In this document: in pieces, positions 1 to 64,000 of the stretch | Layout of the letters: each line of letters opens with the position of its first letter | Numbering within the stretch: the first letter of the stretch is position 1 | NCBI RefSeq assembly: GCF_001611795.1 | Contig: NZ_CP015098.1 | Location: 1 to 64,000 of the forward strand | Length of the DNA stretch: 64,000 nucleotides | Reading direction: 5' to 3' | From: Streptomyces qaidamensis | GTDB taxonomy: Bacteria; Actinomycetota; Actinomycetes; Streptomycetales; Streptomycetaceae | The notes under the pieces: model-generated | Databases searched by the model: none | Told to the model about the DNA's origin: nothing | What the model saw: the letters and a program-made list of their open reading frames with translations, nothing else | Translations under genes and position numbers: made by a program

Positions 1-16
1 GCCCTGATTAGCGCTT

Positions 17-155
17 GAATTTGCCTGGCGGCAAATTCTTGAGGTTAATTCTTTTGTTGGTTCTATTCGCCTGGCGGCGAATCGTTTGGGCTTTTCCTTG
101 ACCGCTGGCGCGGTCTTTGTGTGTGGGGGGCTTCTTTTCGGCCGCTGGCGCGGCC
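17..155. repeat. Four TGGC-loop hairpins, telomere-like
   Basis: Four perfect inverted repeats follow each other, each closing on the same tetraloop TGGC (GCCA on the other strand): 17-25/30-38 (9-bp stem), 65-71/76-82 (7 bp), 100-105/110-115 (6 bp) and 140-145/150-155 (6 bp). Arrays of small palindromes within the first 150-200 bases are the hallmark of Streptomyces telomeres, where the 3' overhang folds up during protein-primed end patching. The sequence lacks the archetypal CCCGCGG start, so this would be an atypical telomere. That the window begins at a physical DNA end is inference. Confidence 0.55.
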
Positions 156-160
156 TTGGG

Positions 161-772
161 GGTTGGTGGTGAAGGGGTGAGGTGTTGTCATATCTGTTGG
201 CATGACTGTGAGTTGGGTGTGCGTGAGGGGGTGGAGTTGGGGGGACACGGGACGTGAGGATGTGTCGTGTGGGGGTGGTGCACTCCTGTGCACGCCCCAT
301 TTGTGTTTGTTAGGTAGGGGTGGCGGTCCGTTCTCGGGGGTGTGTGGAGCGCCTGACGGCGCTGGTTGTCGTGGTGTGGGTGCTCACGGTGATGTGTGTC
401 TTGGGGCGGGGGCGGCCATGCATGTCTACGGGGCGGTGTGTACCTCGTCGGCGGGGGTGATCTCTATGTCGTCGGTCCTGATTCGAGGAGACCGGTGAGC
501 CTGACTCTGTCGCCGGCCTAGAGCACGCCGTGGACGGCACCACAACCATTCCGAGGCCCTGGCGCCCTTCGAGGGCGTCCAGGACGCCGTCGCCCTCGAA
601 GGGCCCTGCGGGTGTGGGGGCCGGGGGGCCTGCGTGCGGCTCGGCGTTCCGGAGCTTCTTCCTGACGGGTCGATCGGCGAGACGTGGGCGGGGACGAGGG
701 AGCAACCCACGGTGGTGTATTGGGCTGTATGGCTGTCTGCGGCCCTGGGCGCCAACGCCGGGCGACGTACGT
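161..772. other. Non-coding subterminal stretch
   Basis: No reading frame here resembles a protein. The stretch is G-rich on the plus strand and contains further inverted repeats: 348-353/358-363, which closes on TGAC, and 564-577/591-604, which has 14-bp perfect arms around a 13-nt loop. The density of secondary structure fits a subterminal region or the 3' end of the flanking minus-strand operon. Confidence 0.5.
564..604. repeat. 14-bp inverted repeat
   Basis: Perfect 14-bp arms at 564-577 and 591-604 flank a 13-nt loop. It lies about 225 bp beyond the stop of the minus-strand sigma-like gene. It could be a second terminator or a subterminal recognition element; the sequence does not decide between these. 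Confidence 0.5.
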
Positions 773-805
773 GAGCCCGTACCCCTCGTTCTTGGGTACG
801 GGCTC
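773..805 (-). terminator. Hairpin terminator after the sigma-like gene
   Basis: Perfect 12-bp arms (773-784 and 794-805) enclose a 9-nt loop. The structure begins 25 bp after the stop codon of the minus-strand gene ending at 830. There is no T-run, which is common for terminators in high-GC actinomycetes. Confidence 0.6.
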
Positions 806-829
806 GGGTCTTGTGCTGGGGGCTGTGGC

Positions 830-2044
830 TCAGCGGGTGAGTTGAGTGTCCGCGTGTGCGGGGCGTTCGATGCCGGCTCTCATGCGGTGACGGCCGGCCG
901 GGTGGGGGGTGAGGTACCGGGAGCAGCCGGGGGCCACGGCGTGGAGGGTGCGGGAGATGTCGGCGGGTTCGGTGTCGGGGGGGGGGGGGTGGTTGTCGAC
1001 GTCTTGGGCGAGGTTCTTGAGGGCGCGGTGCTGGAGGAGCTTGAGTGCTCCTTCGCTTCGGTTCATCACGCGGGCGCTCTCGGAGACGGAGAGGCCTTGG
1101 AGGAAGCGGAGCACGATGCACTCGTACTGGGCGGGGTTGAGGTCGTTGAGGGCGCTCAGGAGTGTGGGGAGGGGGAAGCCGGCGGGTTGTTCGCCGGCGG
1201 TCGCGGCCAGGAGGGCGGTGACCGCCTGGCGGCGTGTGTCTTGTTGAGGCACGGTTTTCTGTGTGGCGGAGACGAGGGCTCGGGCGGTGGCGATCAGCCG
1301 GGTCTCGGGGTCGGCGGTCGTGAGGTGGGGCAGGGCTCGGAGGAAGGTCTTGCTGGTGAGTTCCTCGGCGGTGGGGCCAGTGCCGACGAGGAGGCAGATG
1401 TAGCGGTAGACGAAGTCGGCGTAGCGGTCGTAGAGGGTGTGGATGGTCGGCTGGGCTGCTGAGGGGGTGGGTGCGGGTGTCCGGGGGGGGGGGGGTTGGT
1501 CGGTGAGGAGGTCGCGGAGGCGTCGGCGGGCGTGGCTGAGATGGGCCCGGACGGTGCTGCGCGAGATCTCGAGGGAGGTGGCGATCTCGTCCGTGTTCAT
1601 GGACTTCACGTAGCGAAGGACGACGATGGTCCGCTGGGTGGGCGGGAGCTCCTTGATCGCGCTGAAGAGCATGTCCTTGAGCACGATGATGTCGGCCGGG
1701 TCGGGCTCGGCCTCCAGGTAGGAGATGTCGTCCTCGAAGGTGGAGGTGGGGGCGGTGCGCGCCCACAGGCGGTTCTGGGCGAGGACGTTACGGCGTACGG
1801 CGGTGATCCCGTACGCAGTGGGGTTGTTGATCGTGTCCCAGCGGGCGAGGACGTCGAAGTAGGCGTCCTGGACAGCGTCGAGCGCCTGCTCGCGGCTGGT
1901 CGCGTGGTACCGGGCATACGCGAGGAAGCGGCGCTGGGTCTCGGCGTAGAAGTCGTCGAAGGCGGCGTACGGCATCGGCCCGGGCGGGCCGGACTCCGGT
2001 GTGGTGGAGTCCGGCCCGCGGCCGGTTGAAGAGGGTCCTGTCAC
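830..2044 (-). CDS. Double-module ECF-like sigma factor
   Basis: A 404-aa protein with two sigma-70-like modules in tandem. Module 1 has a region 2-like segment at about 26-95 and a clear region 4 helix-turn-helix at about 130-180 (LPPTQRTIVVLRY, then SRSTVRAHLSHARRRL). Module 2 has region 2-like at about 203-262 and region 4-like at about 296-346 (LNPAQYECIVLRFLQG, then SEGALKLLQHRALKNL). Normal ECF factors are about 180-200 aa with one module. Each module is followed by a Pro4 stretch encoded by a 13-base C/G run, so a slipped base would separate or alter the modules. The GTG start at 2044 overlaps the stop of the upstream membrane-protein gene (GTGA), indicating translational coupling. It should direct RNA polymerase to unknown promoters; whether one or both modules work is unknown. 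Confidence 0.75.
   Translation of the reverse strand: MTGPSSTGRGPDSTTPESGPPGPMPYAAFDDFYAETQRRFLAYARYHATSREQALDAVQDAYFDVLARWDTINNPTAYGITAVRRNVLAQNRLWARTAPTSTFEDDISYLEAEPDPADIIVLKDMLFSAIKELPPTQRTIVVLRYVKSMNTDEIATSLEISRSTVRAHLSHARRRLRDLLTDQPPPPRTPAPTPSAAQPTIHTLYDRYADFVYRYICLLVGTGPTAEELTSKTFLRALPHLTTADPETRLIATARALVSATQKTVPQQDTRRQAVTALLAATAGEQPAGFPLPTLLSALNDLNPAQYECIVLRFLQGLSVSESARVMNRSEGALKLLQHRALKNLAQDVDNHPPPPDTEPADISRTLHAVAPGCSRYLTPHPAGRHRMRAGIERPAHADTQLTR
977..989. repeat. 13-base G homopolymer
   Basis: An uninterrupted run of 13 G in the 3' part of the sigma-like gene, read as proline codons on the minus strand just after module 2. A one-base change would replace the C-terminal tail of about 50 residues. 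It may be a slipped-strand site or a place of sequencing error. Confidence 0.7.
1483..1495. repeat. 13-base G homopolymer
   Basis: A second run of exactly 13 G, at the junction between the two sigma modules and read as prolines in the linker. A one-base slip would end translation or shift frame after module 1, giving an ordinary single-module sigma factor. Confidence 0.7.
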
Positions 2045-2850
2045 GGCAGTTCACTGCTTACGGCGGTGTTCGGAGCCCGGCTGGGGGCGTGGTGTCCTTC
2101 GGTGGAGCTGGAATTGGTCAGCTGCTGGGTGAGGATGGCGAGGACCGCGACGGTGACGCTCGCGAGGGCGAGCTTCTCGCTGACGGTCCAGCGCTGCCAG
2201 AACCACGTCGGGTCGGTGTGGCCGATGCGGAGGTGGCATCGGACGAGTCGGCTGCCCACCAGCATGGACACGGTCGGGATAACCAGGAGGAGGGCGCCGA
2301 GGACCAGGGCCGGCCAGAGGTGCTGCAACTGGCTGCCGGCGATGCCCCAGCCCGTGGCGGCCGTCAGGACGTCGAGCGCGAGACCGAAGCCGAGGGCTCG
2401 GCGGCGGCGCGAGGGACGCCACAGGGCCCAGGAGGCATGGTCGCCTCCGAGGGCGTGGCGGAGGTCCTCGCACCGGCCGTCGACCCAGTCCTCGTCGGTG
2501 CCCTTGACGGTGGCGAAGACGCCCTTGGAGGTCATCTCCACGCTGATCTCGCGGTCCGGGTGGGTGGCCTTGAGCGTCAGGTTGGTCAGCACGACGTTGC
2601 TGCCGCTGGTGACGAACCGGGTGATCCTCGGGTGGTTGAGGAGGTCGAGGAGGGTGTCGGCGGCCGCGGTGACGCAGCGGTTGTCGTCGGCGCCGCGCTG
2701 GGCACGAGGGATCGCGTAGCGGGTGCTGAGCGAGATCTCGCTGGGGTCGAAGCGCAGGTTGACGCGGCGGAGCAGCTCGTCCACGTTCTTGCGCGTGATC
2801 TTGTGCGGCCGCAGTTGCGGCTCGCTGGAGAAGGGAAGGTCAGTCATCAC
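2041..2850 (-). CDS. Membrane protein, sigma-operon partner
   Basis: A 269-aa protein with a soluble N-terminal part of about 150 residues and two or three hydrophobic segments (about 152-175, 179-200 and 226-243). It is the first gene of an operon with the double sigma protein, which starts inside its stop codon. The order membrane protein then sigma factor suggests it could control the sigma protein, but no zinc anti-sigma motif is visible, so this is inference. The start at 2850 (ATG ATG) lacks an obvious Shine-Dalgarno. A 12-bp inverted repeat lies just upstream. I do not recognise the family. Confidence 0.65.
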   Translation of the reverse strand: MMTDLPFSSEPQLRPHKITRKNVDELLRRVNLRFDPSEISLSTRYAIPRAQRGADDNRCVTAAADTLLDLLNHPRITRFVTSGSNVVLTNLTLKATHPDREISVEMTSKGVFATVKGTDEDWVDGRCEDLRHALGGDHASWALWRPSRRRRALGFGLALDVLTAATGWGIAGSQLQHLWPALVLGALLLVIPTVSMLVGSRLVRCHLRIGHTDPTWFWQRWTVSEKLALASVTVAVLAILTQQLTNSSSTEGHHAPSRAPNTAVSSELP

Positions 2851-2867
2851 CGTGGTGTTCTGATCGG

Positions 2868-2903
2868 ACCGGCTTGCAGTTCCCGGAGGAGCTGCAAGCC
2901 GGT
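2868..2903 (-). promoter_or_regulatory. 12-bp inverted repeat in the leader
   Basis: Perfect arms at 2868-2879 and 2892-2903 with a 12-nt loop, 18 bp upstream of the minus-strand ATG at 2850. It could be an operator in the promoter or an RNA hairpin in the 5' leader of the membrane-protein/sigma operon. Confidence 0.45.
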
Positions 2904-5900
2904 TGCGCCTGTCGGAAGTTGGCTGCCCCTCGCGCTCCGGCCAAGGTTTGCTTAGAGGTCGCCATGAAACAGCATGACTCCCACGGACCCCGCTCGTCTA
3001 CACGATCTCGGGTTTGGGTTTCGGCTGTCGTTCTCCGTGTTCTCCTCGCGTCGTCGACTGATCGTCAGCAAGAGGTGGGCGGGGCCGGTTTCGGCAGGAG
3101 CCTCGGAGCCGGAACGGCTGCTTCCGGAAGGCTGGCGCTGAGGGCGGCTCACATATATGCGAGCCGTGAGGCGGTCCGGCTTCCATCTCCATTTCCGCAA
3201 GTTTGTTCTAGGGGCACATTTTTGAGCGACATTCAAAGTGCACGTCAGGACGGGTCGTTCGCGGCTTCGTCCCGCAGCAGATCTACTCCGCCACGGGGCG
3301 AATGAATTACACGCAAATTAACCGCCCGCCTCGGGCAGGCGTCGCGGAGTTCCTTCAAAAGATTCCCACCGCCTCATCATGATCATCTGCAAGCGGGCCC
3401 TGAAGGAGGGGCTATGAAATTTATTCTCTGACCGTAGGGCTGCCCGAAAGTAAGGAGCCCTGCCGTAATGCGGCGGAAGAAGGCGGCCAGCCACCGATCA
3501 GCCGTGTGAACAACGCTGCGGGTCAATACACCTAGCGCTTTCCTCCGCTGTGGCTCTCGTTGAGCAGCCTTGGGCGATCGGCCCATAAGTCTTTGCTCCA
3601 CGCCGCAACAGAGTGCCGCCGGCGGTCTTCCGTGAGCCGGGGACGGTAGCGGCTGTCCCGGCCCGGGTCCTCTGCGCTGCCTACGGCTGCCGCCGAAGGC
3701 CCGTGAGGGGAGGACGGCACTGCGGTGATGGTCCGGCCCTGGCGGACCGGTACGGCTCCCGGTCACGGTGCACTCTTGGCGTGCCTTCTTCCGGCCTCCG
3801 GCGGGGAACACCCTCTGCGGCTGGCGGGCCACGTGGGTAAATGCCCGCGTCGCCGCGTCAGAGGCACGAAGGCGTCTGCCTACCTTTTAAAGTTCGTGGA
3901 CGGCTTCCCTTGCGCAACCGTCGCAGATCACGTATGGCTCGCCACGACGGGCCGGTCGCCCAAAGGAGGACCGCTCTCTGCAGACCCCCGGCCCTGGACA
4001 TCGTCGGTATTGCCCGCCGTGATACTCACAGCCTTCGCACTGGTCCTGTCGGTCGCGTGCGAGTGCTGTGGCCTGCTGGGCGAGTGCAGAGCTCCTGCCA
4101 GATCGTGTCTGCGAAAGGACGACGCTGCGCAGTGGTTCAAAGAGGCGGGCATGGGGTAGTGGCGGCCCGACAGAGCTGTTCCGGTTGGTCGTGTCCGCTG
4201 GGAGGGCTGCTGCGGCTCTCCCAGCCGGATCCGCACGCGGCAGCGAACACGCCCAGGGGCTGCGTCCGCTGTCCTGGACAGCGGGGAGCTGCTGTTCGAT
4301 CCGTGAGAGCTTACGCGTTGCGATCCGCCCTAGGGGCCGGGACCGCTTGGAGAACGTGATGGCGGTGGCTTGCCTGGCAGATCGGGCAGCCCTGCCCGCA
4401 ACCGCCAGCGGCGACGGGCACGGGGCGAGCCACTGAGTCGGGTTGCAGAGTTCGTCGACGTACAAGAGCTCGATGCCGCCCCTGGAGCGGCCTGGGGCTT
4501 CAGCTACGCCCGTCAGACAGCCAACGGAGCGGGCAGCCTTCTCCGCGCTCTCACCGCTGGGCTACAAGGACAGTGTTCTTCTGGCGAAGGCGGCGGCGCA
4601 ACTGGCAGACGTTTGGCCGGTCGGCAGCGCTGCGAGCACCAGGAGCCGGGAATGGCCCAGCCTCTCGGGCTGCCCGCAGAGCGACCGGTCATTTCCTTTA
4701 CCGCCGGTGGGGCACTGGCGGCGTCGGGCTCCTCTCACGCTCGTACCGCGGTGCAACCGGCTCTCCCGTGGTCTGGCCCGTGCTCCGTTCCTGCGATGGC
4801 GGCGCCACAGTGTGGTGTCCATCCGTCCCGCGTTGGACTGAAGGGGTGCGGTGCATCGCTGCTGCAGCCGATCTTCATGTCGTCGAGGGTTGTGACGGCC
4901 TGATGTGGGATGGACCCCTCACCTGCCGGCCGCAGTCGCCGACAGTCCAGCGCTAAACGGTCGCCGATCTGGCTTCACCACACGCGCCCGTCCCAGCCCG
5001 CGGGATGAGTTCCTTCGCAATCAAGGCTTCCAGTTTTCGCACCTGTGCCCCCAGCGGGAGCGGCCCCTGGTGTACCCCCTTCGCACACTGCCTGCTGGGA
5101 CGCGCCGCTGCGTTGCTGCGCTGGTCAACGCAGTTCTGCGGCACGCTGCGACGGTAGGGGGCCGCAAACAGAAGCAGGCGGGAGCTCTCGCTCCCGCCTG
5201 GCCGGTCCGCCTCTCATCTCTTGGCCGGAGCGCGGAGACGAACCGTTCTTCTTCCGACAGCGATGGCTGGCATCACTGCGCAACCGGCACAGCCGGTCCA
5301 TGTAGTAAGAGTGCCACGATGGCGTGAACGTTGAACACCATTAGCGGGTTCCTGGTTACGTATCACTCTTCAGCGAGAATCAAAACAGCGTGCGGATCCG
5401 TGTAAACCGGTCGGCGAACCGCCAGCATCGCTGCTGCGCTGATGCGCTGCGTCGAACGCCCCAGACGATTGCGCCGCTCATCTTCTGACGCTCCATCAGT
5501 TGTGCGCGTCGGTGGATGCCCGTCCTGGTTTCGCCACCGCCCACCGCCGCGGCGGACACCGCAAGGCGCCCCCGATCCGTCCGGATGAGCCGCACAGCCG
5601 ATCACCGCATCGCACCGCAGACGGGCCCGGGCTCACCGCAAGAACCGGGGAGCCTGGCCTGGACAGTGGGTGAGGACCGAGCCCGAGCCGGTCAGGCAGG
5701 AAGAACGCCGCAACGGCTGACGAGGCCGACCACCGCAACACACGACGTTCGCGGCCGCCTCGATCGTCGGCGAAGTCTTCCTGCTGTTGAGGTCGCACCC
5801 GGTAGGCGCCGCTGGCACGCCGGTCGCACACAGCGCGCGGCAGCCTGACGGACGGTCCGGTCGTCTCCTGGGCCGAGCCGTCAGATCCGTCTGCGTCCTG

Positions 5901-6404
5901 GGGATCCAGAGACGATGCCCACGGGAAGAGAGCTTGCAATACGGACGCGGCAGGCCAGGCGTCCGGCCGGGGAAGGGTTCACGGGCGCAGGGACAACCGG
6001 GACGGGCAAAGCAGTCGCGGGCTGCCTTCCCCGCAGCGCCATTGCGTGGCAGACGGCACGCTTCCTGGCGGCTTTGGGCCGGCTGCTGAACGCCGGATCT
6101 GCCCCGACGATCTGATTGCCGTCGCCCAAGAGCCACGAACGAGGAGGACTCGAGTTGAGGAGGACGGCCTGCTCGTTGGTCAAAGACGTCCGACGCGTGG
6201 GCCGCTTGCAGCGGCCCACTGTCCGGAAGGCGGCTGTGTGCGCATAGCGCGATGTGGTTTCGACGCGAGATGGGCAGTCGCACCGTCCCTGATGTATGCG
6301 GGAACAGCAGGCACCCGCACACGCCAATGTGATCAATGAGGCCGCGCTATCGCAGCCAGCTCGGCTCAGCGGACACCGTACAGCGCCGCGTCATGGTTAT
6401 CCGG
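2904..6404. other. Gene-poor stretch of 3.5 kb
   Basis: No open frame here shows a recognisable domain, a convincing start or sustained actinomycete codon bias. Short frames of 60-190 codons occur on both strands but overlap and read as chance frames. The most protein-like is a minus-strand frame at 3887-4465, which ends with two CxxC-type pairs (CEGC, CDGC). It has no family resemblance or Shine-Dalgarno, so I do not call it a gene. Such low coding density is unusual for Streptomyces and suggests decayed DNA or a structural region. Confidence 0.5.
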
Positions 6405-7434
6405 CTAGCCCCGGATCGTCCCGATCGGGTCTGTCATCTGCCGGGCGCGGCAACCGTAGACGACTGTGACGGCGACCATTCCGAAGGCACCGATCAGGGC
6501 CGGCATGGCCTCGGCCGCGACTAGGACGGCGACAGCGGCGGCACGCAACGGTTCGCGGTCCTTGGCAGGCTGCAGGTCCGTGAGCTCACTCTCTTCGAGC
6601 AGAGCGCATGGTCGGCCCTGGCAGTAACGGCCAGCGATGGTGACCAGGGATTACGCTACCTCGGTGAGCGCGTCCGGCCCCGCCGTGTCGATCTTCGCTT
6701 GGGCTGCGCGGAGCGCGGCCACAACGAGCCCCGCATGCTTTTTAAGCGTCCGCCGCCGGTGGGACCGCCACACGAGATGGCGCTGGCGGCGGACTGCGCT
6801 GCCGACGCAGCGCTCCACGATGGCCATCGCTCCGGAAGAAGGTACGCAGCGGTTTGCCCGTCTCACTCGCGGCGTCGCGGGCGGCGTCCGCGACGATCAG
6901 CGCATGGCAGCAATAGACCTGGCGATGCCCTCAGTCCCCCGTCCTACAGAGCCAGGCACCACATGGTCGGCAGCTACAGGATCACCACGCCCAGGGTTTG
7001 CCGATCGCGGTCGCCACACCGCCCCCCTGCAACGAGAGCAGCGCTCCCTCATCCGCGGAAAGGACTTTGCCCAAGTCGAGTACCCAGTACCAGGCAACGG
7101 CCGCGGCACCGGTGGCGATGAGACACCGCTCGGCACAGGGCTATGGACACCGAAGTTCACGAGCGCCTGGTGCGCTTTGGTGATCGCGCTGTCCGCCCTG
7201 CGGGAACCCCGGCTTCTGAGTCGGCGGGGAACTGCTGTGGTCACAATGCCGAGCATGGCAGCCCGAGGCCACTGCGTACGCCGGTACGACGGCTTCCGCC
7301 AGCCGACTCGCCAGATCTCGCTCCCCTAGCCGCAGCCGGGTCATCCCACCGGCATGAGCGTGCACCACTCCCCCAGGCCCAGCACGGCGCAACGCCTCCG
7401 CAGCAATAGCGGCCACGGCAGCTCTCCATATCAT
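6405..7434 (-). pseudogene. Decayed membrane-protein gene
   Basis: Pieces of protein-like sequence occur on the minus strand in different frames. The order is an N-terminal piece from ATG 7434 (MIWRAAVAAIAAEALRR), a hydrophobic piece near 7050-7120 (AAVAWYWVLDLGKVLSADEG), a helical piece ending near 6651 (AGLVVAALRAAQAKIDTAG), and a C-terminal hydrophobic piece ending at 6405 (AVAVLVAAEAMPALIGAFGM). Together they look like one membrane protein broken by several frameshifts and stops. The family is not recognised. Boundaries are approximate. Confidence 0.35.
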
Positions 7435-7940
7435 CGGAATTGATCATGGAGGGGACTCGAGAAGCGACTCCCGAAGACGTCGGCAAACGGCTCCCATTCT
7501 CGCGTACCCAGGCGGGGGAGGGCGGCATGTGCGACACATCGTCTCCAGATCGCGAGAGTCATTCCGACTGATTGATAACAAAAATATGGATTGACTTTGG
7601 TAAATTCCATTAGATTACCGAAGAAGCATCCAGGAGGCTCGAAGACCAATATTCGAACTTTACTTTCTCCTCTCTTATATGTATGACCCTATGTGTGATC
7701 GTCCTCGTCCAGGCAGTCACGTCAGCGAGGAAAGGGGCAGCGTAGGCGGTGCCCCACGTCGTGCCGCGCTGCAGCCACACGGCCGATCCGGCCCAGTTCC
7801 GCCTGCTCTCGTTCTGCCACGGGCCGCCGCCTGGGCATGCGGGGTAAATCGTGTGCGCTGCGCCGGGACTGCGTGGCTAGTCTGTTGTGAGGGGCTGCAG
7901 GTTTGAGCTTCCTGTGCGCCAGCGGAGAGGGAAGAGATAC
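7435..7940. other. Intergenic region with an AT-rich island
   Basis: No convincing gene. Bases 7556-7690 are strikingly AT-rich against a background near 70 percent GC. A 72-codon minus-strand frame (7431-7649) crosses the island but shows no codon bias or family. The region may hold the promoter of the nuclease gene at 7941. GGAGAGG near 7924-7930 is its ribosome binding site. Confidence 0.45.
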
Positions 7941-10055
7941 ATGGCTACGGCGGGTTCTCGCGCTGGCCGGCGTGCGGCAGCAGGTGAGATGGAGCCCTAT
8001 CTCGGCACCGGGACACCGTTCGTAACCCCGGTCGTCGGTGGAGGGCTTCGCCGCTTCCGGCGCCCAGGCGACGTCCAGGGTGCTGGTCTTCGCACGGCGT
8101 GGGACCAGATACACAAGGCCGAACAGCAGCTGCCCCGGCTGCTCGAGGAGATTTCCCAGACGGCACTGGCAGCAGACCCGGTCATGCTCTACAGCAGCCT
8201 TCATGTTTTCGACGCCATGCGCCGGTCGTCGCAGCCGGGGCACATGACGTTCGGCAGCGACGCGATGGTGGAGTTCTACGGAGGCCTGGTCACCGCGATG
8301 CCGGCGGATCAGGTCCTTCAGCGGCTCGGCGCCGATTTCCACCCGCAGGCGCTGTTCGACATGGACCGGCTGCTGCGCGAGTACGCACAGGCGGAGAACC
8401 TGGCGCATCAGGCCAAGGTCCTCCGCGAGGGCGCTGCGGACAAGCAGACGAGTGTCCTGCACATGCTGCAGATGGAGCAGCGCTTCGACCGGATGCAGGG
8501 CTACCCCGCACAACTGCGCCCGATCTTCGAGGAGATCACGGCTCCTTTGGGCGACGCGTCCAGAGCGGTCCTCGGTTTCGCGCTGCACCAGGCGCTGGAG
8601 GCCGCGGACATCTATCACGCCCGGCAGGCTGCACGGTTGGGTGAAGTCATGGATGCGTTCGAGAACGCCTCTGCCGTTCTCGCCCCGTCCCCTGACAGAG
8701 AACAGCGTGTGCAGGTGGCGGCCACGCTCACCGCAGGAGTGGCCACGTTCGGGGCCTCGCCCATCGAGGACGACCTGCCTGGGGTGCTCGCCACGGAGCT
8801 GAATGCTCCTCACGAGGAGATGGCCCGCCTGGTCGCTGCCCTGACCACGCCGCTGGGCAGCCAACCAGCGCTAAAGACCCTGGGCGACACGAACTCACTG
8901 CGCCGCCGTCCGGTCATCGGCCTGGACAACTCACGCAGTCTGTGGGCACGTCCCGGGGACTTCATGCACGAGGCACTCGACTGGGCCGCCGACGCCTGCC
9001 ACAATCACCCTGACCTGCTGAAGAGCTTCGACAAACAGCGCCAGGACGGCTGCGAAGAACTCGTCCGGCGCACCCTGGCCGCGGTGTTCGGAGAGATCTA
9101 CGTCCATCACGGCGCCACCTACCCGGACCCGGGCCATCCGGACGTCGACGTTCTCGTCGCCATGCCCGGCGCCGTCCTCACCGTCGAGGCCAAGGGCGGG
9201 CGTTTCACCGATCCTGCCCGCAGAGCGGCACCGGACCGGGTGAACAGAAAGACACGCGAGTTCGTCGACAAGGCCCTGGAACAGAATGCGCGTACCATCG
9301 CCTACCTCGAAAGCGGGAAAGGCAACCTGCGCAGCCGGAACAAGAAACGTCTTCTCCTGCCGGACCATCTCCCGCCCGCCGTGTCGGTGATCGTCACCCT
9401 CGAGCGTGTGGACCCGTTCGCCACCCATCTTCCCGACGGCGGCAAGCGCCGCGCGGAACCCAAGGACGGCACCTGGCTGGTCACCCTGGCCGACCTGGTG
9501 ATGGTGGCCGATATCCTGCGCCACCCAGCCGAGTTCTACGCCTACGCCCACACCCGCGCCGCCATCGCCAAGGCAGGCGGCCCCCGGGTGTTCATCGAGG
9601 CCGACGCCCTAGCGGGCTGGCTCGACCACCGTGTTCAGCCCGTTAAGCCCGCACCGGACGAGATCGTTTTCCTCGACACCGGCAATGAAGCTGTCAATGA
9701 CTACTACACGCAGGTCATCGCACCGGACTCCGCCTCTCCTGCCCGTCCGGGCTCCGGCGTCCTTGCGGAGATTCTGGACTCCCTCGACGTCGTCCATCGT
9801 GAACGCCCGCAGGACTGGAACGGCCTGGCGATCGCCGCCCTGGCGGTGCAGCCCGAAGACTGGCGGCCCGTTCGCAAGGCGCTGCGGGCCGCCCAGCCGG
9901 CGGCGAGCGGCACCCGGCGCGCGCGCAAGCGTGCCCGCCGTGCAGCGGACGGAATCCGCCTCTCCCCTCACCTGACGGTCTACGTCCGCTCCAGTACCGA
10001 CGAGACCTCTCCCCCGCCGCTAGGACCAACAACCCTCCTGCTCAACACTCCATAA
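7941..10055 (+). CDS. PD-(D/E)XK nuclease-like protein
   Basis: A 704-aa protein. The start at ATG 7941 is preferred over GTG 7887 because GGAGAGG lies about 10 bases upstream. Residues 1-340 are mostly helical with no recognised domain. Residues 370-420 match a restriction-endonuclease-like fold: a helix with Glu 372/373, then a strand with HPDVDVLV (Asp 401/403) and the E-x-K half LTVEAKGG (Glu416, Lys418). A similar layout occurs in NERD-type and other nuclease-related domains. The remaining C-terminus is of unknown role. It is monocistronic with nothing convincing on either side. A role in DNA cleavage, possibly defence, is inferred from the motif only. Confidence 0.6.
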   Translation: MATAGSRAGRRAAAGEMEPYLGTGTPFVTPVVGGGLRRFRRPGDVQGAGLRTAWDQIHKAEQQLPRLLEEISQTALAADPVMLYSSLHVFDAMRRSSQPGHMTFGSDAMVEFYGGLVTAMPADQVLQRLGADFHPQALFDMDRLLREYAQAENLAHQAKVLREGAADKQTSVLHMLQMEQRFDRMQGYPAQLRPIFEEITAPLGDASRAVLGFALHQALEAADIYHARQAARLGEVMDAFENASAVLAPSPDREQRVQVAATLTAGVATFGASPIEDDLPGVLATELNAPHEEMARLVAALTTPLGSQPALKTLGDTNSLRRRPVIGLDNSRSLWARPGDFMHEALDWAADACHNHPDLLKSFDKQRQDGCEELVRRTLAAVFGEIYVHHGATYPDPGHPDVDVLVAMPGAVLTVEAKGGRFTDPARRAAPDRVNRKTREFVDKALEQNARTIAYLESGKGNLRSRNKKRLLLPDHLPPAVSVIVTLERVDPFATHLPDGGKRRAEPKDGTWLVTLADLVMVADILRHPAEFYAYAHTRAAIAKAGGPRVFIEADALAGWLDHRVQPVKPAPDEIVFLDTGNEAVNDYYTQVIAPDSASPARPGSGVLAEILDSLDVVHRERPQDWNGLAIAALAVQPEDWRPVRKALRAAQPAASGTRRARKRARRAADGIRLSPHLTVYVRSSTDETSPPPLGPTTLLLNTP

Positions 10056-10408
10056 GGCTCGTGAGAGAGACCGCCCTGCTCCCTGACTGTCCCTGGCCTC
10101 GGTACGCGCAGTGGGACGATCTCGAAGTGTCCGGCCGAGCCTGGGAGGACTTGGCCTCTTCGACCCGGAGGCTGTCGTACACAGGGCAACCCGTCCACCG
10201 CGACCTGCCACCACTCCCGACATTCCCCGCTGACCCCTCCGCCACTGAGGACAAGATCGCCAGCCGGTGGGGGTCCAGACGGCTGTCCGCCTGCACCGCC
10301 CACTCGCTCACTTCCTCATCGATACGCACACCGAGCTCTTTGTTCTCAGCAAAAAGCCTCTGGAACGCCAGCTGGAGTGGACGCTGCACATGGTCGATGA
10401 AGACCTGT
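10056..10408. other. Intergenic or decayed stretch
   Basis: A frame open from GTG 10061 runs into the TetR remnant downstream, but its first 115 codons show no helix-turn-helix and no codon bias. I see no gene here. The DNA-binding half of the regulator that follows seems to have been lost at or near this stretch. Confidence 0.4.
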
Positions 10409-10732
10409 CCCATCGAGATCGAGACCACCCCCGAACACCGGCTCGAGCTGGTCACCCTCCTGTTCGACAACGAGTCGCTGCGCGCCGGCCACGCCGAGAA
10501 GCAGGCTCGCTGGCAGGACTTGCTCGCACCACTGATCGAGCCGCGATTGCCCGACTCCGAGCACCGCGCCCTTCAGGCGCGCGCGATCGCGGCCGCAGCG
10601 ATCACCTGCCTGCAGGCAGCGAACCAGGAATGGGTGCGCCTCGGCGGGCGGGTCGACCTGTTCGGCCTCTACGACACAGCCGTGCAGGCCATCCGCCGGC
10701 CCTCCTTGTTTTCGTCGCCAACGGTGACTTGA
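10409..10732 (+). pseudogene. TetR-family regulator, C-terminal remnant
   Basis: About 105 codons match the ligand-binding half of a TetR-family repressor: PEHRLELVTLLFDNESLRAG, then helices ending VDLFGLYDTAVQAIRR. The arrangement is typical of the MftR-type C-terminal domain. No N-terminal helix-turn-helix exists in any frame upstream, so the gene is truncated and should not bind DNA. The open frame formally extends upstream to GTG 10061, but that part looks non-coding. Confidence 0.55.
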
Positions 10733-10845
10733 TCGACGCCGGTCAGGTACTGGTCGACGGCCTGAGAGAAGCGCGCGGTGTGGTGCCGGGTGGCTTCGCG
10801 GTGAGCGCCGGCCTCTTCCCTTCCAGTCGGGTCGAACTCCTGGCC

Positions 10846-12504
10846 TCAGGGGACGTCGGGCGCTGTCTCGAGAGCCGTCTGCACCTCCGCGGTGAGCGGG
10901 TGACCGATGCCGAGCACCCGGACACAGTCCTCGGTCAGTTCGGCGAGGCGCTGTCCGCGGTCTCGCGGGCTACCGCGGGACACGTATAACAGGCGGGCCT
11001 TGAGCGTCACTTCGTGGTCCGGCCCAAGCAGTCGACGGGCGTCGGCATGCAGGCTCTCAGGGGTTGCATCCACGACCGGACGGCTGCCGCCGACGTCCGT
11101 GTCGCCGGTCTTCAACAGGGCGAGCCGGATGCGCAGCATGCTGAGGCTGTCCCAGCCCATGCAGGCGTTCGCCGTCGCCAGGAGTTCGTGACCGATTTCC
11201 TGAGCCTCTGTGACAGCGCCCTCGTCGTGTAGCGATTCGACATAAGTGAGTTTGATCTTCACTGCTTCGGGGTGGAGGTACCCGAGAATGCGGTCGGCCT
11301 CCGCTGCGTTGACGCGGGCGATGTCGACCATCTCTGACAGGCGCTTCGACCCGCGCAGCACGGAGATGAGCGCCGACCGGGCCCACAGGACCCGCTGGTG
11401 GTCTGCGCCGAACCGCCCTTCGGTGTCCTCCACGAGATTGACGGCGCAGTCGGTGGCCTCCGCCGTCTCACCGCAGCGAATCAGGCCCTCGACGACGCTG
11501 GCTCGCACCCAAAGAACTATCGGGTGGTGCGGGCCCAACAGCTCGGACAGACCGGGGATCTCATGGCGGAGGTAGTGGACCGCGGAGTTCCAGCCTCTGA
11601 CTTGGGCGGCCGCGTACAGTGCGTCGATCCGGGCAAGGCTGAGGTCCAGCGCGTCCACAGCCGGATCGCCTTCCCAGCGCGTGAGCAGCCTGTTGGCGTG
11701 GTGCCAGGCGCCAGTCCAGTCGCCGGCGGTGCCTACCCAGTAGACGAGCCGCCGCTCAGTCAGACGTGTGTAAGGCGAGTCGGCGCCGAGCATCTGGCGG
11801 GAGTCTTCACGAACGGCTTTGGTCAGCTGGACCGCTTCCCTCATTCGACCCGCCTCCCCGGCCCAGTACGCCGCGGCCTGCCGAGCGGCGAGCGTGCCTA
11901 GATGGTCACCGCCGAGCCGCTGGGCGCAGCGCTGGACGAGCTCGTTAGCTTGCGAGGCGGCCGCCTCCGGACGCCCTGAGCGCCCGAGATGCCGGATCGC
12001 CGTGGCCAGCTCCCCGATTTCCGGGTTGCGGGCGGGCCAGAGTTGCTCCACCGGGGCCAGCCGCACCAGTCCTGCAGCGTCGCCCTCCCCTGAGCCGTCG
12101 TCGTCTTGTTCGTCGCCCCAGCAATTGGCGATGGGGCGGGCGGTCTTCGACAGGGACTCCGACACCAGCATCGACCACCTGCGGGCCCACCGGTCTGCGT
12201 CCCGCCAGTCGGCGGGCAATGCGACGCCTCGCTCTTCGGCGGCCTTCAGGCAGACTGCTACGAACGTCATGACGCGGGGGCGGTCGGCGACAGATACGTC
12301 GCCGTTTTTGAGCATGCGGTGAGTGGTGGTGCGGGCAAGCACCTGCATGCCTGTCGAGCCGGCGGGATTAAGCCGCCTTCCCTCGTGGAGTTGCCGCTCC
12401 GACAGCTGCTCGATGCGCTCGTACGAGAGGCCAACCAGGCGCTTCATGGCGCAGAGGTCGTCCATGAACGACATCAGCATTCTCGTGCGGTGCATGTCCC
12501 CCAT
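10846..12504 (-). CDS. TPR-repeat protein
   Basis: A 552-aa protein. ATG 12504 is preferred because a G-rich Shine-Dalgarno (GGGGGAC) lies about 7 bases upstream; an ATG at 12543 is also in frame. The N-terminal 90 residues look like a regulator-type helical segment (LSYERIEQLSERQLHEGRRL). From about residue 180 on it is built of helical repeats with Leu/Ala spacing typical of tetratricopeptide repeats (for example EVTLKARLLYVS, HPIVLWVRASVVEGL). Proteins of this type are common in Streptomyces as regulators or adaptors; partner and role are unknown. The neighbours give no operon context. Confidence 0.65.
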   Translation of the reverse strand: MGDMHRTRMLMSFMDDLCAMKRLVGLSYERIEQLSERQLHEGRRLNPAGSTGMQVLARTTTHRMLKNGDVSVADRPRVMTFVAVCLKAAEERGVALPADWRDADRWARRWSMLVSESLSKTARPIANCWGDEQDDDGSGEGDAAGLVRLAPVEQLWPARNPEIGELATAIRHLGRSGRPEAAASQANELVQRCAQRLGGDHLGTLAARQAAAYWAGEAGRMREAVQLTKAVREDSRQMLGADSPYTRLTERRLVYWVGTAGDWTGAWHHANRLLTRWEGDPAVDALDLSLARIDALYAAAQVRGWNSAVHYLRHEIPGLSELLGPHHPIVLWVRASVVEGLIRCGETAEATDCAVNLVEDTEGRFGADHQRVLWARSALISVLRGSKRLSEMVDIARVNAAEADRILGYLHPEAVKIKLTYVESLHDEGAVTEAQEIGHELLATANACMGWDSLSMLRIRLALLKTGDTDVGGSRPVVDATPESLHADARRLLGPDHEVTLKARLLYVSRGSPRDRGQRLAELTEDCVRVLGIGHPLTAEVQTALETAPDVP

Positions 12505-12699
12505 TGGCCACGTCCCCCGTTCAACTCTGCGCCTGTTCCGCATTAGCTCTTCCCCCGATGGATATCGGGCTACGCGGTCAGGGCGTTCCGAAACATCCCA
12601 ACATGGCGGCTCTGACCGCCGAGATTTCGGGGCTGTCGCCGTAAGGAGTGCAGGGGCGCTGGGTCGAAGCGGTGAGAAGGCAGTGAGCCTTTTCCATCC

Positions 12700-13463
12700 T
12701 CACTCCGAGCTGGCCAGATGCAGGGCGAGGACGGCCTGGACGAGGCTGGTGATGCGGGTGGTCGAGCACCGGAGCCTGCGGAGGAGCCGCCAGGCTTTGA
12801 AGGTGGCCATGGCCTGCTCGACGAGTGCGCGAATCTTCGCGTGGGACCGGTTGACGGCCTTCTGACCGGCGGAAAGGGTTTCCCAGCGGCCCCAGTAGGG
12901 GGTGCGGACGGTTCCGCCGGAACCCCGATATGCCTTGGCCGCCCAACACTTGATGTCGGCTGCGGCAAGGGCGTTGACGATGCCGTGCTCGCGGGCAGCG
13001 CGGACATCGTGGACGGCGCCGGGCAGGGCCGGCGAGGCCACAGCAGCCGGCCGAAGGGATCCGTGAGGATCTGCAGGTTCATCCCGTGCTTCTTGTGTTT
13101 CCCGGAGTAGAAGGGCCGGTCCGCGGCGATGCGGTCGATCGGCAGGAGTGTGCCGTCGAGGATCACGAACGCCTTCGTCGACGCGACCCGGATCGTGTCG
13201 GCCAGGGTGGGCGCGAGGCCTGCCAGGAGTTCGACAGCCTCGGTGGCATACCGGTAGGCGGTCGTGGTTCCGATACCGAATCCGGCCGCGAGCTGGGCAT
13301 ACGTGTGTCCCATCCGCAGGTGGGCGAGTGCGAGCAGGGGCTGGCGGCCGGGGTTCAGACGCCGCCAGCGGGAGCCGATCGCACGACGGTGCTGCCGCAG
13401 ACAGGTGGACAGGAAGCGCAGGGCAGAGCTGGACACGTCGCCGCCCGACGGGTAGACAAGCAT
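12700..13463 (-). pseudogene. IS5-family transposase, frameshifted
   Basis: Starting at ATG 13463, the protein has an N-terminal helix-turn-helix (MGHTYAQLAAGFGIGTTTAY) and the first DDE strand (STKAFVILDGTLLPID), followed by FYSGKHKKHGMNLQ. After FGRLLW the frame is lost. The next base frame continues correctly with ASPALPGAVHDVRAAREHG and runs to LHLASSE at 12700. Restoring one G at about 13037-13040 rejoins both halves. There is no slippery heptamer there, so this is a mutation or sequencing error rather than programmed frameshifting. The terminal repeats were not resolved. Confidence 0.75.
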
Positions 13464-13771
13464 GCGAAGCCTCTGGTGGAGACGGTTCTCTTGGTCGAAA
13501 ACCCATCTACCAGGGGCTTCACCACGTTGTCAGCCCAACCGGCTCGCTCCTGCTGCAAGTTGGAAAGAGCTCAGTGACTCCCGCTTCACGTGCACCCTCC
13601 CGATAACTGCCCCGAGCACCGGCATCCGTGAGCTGCCCGGGGCATCCAGATACGTCCCGGCGACAGCACCGGATATCTGGGCCATCCGGGGCTGTCCCAA
13701 GCCGCGTGCGGATGGTGGGACGGCGGCAGATTGAGGGTGAGGAGTCGGGCACAGGCTTGGAGGGCAAGATC

Positions 13772-13963
13772 GTGGACACGTGGAATCTGCTGCTGATCAT
13801 CGCGGCTGCGCTTTGTGCAACCGCCCGTCTCGTAGCCTTGACCTGTGGGTTCCTACGGGTGCTGCAGGGCTCCCGGCCAGCGGACCGGGTCGAGCTGTTC
13901 GCCTACTTCACCGCTGCCATCAGCGGCGCGCGTTCACTACGCCGTCGATCAGGATCGTCTTGA
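13772..13963 (+). CDS. Small membrane protein, perhaps truncated
   Basis: A 63-aa protein from GTG 13772 with GGAGG about 8 bases upstream. It begins with one hydrophobic helix (WNLLLIIAAALCATARLVAL) followed by a short polar segment (QGSRPADRVELFAYFTAAIS). The last 12 residues are Arg/Ser-rich and may come from a frameshift into non-native sequence. Family and role are unknown. Confidence 0.4.
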   Translation: MDTWNLLLIIAAALCATARLVALTCGFLRVLQGSRPADRVELFAYFTAAISGARSLRRRSGSS

Positions 13964-14071
13964 ACACACTGGGCCCCTGTGGGACGTTGGTGCCACCGGG
14001 CGGCCGCGGTGAAGAGGTGGATCTTGTCGAGTGCTATGGAACCGCTGGCAAGCGTGCACCTCACAGGCTGC

Positions 14072-14097
14072 TCGTGCATCTCCCGGGAGATGCACGA
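14072..14097. promoter_or_regulatory. 26-bp perfect palindrome over a start codon
   Basis: A gapless 26-bp palindrome centred between 14084 and 14085. Its right arm contains both the GGGAG Shine-Dalgarno-like sequence and the ATG at 14090 of the P-loop kinase gene. In DNA it could be an operator. In RNA it could hide the ribosome binding site. Confidence 0.6.
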
Positions 14098-14623
14098 ATC
14101 TGCCGTACGGATCGCGGACGCTGTTAATGGCCCCTCTGGCCGGCCGGATTTCGTACTGGCCATTGATGGTTCGTCCGGGGCTGGGAAAACGACGTTGGCT
14201 GCGTGCATCGCAGCCCAGTCCGGGGCCAGCGTATTTCACATGGACGACATCTATCCGGGCTGGACGGGCTTGGAGCAGGGCGCCCAGTACCTCGTCGACT
14301 GGATACTGCGCCCACTGGCGGAGTCCCGCCCGGCAATCTGGCGTAGATACGACTGGTACACAGAGGAATTCGCCGAGACCCACACGATCAGTCCCGGCGG
14401 ACCGCTGATCGTGGAGGGCGTCGGTTCGTACAGTTTGCAGTCGGCGCCGTACCTCCACTCCACGATCTGGGTGGAGGCAAACACGCCGCAGCGCCGCGCA
14501 CGCGTGGAATCCAGAGATGGCCTCTCCACGGCCCAGATGTGGCCACTGTGGGCGGCACAGGAGGAGACTTTCCACCGCAAGCACAGGACACGGGAAGCGG
14601 CGGACTTTCTGATCCAGAATTGA
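14090..14623 (+). CDS. P-loop kinase, uridine kinase-like
   Basis: A 177-aa protein with a Walker A motif close to the N-terminus (FVLAIDGSSGAGKTTLA), then a motif typical of nucleoside and related small-molecule kinases (VFHMDDIYPGW) and IVEGVGSYS in the position of the second acidic strand. The length and layout fit the uridine kinase-like group that Streptomyces has in many copies; the actual substrate is unknown. ATG 14090 lies inside a 26-bp palindrome; ATG 14036 is an alternative. It stands alone between a small membrane-protein gene and a convergent membrane-protein gene. Confidence 0.65.
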   Translation: MHESAVRIADAVNGPSGRPDFVLAIDGSSGAGKTTLAACIAAQSGASVFHMDDIYPGWTGLEQGAQYLVDWILRPLAESRPAIWRRYDWYTEEFAETHTISPGGPLIVEGVGSYSLQSAPYLHSTIWVEANTPQRRARVESRDGLSTAQMWPLWAAQEETFHRKHRTREAADFLIQN

Positions 14624-14895
14624 GCCGCCTTTCCCCCCGTTATCTTCTTGGCGGTCCTGCAAGAGGGCCGCTGGCCTCCGGGCCCGGCATGACTGTTGCC
14701 CCCTGTCGATGGGATGACCTGGGGGGGGGTGGTGTCACCGGGCCCGAGGGGTGCCGTCGGAGACGCTGATCAGAGGTCCGACCACCGCCCGGCCTGGCGC
14801 AACGCCAGGCCGCTCGTGGGCGGCAGGTCTGCATAACGTGGATGCGCGAGAACGGCTCCCGACCTTGAGGTGTGTGGGACCTCGCTGATCTTGGT

Positions 14896-15543
14896 CTACT
14901 TGCACCCCTTCGCGGCAGTCCGTCCCTCGCCGGTCAACCAGTTGTGATGCCAAGGGAGTGCGAAGGGCGAGGCGCCCTCCTCAAGATCCCCGGATGTCGA
15001 TCGTCGCCAGGTCCTGCCCGCTGAATCTTGAACGTAGAGCTCCAAATAGCCGGTTCCGATGCGCTCCAGGGTGATGTTCGTGCAAGGGGGCAGGATGCCG
15101 ACATGCGCATGTTTGCGGCCAGGGCCGTAGCGGAGTGACACGTGAACCGGGTCATATGACCGGTTTCCGATGGTTATGCGCCCGTTCACCGACCAGAAGG
15201 TGACAAGTGAAATTTGGGCGCGTCGCTCGTCTTCACGCCCCTCCTGAGATTGAGTCAGTTGGTCGTCTGCAACTTGGGCGGACTTCCAGGTGCCCCACGC
15301 GGTGACGGCCAGACCGGTAGCGGCTACAACGGCAGCCACGACAGCGGTGTGCTTCACCCAGTCCACCCGTCGATACCACCGAGCTGCAAGGCGGCCAGGC
15401 GCGGTACCCCATCGCCATAACCGAGACCGCGCTGACAGGTCGGATGTCGCCGCCCCTTGGGTCGGCGACACCGGTCGCTGACGAATGGGTGGACGTCGTG
15501 GAAGCTGCTGGATCCGCAAGCGTGGCGGGCGGGAACGGCGCAA
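14896..15543 (-). CDS. Hypothetical single-pass membrane protein
   Basis: A 215-aa protein with a basic N-terminus, one transmembrane helix at about 64-86 (HTAVVAAVVAATGLAVTAWG) and an extracytoplasmic beta-rich region of about 120 residues with two cysteines. This layout, basic region, helix, then a short coiled segment (ADDQLTQSQEGREDERRAQI), is common among Streptomyces proteins of unknown function. The start is uncertain; the first 40 residues are low complexity. No operon partner. Confidence 0.5.
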   Translation of the reverse strand: MRRSRPPRLRIQQLPRRPPIRQRPVSPTQGAATSDLSARSRLWRWGTAPGRLAARWYRRVDWVKHTAVVAAVVAATGLAVTAWGTWKSAQVADDQLTQSQEGREDERRAQISLVTFWSVNGRITIGNRSYDPVHVSLRYGPGRKHAHVGILPPCTNITLERIGTGYLELYVQDSAGRTWRRSTSGDLEEGASPFALPWHHNWLTGEGRTAAKGCK

Positions 15544-15570
15544 TGCAACCTCGCGGCTCGTAGTTCCTGC

Positions 15571-15738
15571 CTAGTGCTGTGACCGGAAAGGTTTGCCGGA
15601 AAGCTTGCGGCGTCCGGTGCGGTGCATCGCAAGGCGGAGCATCGCCCGCGTACTGGATGTACTCGGGTGATGCGACAACGCGGCGAGGTGCCGTGCCGGG
15701 CGTCGCAAGCCGGTGAAACTTTCCGGTCGCAGCACTAG
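15571..15738. mobile_element. MITE, 168 bp
   Basis: The element begins at 15571 and ends at 15738 with near-perfect inverted ends of about 28 bp (CTAGTGCTGTGACCGGAAAG on the left, the same with a few changes inverted on the right). There is no coding capacity. The ends carry a TA within CTAG, as expected for IS630/Tc1-type target sites. It is probably mobilised by a transposase encoded elsewhere. Confidence 0.7.
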
Positions 15739-15849
15739 ACGCTAAGCTCGGGCGAGCCGGTTGCAGCGCCCTCGACGAACAAGGGGAGCGAGGGCGAACG
15801 CCACGCCACCGCCGTCACCCCCCTGCCGGGGAGAAGGCTCAAGCACCTG

Positions 15850-16527
15850 CCCAACACCCAACCCACGCTTCGCATATTGTTCGCGAAACTCCAGAGCAAG
15901 GACGAAACGGCGCTGGTCGTGGTCGATCAGCTGCCTCAATCGGGGCGGACGCGAAGGACGCGTTCATCATCGCCGGCGCGGCCCGCGCGATGCCGCACAC
16001 TGCGGGCGGTCGACGGCAAGGACGAGACGATCGCCGAGTCGGAGATGATCGTCGGGCTCGACACCGGTCGTCCTCACGTTGCTGGAACGGTTCGAGTCCC
16101 CGTCACATATAAGCAATGTGGGCCGTCGACGGCTGGTCACGCTGATGCGGCCGAAGGCCCCGCGGATGGCCGAGCGGCTGGTCGAGGAGATTTTCGCCGC
16201 GCTGGGCGAGCAGACCGTGACCGTTCCGGGGACCGACGCGGCCGCACTGATCGTCCCGAACCTGGCCGGATCACTGGCCGCCGTCCTTGACCAGCGCAAG
16301 GTGCTGGCCAGGCGGATCGAGGAACTCCTGGAGGACCACCCTCTTTCGAAGGTCCTGACCTCGATACCGGGCGTCGGCATCAGGACCGAGCCCGCATCCT
16401 GATCGAGGTCGGCGACGGCGGCACCTTCCCGGCTGCCGGCCACCTCGCCGCCTACGCGGGCTCGCCCCGGGCCGACCCGGAGCTCGGTTCCTCGGTCCGC
16501 GGCGAAGTGGGGTGGATCAAGAGGTAA
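15850..16527 (+). pseudogene. IS110-family transposase, decayed
   Basis: Parts of an IS110-family transposase (DEDD nuclease plus Transposase_20 domain) occur in shifting frames. They are the N-terminal piece LFAKLQSKDETALVVVDQ, the catalytic-domain pieces RAVDGKDETIAESEMIVG and RRLVTLMRPKAPRMAERL, then DAAALIVPNLAGSLAAVLDQ and the C-terminal domain KVLTSIPGVGIRT followed in another frame by ARILIEVGDGGTFPAAGHLA. Several deletions and frameshifts make it non-functional. It directly follows the MITE. Confidence 0.75.
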
Positions 16528-16799
16528 GGCCGGCCGTGGGGCTGTGCTGCCCAGGGGGTTGGTGGTGCGTCGTTTGCTGGAGCGGCAGCAGACGGGGGAA
16601 GCGGCCGGCAGGCCCTCCCGATCGCGTCGGTCTGTTTGTCCGGCGAAACTGACGAGGTCCGACTCGGCTGAGGCCGCCATCTCTTGGCCCCATCCCCTCA
16701 ATGCCAACCCGACACAACGCCGCACCCGTGATCCCCGTATACGGTGGCCGTAGGGTGCGAATGATTCACTCCTCAGCAGTCCAGGCAAGGGGGCACGAG

Positions 16800-17333
16800 A
16801 TGGTGCGGGCGCCGAAGAGCGTAGAGGTGAAGCTGAACCTGCGCGTGCTGGAGATCTCCGGCACATGGGAGCCGAACGACGCCGAGCGGCGGGCCGCCTG
16901 GGAACTGTACGTCGAGTTGGTGACCCGGGTCTCGGTGGTGCCGCTCCGTGAGGAAGAGGGGCTCCTGCGGGAAGCACTGAGTAGCCTGTACTCCCTGTTC
17001 ACCACCACTCGCGAGGTGCTGCGCAAGTACGGCCCGGATGTCGCCGAGCCCAAGAAGAACGGCGAGTACAACTTCGGCTTTCTGGCCGTCGCCATGCTCA
17101 ACTACGGCATCCGTCCCCTACTCGCGAGCTGGCACCCCGCGTTGGAGGACTGGGAAACGCGCCGCCCCGCCGATCGCTCGCGCCGCGACCACGAACATGC
17201 CTGGATCCGCGCAGGCGAACTGCGGACCGCGCTGCGCGACACCCGCAGCATCCTTACCGCCTACGCCGACCTCCTCGCCAGCGCCTGCGGCGTCCCCAAC
17301 CTCCTTGCGGCCGTACCCGGCGCAGATCGATAG
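16800..17333 (+). CDS. Conserved helical protein beside TIR gene
   Basis: A 177-aa protein from ATG 16800 with AAGGGGG about 10 bases upstream; a longer frame from 16701 is less likely. It is mainly helical with no signal peptide or membrane segment (for example AAWELYVELVTRVSVVPLRE and LREALSSLYSLFTTTREVLR). It faces the TIR-WD40 gene tail to tail across 228 bp. I do not recognise the family. The position suggests, but does not prove, a link with the TIR proteins. Confidence 0.55.
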   Translation: MVRAPKSVEVKLNLRVLEISGTWEPNDAERRAAWELYVELVTRVSVVPLREEEGLLREALSSLYSLFTTTREVLRKYGPDVAEPKKNGEYNFGFLAVAMLNYGIRPLLASWHPALEDWETRRPADRSRRDHEHAWIRAGELRTALRDTRSILTAYADLLASACGVPNLLAAVPGADR

Positions 17334-17561
17334 GCGCCACAAGCCCAGAGCGGGGCCAGGAGCTGGATGAGCTCTTCGAGCTGGCGGGTAGTGTGGTGCG
17401 GGTCGATCACGGCGGTATCGGCAGTTCGGCGGCGAACCGGGGAGTTTCGAGCCTCCGGGGGTCACCAGCTTGGCGTCGGCAGGTATGGCCTGACCGCTTT
17501 TCGTGAGGGCACTGAGACCGGTGAAGTCGGGCGGGCCCTATCGACCGGGGTACCGAGTCGA

Positions 17562-20390
17562 TCAGGAAGTGCGGTCGCAATCAAGGTCTTCGGGGGGAGA
17601 GCTGGCCATATGGCGACTCCATTCGGTCTTTGTCAGGTCACGTCCCGCAGTTCCACATGCCGTCCGTCGCCAGGCTTCGACGGACATGTGCCACTTGATA
17701 ATCCTGCCCCCTTCCGTAGCAGTCCACAGCAGGTCGCCAGCCGGGCTCAACACGATGTTGGTTTGGACACCGATTCCGTCCGCCCCTCCAGAAAGCGAGC
17801 GGTCTGGTGCTGGAACCGTGAATCGTCCGATCTTGTCTCCGGTGAGCGGATCCCACTGTGTGACTGCGCCGTCCGTCGAGAGGGTGACGAGGGTTTGTCC
17901 GTCGGCGCTGGCGGCGACGTGCCACGCCCCTCCGTTATCCGATCGCCACAGGATCTGGCGACGATCAATATCCCAGGCCGTTAGCGACTCGTCCTCACCG
18001 ACAAGGAACACATGCCCGCTCCTTGAGGCGAGAGCGAGACTCAAGAAGCGCCCAGCTGTCGACGGCACCGACTGGCGCAGGTCTCCGGTAAGGGTGTCCC
18101 TCACACTTAAGCCGCCAGCTGGGCGTGCAATCACGGCAATCCTGCCGTCTTCGCTGAGGACAGACGCGAGCCCCCGATGCGAGTCATTCCTGGGCACCAT
18201 GGGTATGGGAGTCCTGACCCTTCTGGTGGACGGGTCCACTACGTGGACCGCGCCATGATTCGTCACGGCGATAACCGAACCATCTGGACCCGAGGCGACA
18301 GAGATCACCCCTGACCCCAAGTCCTCCTCCGTCGGCAACTTGATGATGTCGGCCGGGGCCAGACGCTCGCCTTTCACATCCCAAAGGATCACCGCTGAGC
18401 TTCCGCCGGCAATCAGCTTCTTGCCATCCGCGGTAAAAGCCAAGGAGTAGAGGAAGTCGTCAGCGCTACCAGTGACGGGACGGCGCCTGCTCGGAGTCCA
18501 CAAACGGATGGGGCCCGTACCTTGCCATCCGTCGCCCTCGAAGCTCCATGCCACCCCGTCGCCGGGCGGCAAGAGGGCTAGAGGCGGTGGCGAAATCACG
18601 GTAGCGCTATCGGATACCGTCTGACCTGTGGGCTCCGCTGTCCGGGACACCTGGTCCAGATCCCACAACGCCACCGTGCCTCCCGAGGCCGAAGCGAGGC
18701 GGTCACCTCGACCGGGTGAGAACACCATCACCGCGGGCGGAGCGACCCCGTCCAGTACCTGGATCGGTTCCGCAGCCTCTGCTGTTGACGAAGGCGATTC
18801 CGACACGATGAGACCCCTGGCAGTTCCCGCCGCGAGCCTTCCACTGTCGGCCAGAGCAAAGTGCCGCGCCTCCTCGGTAGGAAGTCTTGGGAACTTGCCG
18901 CACGAGTCGCGCTTGCTGCTACCGGTATTCCGCGGTGGGACGGAGGCCTCCGCAAAGACCAACCCGCGCTTCACGAAACCGAAGCACGTCCCTGACGGGG
19001 ACGTGCCCGAGGCAAAGTGACCAGCAGGGGCCCTCATTCCCCATGGCTCCCCTACCTCGTTCAGCGCCGGGACGTCGAGTAGAGAGCCGCTCCCCGCTGG
19101 GCTGGATACAGTCAACCGGGTGCCCTTGTCCCGAAAGGACACCAAGGCGGAGGACGTCTGGGTTTCCCGAGTAGCAATCCTCCTGACGCCCTGGAACAGG
19201 GACACGGCGCCGTCCAAGGCACCGGCGGCGAGCCTCCCCCTGTCGTCGAAGGCCACCGAGGTGACGGCAGTCGGCATGACACCGACACGCTCCGAGTGCT
19301 TCTCTCTCAAGTGCAGACTGTGCACATTTCCCTTCTCATCGCCTACAGCGAGCATCCGCGTGCCGTGATCGAACGCCATCGCAGTTACCTTCCCCCGTAC
19401 GCGTGTGCGGCTTAGGACTGACTTGCCGTCGTTCCGCCAGACACTCACCGTTCCCTCGTTGTCGCCGACTGCCACAAGAGAGCCGTCATCGCTAAAGGCG
19501 AGTTGGGTGACTGCCACATCGTTGTGCACGAACCGCACAAGATGCGGACTGGCCGTAGCCACGTGTTGCAGCGCAGACAGTGTCTCGGGAGTCCGCTGAC
19601 GCCTGTAAGCCTCTACGGCCAGTAGTGAGGCGAGGTGGAGGTTGTCTGCGCTCAGGCTCTGGGCCGTGGCGGCGAGCTGTCGCGCGGTCGCCAGCCGCGT
19701 CTGCGCTCTGGCGGCATCTCGTTGCCGAAGCGCCACCACCGACGCCATTGCGGCGGTCACGGCGAGCGCGGTGAGTACGGCGATGGTGGTTCGGACCCAC
19801 CGGACCGTCCTGCGGTGTTGCCGTACGTGGTCGCCGATCAGCTCGTCCTTGGATTTTCCGGTGAGCGGGGCCACGAATTCCGCTACGCATTCGAGAAGCC
19901 GTGGGTCGGCAGCGCTAACCTGTTCTGAGCTGCGTAGCCAGCGCAGATCCACCCACCGGGGTTGCTGGTTGAATACCTGGCCTATTTCCTCACGCGGCAG
20001 GGCGTCAGTGACCGACCAGTCGAAAGTTTGTCGGGCGGTGTCCCAGACGAGTATGCCGTCGGTCCATGCGATGAGGATGGTGTCCGGCGACCGGTGAGTC
20101 AGCCACCATCGAATCTCCTTGCGCACCCATGGGGACACCGCAGCTCGCGGAGAGGCCATAATCACCAGCCAGCGGGATCTGGCCAGGCCCGCCTCGATCT
20201 CCGGCCACAGTTGTGGGCTGGCCCCTAGGTTGGTCTCGTCCCTGAAGATTTTCAGACTGCGAGGTTTGAACCAGGGTCGGTCGAACCCCTGTGCCTGAGC
20301 CTGGAAGGCTTTCGCGACGGTCCTGTCCCAGGCATGACTGTATGATATGAACGCGTCATACTCGGTTCTGCTACCACCCTGAAGAGCCAC
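17562..20390 (-). CDS. TIR-TM-WD40 protein 1
   Basis: A 942-aa protein. Residues 10-150 form a TIR domain beginning YDAFISYSHAWDRTVAKAF, with the conserved loop IFRDETNLGAS and the putative catalytic glutamate Glu92 in WVRKEIRWW. A transmembrane helix lies at about 201-221, preceded by QHRRTVRWVR. The rest is a WD40 beta-propeller with repeats of the type LAFSDDGSLVAVGDNEGTV. In related proteins TIR domains cleave NAD+ on activation, and the propeller would be the sensor or scaffold. The TIR should be cytoplasmic. It is closely related to the inverted copy at 21758-24562 across the first 200 residues but diverges in the propeller, suggesting one effector with two recognition surfaces. A role in antiphage defence or signalling is inference. 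Confidence 0.8.
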   Translation of the reverse strand: MALQGGSRTEYDAFISYSHAWDRTVAKAFQAQAQGFDRPWFKPRSLKIFRDETNLGASPQLWPEIEAGLARSRWLVIMASPRAAVSPWVRKEIRWWLTHRSPDTILIAWTDGILVWDTARQTFDWSVTDALPREEIGQVFNQQPRWVDLRWLRSSEQVSAADPRLLECVAEFVAPLTGKSKDELIGDHVRQHRRTVRWVRTTIAVLTALAVTAAMASVVALRQRDAARAQTRLATARQLAATAQSLSADNLHLASLLAVEAYRRQRTPETLSALQHVATASPHLVRFVHNDVAVTQLAFSDDGSLVAVGDNEGTVSVWRNDGKSVLSRTRVRGKVTAMAFDHGTRMLAVGDEKGNVHSLHLREKHSERVGVMPTAVTSVAFDDRGRLAAGALDGAVSLFQGVRRIATRETQTSSALVSFRDKGTRLTVSSPAGSGSLLDVPALNEVGEPWGMRAPAGHFASGTSPSGTCFGFVKRGLVFAEASVPPRNTGSSKRDSCGKFPRLPTEEARHFALADSGRLAAGTARGLIVSESPSSTAEAAEPIQVLDGVAPPAVMVFSPGRGDRLASASGGTVALWDLDQVSRTAEPTGQTVSDSATVISPPPLALLPPGDGVAWSFEGDGWQGTGPIRLWTPSRRRPVTGSADDFLYSLAFTADGKKLIAGGSSAVILWDVKGERLAPADIIKLPTEEDLGSGVISVASGPDGSVIAVTNHGAVHVVDPSTRRVRTPIPMVPRNDSHRGLASVLSEDGRIAVIARPAGGLSVRDTLTGDLRQSVPSTAGRFLSLALASRSGHVFLVGEDESLTAWDIDRRQILWRSDNGGAWHVAASADGQTLVTLSTDGAVTQWDPLTGDKIGRFTVPAPDRSLSGGADGIGVQTNIVLSPAGDLLWTATEGGRIIKWHMSVEAWRRTACGTAGRDLTKTEWSRHMASSPPEDLDCDRTS

Positions 20391-21106
20391 TCTCTTGTCC
20401 CCGATCCTTAGGCGTGCCTGATGGCGTGGTTGCCGGAGGGTGTTCTGCCTGCGGATACCGCTGCGTCGACAGTGCGGCGACGGCGCCTGCGACTCCCCCA
20501 GTAACGGCGAAGAGGACCCTTCCCGTCATCTCGGTAAGACCTTAAAATGGCCGACCCTGTCACCCCCCCCCCCGATGGCAATTGCCGCAACGTGACACCT
20601 CGCGGCATTCCATCGCCAGCGAGTGGCTCGGGCTCTAGGTGCCAACAGGTCTACGCTCATTCGCTGCCCGCCCTCGAGCTCCACGGCGACGCAACCACCG
20701 GCCGCGCACCGTGGTACCCCAACGAGGAGAACGTAGCCCCAACGGTGAACACAAGTAGGGAAGCGCACGAACAGTGGTTGGAAGCGGTCAGGTGTGGCTT
20801 CAGCCGATCGGTTCAGCGATCACTGTCGCCGGTATTTCAGCCACTGCTCGAGCAGTTCACGGATCTGCGGCCCCACCACGTCGACGATCACCCTCTCCGG
20901 TGCCCGCTGATAATCGGCAGGGCGTCGTCCGAGATCGCTGGCCGCCCGTCAACGGCGATGGCCGACAGGACGGCGAGGCGGCAGGGGCCAGAACTCCTCC
21001 TGCGCGCCCCCGCGCTGACGGCCAGTGTAGCCACCTGCACAAACACGGTCACGAACCCTTGTCCGACCGCCCCAACGGGATGGCCTCGAACAAGGAGGCA
21101 GCGCCC
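20391..21106. other. Intergenic region between the TIR-WD40 genes
   Basis: This is the divergent promoter side of the minus-strand TIR gene. Open frames here lack families and codon bias. An 11-base C run sits at 20563-20573. I see no gene before the broken small gene at 21107. Confidence 0.4.
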
Positions 21107-21368
21107 ATGGCCCTCGCCCCCCCCTACACCACTGTCGGGCTGATCCCGGAGATCTCGCAGCGCGTTGAAATCGCCGTCAACCTCGACCACGCCACCCACG
21201 CCCGCACCTGCGCCATCAGTCTTCCCAGCGCGGAGACGCAAAATTCGGCCGCAGGGCCCGCGAGTTCAGCATCCACATCATGGCCCAGGCCAAGGCCCTC
21301 CACCCGGCGTTCCCGACTGGTACTTCAACGTCGAGTTCGTCATCGACCAGACCGCGAGACCGTCCTAA
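21107..21368 (+). pseudogene. Small conserved gene with two frameshifts
   Basis: A perfect AAGGAGG Shine-Dalgarno (21092-21098) precedes ATG 21107. The frame reads MALAPPYTTVGLIPEISQRV and on to CAISLPSAETQ. It must then shift to continue as KFGRRAREFSIHIMAQAKAL, and shift again to PDWYFNVEFVIDQTARPS and the stop at 21368. With both shifts repaired it is a coherent protein of about 87 aa. The family is unknown. Its place upstream of the second TIR-WD40 gene suggests it once belonged to that locus. Confidence 0.5.
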
Positions 21369-21757
21369 TGACGAGGGTCCGGGAGTCGTTCAGCTCCCTT
21401 GCACGGCCTGTTCGCGACCAGGCGAGACATTCTCAAGGTCAGCCGCCCCTCGACTGCGGTCGCACGGGGCACACGGTCGAGTACCAGCAGCTGAGGCCGC
21501 CGTTCCTGTTCAGCTGGCATACGTGTCTGACCGCAGGAGCGGCGCCACCCCGACGGTCCCGAATCCGCCTGCCCGGAAAATGGGTCCTGCAGGGCAGACC
21601 TGCGCCGGCTCCTGCAGGATATCCACGTCTATGCGCTGGGATTCGCCCGCCTCGCTGGGGTTGAGAGTGCCGAACTGCTCGTCGGTAGTCCGCACAAACG
21701 CTGACGCCGCCCCGGGCGGTCACTTAGGGTGAATACGGATGCACGCTGGGGGGCGGA
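21369..21757. other. Upstream region of TIR-WD40 gene 2
   Basis: No gene is apparent. The region presumably holds the promoter for the plus-strand TIR gene. Frames on both strands are short and without family resemblance. Confidence 0.4.
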
Positions 21758-24562
21758 ATGGGCAGGAGACAAGGCGGTGACGACCTTCATGATGCTTTCA
21801 TCTCCTACAGCCACGCCTGGGACAAGGCCGTTGCCGTCGCGTTCCAGGCGGAGCTGCAAGGGTTCGCCAGGCCGTGGTACAGGCCCCGTTCACTACGCAT
21901 TTTCCGCGATGAGACCAACCTGGGGGCCAGTCCCGACCTCTGGCGGGAGATCGAGGCGGCGCTGAGCCGATCCAGGTGGCTGGTGCTCATGGCGTCGCCG
22001 CGAGCGGCCGACTCGATGTGGGTACGCAAGGAGATCCGCTGGTGGCTGAAGCACCGGTCGCGGGACACGATTCTTATCGCCTGGACGGACGGCGAGCTGG
22101 CCTGGGACGCCTCCAGCGGCACGTTCGACTGGTCTGCCACTAACGCCCTGCCCCGCGAGGAGTTGGCCGCCGTTTTCGACGGCCGGCAGCCGCGCTGGGT
22201 GGATCTGCGGTGGCTGCGCAGCCCCGGTCAGGTCGATGGAGCCGACCCGCGGCTGCTCGAATGCGTGGCGGAGTTCGTCGCCCCGCTCGCTGGGAAGTCC
22301 AAGGACGAACTGATCGGTGATCACATACGCCAGCACCGGCGGACGGTGCGCCTCGTGCGCATGGTCATCGCCGCGCTCACTAGCCTGCTGGTGATCGCCG
22401 CCGCGGGCGGGATCACCGCGTACGTGCAACGCAACACCGCGCGCGAACAGACGCTGGCCGCCCAGTCCCGTCAACTCGTCGCCGAAGCCTCCTCCATCCA
22501 GGACTCCCAGCCGGAACTCGCCCGGCAGCTGCTTGTGCAAGCCCACCGCATGTCACCGACCGGTCAGGCGCAGGGTGCGCTGCTGGCCAGCACCTCGATG
22601 GCCCGGGTCATCCACACGGACGGCGACTCCCGCTCGGTGAGCTACAGCAATCGTGGAGCCATGGTCGTGACGGACGACGCCGTAAGGCTCTACGACCCGG
22701 CCACCATGGCGGTCCTTGCCACGCTTCCCGTACCCAAGAAGCACGCCACAGCCGCCACTTTCAGCCCGGACGGGGGCCTTCTGGCGGTAGGCAGCCGACG
22801 GGGTCACACGCGTCTGTTCGACGTGGCGGACCCTCGCTCCCCGCGACTTCTCGGTTCGCGCCAGGCCACCACCGACTCCATTGAGGGGCTGTTCTTCCAT
22901 CCGCGTTCACCGCTGCTGCTCGTGGATGCCGACACATCCGGAGCCGCGCTCGACATCCGCGACCCGGCCCGGCCTCGTGTGACGGACTCGGACTTCGACG
23001 GCGCCGCGGCGATCAGCCCTGATGCACGCCTGATCGTCACCGACGGGCAGGACGACACTGCGCACCTGTGGACCTTGTCCGACTCAGGCCGTCTCACCCG
23101 CGCCGGAACCGTCGAGACGCCGGGGATCCCCCCGCTGGGTTCACGGCGGAACGTGACCTTCAGCCCTGATGGGCACATCCTGGCGTACGGAGGTGATGAC
23201 AACAGGGTCCGGCTCTGGGACGTGGCGAACCCCGGCAAGCCGGCGGTGCTGGCCGACCTCAACGGACAGAACCTCGGCATCCGGTCGGTGGCCTTCTCCG
23301 GTCAGAGCACGGCACTGGCGACAGGAGCCGGAGACGGCTCCATCCATCTCTGGGACGTCTCCGACCCCATGCGGCCGAAGCCGGGCTCCCAGCTGACCGG
23401 ACACACTTCCTGGGTGAACGACCTGGCCTTCAGCCCTGACGGCCGGTCTCTCGCCTCCGCCAGCGCCGACGGCGCGCCGCTGGCTGCGGACGGCACGGAC
23501 AGCCTCAACAGCACAGTCAGGCTGTGGCCTGTGTCGGGCTCTTCCCGTTCCTCGGCAGCCGCCACCCTGTCGGGCTCTGGATCCGGCCCGCCCGCTTTCA
23601 GCCCCGACAGCACCCTCATGGCGGCTGGTATGCCCACCACCCTATGGGCCTTGGACGATCAGGACGCACCACGTAAGGTCTCCACTCTCCAGACCTTCAA
23701 CGTCGGCGGTCAGGTGGTGGCGTTCAGTGCCGACGGGGCCACCATCGCCTCGGGAGTCCCCGTGGTCACGTGGGATGTCAGCAGCCCTGCTCGCCCTCGC
23801 TCCCTGACACCCACCGTGAAGCGTTCGGGCGGTGCCGAGGCCGTGAGCTTCAGCCCCACTCGTCCGGTCCTGGCGATCGGAGACTTCTCCGAGCCGGTGC
23901 AACTGTGGGACATCAGCCGTCGCGACCGCCCGGCACGACTCAGCGCGCTGCGCGGTTCCGACGCGGACGGACAGGGCCTCGCCTTCAGCAGTGACGGACA
24001 CGTCCTGGCGACAGTGACCGACAGCGGAACCGTCCAGCTCTGGGACGTCACAAGCCCCTCCAAGCCGAGCCTGCGAGGTGTCGTCAAGCCGACGGCGGGG
24101 AGGGTCGGCGCGCTGGCCTTCAGCCCCCGCGGCCGCACGCTGCTCGTCGGGGACAGCATGGGATCGGTCACGGCGTGGGACGCGTCCGACCCCCGGCACC
24201 CCGTGCGACGGGGGTCGTCCGGGCGCCACACCGGCAGCGTCGAGGGCCTCGCGTACCACCGCGACGGCTCGCTCGCGGCCAGTGCCGGCGAGGACGGCGG
24301 CATCCGCCTGTGGGACGTTGGCAACTCGGCGCGGCCCCTGGAACTGACGTTGCTCAGCGGGGGCGGACGCTTTCCCTCGGCCACGCTCTCCTTCAGCCCC
24401 GACGGGCGGTTCCTGGCGGCCGACAGCGAAGGCGGGGTCCAGCTCTGGGATGTCGACAGGACGAGGATCCTTCAACGCCTGTGCAGGGATTCGGCTCCCA
24501 TCACGCCCAGTCAGTGGGCCCAGTACTTACCAGGACTCGACTACGACCCACCGTGCGCGTAG
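21758..24562 (+). CDS. TIR-TM-WD40 protein 2
   Basis: A 934-aa paralogue of the protein at 17562-20390. The TIR domain spans about 10-150 (AFISYSHAWDKAVAVAFQAE, IFRDETNLGASPDL) with Glu92 in WVRKEIRWWLK aligned at the same residue number. A transmembrane helix is at about 203-222. The propeller has many clear WD40 units (for example FSPDGHILAYGGDDNRVRLW), better preserved than in copy 1. The start could be TTG/GTG near 21758 with GGGAGG-like G-rich sequence upstream. A lipoprotein gene follows after 22 bp and is probably co-transcribed. Proposed role: membrane-anchored NADase or signalling effector gated by the propeller. This is inferred from family knowledge. Confidence 0.8.
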   Translation: MGRRQGGDDLHDAFISYSHAWDKAVAVAFQAELQGFARPWYRPRSLRIFRDETNLGASPDLWREIEAALSRSRWLVLMASPRAADSMWVRKEIRWWLKHRSRDTILIAWTDGELAWDASSGTFDWSATNALPREELAAVFDGRQPRWVDLRWLRSPGQVDGADPRLLECVAEFVAPLAGKSKDELIGDHIRQHRRTVRLVRMVIAALTSLLVIAAAGGITAYVQRNTAREQTLAAQSRQLVAEASSIQDSQPELARQLLVQAHRMSPTGQAQGALLASTSMARVIHTDGDSRSVSYSNRGAMVVTDDAVRLYDPATMAVLATLPVPKKHATAATFSPDGGLLAVGSRRGHTRLFDVADPRSPRLLGSRQATTDSIEGLFFHPRSPLLLVDADTSGAALDIRDPARPRVTDSDFDGAAAISPDARLIVTDGQDDTAHLWTLSDSGRLTRAGTVETPGIPPLGSRRNVTFSPDGHILAYGGDDNRVRLWDVANPGKPAVLADLNGQNLGIRSVAFSGQSTALATGAGDGSIHLWDVSDPMRPKPGSQLTGHTSWVNDLAFSPDGRSLASASADGAPLAADGTDSLNSTVRLWPVSGSSRSSAAATLSGSGSGPPAFSPDSTLMAAGMPTTLWALDDQDAPRKVSTLQTFNVGGQVVAFSADGATIASGVPVVTWDVSSPARPRSLTPTVKRSGGAEAVSFSPTRPVLAIGDFSEPVQLWDISRRDRPARLSALRGSDADGQGLAFSSDGHVLATVTDSGTVQLWDVTSPSKPSLRGVVKPTAGRVGALAFSPRGRTLLVGDSMGSVTAWDASDPRHPVRRGSSGRHTGSVEGLAYHRDGSLAASAGEDGGIRLWDVGNSARPLELTLLSGGGRFPSATLSFSPDGRFLAADSEGGVQLWDVDRTRILQRLCRDSAPITPSQWAQYLPGLDYDPPCA

Positions 24563-24584
24563 GCGCTGTGGCCCGGGAGGACCA

Positions 24585-25262
24585 GTGACTCTCAGCATCG
24601 CGAACACCGGCCGGATCGCGGCGCTCACAGGCGTCATGCTCGTAGCAGTTGCTTGTGGTTCCCCGCAGCCGGGCCCGCGCATCTCCCCGCCCTCGCACAC
24701 GTCCTCCGCCACGTTGGAACCGTCGTCGAGGCCCTCGCCGGCCACAACGAAGGCGGTCGGCGCCGCACCCGAGAACCTACGTGATACGGCATGGTCGAAC
24801 ATGCCCATTCCAGGTGACTTCTGTGACATTCCGGGTCTCATCCACTTCAAGGGCAAGCAGGAGGCCACTGCCTCCTCCCACACCTGGGGCACCGTGCACA
24901 TCGACCGCTGGGACGTCGTCTACGGTGACATCGACGGTGACCGACGCGATGAAGCGGCTGTCCACATCGGCTGCGACACCGGCGGAGGAACCGCCGCCGG
25001 ACAAATTGCTTACGGAGCCGTCGTGTTCCGCAACGTCCAGGGCCGGCTCATTGCCCTCGGCACCATCAAGCCGCAGAAGGAACCCTCGGGTGTTCACTGC
25101 ACGCTGCTGGCGAAGATCGTTATGACTGCCGGCAAGGTCACCGCACACGAGAAATGGTACCGACCGACGGACAGCAACTGCTGCCCGACCGGTACGGCGA
25201 CCACGGTCTGGGAAGTCCGGAACGATCAGCTCGTCCCAGGCGTACCCCACATCCTTTCCTGA
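24585..25262 (+). CDS. Lipoprotein downstream of TIR-WD40
   Basis: A 225-aa protein from GTG 24585 with GGGAGG 6 bases upstream. The N-terminus is a lipoprotein signal (IAALTGVMLVAVACGS) with the lipobox LVAVAC; the mature protein starts at that cysteine. A Ser/Pro/Thr-rich linker follows, then a soluble domain of about 150 residues containing VVYGDIDGDRRDEAAVHIGC, an FG-GAP-like Asp-rich loop that may bind calcium. It should sit on the outer face of the membrane. The 22-bp gap to the TIR-WD40 gene indicates an operon, so it may act with that protein, perhaps sensing outside the cell. The function is unknown. Confidence 0.65.
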   Translation: MTLSIANTGRIAALTGVMLVAVACGSPQPGPRISPPSHTSSATLEPSSRPSPATTKAVGAAPENLRDTAWSNMPIPGDFCDIPGLIHFKGKQEATASSHTWGTVHIDRWDVVYGDIDGDRRDEAAVHIGCDTGGGTAAGQIAYGAVVFRNVQGRLIALGTIKPQKEPSGVHCTLLAKIVMTAGKVTAHEKWYRPTDSNCCPTGTATTVWEVRNDQLVPGVPHILS

Positions 25263-25265
25263 GGC

Positions 25266-25454
25266 GGCCGGGCCCGCCAGCTACCGCTGCCCGGCGTCGC
25301 CTCCGACGCCTACGACATCCAGGACCGCCTCCGCGCCCTCGACAACACCATGCACCTACTCGCCCCCAACCCGGCCTCCGGGCACGGAGGCTACCTGGCC
25401 GTGGCCCGAGGACCGCGCCCAGGCCTGAGGCCGACAGGGATCAGGGTGCCGTAA
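25266..25454 (+). pseudogene. C-terminal fragment, hypothetical gene
   Basis: One frame reads as protein with good codon bias (ASDAYDIQDRLRALDNTMHL, then GGYLAVARGPRPG) and stops at TAA 25454. It has no start of its own and begins at the lipoprotein stop. It looks like the tail of a gene lost by rearrangement. Family unknown. Confidence 0.35.
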
Positions 25455-26000
25455 GCAGAACGGCGGAGCGCAAGCTGTGGCGAGCGTGTCCAGGACCGGC
25501 GGCCTGAGGAGAGGGGAGTGACGCGGCGGGACGAGCTGGGGCCGGTTTGCCTGCTGCGCTGAGATCATTGAGGAGTTCGTTGGCAGCTTCGTGTCCGGAA
25601 ACCAGGGTGCGCAGCGCGGGTAGGTCAACGTAGCGGTAGCTCTGCGGCGGTGGAAGGAGCCCGTGCGGCGCAGGTGAGCCAGCGGTACGGCGTCGGTCAG
25701 CAGGCGGGGCTAGTCCATGAGGAGGGCAGAGGCCTGGGCGGCGCCGTCCGTGTAGGCGGTGTGTTCAGCCCTGCTGACGCCGCAGGCGGCGCGGTGCTGG
25801 CGCCATACCTGGGCGGGTGTGGCGGTGTCCACGTCGGCGAGGCGAGCCGTTCCCTCCGCCGCATCGACCGCACGGGCGAGTGGCTGCCCGTTTCGGTAGC
25901 CGTGCAACTTCTCCAGGACACAACTCCCCGAGGGAGTCCTTCAGAGAAACTGCGCCATCTTGAAATAGCTGATCAGGTGCTGGGGTGACGCAGTGTCGGG
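25441..26000 (-). pseudogene. Frameshifted hypothetical gene
   Basis: On the minus strand, protein-like pieces occur in different frames: LFQDGAVSLKDSLGE, then LHGYRNGQPLARAVDAAEGT to VSRAEHTAYTDGAAQASALL, then SYRYVDLPALRTLVSGHEAA, ending HARHSLRSAVLLTAP at 25441. At least two frameshifts break it. The family is unknown. The upstream limit is approximate. It converges with the plus-strand fragment ending at 25454. Confidence 0.35.
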
Positions 26001-26091
26001 GTGCTCGTGCTGGTTCCAGGGGCGGGTTTGTTGGATTCCGGTCCGTAGTCGCGGGTGCCGCTCCTACCCTCCAGCGCATGATGGACCCGAG

Positions 26092-26369
26092 GTGCTGGAG
26101 CGGATCTCCGCGCGGCGTGCGGAGCTGGACGGACTCGAGAACAGCGGGAGAAGCAGCTAGCGGAGGTGCAGGACGAGCGGGACGAGCTCGCCGTGGCCGA
26201 GCGGGTATGGCAGTGGATGCGCGAGCAGCTCGCCGACGAGCGCACGGAGGCCGACTCGCCGGTCGTCCAGGTGGCGGGGCATGGGCGAGGCGACGATCCC
26301 GTTGTGCCTGCCGGTTTTCGCCGTGAAGACCCCGGCAAGCGCCACAAAGCAGCGACCTCAAGAAGTTGA
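26092..26369 (+). pseudogene. Coiled-coil protein remnant
   Basis: The sequence reads LERISARRAELDGLE, shifts frame near 26145, then continues KQLAEVQDERDELAVAERVW and on to a stop at 26369. It is a charged coiled coil, as at the N-terminus of the coiled-coil/helix-turn-helix protein at 37079-37619 and of related proteins found near transposases. The start and the frame are both broken. Confidence 0.4.
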
Positions 26370-27434
26370 TGGCGCCTGACCTCGCCGAATGCCAGGGCGG
26401 GCAACAGCTCGATGCCGCGTCTTCCCCTGAAGGCCCGCCAGACTCCAATGCAGATCTCCCCAGTCTCTGCAGGTCTGCCAGGACTTGAGCAATCCGGTCA
26501 CGGCCAGCTGATCAAATGTGCTGACCAAGTCAGCGGGTTGGGTTCCGCAGGCGCGGGCCATCTGGTCGAGCCCTGTCAGACCGGTTCCGGTGTCCGGGTC
26601 GGCGTGTGCAGTGAGGTAGAGGCTTGCCAGCTGCGGCAGTGGGCCCGCCTTCGCCCCAGCCGTCGAGGGGCTGGCGACACGGAGTGCCCAGTCTGCTGCC
26701 TGCGTGCGGTCGGGGCGTGCGGGGGCCTGGCTGAGCAGTGCGGCATCGAGTAGTTCAGCCCCAACTTCGCTGGCGGCGCTTGCCGGGCTGATACGCAGCC
26801 ATCGTGCATGTTCCAGCTCGCGCCACAGGTCTGGGGTGTCGAGGCGGAGGCTGCGCAGCATGCCTTTGGGTAGGCGGACCTGCATGGCTGTGTCCACGCG
26901 GAGCGCGCACTGCAGTGCGAGCAGGCGTGCTGCGGCCGGGGTGCTTTCGGGCAGCGCGGCAGCCAGGTAGCTGAGCATTTCGCGAACTCGGACCCGCTCG
27001 CCCGGGCCTCTGGGGATCCGTCTGCGGCGCCGGGGTGCTGTGGGCTCCGGGGCGCGGACGAGGGTTGTGTCGGGGACGACGGCGGCGTGTGTTGTTGCTG
27101 CGGCGCAGGCGCTGCAGGCGTCGGCGAGTCGCCAGAGTCGTCCGCCGCGTTCGCGTGCGAGGAGGAGGTGGATGGGGCCGGCGCAGCCGCGGTGGCGGGG
27201 ATGCCAGCGGCAGCCGCGCTCGTGGCATCGACAGGTCCGCAGGTGGGGCGGGAGCAGGTCACCACGTGCATGTCGTGCGAGGTGCGCGAGAGCGGCCGAG
27301 CGGGCGGAGCCTGCGGTGACCTGTCCGCTGCCGCGCGGGCATTGGCGGCATACGAGGAGAAGCCCGCTGGGGTGTGGGCGTAGTTCCACGGTCCAGGTTC
27401 GTGGTGTCGCCGGGCATGCTGTGCGCAGCCTCAT
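26358..27434 (-). CDS. Cys/His-rich plasmid-type protein
   Basis: A 358-aa protein. ATG 27434 is chosen because AGGAGG lies 10 bases upstream; the frame stays open to 27584 only because it crosses the repeats there. The N-terminal 130 residues are rich in Cys and His pairs (CRQCPRGSG, CRCHERGCRWHPRHRGC, CSAC), suggesting a zinc-binding region. The rest is helical (LLALQCALRVDTAMQVRLPK). Proteins of this kind are frequent on Streptomyces plasmids without known function. It is divergent from the XRE regulator at 27599, and the repeated palindromes between them could control both. Confidence 0.55.
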   Translation of the reverse strand: MRLRTACPATPRTWTVELRPHPSGLLLVCRQCPRGSGQVTAGSARSAALAHLARHARGDLLPPHLRTCRCHERGCRWHPRHRGCAGPIHLLLARERGGRLWRLADACSACAAATTHAAVVPDTTLVRAPEPTAPRRRRRIPRGPGERVRVREMLSYLAAALPESTPAAARLLALQCALRVDTAMQVRLPKGMLRSLRLDTPDLWRELEHARWLRISPASAASEVGAELLDAALLSQAPARPDRTQAADWALRVASPSTAGAKAGPLPQLASLYLTAHADPDTGTGLTGLDQMARACGTQPADLVSTFDQLAVTGLLKSWQTCRDWGDLHWSLAGLQGKTRHRAVARPGIRRGQAPSTS

Positions 27435-27502
27435 GGGCGCGTGTTCCTCCTGTTGCGTGCGCGCCGGTTTCGTCGGTGGCTGTGGGGCGACGGCCCACCA
27501 TA

Positions 27503-27585
27503 GTGCAGAGGTCTGCCCTCTCGCCGCTGCCGCCACCTGCAGAAGTAGGGCAGAGGTCTGCACTGACAGGGCAGGGGTCTGCACC
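27503..27585. promoter_or_regulatory. Three repeated palindromic sites
   Basis: Three copies of GCAGAGGTCTGC or a one-base variant lie at about 27503-27519, 27548-27564 and 27569-27585. Each is an inverted repeat GCAGA-GG-TCTGC. Copies 2 and 3 are 21 bp apart (two helix turns). They fill the divergent promoter region between the genes starting at 27434 and 27599 and are probable binding sites for the XRE regulator or iterons. Confidence 0.6.
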
Positions 27586-27598
27586 GTCGGATGGACGG

Positions 27599-27862
27599 GT
27601 GACGATCTTGCCGCCCGATCCGGACCTCGACGCGCTGCGGTTGGAGCTCGCGCGTCTGCGGGCCGCGCGCGGGTGGACCTACGACGAGCTCGCCGCCCGC
27701 AGCGGCCTGGCCAGGCGCACCGTCATCGAAATCGAGCAGGGCCGCACCATCGGCACGCTGAAGACCTGGCACGCGCTCGCCCATGCGCTGGGCACCCCGT
27801 TCGACGAGCTCTTCGGCACGCTGTGCCGCGGGCACGACCTGCCGGGAGCGAGCGGGGACTGA
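27599..27862 (+). CDS. XRE-family transcriptional regulator
   Basis: An 87-aa protein that is almost only a helix-turn-helix domain of the lambda-repressor (XRE) class: LRAARGWTYDELAARSGLAR, RTVIEIEQGRTIGTLKTW, HALAHALGTPFDELF. GTG 27599 is the likely start. It probably binds the palindromic repeats immediately upstream and controls itself and the divergent gene; this is inference from position. Confidence 0.75.
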   Translation: MTILPPDPDLDALRLELARLRAARGWTYDELAARSGLARRTVIEIEQGRTIGTLKTWHALAHALGTPFDELFGTLCRGHDLPGASGD

Positions 27863-27968
27863 GTCCTCCGTCCGAGCGGCCACGGCGGATCACCCGAACC
27901 GACGAGACCACCTCGAACGTGCGCATGATCATTCGCATGCCAGTCGCATAACGTGCGGCCAGGCAGGT

Positions 27969-27996
27969 GACCCTGCGGCAGCGCTGCCGCAGGGTC
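27969..27996. promoter_or_regulatory. 28-bp perfect palindrome
   Basis: A gapless 28-bp palindrome centred at 27982/27983, between the XRE gene (stop 27862) and the next start at 28024. It could end the XRE transcript or be an operator for the downstream operon. Confidence 0.5.
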
Positions 27997-28023
27997 GGCG
28001 TGGTGGCTGGCAGGTTCGCGCGC

Positions 28024-28908
28024 ATGCGCTCCACACCTCCCCCATCGCGGCACTGGGACGGCAGCCCCATCACCCATCGCGTGCGCCGTTCCTTGCAGGT
28101 CACCCCCAACGGCGCGAGCCGGCTGCTGCGCTGCGGCCAGAGCGACCGGTGCCGCGAGTGCGGCAACCGGATCGAGTGGTACCACCGCAGCGACCGCCGG
28201 CCGGTGCGTCTGCATCCCCACGAACTGCCGACCGCCCAGGTACCAGTGGCGTGGCGCTGGCATGTCAGCTCCGGCGTCGCCAACCCGGCCGGGGACGGCA
28301 GCAGCTGGTGCCGTCTGCCGCACGCCGCCGTCTGCCCCGCCCGGGACACTCCCCCACCTCTCCCCGAGCTGGCCGGACTGCGCCGGTCGCTGGCCGTTCG
28401 CTCGCGCCGCCTGATCGACACCGGCACCTTCACCCCTGCCCCGGCCTCGCCGGACAGTCCGCCATCACGGCCAGCCGTCTGCCGGCCAGCCCGGCCCATC
28501 GTGCAGCTGCTGTACGTCCGTTATCTCGCCGCCCGGCCGGTGGACGAGATCCTGTGCGTCGCCCAGACCCGGCGCCGCCACCGCTGCACCAGCCCGCTAC
28601 TCACCTCCGACGCCCCGGCCGGCACCTGGAAGCTGATGCCCACCACCGCGGCGGACGGCCAACTGGCCCTGCCCGCCGACGTGATGGCGGTATACGACCT
28701 CAGCCGCCTCCCCTACGCCGAGCAGCTGCGCTGGCGCGCCCAGCGCTGTCCGCAGCATGCCACCACCCCGACGGCCGCCGACCTGGCGGTGGCCGACTTC
28801 GAGCTCTTCGACCCGATCCGCCACCACACGCACATCCACACCCGCCTGCCCGCCCCCGCCCGACGCCCCGGCCCTGCGGGCCGTGCACGACAGGCAGCCC
28901 GACCGTGA
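28024..28908 (+). CDS. DUF6083-like protein
   Basis: A 294-aa protein from ATG 28024; a GTG at 27967 is in frame but would put the 28-bp palindrome inside the gene. The N-terminal part has CRECGNRIEWYHRSDRRPV and LHPHELP, a zinc-ribbon-like segment typical of Streptomyces DUF6083 proteins. A second similar unit follows (CVAQTRRRHRCTSPLL). The C-terminus is low complexity. Its stop overlaps the next GTG by GTGA, so both are translated together. Role unknown; probably nucleic-acid related and plasmid-borne. Confidence 0.55.
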   Translation: MRSTPPPSRHWDGSPITHRVRRSLQVTPNGASRLLRCGQSDRCRECGNRIEWYHRSDRRPVRLHPHELPTAQVPVAWRWHVSSGVANPAGDGSSWCRLPHAAVCPARDTPPPLPELAGLRRSLAVRSRRLIDTGTFTPAPASPDSPPSRPAVCRPARPIVQLLYVRYLAARPVDEILCVAQTRRRHRCTSPLLTSDAPAGTWKLMPTTAADGQLALPADVMAVYDLSRLPYAEQLRWRAQRCPQHATTPTAADLAVADFELFDPIRHHTHIHTRLPAPARRPGPAGRARQAARP

Positions 28909-29393
28909 CACCGCACCACGCCGTCGAGATCACCCTGACCCGACCAGCCACCCACGGCGAACTTAGCGCGGCATCCGATGGCGTGCCTCTGGCCGCGAAC
29001 GCGGACCGCACACGCCTGATGGCGCTCCACAGTGCACGCCATCCGGGCGGCGCCCTGCATGCGCTGCGGCGTCGGCTGGGTACACGCTTGCCGATCGACG
29101 TGCTGACCACGCACTATCCCGACCGGCACGGCCAGGTCGTGATCAACATCGCACTCAGCCAGGACGCCGACCAGGCCCTGCGCCAGGACGCCGCCGCCGT
29201 GGGACAGCGTCCCCAGGACGTACTCCGCCAGCGGGTGAGCGCAGGTGTTGCCCGGGACCAACAAGAACGCGCCCGCCGCCTGGAGAAACGGCTCGAGAGC
29301 CTGCTCGCCCGCCATACCCCTGAAGAGGTCCTGGCCTGCGCGGCTGGCCTCCTGCACGGCCGTCAGCACCGCCGCACATCGACAGCCCCGTAA
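28905..29393 (+). CDS. Hypothetical protein coupled to DUF6083-like gene
   Basis: A 162-aa protein starting at GTG 28905 inside the stop of the preceding gene. The first 90 residues are mixed alpha/beta; the C-terminus is a charged helical stretch (VARDQQERARRLEKRLESLL). No family recognised. A UvrD-like helicase gene follows after 107 bp in the same direction. Confidence 0.55.
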   Translation: MTPHHAVEITLTRPATHGELSAASDGVPLAANADRTRLMALHSARHPGGALHALRRRLGTRLPIDVLTTHYPDRHGQVVINIALSQDADQALRQDAAAVGQRPQDVLRQRVSAGVARDQQERARRLEKRLESLLARHTPEEVLACAAGLLHGRQHRRTSTAP

Positions 29394-29500
29394 CGGTCCT
29401 CTTCTCTCCCCTTCCCTTCGCGTACAACGCGGCGGCGGCGATCTCTTTCCCTCCGCTCTGCGCCTCTCTCTTCTCTCTTCTCTCTTTCACGGAGCCCTCG

Positions 29501-30970
29501 TTGCGCACGCCCACCGATGAACAAGCCCACACCGTCGAGGCCTTTGAGGCAGGCCACCATCTCGTCATTCAGGCCGGCGCCGGAACGGGGAAGACCAGCA
29601 CGCTCGGCCTGCTCGCCGCCAGCACCCGCCGCCGCGGCCGCTACCTCGCCTTCAACAAGGACATCGCCCGGGACGCCGCCACCCGCTTCCCCCGCACCGT
29701 GGTGTGCAAGACCGCCCATGCAACGGCCTACGCCGCCGTCGGCCACCGCTACACGAGCCGGCTCAACAGCCCCCGCCAGCCCGCGTGGAAGACCGGCCAG
29801 GCACTCGGCATCACACACCCGGTCCGCATCGGCTCCCACGAGATCAGCCCCAGAGCGCTGTCCCACACCGTACTGCGGACCGTGACCCGCTACTGCTACT
29901 CCGCCGACCGCACCCTGGCCCGCCACCACGTACCGAATCTGCGTGGCCTGGACACCGCAGACGAGCACGCCCAACTCGCACAACAGGCACTGCCGTTCGC
30001 CCGCAAGGCCTGGGCCGACCTGCACGACCCCGATCAGGGTGTGGTCCGCTTCGAACACGACCACTACCTGAAAATGTGGGCCCTGACCGAACCGAGACTC
30101 GAAGCGGACTTCCTCTTCCTCGACGAAGCCCAGGACACCAACCCTGTTCTGGAGAAGGTCTTCGCCGCCCAGCGCGCCCATGCCCAGCTCGTCATGGTCG
30201 GTGACTCCGCCCAGGCCATCTACGGCTGGCGCGGCGCCAGGGACGTGATGACCGGTTTCGACGCCATGCCCCTCACCCTGACCCGCTCCTTCCGTTTCGG
30301 CCCGCTGATCGCCGAAGAAGCCAACCGGTGGCTGGCGCTCACCGACGCCCCCATCAGGCTCACCGGCACCGAGACCATCCCCGCACAGGTCGGCGACCTC
30401 GACTGCCCCGACGCAGTGCTGTGCCGCACCAACATCGGCGCCATGACCGAGGTCATGCGCCTGCTCGGCGACGGTCACCGCGTCGCACTGACCCGCGGCG
30501 GGCACACTCTGGCCGCACTGGCACTCGCGGCCCGCGACCTCAAGGACGGCCGCCGAACCTCCCACCCCGAACTCGTCCTCTTCAGCTCCTGGGGCGAGCT
30601 GCAGGAGTACGCCGAACACGACCCCGCCGGCGGTGACCTGCAGCCCTTCGTGGACCTCGTCGACACCCACGGACCCGACGCCATCCTGGCCGCGATCAAC
30701 CAGCTCACCGAGGAGAAGGTCGCCGACGTCACCGTCTCCACGGCCCACACGGCGAAGGGCCGCGAATGGCCCACCGTCAGAATCGCTGACGACTTTCCCC
30801 CGCCCAAGGACACCGATCAACAGGACGCGCACGGCCGCCCGATCCCCGAGCCGGTCAGTGACACCGATGCCCGCCTCGCCTACGTCGCTGTCACCCGCGG
30901 TCGGCATCACCTCGACCTCGGCGGCCTGTCATGGATCGGCACCCACCCCGCCACACCTCCGGCCGCCTGA
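29501..30970 (+). CDS. UvrD/Rep-like SF1 helicase
   Basis: A 489-aa protein from TTG 29501 (GGAG 6-10 bases upstream). All superfamily 1 helicase motifs are present: I (QAGAGTGKTSTL), Ia (YLAFNKDIA), II (FLFLDEAQDTNP), III (MVGDSAQAIYGWRGA), IV (LTRSFRFG), V (VSTAHTAKGREW) and VI (AYVAVTRGRHHL). It is shorter than chromosomal UvrD (about 700 aa) because the 1B and 2B subdomains are reduced, as in plasmid and phage homologues. It should be an ATP-driven 3'-5' DNA helicase in plasmid replication, recombination or defence. The long opposite-strand frame is a shadow. Confidence 0.85.
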   Translation: MRTPTDEQAHTVEAFEAGHHLVIQAGAGTGKTSTLGLLAASTRRRGRYLAFNKDIARDAATRFPRTVVCKTAHATAYAAVGHRYTSRLNSPRQPAWKTGQALGITHPVRIGSHEISPRALSHTVLRTVTRYCYSADRTLARHHVPNLRGLDTADEHAQLAQQALPFARKAWADLHDPDQGVVRFEHDHYLKMWALTEPRLEADFLFLDEAQDTNPVLEKVFAAQRAHAQLVMVGDSAQAIYGWRGARDVMTGFDAMPLTLTRSFRFGPLIAEEANRWLALTDAPIRLTGTETIPAQVGDLDCPDAVLCRTNIGAMTEVMRLLGDGHRVALTRGGHTLAALALAARDLKDGRRTSHPELVLFSSWGELQEYAEHDPAGGDLQPFVDLVDTHGPDAILAAINQLTEEKVADVTVSTAHTAKGREWPTVRIADDFPPPKDTDQQDAHGRPIPEPVSDTDARLAYVAVTRGRHHLDLGGLSWIGTHPATPPAA

Positions 30971-31167
30971 ACAGTGCGCGAGCGAAGGCCCGCGGAGGCT
31001 TGGCCGCGGTGCCGCGCAGCTTCACAGGTTTCCGGCTACCTCTTCCGGCAGTCCCACAGTCCAGGCAACTGGAGGATCGGGGAGGAACCGCTTCTCGGGG
31101 GCGTCTGCAACAACGTCCAAAGATCAAGGGCCTGTTTCAGGTGAAGGGTGACGTAGCGGTGCCCGAG

Positions 31168-32217
31168 TCACTCCGGCTGATGATCGGGGCCGCCGAAGTC
31201 TGGGCTGCTGTAGTCCGGACTGGTGAAACTCGGGCGCTGCCCCGGGGCTCCGCTATCGGGACGCGAAAAACCGGGGCGGTCGTAACCGAGGCGCGGCATA
31301 CGGCTGGTCGGCGCTGGCGGCGCAGACAAAAGGGCTGCAGCACTGTCAGGGTCGGTCAGTGCCTCCCGCAGGAAGGGCAGGATGCCGCGCTCCAGCAGAG
31401 CCTTGCGCCACGCTTCTCTGGCTCGCCCCACCTTTTCGTTTATCTCGCCGTATGACATGTCATCAAGTGAAGACGGCCGACGACGGGAGATGGCCCAAAC
31501 GAGGACAAGTGCGCCCGCAGCAACGGCCCCCGACACCAACCCAGCCGTGATCATGGGACGGGCGGCCTTCGACGCTGCATTGAACAGCGTGAGGGCGAAG
31601 CCAGCGAGGAGGAAGATCGCAGTGACCGTTGCGGACAGGACGGCGGCAGGCAGAGCGAAGAACGACAATGCCCTAGATTCGCCCGCCTCCCTCGAGGTTT
31701 GATCTACTCTGCGGGAATCCATCGCGCCGCCTGCTGGCGCCTCTGGACGTACATGCAGACCAAGCAGCGCTGCCAGAAGGCGACGTCCATAAGACATCCT
31801 GGCCCATCGCTGCGCAGCGACACCATCAACTCGGCGGCCGCTGGATGGTCCAGCACTGGGAACGGCCCCGCCGATTCGACGGCCCGGACCTGCTGGGCCA
31901 GGTCTGCCTGTGGCCGCCGGGCGGAGGGCGGAGCGAGAAGGGGCCGACGAGGAGGCGGTGGAAGCCCGGCCCGCGGACTGGTGCGCCGGGTCGGGCATTT
32001 CCTCGCGGACCTTCAGGTAGTACTGGTACTCCGTCGCTGCGGCCGCTGTGATGAGTGCGGTCGCGTTGAGTGCCATGGTGCGCAGTTGTTCGGGATTGAG
32101 TCGCCGTGCGGCTGCGGCCAGTTCAGGGCGATGTGGTGCGGAGCGCAGCGCCTCATCGAGGAGCCGCTCGTACTCTTGGCGGTCCTCGCTGAGCAGGTGC
32201 TGCGGAACGCTGTTCAC
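31168..32217 (-). CDS. Membrane protein, second of pair
   Basis: A 349-aa protein from GTG 32217, with GGAGGAGG about 6 bases upstream and the start inside the stop of the preceding gene (GTGA). There is an N-terminal helical region (LLSEDRQEYERLLDEALRSA), a Pro/Ala/Ser-rich middle, two adjacent transmembrane helices (ALPAAVLSATVTAIFLLAGF and AGLVSGAVAAGALVLVWAIS), and a tail with repeated S-P-D units. Family and role are unknown. It is probably in a membrane complex with the preceding protein. Confidence 0.6.
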   Translation of the reverse strand: MNSVPQHLLSEDRQEYERLLDEALRSAPHRPELAAAARRLNPEQLRTMALNATALITAAAATEYQYYLKVREEMPDPAHQSAGRASTASSSAPSRSALRPAATGRPGPAGPGRRIGGAVPSAGPSSGRRVDGVAAQRWARMSYGRRLLAALLGLHVRPEAPAGGAMDSRRVDQTSREAGESRALSFFALPAAVLSATVTAIFLLAGFALTLFNAASKAARPMITAGLVSGAVAAGALVLVWAISRRRPSSLDDMSYGEINEKVGRAREAWRKALLERGILPFLREALTDPDSAAALLSAPPAPTSRMPRLGYDRPGFSRPDSGAPGQRPSFTSPDYSSPDFGGPDHQPE

Positions 32218-32945
32218 AGCCCCTCCTCCCCCATCACCGGGCCGTGCCGCCATCGTGGCGCGCTGCGCCCATCGATGCCAGATCCCGTCCCGTCGGGCGC
32301 GTCGGCAGCCAGCGGGGTACTCGTGGGGCGCGCGGGCTCATGGAGTTGGGCTTCGTCCGCTGGGGGCTCTTCGGGGCCGGGATCCTGCGCGCGAGTGACT
32401 GCAGCGGGCGGCCTGGCCGAGGACCGGGCAGTGGGCCGTGAGCTCGGGTTTGGGGCGGAGGGATGGGCCGGGCCCGCAGAAGGCGCGAGCCCGGGCTCCA
32501 CTGGGAAGAGTGGCGGCCCTACGGCCCCTGCGGGTCCGGTACCGGCCAGCGCGCCGGTGGCAGTGGTCCCGTTCTCTGCCGCCGTCTGCGCCGTCTCAGG
32601 CGCCGGGCGGTCACCGGTGATCACCTCGTTCACTGTCTGGACGCGGGTGAGTTGGGTGAGCAGCATGGGAGCCGACATGCCGACAACGAGTGCGGCGTAC
32701 GCGCCGCTGATCTGTCCTGTGGTGCCGAACAGCACTGCTGCGCCGGCCCCCATGACGGTGTGCACTGCGGGTGCGACGATGTCGGTGGAGGGGTCGAAGT
32801 ACTCCCGGAACCGCGGGGCTTGGTTGCCCGCTTGAAGACAGGCGAGGCGGACGGCTTGCCAGGACACGAAGCGGGTGTAGAGGTCCACGGCCCCCCGCAG
32901 CAGACCGCCCGCTGCGCCCAGCACGATCAACGTTGGGACGTCCAC
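32214..32945 (-). CDS. Membrane protein, first of pair
   Basis: A 243-aa protein from GTG 32945 with GGGAG upstream. It starts with a hydrophobic segment (PTLIVLGAAGGLLRGAVDLY), has a second membrane region (VHTVMGAGAAVLFGTTGQIS, then AYAALVVGMSAPMLLTQLT), and then a long Pro/Ala-rich cytoplasmic or extracellular tail. It overlaps the next gene by 4 bp. Found in plasmid-like context between a helicase and a DUF6207 gene. Role unknown. Confidence 0.6.
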   Translation of the reverse strand: MDVPTLIVLGAAGGLLRGAVDLYTRFVSWQAVRLACLQAGNQAPRFREYFDPSTDIVAPAVHTVMGAGAAVLFGTTGQISGAYAALVVGMSAPMLLTQLTRVQTVNEVITGDRPAPETAQTAAENGTTATGALAGTGPAGAVGPPLFPVEPGLAPSAGPAHPSAPNPSSRPTARSSARPPAAVTRAQDPGPEEPPADEAQLHEPARPTSTPLAADAPDGTGSGIDGRSAPRWRHGPVMGEEGL

Positions 32946-33172
32946 GCTCTCCCCTGGGTGACGGCGCTGACGCCTGGCTGGGAACACTTGGACACTGGGA
33001 CAGCGTAGAGGCAGGACCAATGTACGAGGAAGGGCCCGATGTCGTTCGTCGGCCGCCTTCGTCCAGGACCGCTTGTGGTGGCCGGGGCAGCCCGCTCTCC
33101 CGGCCCGGAGAGCCTCTACCCGGTCGTGTGAAGAAGCCGAAATCGACGGAACTTTGCGGGCGGCCGGGCGTA

Positions 33173-33397
33173 ATGCCATACATGAAGTCGATCAACGAAG
33201 CACATGTGGCGCAGCCAGGCCTGGCCGTGGTTGAAGTCGCGGCCGCCGACGACCAGACCGCGTTCGCCATCCAGGAGGCTCTTGCCGGGCGGTGGGCGAC
33301 CGCGCTGGCGGACGGTGCTACTCGGGTCCCTGGTGAGCCCGGCGTACGGCTGCGCTGCTATCTGGACGTGCGTCAGGAGCTAGGTGAATTGACCTGA
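33173..33397 (+). CDS. DUF6207 family protein
   Basis: A 74-aa protein (MPYMKSINEAHVAQPGLAVV) with VEVAAADDQTAFAIQEALAG and GVRLRCYLDVRQE, which matches the small DUF6207 family common in Streptomyces accessory DNA. Function unknown. A remnant IS lies immediately downstream on the other strand. Confidence 0.7.
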   Translation: MPYMKSINEAHVAQPGLAVVEVAAADDQTAFAIQEALAGRWATALADGATRVPGEPGVRLRCYLDVRQELGELT

Positions 33398-33760
33398 AGC
33401 GTTGTTCACGGCTGATGGGCGGTTGGCCGCCGAGTGCGGTGTGGAAGCGGTGGTGGTTGTAGGTGTGGGGAGGAAGTCTGCCAGGGCTGCAGTGCGTTCG
33501 TCGTTGGCGGTGCAGGGCCGCAGGTAGGCCCACTTGTCGAGCAGGGTGCGGTTGAAGCGTTCAACCTTTCCGTTGGTCTGCGGCCGGTACATGCGGGTGA
33601 GCGTGCCGACCGCACCGAGGTCGGCGACGGCTTGCCGCCAGGCGAAGCTCTTGCGGTAGGGCCAGGCGTCGTCCGTCACTGCGGCCCAGGTCAGGAAGTA
33701 CGCGCACGTGGTGGCCTTCTCGTCGCCGTGACCTTCGCATCGCCTGCACCCTCATCTGTT
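33383..33760 (-). pseudogene. IS481-type transposase remnant
   Basis: The C-terminal part of an rve-type transposase: DEKATTCAYFLTW joins directly to VTDDAWPYRKSFAWRQAVAD, skipping the usual segment between them, then LTRMYRPQTNGKVERFNRTL with the catalytic glutamate. After LADFL the frame is broken; HTYNHHRFHTALGGQPPISR is in another frame. Internal deletion plus frameshifts make it non-functional. Confidence 0.65.
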
Positions 33761-34087
33761 TTCGGCGGCTCGTCTGCTGATGTGGGTCTGCAGCAGTTTC
33801 ATCGCCAGGTCGTGGCCGTAGTGGTTGGCCATGTCCATGGGGGTACGGCCGTCTGGGTCTGCGAGCTCCGGATCAGCACCAAAGGCCAGCAACACGGCCG
33901 TGGTGTGCACAGTCAACGGCTGCCCGCTCTGCAGGGCCCCATCGCCCTCAACGTCGATCGCGTGCGTCAGCAGCGTCATGTTGCTGAAGACCTCGTCGGG
34001 ATCGGAACCAGCGGCCAACAACCGGGCCAGGGCCTCAGCGTCCTCCTGCTCGACCGCTTGATGCGCGGGTGTCCAGTAGTCGCTCAC
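33752..34087 (-). CDS. Ankyrin-repeat protein
   Basis: A 111-aa protein from GTG 34087 (GGAGGG about 10 bases upstream; GTG 34090 and a longer frame to 34150 are possible). It consists of about three ankyrin repeats: TPAHQAVEQEDAEALARLLA, then LTHAIDVEGDGALQ with TAVLLAFGADPELAD, then GRTPMDMANHYGHDLAMKLL. A protein-binding scaffold; partner unknown. It lies between an IS481 remnant and an intact IS. Confidence 0.7.
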   Translation of the reverse strand: MSDYWTPAHQAVEQEDAEALARLLAAGSDPDEVFSNMTLLTHAIDVEGDGALQSGQPLTVHTTAVLLAFGADPELADPDGRTPMDMANHYGHDLAMKLLQTHISRRAAENR

Positions 34088-34293
34088 CACGGCATTCAAC
34101 CCTCCCCCACAGCACGCCTGCCAGCGACTATCTACGCCATCACATACCAATTGAGATGACGTCTAACCTTGTCGTTTAACGTCCAGCGTCGAACGCGGCT
34201 CGAACTTGATCAGCGTTCTCGCAGTTCGGCGGACGTGTAGGCGGCCTTCGTCTGATCCTGTGCTCCGTCACAGAGTGGATCAGCGCGAAGGCC

Positions 34294-35775
34294 GTGGTCG
34301 TGAGTTTGGTGCATCAGGGCGTCCTGCGGGATGCGTTCGCGGAAGTGTCACGCTTCCGGTCGGAGTTGTACGCGTGTCTGACCACGCGGGGCGACGCGTT
34401 GTTCGAGTTGTGCGACGCGCTGCTGTGCACGGACGGGCCGGTTCGGACGCTGGTTGATCTCGCGCTCGCGCCCGAACACCGCCGAGGTCACGGGGCTCTG
34501 TACGGCGGACTCAACCAGGGCCGGATCGACGTCGCACGGCTGCGTCGTGCCCTGACCGAGGTGCCGCTGCCGAGGGCGGCGGACGGTCGGCTCGTACTGG
34601 CCGTCGATGTCTCGCCGTGGCTGCGACCGGACGCCAACACCTCTGCCAACCGTGCCTTTTGCCACACCTTCGGCCGGGGCGAGGGCAAGCATCAGATGGT
34701 GCCAGGCTGGCCGTACTCGGTGGTGGCTGCGCTGGAGACCGGCCGCACGTCCTGGACGGCGGTGCTGGACGCTGTCCGCCTGGAGCCCGGCGCCGACGTC
34801 GCCGCCGTGACCACGGTGCAGATCCGCGAGGTCGTCGAGCGGCTAGTCACCGCCGGCCAGTGGCGACCGGGTGACCCGGAGGTCCTGGTCGTGCTGGACG
34901 CCGGATACGACGCCCCGCGCATCGCCCACCTGCTGAGTGACCTGCCCGTCGAGATCCTCGGCCGACTCCGTTCAGACCGGGTGATGCGGCGTCCGACACC
35001 CTCCCGCGAAGAGTTCCACCTGGCCAACCCCAAGGGCGGCCGGCCACCCAAGCACGGCGGCGAGTTCGTCTTCGGTGACGCCGCAACCTGGGGCACCGAG
35101 CAGGCCGTGACCGCCACGGCCACCCGGCTCTATGGGAAGGCGACCGCGCAGGCATGGGACCGGCTGCACCCGCGGCTGACCCACCGGGCCGCATGGCTCG
35201 ACCACAACGGGCCGCTGCCCATCATCGAGGGCACCGTCATCCGCCTAGCCGTGGAGAAGCTGCCCAGCGGCGGAGTCAACAGGCCGGTCTGGCTGTGGTG
35301 GTCGCGAATCGGCGCCACCGAAGCGGACGTCGACCGCTGCTGGCAGTCCTTCCTCCGCCGCTTCGACATCGAGCACACATTCCGCCTGTTCAAGCAGACC
35401 CTCGGGTGGACCAAGCCCCGGCTCCGCAGCTCGGAAGCGGCCGACCGGTGGACCTGGCTCGTCATCGCCGCCTATGCCCAGCTCCGGATCGCCCGCCCGC
35501 TGGCCACCGACCTTCGCAGGCCCTGGGAAAAGCCGACCGAGCCGAACAAAATGACACCCGCCCGCGTCCGCAGAGGGTTCAGAAACCTGCACGCGAAGAC
35601 CGGCTCACCCGTCGGCGCACCGAAACCCTCCCGTCCCGGCCCAGGCCGACCGCCCGGCTCGAAGAACCGCTATCCGGCTATCCGTCATGACGTGGGACGC
35701 GTCCTCGCCACCGGCGAGGCATACAGCCGTCCCGCCCACCACAAGGTGGGCACCAAACCCCGCAGAACAGGCTGA
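34294..35775 (+). CDS. IS701-like transposase (NF041680 type)
   Basis: A 493-aa transposase. The DDE-type catalytic core is visible: LVLAVDVSPWLRPDA (first Asp), VLVVLDAGYDAPRI (second Asp) and RRFDIEHTFRLFKQTLGW (Glu in the IEHTFR motif typical of IS4/IS701 relatives). It is full length and unbroken. It lies 113 bp inside the left end of the IS. Probably active. Confidence 0.8.
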   Translation: MVVSLVHQGVLRDAFAEVSRFRSELYACLTTRGDALFELCDALLCTDGPVRTLVDLALAPEHRRGHGALYGGLNQGRIDVARLRRALTEVPLPRAADGRLVLAVDVSPWLRPDANTSANRAFCHTFGRGEGKHQMVPGWPYSVVAALETGRTSWTAVLDAVRLEPGADVAAVTTVQIREVVERLVTAGQWRPGDPEVLVVLDAGYDAPRIAHLLSDLPVEILGRLRSDRVMRRPTPSREEFHLANPKGGRPPKHGGEFVFGDAATWGTEQAVTATATRLYGKATAQAWDRLHPRLTHRAAWLDHNGPLPIIEGTVIRLAVEKLPSGGVNRPVWLWWSRIGATEADVDRCWQSFLRRFDIEHTFRLFKQTLGWTKPRLRSSEAADRWTWLVIAAYAQLRIARPLATDLRRPWEKPTEPNKMTPARVRRGFRNLHAKTGSPVGAPKPSRPGPGRPPGSKNRYPAIRHDVGRVLATGEAYSRPAHHKVGTKPRRTG

Positions 35776-35807
35776 CGAGTGACACAGAGGGCCAGCACAC
35801 TGAGCGC

Positions 35808-36074
35808 ATGCGCTATGAGGAGAGAGCCAAGCTCACAGTCGTGAAAGTCCTGGTCCAGCTGGCCGTCCTTGTCGCCTCACCAGTGCTGCTGATAGCAGGA
35901 GCACCGATCCGCCGCCGCTATCTCCGCTACGTCTACCGCGATGAGGCCCCGCAGATCCTGGACAAGGAGCGAGGTCGGGTCAGCGCCCACTACTTCGTGG
36001 TCACCAACCCAGTTCTGCAGTGGCTCTGCTGGCCCACAGAATCACTCGCCCGTCTCATCGAGAGCCGAGGTTAA
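35808..36074 (+). CDS. Small membrane passenger protein in the IS
   Basis: An 88-aa protein from ATG 35808, 32 bp after the transposase stop; its own stop overlaps the right inverted repeat. One hydrophobic segment (VLVQLAVLVASPVLLIAGA) is followed by a basic segment (RRRYLRYVYRD). It moves with the IS. Function unknown; it may affect transposition or the host. Confidence 0.55.
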   Translation: MRYEERAKLTVVKVLVQLAVLVASPVLLIAGAPIRRRYLRYVYRDEAPQILDKERGRVSAHYFVVTNPVLQWLCWPTESLARLIESRG

Positions 36075-36228
36075 ACGACAAGCTAACTGGCTGTTCTCTA
36101 TCCGCTCGTGGAGTCGATCGGGTTCGAACAGGGGCCTGGTCCGGGTGAGTCGGCCGGTGAGGATGCATGGAAGAAGGGCCTCTTGGTAGCTCGCGGATGT
36201 CGAGTCCAGCGAGGAGCAAGAGGCCCTG

Positions 36229-37161
36229 TTGTCGAAGTGTCGCGTGGTCACGGTTGCCGGGTCCAGTACGTCCACTCCTGGGTGTGACTGTCTCGCCCAC
36301 AGGTTCGGGAACGCGGCCGACCTCCCGGGGCGTCGGCCCCGGTACGGCTCGGACATGAGCGATGACGAGTGGGCCCTGGTACGGGATCTGCTGCCGGTGC
36401 CGGGATGGCTGGCCGGCCGGGGCGGGCGGCCGGAGGGCTACTGCCACCGGCAGATGATCGACGCGATCCGCTACCTCGTCGACAACGGCATCAAATGGCG
36501 GGCGATGCCGTCGGACTTCCCGCCCTGGCCACGGGTGTACGCCTTCTTCGCCCGCTGGCGGGATGCGGGACTCGTGGCCGAACTGCACGACCGGCTGCGC
36601 GGTGCCGTCCGCGAGGCCGAAGGCCGTGATCAGGAGCCGAGTGCGGCAGTGGTGGACTCTCAGTCGGTGAAGGCGGACGCCACCGTCGCCCTCACCTCGC
36701 GGGGCTTCGACGCCGGCAAGAAGATCAACGGGCGCAAGCGTCACCTGCTCACCGACACGCTCGGTCTGCTGCTGGCCGTGCTGGTCACACCGGCCTCGGC
36801 CACCGACCGGGACGCCGCCCGCATCCTGCTGCCGACGGCCAAGGGGCGCTTCGGGCGGCTGACACGGGTATGGGCCGACGGCGGTTACACCGGCCATCTC
36901 GGCGACTGGAGTGCAGCACAGCTCGGAGTAGTCCTCGACATCGTCCGCCGCAGCGACGACACCCGCGGCTTCCGCGTCCTGCCCCGCCGCTGGGTCGTGG
37001 AACGATCACTCGCCTGGTGCCTGCGCAGCCGGCGCCTGGTGCGTGACTACGAGCGGCGCACCGACACCAGCGAAGCCGTCATCCTGTGGTCGATGACCAT
37101 GCTGATGAGCCGCCGCCTGGCCGCCCGGCACCGGTGTCCTGTTCCGGTGCGGGCGGCATGA
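36229..37161 (+). CDS. IS5-family transposase
   Basis: A 310-aa transposase from TTG 36229; a later start at ATG 36355 (MSDDEWALVRDLLPVPGW) would also give the conserved part. N-terminal DUF4096-type domain (YCHRQMIDAIRYLVDNGIKW), then DDE core AAVVDSQSVKADATV (Asp), RVWADGGYTGHLG (Asp) and RRWVVERSLAWCLRSRRL (Glu). No interruption. It overlaps the 3' end of the minus-strand gene at 37079 by 83 bp. Confidence 0.8.
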   Translation: MSKCRVVTVAGSSTSTPGCDCLAHRFGNAADLPGRRPRYGSDMSDDEWALVRDLLPVPGWLAGRGGRPEGYCHRQMIDAIRYLVDNGIKWRAMPSDFPPWPRVYAFFARWRDAGLVAELHDRLRGAVREAEGRDQEPSAAVVDSQSVKADATVALTSRGFDAGKKINGRKRHLLTDTLGLLLAVLVTPASATDRDAARILLPTAKGRFGRLTRVWADGGYTGHLGDWSAAQLGVVLDIVRRSDDTRGFRVLPRRWVVERSLAWCLRSRRLVRDYERRTDTSEAVILWSMTMLMSRRLAARHRCPVPVRAA

Positions 37162-37619
37162 ACCTGCCCGGTTTCGGTTCCACCAGCCAGCCCCGTTCCA
37201 CCAGCCGCTTCAGCCGGGCCCTCGCACCTTCGACCCGGGAGGCGGACGCGCTGTCCCAGCCCAGCACCACCGCTGCCCGCCGGGCACCCAGCCCGTCGGC
37301 TCCCGCATCGACCGCGGCGGCCATCAACGCCTGATAGTCCGGCGACAGCTCCTTCACCTCGCTCGCGTGTCGCCGGTGAGGAACCGCCCGGCGCGGTCCG
37401 ACCGGCTTCCTCCGCGACACCTCACCGGCCATGTCGGCGGGTGCATCCGCCTCGGCCAGCGCCTCCAGATACTGCTCCAGGCCGATCACCCGGCGCCGGT
37501 GCACCTCTTCCGCGTCCGCCAGAGCCGTCCGCACCCGTTCCAACTCGGCTTCGAGTTGCTTCACCTGCGCGGCTGCGGCCTTCTGCCGTGCCTCCAGAAC
37601 CGCCCGCATCGACGGCATC
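37079..37619 (-). CDS. Coiled-coil winged-helix protein
   Basis: About 180 aa from ATG 37619; an ATG at 37651 is in frame. Residues 1-60 form a coiled coil (QKAAAAQVKQLEAELERVRT), followed by a linker and a winged helix-turn-helix (ARRAAVVLGWDSASASRVEG, ARLKRLVERGWLVEPKPGRF). The last 25 residues read through the overlapping transposase gene and may not be native. Relatives lie near transposases, including a broken one at 26092-26369. A DNA-binding accessory or regulator is likely. Confidence 0.5.
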
Positions 37620-37739
37620 CGCCACCCCCACGACCTCTCGCCCGGCAACAAGCCAAGGCTCCCGCGGCAGCAGCTACTTCATGTCTGACCAGCGAGGACG
37701 TCACACAAGGTTCGGAAAGAGAACGGCCTCTTAGAGGTG

Positions 37740-38575
37740 CTAACAAAGGCGTTGGACGTGTCGGTGGGTGATGAGACAGGTGGCGAGGCCGAGTAAGGCT
37801 TCATGGATGTCGTCGCGTCGTTCCCAGCGGATGCGCAGGCGGCGGAAGCCATGCAACCAGGAGATGGTGCGCTCGACGACCCAGCGGAAGATGCCCAGGC
37901 CGGAGCCGTGTGGCTGGCCTCGTTCGGCGATCATGGGCCGGATGCCGCGTTTCCACAGCTGTCGCCGGTACTTGTCATGGTCGTAGCCGCGGTCCGCGAA
38001 GAGCAGGTCTGGCCGTCTCCGCGGCCGCCCGACCGTGCCGGCCACGGGTGGAACCTTGTCCAGCAGCGGGATCAGCTGAGTGACGTCATTGCGATTGCCG
38101 CCGGTCAGCGACACCGCGAGCGGGATGCCCTGGCCGTCCGTGAGGACGTGGTGCTTACTGCCCGGCCGTGCGCGGTCGACCGGGCTGGGCCCGCTTTTGG
38201 GCCCCGTCGGGCCGCCCGCACATGGGAGGAGTCGATCACCGCCCTCGACCAGTCCAGCTGCTTCGCCGACCGCAGCTTCTTCAGCAGCACCACGTGCAGC
38301 TTCTCCCACACACCGGCCTCGTTCCAGGCGGCCAGGCGCCGCCAGCAGGTCATGCCCGAGCCGAAGCCCAGCTCCTGGGGCAAGTACTCCCACTGGATGC
38401 CCGTGTGCAGCACGAACAGGATCCCGCACAGGGCTTGTCGGTCCGGCACCCGCGGCCGGCCCGCCATTAGCTTCGGCCCCGGCTCGGGCAGCAACGGCTC
38501 GATGAGCGACCACAGTTCGTCCGACACGATCCACGGCCGCGACTGACGTTTCCCCACGACCAGACCAACGACCAC
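37740..38575 (-). CDS. IS427-like transposase, two frames
   Basis: The transposase is split in two overlapping frames. Frame A starts at GTG/ATG 38575 and includes IVSDELWSLIEPLLPEPGPK, FVLHTGIQWEYLPQELGFGS and RAVIDSSHVRAARRGPK (first Asp). Frame B continues with GSKHHVLTDGQGIPLAV, PDLLFADRGYDHDKY (second Asp) and RWVVERTISWLHGFRRLR (Glu), ending at 37740. The shift from A to B is -1 and occurs at a canonical slippery heptamer, C CCA AAA (38195-38201). Programmed frameshifting is normal in this IS group, so the gene is probably functional. Confidence 0.75.
38195..38201 (-). promoter_or_regulatory. -1 frameshift site CCCAAAA
   Basis: On the minus strand the heptamer reads C CCA AAA in frame A; slipping back one base gives CCC AAA and enters frame B exactly where homology resumes. 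It has the X XXY YYZ form of programmed -1 sites. Confidence 0.65.
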
Positions 38576-38619
38576 CCAAGCCGAAAGTCACATGATCAAC
38601 AACTTCTGTTAGGACCTCT

Positions 38620-38985
38620 TACTACGACCAGACCGCGGTGACGTCCGCCTCCGGCCTGGACATCGACCACATGGTTCCCCTGGCCGAAGCCTGGGACAGC
38701 GGCGCCTCCGCCTGGACCGCGCAGCGCCGCGAGGCCTACGCGAATGACCAGGGTGCCGAGGCCAGCCTGGTCGCGGTCACCGCCCGCTCCAACCGCAGCA
38801 AGGCCGACCAGGACCCCGCCCAGTGGATGCCCCCGGCCTCCGACGTCCACTGCCGGTATGCCGTTGAATGGACCGGCACCAAGCTCCGCTGGAACCTCAG
38901 CGTAGATGACGCCGAACGTACCGCCCTCAACGACCTCGCCGCCGCCTGCCCCAACCAGACCGTCACCTACACACCCGCCGCTTAG
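38620..38985 (+). pseudogene. HNH endonuclease gene, 5' part lost
   Basis: The remaining 121 codons carry the C-terminal half of a secreted-type HNH nuclease family: TSASGLDIDHMVPLAEAWDS with the catalytic DIDH-V pattern, AVTARSNRSKADQDPAQWMP and LRWNLSVDDAERTALNDLAA. It begins directly at the right end of the IS (target repeat TTA), and the expected N-terminal part with signal peptide is absent on the other side of the IS. The insertion was therefore followed by deletion, or an older break was reused. Confidence 0.7.
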
Positions 38986-39300
38986 CCCACCGGCCTGCTG
39001 GTTGTGCCATGGCATGGCATAGGTAGCGGGGACGACTTGGTTGCGCGGCAGCCTCGACGAGCTCCGTCGGGGCTGCCGCGTTCCAGAGTCCGGACCGGAA
39101 CCGTATCGGACTCGCCATACGCGGGGGTCAGACGCGGCCGTCGGCGGTGTGGAGCAGTTCGTCGGCTGACCTGTGCTTGGCTCATTCCGAGCGCGGCGGC
39201 GAGGTAGGCTCGCATTTCCCCTGCCATCCGTTTGAGTGCGGCGATCGCGGCCTGTACTCGTTCCCCGACAACCTCACCATGGCGTTCAACCTACCGCTGT
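38982..39300 (-). pseudogene. XRE-like regulator remnant
   Basis: A short minus-strand stretch reads HGEVVGERVQAAIAALKRMA and AAALGMSQAQVSRR, like the N-terminal helix-turn-helix of an XRE-type regulator. After that the frame degenerates into Arg/Pro-rich residues. There is no good start codon. It follows the replication-like operon ending at 39327 on the same strand. Confidence 0.3.
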
Positions 39301-39326
39301 CCGTGCCAGGGTGTGTCTGCACCGCG

Positions 39327-40088
39327 TCACGCCCGGATGGGGCCCGGTGCGGTGTCTCGGGGTCGGTTGGCGGGGCGCCAGGTGCGGATTTCCAGGTGGA
39401 GGATGTGGGCGTCCGCGCGAATGCGCCCGGTTTCCACGAGCCATTGGTGGACGGCTGCGGTGACGTCGCCAGCTGCGGCGTTGACGCGGCGGGCGAAGTC
39501 GGCGGCGTCGAAGCCGCCGGTCTGGGCGGATCCGTAGGAGCGCTCTTCAGTGTGGTCAGCGCGTTGGATGACGTCGCGGCGGATGCCGGGTGAGTCGGTG
39601 CGGCTGCCGGAGGGGAGTAGGTAGCCGGTCTTGGCCAGGCGGACGGTGAGGGCCAGGCGTAGGCCTCGGCGGGCGGCTTCGGCGATCAGCGGGCGCAGGC
39701 GGGCGGAGCCGGAGGCGATCGCCTGGGCGCCGACGCGGCCGGTTCCAGATCCACTGGGTGTGATGAGGACGGCTTTGCCGCGGACCCGGGCGTGGGAGCC
39801 GGAGGCGGTGGTGCGTCGCTGGGTGTGGCGGGCGGCGATGGCGGCGAGTTCGGGCAGTTCGGTGATGCCGGCGGTTTCGATAGCAGTGAGGACTTCGCGC
39901 AGGGCCGTGACGAAGGCGGCTCCTTTGTTCTTTGTGTAGAACTGCGAGACCAGGGAGGGGTCGCGGTTGATGATGCGGGCGATGTCGCGTCTCGTGTAGC
40001 CGACGTGTTGGATTCGGTCGGCGAGTCGCGCGGCTTCGTTCAGCTCATCTTGTGGCGTCGCCTGTTGGCGGCGAGAGCGGGGGGGCAT
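39327..40088 (-). CDS. HTH protein, candidate terminal protein
   Basis: A 253-aa protein from ATG 40088, whose start touches the stop of the preceding gene (TGATG), so the two are translationally coupled. Residues 22-53 form a helix-turn-helix (YTRRDIARIINRDPSLVSQF). A basic linker (HTQRRTTASGSHARVRGKAV) and a mixed C-terminal domain follow. The layout, an N-terminal helix-turn-helix plus a basic domain in a protein of about 180-260 aa encoded next to a protein of about 700 aa, is that of Streptomyces terminal proteins and their telomere-binding partners. The size is close to what I recall for Tpc of SCP1. Sequence identity cannot be judged here, so the role is inference. It could instead be a partition or regulatory protein. 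Confidence 0.45.
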   Translation of the reverse strand: MPPRSRRQQATPQDELNEAARLADRIQHVGYTRRDIARIINRDPSLVSQFYTKNKGAAFVTALREVLTAIETAGITELPELAAIAARHTQRRTTASGSHARVRGKAVLITPSGSGTGRVGAQAIASGSARLRPLIAEAARRGLRLALTVRLAKTGYLLPSGSRTDSPGIRRDVIQRADHTEERSYGSAQTGGFDAADFARRVNAAAGDVTAAVHQWLVETGRIRADAHILHLEIRTWRPANRPRDTAPGPIRA

Positions 40089-42205
40089 CAGGTCTCCTGG
40101 CCGGGGGAGGCGAGGGCGGCGCGGCCGGCGTCGCGCAGAGCGAGGAGGTCCTCTTCGGTGGTGGGTGCTGTGAGGGGACCGTTGAGGTGGCCTCGCAGCA
40201 GGTAGTCTCCGGGCTGATGGTGGTAGGGCCAGTTCTGCGGTGTGGTGAGGTAGACGGCGTCGGTGCGGAAGGCGACGACGCTGCCGGGCGGGGTGTGCAG
40301 GGCTCCGGCGTAGGTGTCGTCGTCGCGGTGGCGCTGGGTGAGTAGGGCGGCCCGTGCGCCGGACCAGATCGCGGCTGTCCATTCGGGGTGGGCGTTGGTG
40401 TCCCGGCTGTAGCCGCTAGGGCGTTGCCAGGTGATCAGTTCGTCGTCGAAGCCGATGATTTCGGCGTCGGGCGGGACGTCTCGCTCCATGGTGCGGGGGG
40501 TGGTGCCGGTGACCATGCGGGGGCGTTGGGCGAATGCTCCGATGCCGTACAGCAGGATGGCGCGCACCGCGCGGGAGGCGAGGTGGGCGGCGCGGGCCTG
40601 CTGGGCGTCGCCCTGAAAGTGGGCTTGGGCGGAGAGGTTGGTCCAGGTCTCTTTGAGTTTCTTGGCCCAGTCGTCGAGTGGTTTGCCGTTCTCCCACAGG
40701 ATGCCGTCCAGGATCTCGACCTTCCACGGTGTGATCGGGTTGGACAGAGCGGTGTGGATTTCAGGGCCGCCGGCCCAGGTGGTGAAGGTGGTGCGGGGCT
40801 GGCTCGGGTAGTGCCAGGCACGCTCGCCCGGTGCCGGGGCGGGTAGGAGGCCGACGTGGTTCCAGGTGTCGGGAACGGTGACCCGGACGTGCCAGTGGCC
40901 GCAGCCGTACAGGGCCCGGTTCTGTTCTTTCTCGCTCCAGGCGGCGAATGTGGCGGCGGTGATGCGGCGGGGGGTGCCGACCGGAGATTTCCAGGTGTGC
41001 TTGGCGTAGGCGAAGGTGCGGTCGTATTCGACGAGTTGGGGCAGTTGGGCGGGGACGCGGGGTGGTGTGATGAGTTCGTTGCGGCCTTGTCCTGCGGTGG
41101 CGTGCAGCAGGCCGCGTAGTTCCTCGGACAGGACGGGGAAGCCGTCGGCGTACTGGCCGCGTTGGGGGATAGTGCGGGTCCACAGGTCGCGGCCGGTCTG
41201 GGAGGGGGAGCCCATCACGACGGCGTCAGGCCAGTGGCGGCGCAGCGTCTGCCACAGGAGGACGAAGGCGTCGCGGACGGTGGCGGGGTCGTCGCCGTCG
41301 AGGTCGAACCATTCCCCCACCGAGCGGATCTCGCAGTGCTGGCTGCCGTCTTCGCGCTGGTAGCGCCCTACGGGGTTGCGGGCGTGGACGAAGTGTCCGG
41401 CCATCCGGTCGCGGCCGCGGCCGGTGTCGGTGCGCCAGCCTGGGGTGGGGGCGTTGAGCCAGGCGGCGACGGCGTCGCGTAGGTATGGGTAGCGGTCGGC
41501 GTTGCGGTGCCAGGGGGCGCCTGCGGTGATGTAGATGCGTTCGGCGCCTTCGGGGAGGGTGTCGGAGACGGCGGTGAGGATGTCGGCGGCCGTCTGGTTG
41601 CCGAGGTCGAGGTGGTGGGTCTGGTGGCGGTGCACCAGGACGCCGGTGGTGGTGTCCAGGAAGACGGTGGAGCGGGCTTGCTGGGTGAAGTTGGGCCGGG
41701 TGGAGGCTAGACCCGCGGTGTGGGTGCACCAGGCGTCGCCGGCTTCGCCTTCGGGGATGGAGGGCAGGCTGCGCGGCGTATTCGGTGTCGTAGGCGCCGC
41801 TTGCTGGGGGCCGTGGGTGTTCTCAGCGGCCGGATCCGGTGAGGGTGCGGACTGTGGATCGCGGGTGGTGACGTTGGCGGGGGCCACCGCTGCTGTCTGG
41901 TCGACCGGTTCGGGCTCGCTGTCTGCGGCGGGGGCCACGGGTTCGGCGGCTGAGGGCTGCGGTGGGGATTGATCGGCGGCAATGCTGTCCGGGGCCAGGG
42001 CCGGGGCGAGGGAGACGATGTCGGCCACGCTCAGTCCGGCTGCCGGGGCGATCCGCTCGGCCTTTGCCTTCTCGTAGGAAGCGAGGTGGGCAATGCGCCG
42101 GTCGCGTTCGCTTTCCAGCCGGGTCAGTTCCGCCCGGGCTTTCTTGATCTTGTCCCGCACGGTGCGCAGGTCGGCGAGAGCAGTGTTGTAGCTCTGTGCG
42201 TCCAT
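40088..42205 (-). CDS. Family B DNA polymerase-like protein
   Basis: A 705-aa protein from ATG 42205 (AAGGAAG 7 bases upstream; ATG 42274 possible). There is an N-terminal coiled coil (KIKKARAELTRLESERDRRI), a Pro/Ala-rich linker to about 150, then a globular part. Several points recall family B DNA polymerases: STVFLDTTTGVLV at about 180 in the place of an exonuclease motif; EYDRTFAYAKHTW with Asp395 resembling motif A; KVEILDGILWENGKPLDDWA; RAILLYGIGAFA resembling motif B; and SVVAFRTDAVYLTT (Asp649) resembling motif C (DTDS). Key residues differ from the consensus, so it may be divergent or inactive. It is the third gene of an operon of DNA-binding proteins and coupled to a terminal-protein candidate. 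Alternative: a telomere-associated protein of the Tac or Tap kind. Confidence 0.45.
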   Translation of the reverse strand: MDAQSYNTALADLRTVRDKIKKARAELTRLESERDRRIAHLASYEKAKAERIAPAAGLSVADIVSLAPALAPDSIAADQSPPQPSAAEPVAPAADSEPEPVDQTAAVAPANVTTRDPQSAPSPDPAAENTHGPQQAAPTTPNTPRSLPSIPEGEAGDAWCTHTAGLASTRPNFTQQARSTVFLDTTTGVLVHRHQTHHLDLGNQTAADILTAVSDTLPEGAERIYITAGAPWHRNADRYPYLRDAVAAWLNAPTPGWRTDTGRGRDRMAGHFVHARNPVGRYQREDGSQHCEIRSVGEWFDLDGDDPATVRDAFVLLWQTLRRHWPDAVVMGSPSQTGRDLWTRTIPQRGQYADGFPVLSEELRGLLHATAGQGRNELITPPRVPAQLPQLVEYDRTFAYAKHTWKSPVGTPRRITAATFAAWSEKEQNRALYGCGHWHVRVTVPDTWNHVGLLPAPAPGERAWHYPSQPRTTFTTWAGGPEIHTALSNPITPWKVEILDGILWENGKPLDDWAKKLKETWTNLSAQAHFQGDAQQARAAHLASRAVRAILLYGIGAFAQRPRMVTGTTPRTMERDVPPDAEIIGFDDELITWQRPSGYSRDTNAHPEWTAAIWSGARAALLTQRHRDDDTYAGALHTPPGSVVAFRTDAVYLTTPQNWPYHHQPGDYLLRGHLNGPLTAPTTEEDLLALRDAGRAALASPGQET

Positions 42206-42233
42206 CGGGGCTTCCTTGTCCGTGCCTGGGAGT

Positions 42234-42839
42234 TCAGCCGGTGGTGTTGGTGGGGACGTAGGCGATCGCGCCACCCGAGTGGGAGGTGAGCCGGGCGCCC
42301 AGCAGCAGCTCGGCGAGCCGCTGGTCGGCGTCCACAGGGGAGGTGATCACAAGCTGCGGAGCGGCGAGGTCGGTGATGTAGCCGGCCAGCCGGGCGTCGG
42401 GGAAGGCGCACCGTCCCTGGTTGTTCTTCTCCCACCGCTCCAGGCCGGTAAGGACGGCCACCACGTAGCCCGAGAGGGTCACCGGCAGCACTCCCCCAGC
42501 CGCGACGCTGGCCGCGTCGCATCGCCACCAGCCACGCAGCGCCTTGAGGATGTCGTCGGGGGTGAGAGAAGTCGCGAAGCCGATCCAGGCCCGGTCTGGC
42601 TCGCCGACTCGCTGGGCGGCGTTGACCCGCAGTACGGCGATCTCCTTGGCCTCGATCCGACCGAGGGCTGCATGGTGGCGTGCGCTGAGGGATTGCACTG
42701 CAGTGAGGGGGATCATGACCCGCACGCCGCGGCGAGAGAGGCCGGGCAGCAGTCCGGCCTGCACGAGGCGTCGGAAGGTGGTGACAGCGCAGCCCAGCTC
42801 CTCGGCTGCCTGCCCGGTTGTCAGCAGCACCGAAACCAC
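42234..42839 (-). CDS. MerR/excisionase-like HTH protein
   Basis: A 201-aa protein. GTG 42839 is preferred: AGGGGT lies just upstream, and the 22 codons before it (open to 42905) are AT-rich with non-coding third positions. The N-terminus is a helix-turn-helix of the excisionase/MerR kind (LLTTGQAAEELGCAVTTFRR, LVQAGLLPGLSRRG). The rest is a domain of unknown type. It is followed after 28 bp by the polymerase-like gene, in the same operon. Probably a regulator or replication accessory protein. Confidence 0.6.
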   Translation of the reverse strand: MVSVLLTTGQAAEELGCAVTTFRRLVQAGLLPGLSRRGVRVMIPLTAVQSLSARHHAALGRIEAKEIAVLRVNAAQRVGEPDRAWIGFATSLTPDDILKALRGWWRCDAASVAAGGVLPVTLSGYVVAVLTGLERWEKNNQGRCAFPDARLAGYITDLAAPQLVITSPVDADQRLAELLLGARLTSHSGGAIAYVPTNTTG

Positions 42840-42900
42840 ACCCCTATATGCGCACTCTGATATCTGATTAGGCATCACAGTAGGAGTTGTTGGAGGTGCT
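42840..42900 (-). promoter_or_regulatory. AT-rich promoter-like region
   Basis: Read on the minus strand this stretch has CATATA about 10 bases before the GTG at 42839 and is much more AT-rich than its surroundings. It fits a promoter with a very short leader for the replication-like operon. No experiment-like evidence is visible. Confidence 0.35.
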
Positions 42901-42923
42901 GTCAAAGGAGCAGCGTCGTGGGT

Positions 42924-43706
42924 CTATCCCCCGTGCTCCCAGGCCTCTTCCACAGCGGGCCCGTCAGCGTCGATCTTGAGGAGGCGGGAGGCGATACCGC
43001 CCTGGTTGCGGCCGAACTCCTGTGCCAGCTCGGCCAGCGATGCGCCCGTTACGCAACATTCGGCCAGGCGCTGGTCTTCGGTACTCCAGGGTTCGTAGGC
43101 GTTGGGGTGGGTCTTGCGCTTTTCGGCGACTGTGTAGGCCTTGGGTTTTTTCTTCGGTTCGGCGTGTGGGGCGGGTACGTCGTCGACCGGGAAGGGGATG
43201 AGGTTGAGGCGGTACAGCGCCCAGCGCAGGGCCTTCTCCCCGCGCCCCAGGGATTCGGCCATTTCTTGCAGGGAGGTACCGGCGAGGAATGCGGTGCGTA
43301 GGCGGTCCTTCTCCTCATGGGTCCATCGGGCTCCGCGACGGGATGGTTTGGCCTTCGGGTCGGGAGCGCTGGCCTGAGCGGGGATCGCGGGGGTAGCGGG
43401 TGCCGCAGCCTGGGTTGCCGGTCGCTTGCGCAGGGCCGCCCAGTCCGGTTCGTAGGTCGTGGGGAGTTGCTCACGGAAGGCATTGAGCAGTCTCAGGTAG
43501 GCATAGGTGTCGGCCGTGTCGGCGCTGTGCTGGCCGGCCTCCCAGTCGGACATGACTTCTGGCTCCTCATTGAGGGCGTCGGCGACTTCCTCGATGGTGG
43601 CTCCCCACAGTTCACGCAGTCGACGCCGTTCTCCGGGCGGGGGGAGCTGCGGGGGCCGGGGGCCTTGGTTGAGCAGATGGTCCTGAGAAGTGATGTGCGC
43701 GTCCAT
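42924..43706 (-). CDS. Multi-HTH DNA-binding protein
   Basis: A 260-aa protein from ATG 43706 (the frame is open to 43934 but the extra part is Ser/Arg-rich and unlike coding sequence). Residues about 25-75 are an XRE-like domain (LWGATIEEVADALNEEPEVM). Two further helix-turn-helix units of Myb/SANT-like or GcrA-like pattern follow: RWTHEEKDRLRTAFLAGTSL to MAESLGRGEKALRWALYRL, and PWSTEDQRLAECCVTGASL to LAQEFGRNQGGIASRLLKI. It should bind repeated DNA sites. As the first gene of the cluster with the polymerase-like and terminal-protein-like genes, it could recognise an origin or telomere. Confidence 0.6.
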   Translation of the reverse strand: MDAHITSQDHLLNQGPRPPQLPPPGERRRLRELWGATIEEVADALNEEPEVMSDWEAGQHSADTADTYAYLRLLNAFREQLPTTYEPDWAALRKRPATQAAAPATPAIPAQASAPDPKAKPSRRGARWTHEEKDRLRTAFLAGTSLQEMAESLGRGEKALRWALYRLNLIPFPVDDVPAPHAEPKKKPKAYTVAEKRKTHPNAYEPWSTEDQRLAECCVTGASLAELAQEFGRNQGGIASRLLKIDADGPAVEEAWEHGG

Positions 43707-44716
43707 AGTGTGCCTGTCAGGGGTATCGGTGACGGTGTTGCTGCCGGACCGTCGGCGGCTGCGCCGATCGCGGTTGCGGGCAAGGACAGGAGTCCGAAAG
43801 AACGAAGGAAGGTGTACGGCACTTGGGCACGCCCGGACCATCAGCTCCGCCGCCCGGGCCGGGGATGCCGGCGCCGAGGGGCAAAGACCTCCGCCTGGTC
43901 TCGGCCTCAGCGCCTGAGGGCGGGGTGTGGCCACCCGCTCCGCTGGATCTCAGCATGCCGCACCAGCAAAGATGTGCGGCTGCGCGCAGGGAACGATTTT
44001 TCTGATCTCGTATGCCATGTGACCTGTGCGGATTCGGGGAGCTGATGCAGCGGGCTGCTCCCCGAAGGGGGATGCTTACGAACGTATGTCCCATGTGTGG
44101 GCTGCCTTGGCCTGCTTGGGGACTCGTTGCATCGGCGCGAGATCGCTGATGCGGCCCGGCCCGCCGCGGTCCAGGTTTGGGTGGTGTGCGTCTGGTTCGG
44201 GATGCCAGCCCAGCCGGCTGCTGTCAGGTATGGGCCGCTCGTGGCTCCCTCCGGCTCGGTGGGGCTGAGGTCGCCGGCATCCTCCCGACCGCTCTTGGCG
44301 GACTTTCGCGCGACCTGCGTTACGAATCGGGCGGGAGCATGCGGCCCCCGCAAGCGGTGGATGTTCCTGAGGTCTGGACGTGTAGTCAGGGCAGGTTGTC
44401 CGCAAGCGCAGGCGTTACGAAAAGCAGCACTGCGGGGTGTGGCGCTAGCGCTGGGGCACAGGCTTCGCGCCCGTCACGTCTGCGCAGGCCAAGAGGGGTG
44501 CAGGGTTCTGTGCGCAGGGGCGTTGCGGGTTGGGTGGTGACACGCATGAAGCCGACGCACGGACCGGTCTGCAGGCCGCGAGCGGTGTCTATCTGGCGGC
44601 GGAGAAAGGGGGCCGGAACCGTATTTAGGGTCCCTCCTTGGCGTGACGTGTCGCGGTTCGTCTGATGGCCGCTTCTGCGGTGCGGTAGCCGTGGTGGCAA
44701 CACGGATACGGAGGAC
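43707..44716. other. 1 kb without a convincing gene
   Basis: Frames on both strands are short, overlap each other and lack families. The region lies between the minus-strand replication-like operon and the plus-strand genes of the Tn7-like block, so it holds both promoters and is a reasonable place for an origin. No iterons were found by eye. Confidence 0.4.
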
Positions 44717-45151
44717 ATGGACGTGGTGCGTCAGGTGCGCTCAGTTCGAGCGCGTGAAGGTGTGGCCATTCAGCGGTTCAAGTGCGCTTGGTGCGGGCTG
44801 GGATGGAATCGGCTCCCGAAGCCGGGCAGAGCCCCGCGTTTCTGCTCGGACGCCTGCAAGCAGGCCAGCTGGCGCGAGAAGGCTGCCGTTGCCCGCCGCA
44901 TCCGGGACGAGCAAGTCGCTCTCTTCCACGCCGAGTTTGATCAGATCACCGCGGCAAAACCGCTGCCCCTCACGCGGGTTGTGCCTCTGCTGCACGGGCT
45001 GGCGGGTTCGGATCCGTCGCACGGGCTGCCCGTCTCCCGGCTCTACAGGACCGCGGCAGCGGCCTGGCATCCCGACCGCCCGGGCGGGAACCACAAGGTG
45101 TTTCAGCTTCTGCAAGAGGCGCACCGGCTGGCCCGGCTGCACGCACTGTGA
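44717..45151 (+). CDS. FCS zinc finger plus J-like domain protein
   Basis: A 144-aa protein. Residues about 20-55 contain FKCAWCGLGW and PRFCSDACKQASWREKA, a four-cysteine zinc finger of the FCS/MYM kind. The C-terminal half carries a DnaJ-like helix with HPD (RTAAAAWHPDRPGGNHKVFQ, LLQEAHRLARL). This combination occurs in phage and plasmid proteins of Streptomyces. It may recruit a DnaK-type chaperone to a DNA-bound complex, as initiators in plasmid replication do; this is inference. Confidence 0.6.
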   Translation: MDVVRQVRSVRAREGVAIQRFKCAWCGLGWNRLPKPGRAPRFCSDACKQASWREKAAVARRIRDEQVALFHAEFDQITAAKPLPLTRVVPLLHGLAGSDPSHGLPVSRLYRTAAAAWHPDRPGGNHKVFQLLQEAHRLARLHAL

Positions 45152-45501
45152 TCCCGTCGGCGCTGGCACCGCAGCCGGCTTTCACAGGATGGGACGGCCT
45201 CCCGCGACGAGGACTGCGTGAGTGCGGCTGCGGTACCAGAGCAAGCCGCCGGTTCGCCTGGGCACATGTCTGTGTCCCGGTGAAGCCGGAGAGCCTGCGC
45301 CTCACCCGATGGTGGGATTCTTCTGAGGCCTGTCATTCCTGTGGAACTACCGATTCATGCAGGTGGAAGCGGCGCGCTGAGCGCAGTGGCGGGGGTTGGG
45401 GCTGTGCGCAGGTTCTGACACGGGGCCAGGAGCGGCGGCTGCGCCCCTAGACTCGCCCCCCGACAAGCGGCTTCTTCAAGATCCGGGGGGGGGAACCGGC
45501 C
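45152..45501. other. Intergenic stretch
   Basis: A 100-codon plus-strand frame with several Cys (CGCGTRASRRFAW, CHSCGTTDSCRW) crosses here but has no start signal or family. A 9-base G run (45485-45493) just before the next gene serves as its ribosome binding site. Confidence 0.35.
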
Positions 45502-45999
45502 GTGCAACTGCCCGCTCTGCACAGCATGCTGCATCAGGCCAGCGAACTGGCGGCGACGAAGAACGCCTCATTCGAAGCGGTGTGCCGCCGTGAAGAGGAC
45601 GCGGAACGTGTGCTGGCGGAGGTGCGCGCCGAGAAAGCGGTGCGAGCTGGCTCGGCGCAGAGCGCCAACGAGTTGGTCACCGCTCTCCAGGAGAAGATCC
45701 AACGGCACACGGCGAGTACGGGCCCGAAGACGGGGCCCGACACCGCCGAGGAACCCGGCCATGGTGATCCACCGACTGTACGGGCATCCATCCAACGGGC
45801 GACCCGCGAACTCCTGCTGGAGCAGGGAGAAGCGACGACGAAGGAAATCCGTGAGCACATCGAGAAGGTGCTGCCCCACGTGAACGTCAAGAGCACGAGT
45901 CCGGAACTGACGCACCTGGTGAAGCAGGGGTTGCTCGTGCGCCCGCGCGGGGGCGTCTACCGGCTTGGCGGTGAGTGGGCCAGGGCCGAAAACCGCTGA
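45502..45999 (+). CDS. Coiled-coil winged-helix protein
   Basis: A 165-aa protein from GTG 45502 behind a G-run Shine-Dalgarno. The N-terminal half is a coiled coil (RREEDAERVLAEVRAEKAVR). The C-terminal half is a winged helix (SIQRATRELLLEQGEATTKE, IREHIEKVLPHVNVKSTSPE, LVKQGLLVRPRGGVYRLG) of the HB1/ASXL-like kind often found on restriction and transposition accessory proteins. It lies upstream of the Tn7-like genes in the same direction; a link is possible. Confidence 0.6.
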   Translation: MQLPALHSMLHQASELAATKNASFEAVCRREEDAERVLAEVRAEKAVRAGSAQSANELVTALQEKIQRHTASTGPKTGPDTAEEPGHGDPPTVRASIQRATRELLLEQGEATTKEIREHIEKVLPHVNVKSTSPELTHLVKQGLLVRPRGGVYRLGGEWARAENR

Positions 46000-46174
46000 A
46001 TCAGCTGGCCTGAGCATGCGCGAAAGACCGAACACCGCCGGTGTGTGGTAGCCCGGCGGTGTCACGGTGCGCATGTAGTTGGCCTCACGCGCCCCGTCAC
46101 TATACCCAGCGTGCGGAGGGCGGTGCGTGGTGTGTCATCCGCACGTGCAGCAAGATCAGAAAGGCCTCACGCAC

Positions 46175-46957
46175 ATGGAAAGTCTGTTCTCTCACGCCGG
46201 TGGCTCTGCCCCTCCCGATGCTGTCTGCGCCGAGTCCTTGAAGGAGGTCGTTGTCCGCTCTTCCGTATCCGGGCAACGGACATCTCCGACCGATCGCGCC
46301 AGTGTGCGGCGCCAGTGGCAGATCGCGCTGAATGCCGCCCTCGACAGCGGCGAGGAGAGGCGCACTATCTCTAGCGCAGACGTGGCGCGCAAGGAGGATG
46401 TGACCACTGAAACCGCCACTCAGACTCTGCGGTTCTGCTGTGAGGTAGGTCTGTTCAGCGGCGGGCGCGGGAAGTTCGCGGTCACCGAGGCCGGCTGGAC
46501 CGTTGTGCAGCGCTGGCAGGAAGACCAGACCTACGCGCGGCTGCTGCTGCAAGGGGTTTTCGTTTCGCACTGGTCGGTTCCAGTGGCGGATGTCGCGTTG
46601 CGGCCCGGTCCGTTGCCGGCGGAGGAGTTGGGCAGGCGCCTTCTCGGCGACCTTCCCGGCAAGCCGCGGCGCGGCATGTACCTCGTGGAGTGGCTGGCGC
46701 TGGCGCTGTTGGTGCACCGCGACCAGCAGGGCATGGTGTGGCCCGCGCCAGCATTGAGGGCGGCGGCCAGCTCAGGAGTTGGGGCTCTGCCTGCTCCGGT
46801 GCGAGAGGCAGAGCTTGAGCAGCCTTCCGGGCAGGACTTGGATGCCTTGATGGGCATGACCAACCGCAAGCTGGACGAGCTCGACGAGCAGGATCCCCAG
46901 CGTTTCCGGGCCTTCCTTGACAACCTGACCCAGCTGGTGAAGTCCTTGCCGGCCTGA
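46175..46957 (+). CDS. Winged-helix hypothetical protein
   Basis: A 260-aa protein from ATG 46175. A winged-helix-like segment lies at about 55-110 (RTISSADVARKEDVTTETAT, GLFSGGRGKFAVTEAGWTVV), followed by a helical domain (MYLVEWLALALLVHRDQQGM) and a C-terminal helix (RFRAFLDNLTQLVKSLPA). The family is not recognised. It is the last gene before the TnsA-like gene in the same direction and could be cargo or a regulator. Confidence 0.5.
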   Translation: MESLFSHAGGSAPPDAVCAESLKEVVVRSSVSGQRTSPTDRASVRRQWQIALNAALDSGEERRTISSADVARKEDVTTETATQTLRFCCEVGLFSGGRGKFAVTEAGWTVVQRWQEDQTYARLLLQGVFVSHWSVPVADVALRPGPLPAEELGRRLLGDLPGKPRRGMYLVEWLALALLVHRDQQGMVWPAPALRAAASSGVGALPAPVREAELEQPSGQDLDALMGMTNRKLDELDEQDPQRFRAFLDNLTQLVKSLPA

Positions 46958-47292
46958 CATCGGCCAATCCCCCCGTGGCTCGTGTGGCGCCGCGGGCGTG
47001 CTCGCCGCTGGCCCGGAGCCGCGGGATGCCCCTCGGTAGAAACAGGACGCTGCGCACATCCGCAGGCAGCAGCGGTCCTTCACGACGGCCTGGCACTGGC
47101 CTGTGCCGATGACGGCCTTTTCCTACTTTCTCGCACCTTCCGCCTGTTCTGTATGAGCACGCACGCCTGCCCTCCCTCGGTCCGCCGCCGATGGGAGGAC
47201 TGGCCAGCGGCTGCCTCTTGCATCCAGGCCACCGCCTCGGCCGTGCCGGGCGACGTCTGAAGTCCTGGTCTTCCCCCGTACAGGAGTTATTC
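46958..47292. other. Upstream region of the tns genes
   Basis: No gene is seen. It presumably carries the promoter of the Tn7-like operon. I looked for TnsB-type repeated sites and did not find a convincing set here. CAGGAG at 47281-47286 is the ribosome binding site of the TnsA-like gene. Confidence 0.4.
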
Positions 47293-48090
47293 GTGATCTC
47301 TTCGCCTTCCATGGCACAGCGGTCGGGCTCGTGTCCTGCATCACCCGCCAGACGCCGCCTCGCCGATCCGGCTCGCATGACAGCACGGTTCGTAAATCCT
47401 GCCGGTATCGAGCACGAAGCGCCGTGGCTTGAGGTGGCCGGCGAACAACGGCTGGAGGACTGTCTGCCCGTGCGGCCCTTCCCGGTGCTGAAGGGCCGCC
47501 GAGTGGCGCCGGGTTGGTGGTGGTCCGCGACCAACCACGCTCTGGTGCACTACGGATTCAAAGCCATGCGCACGCAGGTCATGCTGCTGGACCATGACCC
47601 GCAGGTGGTGGCACTGGCCTGCCGGCCGGTGGAGTTGCTGTGGCGGGGCCGGGGCGGCAGGGTTGTCTCCCACGCCCCGCACCTGATGGCGCGGCTGGCA
47701 GACGGCAGCGGGCTGCTGGTGGACTGCGTGGGCCGTTTCGGAGCGGGGCGCCGGCTGGTGAGGCGAGCTGTCCATCTTGAGGCCGCCGCTGCCACGGCCG
47801 GCTGGCACTACCGGTTGGTCGGGTTCCCGTCGTCCGCTGTGGAGGCCAACGTGCGCTGGCTGGCCGGCTACCGGCACCCGCGGTGCGCGTGCGGCCGGTT
47901 GGCGGAGGTGGCCGCGTGTTTCCGCACCCCGCGGGCCCTCATCGAGGGAGTGCGGTTGCTGGGGGATCCGATCGCAGTGTGGCCTTCGGTGTTCCACGCT
48001 CTGTGGGCCGGTGTACTGAAGACACCGTTGGAGCGTCCGCTGCACGAGCGGGCCGTCGCCGTGACCTCCGGGGTGGGGGCGGAGCGGTGA
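47293..48090 (+). CDS. tnsA: TnsA-like subunit, catalytic residues lost
   Basis: A 265-aa protein from GTG 47293 (CAGGAG 6 bases upstream). The N-terminal fold matches TnsA-like heteromeric transposase endonuclease subunits: RVAPGWWWSATNHALVHYGF, MLLDHDPQVVALACRPVELL, SHAPHLMARLADGSGLLVDC. In active relatives the corresponding sites are a Glu in YES, an Asp in HVPDF and a Lys in VKP. Here they are Gly (HYGF), His (HAPH) and Val (DCVG). If this alignment by eye is right, the subunit cannot cut the 5' ends of the transposon. It overlaps tnsB by GTGA, so it is still translated with the complex. Confidence 0.7.
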   Translation: MISSPSMAQRSGSCPASPARRRLADPARMTARFVNPAGIEHEAPWLEVAGEQRLEDCLPVRPFPVLKGRRVAPGWWWSATNHALVHYGFKAMRTQVMLLDHDPQVVALACRPVELLWRGRGGRVVSHAPHLMARLADGSGLLVDCVGRFGAGRRLVRRAVHLEAAAATAGWHYRLVGFPSSAVEANVRWLAGYRHPRCACGRLAEVAACFRTPRALIEGVRLLGDPIAVWPSVFHALWAGVLKTPLERPLHERAVAVTSGVGAER

Positions 48091-50246
48091 GCCGGCCGGT
48101 GCTCACGGTCGGTACGGCCGTCACCTGCCGCGGCCAGGCGTGGACCGTTGCGGGTGTCGAGGGGAGCATGACGTCCGGCGCGCGAATCTGGCTGGCCAGG
48201 CAAGAGGCAGAAGACGGTCTGGCGGTGTTCGGCCTGACTGAGCTGCTCGGTGATCCTTCCTTCGCTCTGGCGGGTGGTCCGCCGCGTCTGCGGGTGCCGC
48301 AGATGGGGTTGCTGTCAACCGTGTCTGAGGACGAGCAGTGGCGGGCGTTCGCGGTGGAACGGCATGTCCGCGAGGTAGAGACCGGGCAGCCCACACCGGG
48401 TGGCGAGGACCCGGTGAGGCCTCAGTACGACCCTGATTCCACGACGCTGGCCCAGCGCGAGCAGGCGAAGGCCGACGAACTGGCCTTACAGGGCTGGGTG
48501 GGCGTGAGCCGGGCAACGGTGCGCAGGTGGCGTGGACGCTACCGGGCGGACGGCGTGTGGGGGCTGGTTAAGAAGAAGGGCTGCGGCTCAACGCGGTTGG
48601 ACCGGGCCGATCCCCAACTCCTCGAGGCGCTGCGCGCCCTGCTTCCTGAGGAGGCTCTTCGCTCCCGTTCCCGGGGGTGGAAGACGCGGATGCGGCGGGA
48701 GGTGCGGTGGTGGCTGGATGACAAGCACGGTGAGCAGGCGGTCGCGGTGCCGCCGAAATCCACGTTCAACAAACTCATCGACGCGGTGGAGGAATCGCTC
48801 GGGCTTCAGGGGACGGTGGCGCAGCGGCGCGCCCGCGTTTCGCGCCCGACCCCGCCGTTCAAGCCGACGCTGGCGCTGCGCCCGGGTGAGCTCGTGATGA
48901 TGGACAGCACCCCGATGGACGTGCTCGTGGTCCTCGACGACGGGGTGGCCGGTCGGCTGGAGCTGACTACCGCTGTTGATGTGACGACGCGCAGCCTGTG
49001 GGGAGTACTGCGGCCAGCCGGCAGCAAACTGACCGACGTGGCGGTGCTGCTGGCGCAGATGATGACGCCGATGGTGATGCGGCCCGGCTGGGACGCCTCG
49101 CTGTCGATGGCTGCGTCGGTCGTGCCGCATGAGCAGCTGATGGGCATGGACGAGCGTCTGAAGGACGCGGCGGCTCGTCCGGTCATCGTGCCCGAGACGG
49201 TCGTGGTGGACCAGGGCAAGGTGTTCGTCTCGCCCGCCACCCGGGCCGCCTGCGAGAGCCTGGGGATCTCGCTGCAGCCCGTGCCTCCGGCCAACGGGCC
49301 GGCCAAAGGGCACGTGGAGCGGCCGTTCGGTTCGATCAACTCACTGTTTTGCCAGTGGCTGGCCGGGTTCACCGGTTCGAACGTAAGTGAGCGCGGCTCC
49401 AAGGTGGAGAAAGAGCCGCTGCGGACCGTGGCGGAGATCCAGGCGCTGTGGGACGAGTTTGTCGTGCACTGGCATCACCGCCCGCATTCTGGCCTGCGCC
49501 ATCCGCTGATGCCGAAGAAGGCTCTCACGCCCAACCAGATGTGGGCGGCGCTGCTTCCGGTTGCGGGGTATGTGCCGGTGCCGCTGGCTGCGGACGACTA
49601 CGTGGAGCTGCTGCCGGTGCGCTGGCAGCCGATCACGGATGCCGGCATCCGGTTCGACTACCGCACCTACGACGATGCCTGCCTCAACGACCACCGGGGG
49701 CAGGACTCCGGGGTGGCCTCGGAGAAGGGCCGGTGGGAGGTGCACTACAACCCCTACGACCCGGTCCGGATCTGGGTCCGGCTGCCGGAGGGGTTCCGTG
49801 AGGTGGCGTGGATCCACGCCACCTCGGTCGCCCTCCCGTTCACGCACCATGTCTGGGAGCACATCTGCAAGGTGGTCGAACGTACCGGCTCCCGCGAGGA
49901 GCACGAGGCCGAACTGGCCCTGGCCCTGGACCGGTTCCTGAGAAAGGCCGCCGGCAAGGAGAAACTGTCGGCCGCGGAGCGGCGAGTGGTGGCGAAGTCC
50001 CACGCTTCGGGGGCGGTGCCGGTGCCGCAGGGCGGACTCGACGTACTGGACGTGCCCGCCCCATCGTTCGGGCTGGCCGGCTTCTACGCCGTGCCCGACG
50101 TAGACGACGAGACCGTCCCCGACGAGGACGAGGGCGATGACGCCTTCGACCTCTCTGACGACGAATTGGAGACCGGCCGGTCTGCCGGTGGCTCCTTCAT
50201 CTGCAACGACACGGACCCGGAGATGAACGACCCATGGCTGCCGTAG
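48087..50246 (+). CDS. tnsB: TnsB-like DDE transposase
   Basis: A 719-aa transposase from GTG 48087, overlapping tnsA. An N-terminal helix-turn-helix region (GWVGVSRATVRRWRGRYRAD) is followed by an rve core with an intact DDE triad: Asp273 (MMDSTPMDVL), Asp375 (VVVDQGKVFV) and Glu411 (KGHVERPFGSIN). A Mu-type C-terminal beta-barrel follows, then a very acidic tail at about 670-700 (DETVPDEDEGDDAFDLSDDE) that may contact TnsC. It should bind the transposon ends and make the 3' cuts and joining. Neighbours tnsA, tnsC and tniQ complete the module. Confidence 0.85.
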   Translation: MSRPVLTVGTAVTCRGQAWTVAGVEGSMTSGARIWLARQEAEDGLAVFGLTELLGDPSFALAGGPPRLRVPQMGLLSTVSEDEQWRAFAVERHVREVETGQPTPGGEDPVRPQYDPDSTTLAQREQAKADELALQGWVGVSRATVRRWRGRYRADGVWGLVKKKGCGSTRLDRADPQLLEALRALLPEEALRSRSRGWKTRMRREVRWWLDDKHGEQAVAVPPKSTFNKLIDAVEESLGLQGTVAQRRARVSRPTPPFKPTLALRPGELVMMDSTPMDVLVVLDDGVAGRLELTTAVDVTTRSLWGVLRPAGSKLTDVAVLLAQMMTPMVMRPGWDASLSMAASVVPHEQLMGMDERLKDAAARPVIVPETVVVDQGKVFVSPATRAACESLGISLQPVPPANGPAKGHVERPFGSINSLFCQWLAGFTGSNVSERGSKVEKEPLRTVAEIQALWDEFVVHWHHRPHSGLRHPLMPKKALTPNQMWAALLPVAGYVPVPLAADDYVELLPVRWQPITDAGIRFDYRTYDDACLNDHRGQDSGVASEKGRWEVHYNPYDPVRIWVRLPEGFREVAWIHATSVALPFTHHVWEHICKVVERTGSREEHEAELALALDRFLRKAAGKEKLSAAERRVVAKSHASGAVPVPQGGLDVLDVPAPSFGLAGFYAVPDVDDETVPDEDEGDDAFDLSDDELETGRSAGGSFICNDTDPEMNDPWLP

Positions 50247-51265
50247 TCGCCGCTGAGGACGGCTCCTTCGACGACGAGATCACTCCCGGCGCGGTCACCA
50301 GCTGCCTGCTGTGGCAGGCGGAGGTGTCCCGTCCGCGCCTGCCCGCGCCCCCGGTGGAGGATCCGGGCTGGAGCCAAAAGGCACTGCTGGGCTACCACTC
50401 CGAGTTCGTCATCCTGCGGACTCCGTCCATGGAACAGGCGTTGACCCAGCTCAGGTTGACGCTGCTGGTGAACAACCGGCAGCGGGGCACCGCCCGGCGC
50501 GGCCTGATCGTGTCCGGACCTCCCGGGGCGGGCAAGTCGACCACGCTCGCGGAACTGGGCCGGTCCTTCGAACGCAGCGAACGGCGCCGCCGGCCGGGCG
50601 CCGCCAGCTGGATGCCCGTGGCGTTCGCCTCCATCCCGCCCCTCTACACGCCCAAAAGCCTCGTCCAGGTCCTGGCCCGGTTTGCCGGTATCCCCGTCCA
50701 CGACCGGATGACCGAGAACACCATCACCAACGCCGTGTGCCACGTGCTGTGCGAGCGCCGCACCCGGCTGGTGTTCTTCGACGACGTCCATCTGCTCAAC
50801 ACCCGTACCCGGCCCGGCGCCGACACTTCCGACCAGGTCAAGACCCTCATGGAGCGGGTGCCCGCGACATTCGTGCTGGCCGGTGTCGACGTGGAGAACT
50901 CGCCGCTGCTGACGGGTCCCCGCGGTGCCCAGCTCGCCGCCCGCTGCAAGATCCTGCGCACTCCCCCGCTCCTCAACGGCACCCCCGGGCAGAAGGCGGT
51001 GTGGCGCGCGCTGCTCGGGGACGTGGAGGGGGCGCTCAGGCTGCCCCGTCACCGGCCCGGAACGCTGATCCGCCACGCCGACTACATCCACCTGCTCACC
51101 GGCGGGGTGATGGCCAGTCTGTCCCTCCTGATCCGGGAAGCCGCGATCCGCTCCATCGTGGACGGGAGTTACGCGATCACGAAGAAACTGCTGTCCCAGG
51201 TGGTGCTCGACATCCAGGCCACGAACGCGGCCCGCGCCACCCGCAAGCGGCGCCCCGGCAGCTGA
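50234..51265 (+). CDS. tnsC: TnsC/TniB-like AAA+ ATPase
   Basis: A 343-aa AAA+ protein overlapping tnsB by 13 bp. Walker A at 94-102 (VSGPPGAGKSTTL), Walker B at about 179-184 (LVFFDDVHLL), and sensor region ATFVLAGVDVENSPLL. C-terminal lid region HLLTGGVMASLSLLIREAAI. In Tn7-like systems it forms ATP-dependent filaments on target DNA and links the target selector (TniQ) to the transposase. Length is typical. Confidence 0.85.
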   Translation: MAAVVAAEDGSFDDEITPGAVTSCLLWQAEVSRPRLPAPPVEDPGWSQKALLGYHSEFVILRTPSMEQALTQLRLTLLVNNRQRGTARRGLIVSGPPGAGKSTTLAELGRSFERSERRRRPGAASWMPVAFASIPPLYTPKSLVQVLARFAGIPVHDRMTENTITNAVCHVLCERRTRLVFFDDVHLLNTRTRPGADTSDQVKTLMERVPATFVLAGVDVENSPLLTGPRGAQLAARCKILRTPPLLNGTPGQKAVWRALLGDVEGALRLPRHRPGTLIRHADYIHLLTGGVMASLSLLIREAAIRSIVDGSYAITKKLLSQVVLDIQATNAARATRKRRPGS

Positions 51266-51298
51266 CCGGCCGGCCCCGGCCGGCCCCGGCAGGCGGCG

Positions 51299-51330
51299 CA
51301 GCGATGCAGCTTCCAGGGGCCGCATCGCTG
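51299..51330 (+). other. Hairpin between tnsC and tniQ
   Basis: Perfect 9-bp arms (CAGCGATGC at 51299-51307 and its inverse at 51322-51330) with a 14-nt loop lie 33 bp after the tnsC stop, inside the 195-bp gap before tniQ. It could be a partial terminator that lowers tniQ expression. Confidence 0.4.
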
Positions 51331-51460
51331 GGCCGCCCGCTCCCACCCCCTGGTGGTGGCCCGTCACCCTGCCCCCTTTTCCGGCGGGATGCCCCCGCTC
51401 TCGCACGATCTCTGTCCTGGGCGTGCCCTCCGTGCCGTCTGCCGCAAAGGAAACCCCCCG

Positions 51461-52597
51461 GTGCCCTTACCCCCGCCCGCACGCACACCCGACCGACTCC
51501 CGCCTGTCGAAGGGGAACTGACCGGCTCATGGATCCGCAGAATGACTGCCGTATACGGCCTGCCCGCCCAGGACCTGCTCCGGGGCATCCTGGGTAGCTC
51601 CCACCGCGTGGAGGTGACTGGTACTCCCAGCAGCGGCATGGAGTTGTTCCTCAACGCGCCTGCGAAGACGAGGCTGGCGCGCTTCACCGGCGCGCCTCTG
51701 GCCCGGCTCACCGCTGTGCTGCCCGCTCTCACCACCACGCACGAGCGGCTCGTAAACGACGAAATCCTGCGGGCCGCCTGGTACCGGCCGTGCGCAGCGT
51801 GGGTGGGGGCCTGCCCTCCGTGCACCGGGCGGGCCTGGCTGCCCGGGCAGAGCGTGCTGGTGTACCCGCAGGCGGCCGGGCATGTATGCCGACGCCACCG
51901 TCGCTGGCTCCTGGCACATCCCGGCAGACCGGCAAGCATTGCGCTGGAGACACTGCCCGAGGTGCTCACCGCGCACCGCCGCCACGCCGCTCTCGTACGG
52001 GCCCGCCCGGACGCCGCAGACCTGGTGGCGCTCGCCGCAGCGGTGGTGTGGTCGTGGCAGGTACAGGGGTGGAGGTCCGAGACGGTCTGGCAGGACCGGG
52101 TGCGCCGGCTGGCCGCGGTCACGGGGTGCAGGCCGGCGGTGGTGATGCCGCATGCGCTGGTGTGCTACCCCGAGACGATCACCGTGGCCCGACTGCTCGG
52201 CGCCGCCTACTGGCAGCAGCGGCTGCGCGAGACGGCCGCGACCGACGGGGCCGAGGCCGCCACAACGTTGCTGCTCCGGGAGATCAGCCGCCGGGCCGGC
52301 AGACCGTGGCTCGCGGACTGGCTGATCGCCTACACCCGTACCAGGCCCAGGACAGCCGTGCGGACCGATCCGCTCATAGGGTGGCTGGACCGGCTCACCT
52401 CTGCGGCAGGAACCACCAGTGACGGCTTGTGGACGGTGCCTCGGACGGCGGTCCGACCCGTCGAGTACAGCGACCGAGCCAGCCTCCTCACCGGGGGCCG
52501 ATCCCGCACCGTCCGCGAAGAGGCCAAAGCAGCTTTCCTGACCGGAGGTTGGGAGGCGGTGCCCTCACCCCGGCGCGGGCCAACACCGTGCCCGTGA
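51461..52597 (+). CDS. tniQ: TniQ/TnsD-like target-selection protein
   Basis: A 378-aa protein from GTG 51461 (AAAGGAAA upstream). The TniQ hallmark begins at residue 18 (EGELTGSWIRRMTAVYGLP). A zinc-binding site is formed by Cys118, Cys121, Cys143 and His146 (ACPPCTGRAW; HVCRRHRRWL). The C-terminal half is helical (RLLGAAYWQQRLRETAATD). It should choose the target site and recruit TnsC. There is no CRISPR effector nearby, so targeting is probably protein-directed. The target is unknown. Confidence 0.8.
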   Translation: MPLPPPARTPDRLPPVEGELTGSWIRRMTAVYGLPAQDLLRGILGSSHRVEVTGTPSSGMELFLNAPAKTRLARFTGAPLARLTAVLPALTTTHERLVNDEILRAAWYRPCAAWVGACPPCTGRAWLPGQSVLVYPQAAGHVCRRHRRWLLAHPGRPASIALETLPEVLTAHRRHAALVRARPDAADLVALAAAVVWSWQVQGWRSETVWQDRVRRLAAVTGCRPAVVMPHALVCYPETITVARLLGAAYWQQRLRETAATDGAEAATTLLLREISRRAGRPWLADWLIAYTRTRPRTAVRTDPLIGWLDRLTSAAGTTSDGLWTVPRTAVRPVEYSDRASLLTGGRSRTVREEAKAAFLTGGWEAVPSPRRGPTPCP

Positions 52598-52715
52598 CCT
52601 CTCCCGCCCCCTGCCCGGCCCGCCCGCCTCCTGCCATGTCACGTCGGCATGTCGCGGGCCGTCCCCCACCGCCCCGCTCTGCCCGCTTCCCCGCACCTGC
52701 ACATGGAGACAGACC

Positions 52716-53909
52716 ATGCCACCGATCAGTCCGCAGTACGCCAACCAGCTGTTGGCGGAACTCACCGAGGGCTGCCCCGTCCCCGCGGCGCCCGCCTCCC
52801 TGTCGCGCTACACCTTCCAGCAGAGCGACTACGTCCTCATCGGAGACACCGCCGTCCGCGGCCACAAGTACAGGGGGCGGTGGCGGCTGGAAGAGAAGGA
52901 CATCCGCGCCTGCGGCAAACGGCTCGCCTCACTCCCCTTCGACCCCGAGGACCTGGTCGACGCCCGTCTCTCGTCCGCCGGGCGCGACCAGATGTGGCGC
53001 GCGCAGATCCACCGCTGGTTCGACAACATCTCCTACCGCGACCAGCGCGCCAACGGCTGCCACTGCGAAGGCCAGCGGCCGTGCGGCCGCAGTCGGCCCA
53101 ACTCCCACGGGCTGGGGTGCGGAGCGACCTTCAAGCAGGTCAAGGAACGCTACGGCCGGTCGCCCATCGCGTGCACCAGCCCCCTGCCGCTGCTGACGTG
53201 GTCCGGCACCGCCTGGATGGTCCCGCGTGCCTACGCCGACCTCCTCGACCGAGCGGACCAGATCGCCGCCGAGTGCGTCGAACAGGCCACCCGGTGCAGC
53301 CGCTGCAACGCCGCCGGAAACGTCTGGAAGTGGCGCACGTCCAGCAACAGCGGCTACACCACCCTGTGCCCGGCATGCTCCGCCTCCATCGCCCGCCCCT
53401 ACACAGGCCACCTGCGCGGCAGGCTGTATGCGTCGCTGCTGAAGAACTCGCAGCCGGAGGCGTTCCTGTGCCGAATGTGTCCCAGGCCGCGGCAGGCCCT
53501 GTACTGGGACCACTGCCACGCGCACGGATTCGTGCGCGGGCCGGTGTGTGCCAGTTGCAACACCTACGAAGGCGGCGGCCACAGGTTCATCCACCACCCG
53601 GGTGCGGTCAGCCATCTCCTGCAGTGCGAGGGCTGCCGCCGCGACAGGACCGTGCCGCCGCGCCACCAGCCCGACATCGTGCTGCAGACGTTCACGGTCG
53701 ACCCGCACGGCCCGTGCGCGAAGCGGCCCTACTCCGCGTGGGGCTCGGTGCAGGAGGACGGATCGGTCCGTTTCCGGCTGCGCTGCTGGCAGTGTCCGTT
53801 TACCCCGCAGTGGGAGCAGGTAGTGTCGGCCGTTCAGGTCCGGCAGTTGGTACGGGAGTTCGTCGACAGGGCCTTGGACGCCGATGCCGTCGGCCAGGAA
53901 CCCGCCTGA
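52716..53909 (+). CDS. Endonuclease VII-type HNH protein
   Basis: A 397-aa protein with several zinc sites. A ribbon with CSRCNAAGNVWKWRTSSNSG and TLCPAC is followed by an endonuclease VII-like HNH unit: FLCRMCPRPRQALYWDHCHA then HGFVRGPVCASCNTYEGG, with the DHCH catalytic pattern and CxxC pairs. Another CxxC pair is at CEGCRRDRT. Endonuclease VII-type enzymes cut branched DNA or nick DNA. It lies 118 bp after tniQ in the same direction and is probably in the same transcript. With TnsA apparently inactive, it may supply a nuclease step; this is inference. Confidence 0.65.
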   Translation: MPPISPQYANQLLAELTEGCPVPAAPASLSRYTFQQSDYVLIGDTAVRGHKYRGRWRLEEKDIRACGKRLASLPFDPEDLVDARLSSAGRDQMWRAQIHRWFDNISYRDQRANGCHCEGQRPCGRSRPNSHGLGCGATFKQVKERYGRSPIACTSPLPLLTWSGTAWMVPRAYADLLDRADQIAAECVEQATRCSRCNAAGNVWKWRTSSNSGYTTLCPACSASIARPYTGHLRGRLYASLLKNSQPEAFLCRMCPRPRQALYWDHCHAHGFVRGPVCASCNTYEGGGHRFIHHPGAVSHLLQCEGCRRDRTVPPRHQPDIVLQTFTVDPHGPCAKRPYSAWGSVQEDGSVRFRLRCWQCPFTPQWEQVVSAVQVRQLVREFVDRALDADAVGQEPA

Positions 53910-53978
53910 CGTTGTGCCGCTCCCGCCCGAGTGCCTCTCCTCGATGGTGCACCGGGCCGCGAGAGGCGCGCAGGCTGT

Positions 53979-54001
53979 CACCACGCTTCACCTTCGTGGT
54001 G
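53979..54001 (+). terminator. Hairpin after the HNH gene
   Basis: Arms CACCACG (53979-53985) and CGTGGTG (53995-54001) with a 9-nt loop lie 70 bp after the stop at 53909 and just before the convergent operon ends at 54060. Probably a terminator for one or both directions. Confidence 0.35.
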
Positions 54002-54059
54002 TCGGCGCCTGCCCGTCAGCCGCTCGGTGCGAGTCCAACATCACGGCCTGTCGGAACGG

Positions 54060-54833
54060 TTACGCCCGATCTGGCTGGCCGCGGTCCTGCGGGTCGGTTC
54101 CTGCCTCCGTCGCCGTACGCATGGCCTGGATGTCTGTGGTGATGTCCGGTTGCCCGTACCGGTCGGTGAGAGTGGCCAGGGTGTCGATGAGATGGTTCTT
54201 GGCTTCGTCGGTGAGGCGCTCGGAGAACGTGTGCAGCAGGCGGGCCAGTGGTGCCCATTGGCCTTGCGGTGCGTAGGCGGCTGCGGTGTTCAGCAGTGCC
54301 TCGAGGCGGGGCAGCGTGTCGGTGTCGATGCTGTGGGGGGCGGTGGCGAACCAGTAGGACAGGGCCAGTGACGGGTCGCTCATCAGGGTGTCGCGCAGGA
54401 TGCGGGCCTCGTCCAGGCGGCGGTCGTGTTCCAAGCGGCGCTGTTCCCGTTCGTGCTGGCGGCGCTGGTGGGTTTGCGCGGCGTGTATGGCGTCGGGTTC
54501 GGCGGTGAGGTGAACGTGGCCCCAGGCGAGCCGGACTGGGAGGTGAGGGAGGTCGGTGGGCCGGCCGAGGAGTGTGTTGATGCGGGCGGTGGCCGGCACG
54601 GCGTCGTGCGGAAGGTAGTCGGCGGTGATGTCGCGGGCGGTTGTCAGTGCGTGGTCTGCGGCGGCCTCGGCGGGGCTGTGGTGGGGGTGGGGTGAGGGGA
54701 GGTCTTCCCATGCGCCGGTGAGGGTGAGGGTGAACAAGTAGCCGGGTATGGAGGTGGGCGCCGGGCAGGTGAGGTCGAGTGTGCCTGCCCGGGGTGAGGG
54801 CCAGCCGCTGTTTTTACGCCGTGGCCGGTGCAT
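54060..54833 (-). CDS. Third gene of STAND-like operon
   Basis: A 257-aa protein from ATG 54833, overlapping the preceding gene by 20 bp. The first half has a beta-rich segment (IPGYLFTLTLTGAWEDLP, then HLPVRLAWGHVHLTAEPDAI). The second half is a long charged helix (RRQHEREQRRLEHDRRLDEA) followed by helices (SLALSYWFATAPHSIDTDTL). No family recognised. The tight overlap suggests its product acts with the NTPase. Last gene of the operon. Confidence 0.55.
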   Translation of the reverse strand: MHRPRRKNSGWPSPRAGTLDLTCPAPTSIPGYLFTLTLTGAWEDLPSPHPHHSPAEAAADHALTTARDITADYLPHDAVPATARINTLLGRPTDLPHLPVRLAWGHVHLTAEPDAIHAAQTHQRRQHEREQRRLEHDRRLDEARILRDTLMSDPSLALSYWFATAPHSIDTDTLPRLEALLNTAAAYAPQGQWAPLARLLHTFSERLTDEAKNHLIDTLATLTDRYGQPDITTDIQAMRTATEAGTDPQDRGQPDRA

Positions 54834-57138
54834 GGTGCGGGCGTGGGGGTGCTGTGGGGTCGGCTTCCCTCAGGGCCAGGACGAGTGCGTCGCGCAGGTG
54901 TGTGCGTGCGGTGGGCTCGCCTCCGGCTCGGGCCGGTTCCCATCCGTAGGCCGCGTGGGTGAGGACGAGGTAGCGGGGTGCGAGGTAGGTGCGGTCGGTG
55001 TCGGAGCGGAAGACGGCTTCGGTGAAGGTCTTGATGACGGCAGGCCGAAGGTGTGGGTGGGTCAGGGCGGTGTCGAGCCAGGTGTCGAAGGCGCTCTGTA
55101 GGTGAGTGTTGGCCTCGTCATCCAGGGCGCAGCGCCAGCCGGTCAGAGCCCAGGCATTGGGTTCGCTGTCGTCTCCGGCCAGCAGGAGGGGGATGCCGTT
55201 GGGGGTGGTCCGGTCGGCGAGGTGCAGGAATGCCCGGCGTGCGGCTGCGGTGTAGTGGTGCTGGGCGGTGGTGAACCAGGAGGTGAGGGTGGATCGGATG
55301 GTGCCCTGCAGGACTGGTTGGTCCCACAGGGCGGTCAGCGCGTCCCCGACGGCGTCTGCGACGCCGTCGTTGGTGGTGTTGACGGCGAGTTCCGACAACC
55401 GTTTGAGGGCGATCTGCGGGTAGGCCGGGCCAAGTTGGGCCAGGGCGCCGGCAAGGGCCTGTTTGAGGACGATGGGGGTGTTCCGGCGATGGGTGAGCTC
55501 ATCTGTGTCGGGGGCCTTGGCCCAGGCGAGGTATTGGTCGCGGGCGCGTTTGCCTGCTGTGGGGTCGACGGCCGCCGCGACCAGGAGGTCCTGGGCGTGG
55601 CCGTGCAGGTGGCTGTTTTTGGCCCAGTGGACGGCGATCGCGCGCAGGACGGTGAAGCTCTGTTTGGCCAGGGTGTAGCGGGTGGCCCACTGGGTGACGC
55701 GCTCGGCTAGGGGGACGCCGAGGTCGGGGGGCAGTGAGGCGGCTTGTTCGGCAGTCCAGCGAGTGAAGGCTGCGACATGGTGGGGGCGGTCGACCCAGAA
55801 ATAGTCGACGACGGCCTCAGCGTAGCCGGGTTTACGGAAACGGATGCAGTCGTCGGCTCCGAGTTCCGCACCGATCGCGTCGGTGAGCGCGATGATGCCG
55901 GGGCCTTGCTGTCCCCGGGTGGGCGGCGGTGTGTCGTTGAGTGCCTCACCGAGGGTGGACTGGGCTTCGTAGACGGTTTCGGCGGGTGCCCCGTCGAGTG
56001 TGGCGGCGGCAAGCAGGTAGTTGCGGTGGGCGCTGTCGGTGTTGGTCGTGTGCCAGGTGCGCAGGGTGCGGCGCCAGTTGTTATGGGCGGACTGCACGAC
56101 GGCTTCGACGAGCTCGCCGACGGCTTTGGGTTCGCTGGTGGTGGCGTTGAGTTCGACGGCCGCGATGATGACGCGGGCCCACCGTGCGGCTTCGGCCGGT
56201 GTGGCCTGGTCGTCCAGTTGCTCGGTGACTGCGCCTGCGGCAAGCCACGTGTCCAGCTCGCCGATAGGGGGTTGGCGTCGTTCCAGGTGCGCGCGCAGCA
56301 CCTGGAGGGCGGCCGGAGGGGACAGGCGGTGGCCGAGTTCGGTGGCTTCGGCCGCAACGGGCGTCCACGTGTCGCTGTGGGTGACGACAATGACGAAGGA
56401 GCCCATCGTGCGCAGGTGCTCTGTCACTTCGCGCAGGTGGAGTCCGAACCCTGGGCGCAGGGTCTCGTCCTTGTCTCTCAGGTCCAGGATCCAGCCGGTG
56501 TCCTCGTCTTTGAGTCCTTCGAGGTCCACCCCTTCTCCAGGTTCGCGGCGGACCTGCCGGACGGCCTTAACGCCTTGGTGTACGAGTGTGTGCAGGGCGG
56601 TGGTGTAGCGGCCGGTGCCGGCACCCGCATGGATGACGGCAACCCTGTAGGAGTCGAGGATGGCATCGACGGCCTTGGTGGTCTCGGCGTCGGGCAGATA
56701 GGGGTGAAGGCGGTCCTCGATCCAGTCCGGGGGCAGAGGCGTTCCCCGCAGCCGTTGGATTTCGCTTATGTTCTGGTTTGCGACGACAGTCCCGTAGTTG
56801 TACGAGACGTTTTGCACGGTGCCCGTGTCGCTCGCGTGGGCACCGGTGTCCGTGCCGGTCACGCTGCCGTTTGCTGGGGCGGTACGGGGAGCAGGAGCAC
56901 CGCTGGGTGGGGTTGGCGCGGGCGTCTCTTGGACCGGTGAAGTGTCATCCCGGTCATCCGTCCCGACAGGTGCTTGCGGCGCCGCCGCGTCGGCGGGTGC
57001 CTGGGGATTTGACTGGCCTCGGCTGTCAGGCCAGGTGTGCCCTTCGCCGGCCGGAGACGGTCCGGTGGCTGTCTTGAGCAGAGAAACGTCTGCGGACGGC
57101 AGGGGTGTCGGCGGTTCGGCCGGTTCGATCGGTGGCAA
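54814..57138 (-). CDS. STAND-like P-loop protein
   Basis: A 774-aa protein from TTG 57138. Residues 1-105 are Pro/Ala-rich and disordered. Then comes VQNVSYNYGTVVANQNIS, a short beta motif common just before NTPase domains of bacterial conflict proteins. The P-loop is at 171-179 (HAGAGTGRYTTALHTL) with Arg177 in place of the usual Lys; a Walker B-like strand is at DTGWILDLRD. From about 260 the protein is helical repeats. The layout fits a STAND-type switch in which the repeats sense a signal, though ATP hydrolysis may be weak with Arg in the P-loop. It is the middle gene of a three-gene operon. A defence role is inferred only from architecture and neighbourhood. Confidence 0.6.
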   Translation of the reverse strand: MPPIEPAEPPTPLPSADVSLLKTATGPSPAGEGHTWPDSRGQSNPQAPADAAAPQAPVGTDDRDDTSPVQETPAPTPPSGAPAPRTAPANGSVTGTDTGAHASDTGTVQNVSYNYGTVVANQNISEIQRLRGTPLPPDWIEDRLHPYLPDAETTKAVDAILDSYRVAVIHAGAGTGRYTTALHTLVHQGVKAVRQVRREPGEGVDLEGLKDEDTGWILDLRDKDETLRPGFGLHLREVTEHLRTMGSFVIVVTHSDTWTPVAAEATELGHRLSPPAALQVLRAHLERRQPPIGELDTWLAAGAVTEQLDDQATPAEAARWARVIIAAVELNATTSEPKAVGELVEAVVQSAHNNWRRTLRTWHTTNTDSAHRNYLLAAATLDGAPAETVYEAQSTLGEALNDTPPPTRGQQGPGIIALTDAIGAELGADDCIRFRKPGYAEAVVDYFWVDRPHHVAAFTRWTAEQAASLPPDLGVPLAERVTQWATRYTLAKQSFTVLRAIAVHWAKNSHLHGHAQDLLVAAAVDPTAGKRARDQYLAWAKAPDTDELTHRRNTPIVLKQALAGALAQLGPAYPQIALKRLSELAVNTTNDGVADAVGDALTALWDQPVLQGTIRSTLTSWFTTAQHHYTAAARRAFLHLADRTTPNGIPLLLAGDDSEPNAWALTGWRCALDDEANTHLQSAFDTWLDTALTHPHLRPAVIKTFTEAVFRSDTDRTYLAPRYLVLTHAAYGWEPARAGGEPTARTHLRDALVLALREADPTAPPRPHHAPATA

Positions 57139-57210
57139 TGATCAGCCCTTCGAGACGGTCAGCGGGTGCTGCGGCACGGCCGCGTACACAGGTGTCTGAA
57201 TGGTGCCGTG

Positions 57211-57735
57211 CTACTGCCTGGTGTTCCGCTGGCCCCTCATGCCGATGAGCTTCCCGCCTGCATCGACCGTCTGCACGTCTTGGATGACACGGGAGTTCCC
57301 GGCGATCTTGTCGCTGTCGATGCCCGTGGCCTCTCCGGACAGCGTCGTGACTCGCTGGTGGACGAACGGGCCGGAGGCGGGCCGGTCCTCTCCCTCGAAG
57401 GTCAGGTGCTGGCCGTAGATGGCTTCCAGGGCGCCGCGGGCCCGGGCCAGATTCCGCACGAGCCGCTGATCGGAGATGTCGACGGGGACGGTGCCGTGCG
57501 CGTAGTCGGCAAGGGTCTCCTGCAGCAGTTCGAGTTCGCCTCGTCGGGTCTGCAGAACGTCCCTGGCGGGCTGCAGCGGCAGTTGCAGCGTTCCGACCAG
57601 GCTGCCGGGGAGGGCGACGTCCTCCTCGGGTTCGGCTGCGCGGGAATCGAGCAGTCGTTCCAGGCGCTGGAAGATGAAGGTCAGCGTAGCGGGCAATGCG
57701 GAACTGATCACAGCGATGTCGGTCGGGTCCGGCAT
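57211..57735 (-). CDS. First gene of STAND-like operon
   Basis: A 174-aa protein from ATG 57735 with GGGGGAG 6 bases upstream. N-terminal hydrophobic-amphipathic helix (IAVISSALPATLTFIFQRLE), then helical and beta parts (RRGELELLQETLADYAHGTV, VIQDVQTVDAGGKLIGMRG). Family unknown. It is encoded 72 bp ahead of the STAND-like protein on the same strand, and homologous arrangements would suggest a sensor, adaptor or effector partner. Confidence 0.55.
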   Translation of the reverse strand: MPDPTDIAVISSALPATLTFIFQRLERLLDSRAAEPEEDVALPGSLVGTLQLPLQPARDVLQTRRGELELLQETLADYAHGTVPVDISDQRLVRNLARARGALEAIYGQHLTFEGEDRPASGPFVHQRVTTLSGEATGIDSDKIAGNSRVIQDVQTVDAGGKLIGMRGQRNTRQ

Positions 57736-58598
57736 GTTTCACTCCCCCGTTGCCAGGATGAAGGACCGTCTGATTCTTTCCGGCGTCACCCGTATGCGAA
57801 GCACTTTCAGGAAAGATGACAAGAATCTCTCCCTTCCCTCGCTTTCCAGTTATTCGGCTGGATTTTGACGGTGGCCGATTCGGCCATCTGTCCGGTCAGC
57901 GAGGGTCTTTCTCATGGTGTTCACGAGCGGCCAGGGGTGCGTGTCCGTGCTGCTGGTAGGGAGATTCGTCGGGGAACCGCTCGACTCGGACCTGCCTCCA
58001 GGCCACGTCGAACGATGTCGCGCGGCGGCTTCCAGCAGACCGCCGGAAAGCCCGCCAGCTCGTCACAGGGTCGAGAATGCAGCGCAGCAGAGTAAGTCGC
58101 ATGACCTCAGCGTCCATACACCTGGGGCAACAGACGGAACTTTCTATGCCGCCGCAAAGGAAACTACTTTGAGGTAGGCGTTTTGCGCCATGGGATCATT
58201 GGGTTCCGAGTGAATTTCGAGTCTGATGTTGCTGATGTGATTCATGGGGTTTCGCAGGTCGAAGCGGCTACCGCGTGTCTCGGCCACGGGAACCGGGTGA
58301 GAGCTGTCCATCCTCGCGGGGCCCAGCGGCGCATGCCGACCCGCAGACCGCACGCCAGGCTTACCCGGCGGGCGGGGCGGGAGGAAGGGTTAGCCGGTAC
58401 GCACAGGTGAGGGATGGGTGGTCGGTGGCCGGGGCCACGGGTTGGCTTTGTCCATCAGGGCGGTGATGCCTGTGATGTCGCTGCCCCCGACACCGTGCCC
58501 TCACCGCCGCACCCGAACCGACCTGCGCCTGGCGGCTCTCGTGGATGCATGTAAGGGCCGACCTGATGCCCGATTGACGCTGGTCCCCAAGCAGGCGC
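57736..58598. other. 860 bp without a convincing gene
   Basis: Holds the promoter of the minus-strand STAND-like operon. A minus-strand frame at 58144-58353 ends NPMNHISNIRLEIHSEPNDP and continues to a stop, but has no start signal and AT-rich codons. I leave it uncalled. Bases 57770-57870 and 58150-58260 are AT-richer than the surroundings. Confidence 0.35.
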
Positions 58599-59033
58599 TC
58601 AGGGCAATGGCGGCAGTGGGTTTCCCTCCATGATGGCCTGCGTCCGGCGCGCGTCGACGAAGACCTGCCAGTGATAGTGGTCGGCGAACAGGCGGTTGAG
58701 GTGCAGTTGGCATTCCTTCATCACCAATGGCCAGCCGCGGGGGTTGCGTTGGACGTGCAGGGACTGCGGCACGCGGAACCACCACGTGTAACAGGGGTCA
58801 TCGTCGCTGCCGCAGACTCCATCGTCCCGGCAGCCTTCATAGATGCATCCCAGTCGTTCGGCGAAGTCGACCATCACCTCCCTACTGTTCTTGGCCAGCA
58901 GGAACGGCTCGCCTGCCGAATGGTAGGGCTCGCTGATGCGTCGTTCGGGATCATCTACCTCGATCTGCCAGACAACCCACTCGTACACGGACCAGCGATC
59001 CGGGGCGGCGGTGTTGCTTCGTGGTGAGGCCAC
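58599..59033 (-). CDS. Conserved hypothetical protein
   Basis: A 144-aa protein. GTG 59033 is preferred because GAGAGG lies 6 bases upstream; the frame is open to 59144. It reads WSVYEWVVWQIEVDDPERRI, VMVDFAERLGCIYEGCRDDG, DDDPCYTWWFRVPQSLHV and LVMKECQLHLNRLFADHYHW. Trp- and Cys-rich, soluble, no family recognised. Stands between two conflict operons. Confidence 0.5.
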   Translation of the reverse strand: MASPRSNTAAPDRWSVYEWVVWQIEVDDPERRISEPYHSAGEPFLLAKNSREVMVDFAERLGCIYEGCRDDGVCGSDDDPCYTWWFRVPQSLHVQRNPRGWPLVMKECQLHLNRLFADHYHWQVFVDARRTQAIMEGNPLPPLP

Positions 59034-59144
59034 GTGCCACCTCTCGTTCTTTGCGCTCACGTTGTGCACTGCGGACACGAGATACAACGACGGTCCGGGC
59101 AGCGTGATACGTGCGGAGGTTGAGCGTTTCCCTCTCCGAAGCAC

Positions 59145-59642
59145 CCGGCAATCACGGTGTATATGCAGACAGGAGCAAATAGAGTGAAAGGTAGTGAATG
59201 AGAGCGGTAATGCCGCCCTTGTCGGGCACGATGGTCCGCCTCTGGGTGTCAGGCCGTCCCTGGCCGGTCGGGAAGCCGGAGCCCATCAACGACCGGTTTT
59301 CGGCCGCGCTACGGCGTCACGCGCGGCGGGCTGACGATCGCCTTCCAGACGAACCGGTTCAGGCCTTCTGCGCAGCGTTCCCCCGGGGCCGGGGGCTACC
59401 AGGCAGCTTCGTGGGGCTTCTTCAAGGTCTGCGGTGTTCGCTTCTGGTGCTGGTCCGATGCGCTGTGTCGACCTGACCTGCTCACGGAATAGGGCATCGT
59501 TCTCACCGCGCAGCGTCCAGATCGCTCCTTCCACTCAGACGGGCCCACTTCGGCTTGCCGTCATGGTCGTCGTCGCCACGTCGGAGAAGCCCAAGAGAGA
59601 GGCTGCCGGGTGCGGTTCGGCCAGCCGTACCCGGCAGTGTCG
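59145..59642. other. 500 bp without a convincing gene
   Basis: Short frames on both strands without family or codon bias. It separates the end of the ABC-3C operon (minus strand, stop at 59643) from the hypothetical gene upstream of 59033. Confidence 0.35.
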
Positions 59643-61592
59643 TCAGTCGAGCCAGTCCGGGGGGATGAGAGCGTTGCGGTTGCCGTCACCCTCGGGGCGC
59701 CAGTTGCCGATCACGGCGTCTTGGAACCACGCTTCTGCCAGGTTGGCGTGGTCGCAGACGATGATCTGCAGGGCCCCCTGGTTGAGCTGTACCACGTCGT
59801 TAAGGAGCTGGAAGTAGGCGGTGACGGTGGTCCAGTCGGCGTCCTGGATGGTTGCGGCGTCTCGGGGCTTTCCCGGGAAGAACGCCTGGGTGGGCTGGTC
59901 GAGCATGAGGAAGCCGGGGACCGGCCGGTTGTTGCGTCGCAGGTAGGTGTGGAGGGCGAGGTGGGCGACGAGGTGGTAGCCGATGTGGTTCTTGGCGCTG
60001 CCGATCCGTGTCAGTGGCAGGCGTCCTGCGGGTCGTCTCAGAACGACGTTGAGCAGTTTGAGGCTGATCCCTACCTCGGTGGCGTCTGCTGCTCCTCCGA
60101 GGTTGAGGCGCTTTGCCCAGGCCGTCATGCCGACGGCGATGTCGGCAAGCCGTCGCTCGGTCTCGGCGGTGACGTCGTCCTCGTCGACGAGCTGTTCCAG
60201 TGCGGCGGTGTGTTCCTGGGTCAGGGCCAGGTCGTTGCGCAGTCGGGTGAGGTCACTGTCAGTTCCGGTTCGGGTGAGTGCTTCGGCGATCCTGCCCTGG
60301 ATGTGTGCGACGCGCAGGTTCTGCTCCTGCAGGTTGCGCAGGCGTTCGTCGCTCGCCAGTAGTTCTCTGAGCTGGGCGCCGTTCAGTCTCAGGCGTTCGG
60401 TGATGCGGCCGCGCTCGATCCGCAGGGCGTTTCTGTGCTCTTCGCGGACGGGCTGGAGGGTTTGTGCCTGGGCGAGTTCCTGCGCGAGGTTATCGGTGAG
60501 CTCGGAGATGTCCTGTGCAGAAGGGTCTGGGTGTTCCAGGGGCTGGGCGCACATGGGGCATACGAGGGTGTCGTGCTGGCGCTCGGGGCCGAGGAGGTCG
60601 AGGGTTTTGAGGCGGTCGAGCTGGAGGTGGAGCTCGCCCGTGAAGGCGCGGCCCTGCTGTTGCCAGCGGTCGACTGCGGCCAGGGCCTCGTCGAATTCTT
60701 GCAGTTGTTCACGCAGGAGACGGCGTTCCTCGTTGAGTTCTTGGCGCCGGTCGCGGAGGTCCAGCGGTGCTGCGGTTTCGGGTGCGGCGGCCAGTGCCTG
60801 GTGCAGGAGGTCGAGGACTTGGGCGGTGTCAGGGGCTGTGGGCACGTCGGTGAGGAGGCCTTCGCTCTCCGCCAGGCGGACGAGAGCCAGGCCGTTGGCG
60901 TCCATGGCCTGCTGATGGCGCAGGGCGTCGTCGAGTTTGCGCTGGGCCGCGCGTTGGGCGCGCTGGGCTTCACCGAGGCGGTGGCGGCGCAGAGCCTGTT
61001 CGGGGCCGGCGGCACCGAGGAAGTACGGCAAAGTGTCTTTGAGAGTCTGGGCCATGCCGGACTCGGTCTGGCGGTGGAACAGCGCTGTCTGGTCGGCGAT
61101 CTCGTTCTGGTTCTGGAAGCAGAGCAGGGCCGCTTGGGCGATGGAGACGTCGAAGGGTTTGCGTCCTGCCCCGGTGGGGGGCTGGAAGTGGAAGTCTTCG
61201 ATGCCGATGCGGGCGCTGAGTTCGCTGCGCAGGGCCGCGACGTTGGAGTTGTGGACGAGTTCGTGGGCCTGGGGGATGTCCAGGCTGGCGTCGCCGGTGC
61301 GGGTGAATGCGTGCAGGGTGGAGGCACCGGTCGGGCGGGGTCGGGCCAGAACCATGCGTGAGCGGTCGGCGAAGGAGACCAGGAGGGCATACCAGCCGAC
61401 GGTCTGGTCGATCCGGTCGTCGGGCAGGTGGGGGGCCCGGCGTCCGAGGCAGTAGTCGACGATGCTGAGGACCTCGGACTTACCGGTCTCCGACTCTCCG
61501 GTGAGGATGTTGAGCGCCCCGGGGCGGAACCGCAGGACCCTGGGGGTTTTCCTGCCGTCTCGGTGGTAGAGGGCCAGGGCGAGCAGTTGCAT
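59643..61592 (-). CDS. ABC-3C system ATPase, DUF3732 protein
   Basis: A 649-aa SMC/Rad50-like ATPase. Walker A at about 31-40 (ILTGESETGKSEVLSIV), long coiled coil from about 200 to 470 with a Cys pair in the middle (VCPMCAQPLEHP, Cys345/Cys348) like a zinc hook, signature region RIGSAKNHIGYHLV at about 529-541, Walker B FLMLDQPTQAFF at 561-572 and H-loop IVCDHANL at about 611-618. DUF3732 ATPases are the third component of ABC-three-component conflict systems. It lies 34 bp downstream of the middle component. It probably works with the other two proteins on phage or foreign DNA; the exact activity is unknown. Confidence 0.85.
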   Translation of the reverse strand: MQLLALALYHRDGRKTPRVLRFRPGALNILTGESETGKSEVLSIVDYCLGRRAPHLPDDRIDQTVGWYALLVSFADRSRMVLARPRPTGASTLHAFTRTGDASLDIPQAHELVHNSNVAALRSELSARIGIEDFHFQPPTGAGRKPFDVSIAQAALLCFQNQNEIADQTALFHRQTESGMAQTLKDTLPYFLGAAGPEQALRRHRLGEAQRAQRAAQRKLDDALRHQQAMDANGLALVRLAESEGLLTDVPTAPDTAQVLDLLHQALAAAPETAAPLDLRDRRQELNEERRLLREQLQEFDEALAAVDRWQQQGRAFTGELHLQLDRLKTLDLLGPERQHDTLVCPMCAQPLEHPDPSAQDISELTDNLAQELAQAQTLQPVREEHRNALRIERGRITERLRLNGAQLRELLASDERLRNLQEQNLRVAHIQGRIAEALTRTGTDSDLTRLRNDLALTQEHTAALEQLVDEDDVTAETERRLADIAVGMTAWAKRLNLGGAADATEVGISLKLLNVVLRRPAGRLPLTRIGSAKNHIGYHLVAHLALHTYLRRNNRPVPGFLMLDQPTQAFFPGKPRDAATIQDADWTTVTAYFQLLNDVVQLNQGALQIIVCDHANLAEAWFQDAVIGNWRPEGDGNRNALIPPDWLD

Positions 61593-61626
61593 GACGGTTC
61601 TGGGACTCCTTGCGGCGGGAGCGGGG

Positions 61627-62112
61627 TCAGGGACGGACGCCGAGAGTGGTGAAAGCTCGGGTGGGGTCGGTCACGGCGAGCCAGCGGCCGACGAGGGTCG
61701 CGGCCCGGACGCAGTCGGCGACTTCTTCTCCGGGGGCAGCGGATGCGGGTTGGGGGTTACGGGGGCAGATCAGTCCGGAGGAGGCGACGTCTATGGCGCG
61801 GTGGCGCATGGCGGTGCGCAGGCTGGTGCGTGTGTAGTCGGTTAGGGCGGCGGCGCGTTCGGCGAAGGCGGCTCGCAGGCGCGGGTGGTCGTGTGCCCAG
61901 GCCATCAGTGTGACGGTGGACTTGGCGGGCAGTGAGCCACGGGTGTCTTCGGGCAGCACGAGGGGCAGGATCAGGAAGGCGCTGGGCCAGGGCAGAGGCG
62001 TCTTCGTCTTCTTCACGGCGGCGTTGATGCCGCTGGCGAGGAGGTAGGCGCCGAAAGCCGGGTTGAACAGCGCCTGTGCCTCGGACGCGTGGTGGTGGGA
62101 GTCCGTCGTCAC
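61627..62112 (-). CDS. ABC-3C middle component
   Basis: A 161-aa protein from ATG 62112, overlapping the upstream gene by 4 bp. It begins with the family pattern LFNPAFGAYLLASGINAAVK and LPWPSAFLILPLVLPEDTRG and continues with ERAAALTDYTRTSLRTAMRH. This matches the small helical middle component encoded between the CTD protein and the DUF3732 ATPase in ABC-three-component systems. It probably bridges the two. Confidence 0.75.
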   Translation of the reverse strand: MTTDSHHHASEAQALFNPAFGAYLLASGINAAVKKTKTPLPWPSAFLILPLVLPEDTRGSLPAKSTVTLMAWAHDHPRLRAAFAERAAALTDYTRTSLRTAMRHRAIDVASSGLICPRNPQPASAAPGEEVADCVRAATLVGRWLAVTDPTRAFTTLGVRP

Positions 62113-63368
62113 TGTTCCTGCGTTTCAGTGTGGCGCTTGCAGAGTTCGCTGTAGTCGGGGTGCCAGCCCACGGCCCGGTCCGCTTCGGCGGTGTCGGCCT
62201 GGTCGGACAGGCCGTGCATGCTTCCCTTGCCGATCCACGGGGCGGTGACGCTGCCCGGGTTGAGTGGCGTGTCCGCGGCTCTGTCCATGGTGTCGTCCAG
62301 GATGTCCTGGCCGACACTCTGGCGGTCCTCTTCGCTCATGTCGGCGCGGACGCGGCGGGTGCGGCGGCGGAAGGCGCTCTCCCATTCGTAGTGGAGCTCG
62401 CCTTCGTATTCCTCGAGTCTTTCCGGGGTGATCTTGAAGGTTCGCAGCCACTCGGAGCGCTGTGCCCGTGCGTAGTGGTAGTCCCGCAGGTGCATGGCGA
62501 CTTCGTCGTCGGGCAGCCCGATCCAGCGCATCTGGGTGACGACCAGACGGTCCGCGTAGCCGGCGATCTCTGCCTGGGTGAGGTTGCTCAGCGTCTCCGT
62601 GATCGGGAGGCTCTTGCCGGCGTACCGGCCGAGGATCTCGTCCCGGCGGCACATGAGCTGCTCGGCCTTGACGGAGGGGAGCATGCGTTCTGGGTTCTTG
62701 CGTTCCAGCAGCTTGACAGCCATTCCGTACCACCACCCTTTGATGTCGTCGAGGGCGGCCTGAGCGTGGTCGCTTGGCGTGATCCCCAGTTCTTTGGCCA
62801 GACTAGAGTCGAGGTCTGACATCACGGGGGCGCCGTCGTTGATGGTGATGGCGCTGACGAGCTGATGGCGCTGAGCGGGTGTCAGTTTCATGAACAGGGC
62901 GCGGTCCTTCGCCGTGCCGTCGGGCCCGTCCTCGTCCTGGGCCACTTCCTCCATCCGGGCCAGCGCGTTGCTCACGTCTCGGTCGGCTCCGGGGCGCAGT
63001 TGCTGCAGAAACGTGTTCGCGGGTGCGATCTGGGTCGAGACCAGGCGCAGAAGGGGCATCGACGTGCCTGAGGGGCCGGAGAGGTTCTTCAGGGCGTCGA
63101 TCCATGAGGCGAGGGAGCGCCAGAAGTCTTTGCCGGTCTCGCTCAGTGGGCCGGCTGCTTCGCGGTGTTTGGACTGCAGGAGCTCCAGCGGTGTGTTGTC
63201 CTGCGGGTTCAGGAACTCGATGTCGTCGAGGAGTTCCATGCGCACTTCGATGGTGGCCTCGTCCCAGCTGCGCCGGGCGAGCTCCAGCAGGGCCAGTTCG
63301 CACTGGTAGAGGTACCCGGTCATCTGCCCTGCCGCCGAGTGCGACCCTGCTTGCGCCACGTTCCCCAC
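62109..63368 (-). CDS. ABC-3C C-terminal-domain protein
   Basis: A 419-aa protein from GTG 63368 (GTG 63359 also possible). N-terminal region: GQMTGYLYQCELALLELARR, MELLDDIEFLNPQDNTPLEL and LLQSKHREAAG, the last resembling a nuclease-like D...QxK pattern used by effector domains that recognise or cut DNA. C-terminal helical region with MHLRDYHYARAQRSEWLRTF and WHPDYSELCKRH, as in the ABC-3C CTD. It is the first gene of the operon. Likely the sensor or effector component. Confidence 0.75.
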   Translation of the reverse strand: MGNVAQAGSHSAAGQMTGYLYQCELALLELARRSWDEATIEVRMELLDDIEFLNPQDNTPLELLQSKHREAAGPLSETGKDFWRSLASWIDALKNLSGPSGTSMPLLRLVSTQIAPANTFLQQLRPGADRDVSNALARMEEVAQDEDGPDGTAKDRALFMKLTPAQRHQLVSAITINDGAPVMSDLDSSLAKELGITPSDHAQAALDDIKGWWYGMAVKLLERKNPERMLPSVKAEQLMCRRDEILGRYAGKSLPITETLSNLTQAEIAGYADRLVVTQMRWIGLPDDEVAMHLRDYHYARAQRSEWLRTFKITPERLEEYEGELHYEWESAFRRRTRRVRADMSEEDRQSVGQDILDDTMDRAADTPLNPGSVTAPWIGKGSMHGLSDQADTAEADRAVGWHPDYSELCKRHTETQEQ

Positions 63369-63712
63369 TACTGCTTGTGCCTGCCGAGCAGCGTCCCACC
63401 TCTGTGACTGGTCTACCGGGTGCAGGCGGCTTCTGGAACGCCGTCTTCCTTCCCGGGATCAGTCGCGCCACTCCCCCTGCGGGACAAAATAGCACCCACC
63501 ACACATGCCTCTGCATTTTCCGGAGAAGCCGCCGGCGCTCCTTGCCGGACACCGGCGGTCAGGCGTGCGGAGGGGGTTGGCGTGGCCGGTCTGGAGCAGG
63601 GCCTGGCTGGCTGCAGCTCGTGACGTGCGCCGGGCCTAACCCGTGGGCCGGCACCGGCGACTGTTTGCGGTCCCGGTTCCGAGCCAAACGCATGCCGGTG
63701 CCCTGGACATTG
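63369..63712. other. Intergenic region before the ABC-3C operon
   Basis: No gene seen. It holds the promoter of the minus-strand ABC-3C operon and the downstream flank of the nucleotidase gene. Bases 63480-63520 are somewhat AT-richer. Confidence 0.4.
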
Positions 63713-64000
63713 TCAGGCCTTCGGCAGGCCCTCGACAACGCTCGGCTCGTTGATCTTCCCGAAGGGGACGTGAACGCTGGGGGTGGTCCGCGATGTGCTG
63801 GCCAGATGGCTTTCCTGGTCGTCGAAGAAGATGTGCGGCTTGAGAACCTTCATGATCTCTCCCTTGTCGATGCCGCCAAGGAAGAATGCATCGTTGACCG
63901 TCACTCCCCACTGCTTCAGGCTCATCACTGCCCGCTCGTGCGCGGGGGCGTTGCGTGCGGTGACGAGTGACACGTGGAGACGGATCCGGTAGCCGGCGCC
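63713..64000 (-). CDS. 5'-nucleotidase, cN-I type, partial
   Basis: The last 95 codons of a gene whose 5' part is beyond the window. It reads YRIRLHVSLVTARNAPAHER, SLKQWGVTVNDAFFLGGIDK, VLKPHIFFDDQESHL and PSVHVPFG. This is the C-terminal HAD-fold part of cytosolic 5'-nucleotidase I-like proteins, including the FFDDQ motif IV aspartates. It should dephosphorylate nucleoside monophosphates. It ends at 63713, separated from the ABC-3C operon by about 340 bp. Confidence 0.8.
   Translation of the reverse strand, partial: GAGYRIRLHVSLVTARNAPAHERAVMSLKQWGVTVNDAFFLGGIDKGEIMKVLKPHIFFDDQESHLASTSRTTPSVHVPFGKINEPSVVEGLPKA

Follow-up and report, generated by a model that had tools for sequence, protein, structure and literature searches.

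The question of which protein forms the first bond to the terminal protein in the linear DNA of Streptomyces has been an open one in the field, and a 2015 paper credited Tap and Tac with this step (PMC4513846). The locus considered here consists of two overlapping genes near a chromosome end in the 64-kb window, the whole stretch of DNA analyzed. The first-pass annotation had described a polymerase-like 705-aa protein translated together with a 253-aa helix-turn-helix (HTH) protein, and both open reading frames (ORFs) proved intact and joined by a stop-start overlap (Table 1). The TGATG overlap likely results in translational coupling of the tac-like and tpc-like genes, and the HTH_17 gene at 42234 to 42905 is likely an upstream member of the same operon. 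Among the 80 genome loci that hold the closest 80 of 124 relatives, a Tpc-like ORF was located downstream of tac in every case (overlapping in 70), and in 52 of them a homologue of the HTH_17 protein was encoded upstream of tac at a distance of no more than 300 nt.

Table 1. Features of the two-gene locus, the Tac-like protein and the left chromosome end
Feature	Position	Strand	Details and evidence
Tac-like protein	40088..42205	(-)	705 aa; ATG start at 42205, stop at 40088 (an upstream GTG would give 728 aa); ORF, conservation, AlphaFold2, fold search
Tpc-like protein, candidate terminal protein	39327..40088	(-)	253 aa; ATG at 40088, runs to 39327; ORF, model, HTH match
TGATG stop-start overlap of tac-like and tpc-like genes	40086..40090	(-)	1 nt shared
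HTH_17 (excisionase/MerR-like) DNA-binding protein	42234..42905	(-)	223 aa; Pfam HTH_17, E 3.6e-7
Coiled-coil/helical N-terminal region, Tac-like protein	residues 1-76		approximate limits, from model secondary structure
Disordered linker, Tac-like protein	residues about 78-141		approximate limits, from model
Exonuclease-like domain, Tac-like protein	residues about 176-330		approximate limits, from model
Polymerase palm and fingers, Tac-like protein	residues about 380-700		approximate limits, from model
Telomeric hairpin GAATTTGCC(TGGC)GGCAAATTC	17..38	.	sequence, hairpin scan
Telomeric hairpin ATTCGCC(TGGC)GGCGAAT	65..82	.	sequence, hairpin scan
Telomeric hairpin GACCGC(TGGC)GCGGTC	100..115	.	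sequence, hairpin scan
Telomeric hairpin GGCCGC(TGGC)GCGGCC	140..155	.	sequence, hairpin scan
Fifth such hairpin, loop TGAC	348..363	.	sequence, hairpin scan

Relatives of the Tac-like protein were found on actinobacterial plasmids of several genera, and 8 of the 12 plasmids examined were annotated as linear. Two plasmids reported to have SCP1-type telomeres, pSCO2 and pFRL3, carry a homologous pair (pSCO2 versus the window, 32% identity for Tac and 28% for Tpc), and pSCO2, printed as pSSCO2, has been reported to carry tac and tpc (PMC8743542). The resemblance to tac-tpc that had been proposed for the locus is supported by these plasmids and, more loosely, by the link of the pair with G-run and hairpin ends. 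The Tac family was confirmed in 0 of 86 and 0 of 46 stretches from viral contigs, and a phage collection gave no match at an E value of ≤1e-3.

The smaller protein had been called terminal-protein sized, and its 253 aa indeed compare with about 259 aa for the published terminal protein, which has the same layout of an N-terminal HTH and a basic central region (PMC3572947). The structure model and an HTH match placed the N-terminal HTH at residues 17 to 84, a basic linker, RRTTASGSHARVRGK, and a basic stretch at residues 91 to 105 were read from the sequence, and the model ended in a C-terminal alpha/beta domain. The phi29 terminal protein was absent among the matches listed for the model, and an alignment of 10 members contained no invariant Ser, Thr, or Tyr as a candidate priming residue. 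Beyond Streptomycetaceae, the protein encoded downstream of tac was just 17 to 22% identical to Tpc and was not detected by tblastn.

The window was also said to start with atypical telomere-like hairpins, and these were real. A scan for perfect hairpins with a stem of at least 6 and a TGNC loop returned five on the plus strand of the window, with starts at 20, 66, 100, 140, and 348 and all within positions 1 to 363; the minus strand had a single one, at 25389. Four lay in the first 200 nt, whereas 5,000 dinucleotide-preserving shuffles averaged 0.0004 and never gave more than 1. The window start does not appear to be the extreme terminus, as the related ends of G253, G284, and G100:C2 extend roughly 50 to 200 nt further. 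Window-like DNA lay no more than 350 nt from a contig end in five other genomes, four of which carried Tac; of five genomes with matches elsewhere, none did. G309, a 760-contig draft that lacks Tac, contained two 33-nt window-like matches 104 nt from contig ends, both of which fall outside the hairpins. No plasmid was matched by blastn with window positions 1 to 1000.

Seven ends of other pair-bearing replicons began with G-runs, and many more assembled ends showed no telomere. The 400 nt surveyed were devoid of G-runs and of TGNC hairpins at both ends of NBC_00015, pKVP2, pCff119, and L072 (CB01881); at the left end of pFRL3, pKRAD01, pC1b, GQFP and G079 (which share an identical start sequence), G069, and Kitasatospora cheerisanensis; and at the right end of G100:C2. 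We read most of these ends as incomplete, a different kind of telomere being the alternative. The right end of pKRAD01 had one TGAC hairpin and no G-run. G-runs without TGNC loops were found on pSCO2 and pLMV7, and a G-run with one TGTC loop among others on the right end of pFRL3, while the ends of NBC_00724 lacked a G-run and had hairpins with different loops. Thus the type of hairpin loop differs among carriers of the pair.

The same genome encodes a full-length canonical Tap (1,121 bits) at 228 kb, and the pair may therefore be a passenger. A rival reading takes the pair for the inert remains of a linear plasmid that became integrated, with Tap-Tpg maintaining the chromosome and the left-end hairpins persisting as fossils, a scenario that is compatible with a polymerase fold for the larger protein. 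Apparent transposase-like ORFs lie between the chromosome end and the pair, the assembled right end of the chromosome has no telomere-like end, and a search for a terminal inverted repeat shared with the last 40 kb of that end returned just one IS-like copy. Against decay, however, both intact ORFs remain close to their relatives (up to 82% identity for aligned Tac-like and 87% for Tpc-like proteins), the left-end hairpins are perfect, and Tap scoring over its cut-off coexists with Tac in 9 of the 13 Tac genomes. We consider an inert relic unlikely, though it is the most serious of the alternatives.

The nature of the larger protein was approached through an AlphaFold2 model (pLDDT 82), for which the input alignment consisted solely of relatives at least 55% identical. 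Foldseek searches of the PDB with the model returned 1xhx_A (E 9e-11) and 2ex3_A (E 2.6e-10), the latter being phi29 polymerase complexed with its terminal protein, and all nine matches at E values of ≤0.001 were phi29 DNA polymerase, with TM-scores of only 0.34 to 0.47 and 11 to 13% identity. By VIA, model residues 176 to 705 aligned to residues 4 to 513 of a phi29 polymerase chain over 416 residues with a Z of 19.8, and phi29 polymerase scored 17.7 to 19.8 overall (404 to 418 residues) versus 11.9 for the next polymerase. Among viral matches at E values of ≤0.001, 30 of 39 were named DNA polymerase or PolB. The model thus has a palm, within a protein-primed family B fold that runs from the exonuclease-like domain onward, and no unrelated family matched better in the fold searches.

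Motifs reminiscent of family B motifs A, B, and C (EYDRTFAYA, RAILLYGIGAFA, and VVAFRTDAVYLTT) had been pointed out in the first-pass annotation, and all three were found at the positions given for them. The proposed catalytic pair, Asp395 of motif A and Asp649 of motif C, did not vary in an alignment of 10 diverse relatives or in one of 70 members, and in the model D395 sits at the end of a strand, whereas D649 occupies the turn between two strands. Tyr400 was conserved in at least 90% of the 10-member alignment, and the D-x4-Y spacing of motif A matched that of phi29 in 9 of 10 members. The motif B helix (residues 534 to 556, with G556 at its end) contains R548 where phi29 has Lys, and the phi29 N and Y are also missing; in motif C, the DTD is replaced by RTD or xGD such that the first Asp is lost. 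On account of R548 and the reduced DTD, we describe the protein as a divergent variant by fold rather than a classical member. The candidate exonuclease residue D184 is Asn in pSCO2, with no second acidic residue after it, and judged from sequence the exonuclease domain is probably dead.

The window protein had no match to Pfam DNA_pol_B_2, and the weak matches of four of the 10 family members, with that of pSCO2 the best (E 4.4e-4, 19.7 bits), all fell below the Pfam cut-off of 25.8. Alignment of the Tac family to a phi29-like polymerase profile by hhalign gave no signal (score of 19.3, or 12.9 for the palm only), and homology to phi29 polymerase therefore rests on the predicted fold. When PDB sequences were searched, the window protein and the A1 family profile each gave two chance-level matches, and no polymerase family was among the matches listed for A1 members in PHROGs.

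The degenerate motif B and DTD, together with the apparent loss of exonuclease residues, might instead indicate a polymerase-derived fold that no longer polymerizes. Such a protein would have a structural, telomere-binding role, keeping the terminal protein in place on the hairpins, and the first bond would be made by DinB or a different host polymerase, in keeping with a report that translesion polymerases are necessary for end patching (PMC4513846). We regard this as improbable, because D395 and D649 were invariant across the genera aligned and because purified SCP1 Tac and Tpc, with no other polymerase supplied, suffice for deoxynucleotidylation and a short stretch of synthesis, Tac being necessary and sufficient for dGMP addition to Tpc and brief elongation (PMC4513846). 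A further alternative, in which the pair serves to initiate plasmid replication or to partition plasmids and plays no part at ends, draws on its presence on plasmids of several genera and on the ParA genes adjoining it in L010 and L011. This alternative is very hard to reconcile with the predicted protein-primed polymerase fold, the association with G-run and hairpin ends, and the chromosome-size contigs of G069 and G284, each of which carries the pair in both arms.

We conclude, with a probability of about 0.83, that the pair belongs to the Tac-Tpc type of end-patching system and that the Tac-like protein is, by predicted fold, a phi29-type protein-primed family B polymerase. Combining that fold with the published elongation of Tpc by Tac, Tac looks like a degenerate member of the group, its exonuclease probably dead. 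At G-run telomeres, Tac would bind the hairpins on the single-stranded 3′ overhang, recruit the 253-aa Tpc as primer, join the first dGMP to a Tpc hydroxyl, and add a short oligonucleotide to be extended by a host polymerase, leaving the terminal protein on the 5′ end. The pair would most likely serve the left chromosome end, which has hairpins of the type that accompanies such pairs, alongside the canonical Tap system. A polymerase of this fold would explain how these bacteria complete their chromosome ends, and bacterial telomere replication would be linked to that of phages, archaeal viruses, and adenovirus. The family B fold and the residues D395 and D649 make catalysis addressable by two point mutations. 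The fold also provides a search handle for end-patching systems still to be found, and further undiscovered systems likely exist (PMC8743542).

A notable protein-primed mechanism had been anticipated for the locus; the predicted polymerase fold supports this, but the system itself is not new, as the Tac-Tpc type is already published, and the novelty therefore lies in what Tac is. The pair resembles SCP1 Tac-Tpc in gene order (tac then tpc), in the size, N-terminal HTH, and basic center of its candidate terminal protein, and in the G-run ends of related pair-bearing replicons, and the homologous pair of pSCO2 provides an indirect tie. It differs in that SCP1 is a plasmid, whereas the window pair lies on a chromosome, close to an end that has hairpins with TGNC loops. 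A further difference is that the 2015 paper saw no polymerase motif in Tap and Tac, deemed them a new class, and stated that Streptomyces lacks a B-family polymerase (PMC4513846).

Tap-Tpg (NF047542) has the same published role as Tac-Tpc, and the Tap motifs VGLDLNTAF, KATVKGGIGKL, WRPDIRAAVISKARVN, and LAVLSDCVVY fall in register with Tac motif A, motif B, the post-B helix, and motif C, respectively. Unlike Tac, Tap has an N-terminal HTH_31, its telomeres differ and start with C, and it was published as having no homology to Tac. Profile similarity between the two was weak (hhalign P about 0.001, probability 22%), and NF047542, the NCBIfam Tap model, was not among the matches listed for the window protein and A1 members. 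Tap gave no hhalign signal with the phi29-like polymerase profile (19.4; palm only, 14.2), a distant Tap had no match in a PDB sequence search, two distant Taps had none to DNA_pol_B_2, and a profile search with the Tap of the same genome returned HTH domains only. By sequence profile, Tap nonetheless seems remotely related to Tac, and on balance we lean toward descent of both from one captured phi29-type protein-primed family B polymerase. A common origin, if true, would mean that Streptomyces completes its chromosome ends by means of a viral-type polymerase that was domesticated, lost its exonuclease activity, and was reduced to laying a short primer on a terminal protein. It would overturn the published views that no B-family polymerase is encoded by Streptomyces and that Tac has no relationship to Tap.

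Relative to phi29 polymerase, the Tac-like protein shares the predicted order of an exonuclease-like domain followed by palm and fingers, the motif A and C aspartates, the D-x4-Y spacing, and a terminal-protein gene adjoining the polymerase gene. It differs from phi29 polymerase in its low identity, its degenerate exonuclease residues, the change of the motif B Lys to Arg, the reduction of DTD to one Asp, and an additional N-terminal helical region and linker; moreover, its published SCP1 relative makes no more than a short oligonucleotide and works on replicons that have an internal origin. Finally, the Arthrobacter linear plasmid pAL1 reportedly encodes a telomere enzyme, pAL1.101, that has partial family B motifs and acts on a terminal protein and that is said to be much larger, at 1,707 aa, with other domains.

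A 705-aa polymerase-like (Tac-like) protein had been proposed to be translated together with a 253-aa helix-turn-helix (HTH, Tpc-like) protein. ORF calls on the window, which is bases 1 to 64,000 of a single contig of 9,083,372 bp, returned both genes at the coordinates first assigned to them, with a 1-nt overlap (TGATG) that makes translational coupling likely. Neither protein reached the cut-off of any Pfam or NCBIfam model; Pfam indicated that the immediate upstream neighbor of the 705-aa gene is a 223-aa HTH_17 gene. A genome scan found 124 Tac-like relatives, and locus statistics refer to the best 80 of the 124. A Tpc-like ORF lay downstream in 80/80 of these loci, with a 1-nt overlap in 46, a 4-nt overlap in 24, a gap of 0 to 60 nt in 2, a gap of 61 to 300 nt in 6, and the widest gaps, 312 and 749 nt, in 2. 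The HTH_17 gene was upstream in 52 of the same 80, with at least 800 nt of upstream sequence at hand in 76. We conclude that the tac-like and tpc-like genes form one unit. Residues 85 to 200 of a nearby 336-aa protein match the N-terminal portion of NF047542, the Tap model (profile 7 to 117, 52.5 bits, E 3.5e-14); the rest of Tap is absent from this protein, which has homologues in 23 of the best 80 pair loci.

Coordinates of the features discussed (window positions except for Tap)
Feature	Coordinates	Strand	Remark
TGNC-loop hairpins	1-363		five hairpins
Transposase-like ORF	36229-37161		by reading
Repeated segment	37724-38619		holds transposase-like ORFs, by reading
tpc-like gene	39327-40088	-	253 aa
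tac-like gene	40088-42205	-	705 aa
336-aa protein	42924-43934	-	partial Tap match
Canonical Tap	228192-230258		own genome (G000:C1, locus L009)

AlphaFold2 modeling of the 705-aa protein with 69 relatives gave a mean pLDDT of 82.4 and a pTM of 0.72, pLDDT ranging from 68.9 to 82.4 over five models. Foldseek against the PDB returned 341 matches at E ≤ 10 and nine at E ≤ 0.001, all nine of which were phi29 DNA polymerase (top E 9.0e-11), and the matches included that polymerase complexed with terminal protein. TM-scores of the phi29 polymerase matches were 0.34 to 0.47 and identities 11 to 13%. VIA gave Z scores of 17.7 to 19.8 for five phi29 polymerase entries (404 to 418 aligned residues, rmsd 5.2 to 5.9) and, among the matches listed, 11.9 for the first chain after them; the other 45 listed rows are, judging from their names, family B polymerases. 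In a viral library, 39 of 210 matches had E ≤ 0.001, 30 of which were DNA polymerase or PolB by name, including polymerases of phages, a tectivirus, archaeal viruses, and adenoviruses. By both Foldseek and VIA, the predicted structure thus has the polymerase fold that the first-pass annotation anticipated, nearest to phi29 DNA polymerase. From the model, the 705-aa protein appears to be a distant relative of phi29-type polymerases.

Across a diverse set of ten Tac-like proteins, motif A resembles YDRTFAYA or VDGRFMYA with D395 invariant, and the Tyr at +5 (nine of ten members; Phe in the remaining one) matches the D-to-Tyr spacing of the phi29 motif A DVNSLY; this and the other residue pairings with phi29 were made by eye, without superposed coordinates. 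In motif B, which reads A-x-R, R548 is invariant and belongs to a helix (534 to 556) ending at the invariant G556, whereas phi29 motif B is KLMLNSLYGKF; the Tac-like helix HPEWTAAIWSGARAALL is, by eye, a plausible counterpart of phi29 ITAWARYTTITAAQ. Motif C retains a single Asp, as RTD or xGD, within a strand-turn-strand at 643 to 653 of the AlphaFold2 model. No more than one acidic residue, D184, is left in the likely exonuclease motif, and pSCO2 has Asn in its place; judging from sequence, proofreading has therefore probably been lost. The expected DNA_pol_B_2 match failed for the window protein; matches below cut-off in 4/10 relatives (E 4.4e-4, 0.0015, 0.015, and 0.22) lend independent support from sequence. 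No signal was obtained by hhalign between the Tac-like family and phi29-like polymerases. For another protein, larger than Tac, the pAL1 polymerase paper reportedly notes family B motifs that are partial. Among the open-access papers listed, no statement placing Tac or Tap in family B was found.

By tblastn (E ≤ 1e-5), the 705-aa protein matched 57 of 72,556 plasmid records, from Streptomyces (25), Curtobacterium (7), Micrococcus (6), Kitasatospora (5), Cutibacterium (5), and others, and the 253-aa protein matched 27, exclusively from Streptomyces or Kitasatospora by tblastn. The downstream protein of more distant relatives is 17 to 22% identical to the 253-aa protein, and pairing there consequently rests on position, size, and HTH. 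Twelve plasmid records were examined, eight annotated as linear and four, including pSCO2, as circular. PMC8743542 assigns SCP1-type telomeres to three replicons, SCP1, pSCO2, and pFRL3, and reports tac and tpc on pSCO2 (printed pSSCO2). Relatives of the two window proteins adjoin each other on pSCO2 with fitting size and order, and no second such pair was seen in its gene table. The proposed likeness to tac-tpc is therefore supported by way of pSCO2, through which we infer that the pair belongs to the SCP1 Tac-Tpc type. Consistent with this assignment, Tpc is described in PMC3572947 as a 259-aa protein with an N-terminal HTH and a basic center, encoded downstream of tac, a description that the 253-aa protein fits. 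Plasmid pKVP2 of Kitasatospora viridifaciens DSM 40239 also bears the pair; Tac-Tpc homologues are reported for that strain in PMC7188733, and the two are not equated because locus tags differ. Residues 1 to 145 of the 705-aa protein, a coiled-coil or helical region plus a disordered linker, are kept in Streptomycetaceae members and have no counterpart in Micrococcales relatives of about 530 to 545 aa. The Tpc-like C-terminal domain (model residues 111 to 239) shows a weak resemblance, within noise, to the Y-family polymerase little-finger domain (VIA Z 4.2 to 4.5; best Foldseek matches Y-family polymerases, top E 0.03), of interest as DinB is reported necessary for end patching.

The hairpins noted earlier at the window start were recovered, and beyond them the 64 kb holds none on the plus strand and one on the minus strand. 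Comparison of the terminal 300 nt with 392 genomes of the genus gave 11 matching genomes at E ≤ 0.001, own included. In five other genomes (G253, G284, G100:C2, G132:C20, and G309) window-like DNA lies no more than about 350 nt from the end of a contig, at both ends in G253 and G284 and on two small contigs in G309; in G132 and G309 the match is short and weak. Each of the first four has Tac on the contig that holds the match. Tac is absent from G309 and from all five genomes with interior matches (G012, G162, G135, G271, and G281). At the background rate of 12/149 other genomes in a 150-genome survey, at least four Tac-positive genomes among five would have a chance of about 2e-4, the split by position having been made post hoc. 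In G284 the pair sits 42 kb in from both ends, similar to its position in the window, and in G253 it is 257 kb from the right end. The ends of the first four (loci L199 to L204) form a Streptomyces end family with serial hairpins and TGAC, TGGC, or TGTC loops; the right end of the pair-bearing Curtobacterium plasmid pC1b has the same hairpin loop and has the 16-mer GGCCGCTGGCGCGGCC in common with the window. Related ends extend roughly 50 to 200 nt past the matching part, and therefore the assembly probably lacks the outermost left end. The assembled right end (L007) has neither a telomere-like hairpin cluster nor a terminal inverted repeat shared with the left end; either it is incomplete or the chromosome has two different ends. 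An inverted, 88% identical copy of the repeated segment lies about 5 to 6 kb from it.

Among 150 surveyed genomes of the genus, 13 (the own genome being one) carry Tac and 99 have Tap above cut-off, 9 of the 13 having both. The Tap model matched only weakly in the other four Tac genomes, G052, G069, G079, and G086 (best E 1.7e-17 to 1.1e-5), and the G069 pair sits 65 kb in from both ends; thus, from gene content, the pair alone may suffice for a chromosome. In the own genome the pair coexists with canonical Tap and may be a relic.

The motifs of the own-genome Tap match Tac motifs A, B, and C in order and register, though the proteins are published as unrelated, PMC4513846 stating that they have no homology with each other. 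An hhalign comparison of the Tac family against 30 Taps scored 39.2 (P 9.5e-4; modest probability, 22%) and brought motifs A, B, and C and the post-B helix into register. Controls reached at most 29.6 in 150 column shuffles, 21.4 on reversal, and at most 22.4 with 27 ORF families of the same loci, unscreened for frame shadows. Addition of seven distant Taps gave 38.7 (P 0.0013). Two of the distant Taps (L211 and L212) read DVCASYL, KGGVGKW or KNGIGKW, and NVDQVMY or NVDSYLY; both Asp are missing in L213, and the first is missing in L217. Pfam assigned no polymerase family to the own Tap or two distant Taps. A 2017 paper, by its title, calls Tap a primase. On balance, we lean toward a common origin of Tap and Tac.

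According to PMC4513846, a 2015 study of SCP1, Tac is necessary and sufficient for dGMP addition to Tpc and brief elongation, a polymerase motif is absent from both Tap and Tac, and B-family polymerases are absent from Streptomyces. A family B model of Tac, if true, would dissolve the paradox of synthesis by a protein without a polymerase motif. The N-terminal region of the Tac-like protein would bind the hairpins, Tpc would serve as primer, D395 and D649 would act as metal ligands, and a host polymerase would then take over. Neither G-runs nor TGNC-loop hairpins were present at many other assembled ends examined. Seven ends start with a G-run: both ends of pSCO2, the right ends of pFRL3 and pC1b, G132:C20, and the left ends of G100:C2 and pLMV7, the last after CTA. 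These ends of pair-bearing replicons fit what PMC4513846 reports for SCP1, a start with dGTP and the addition of at most six dG.
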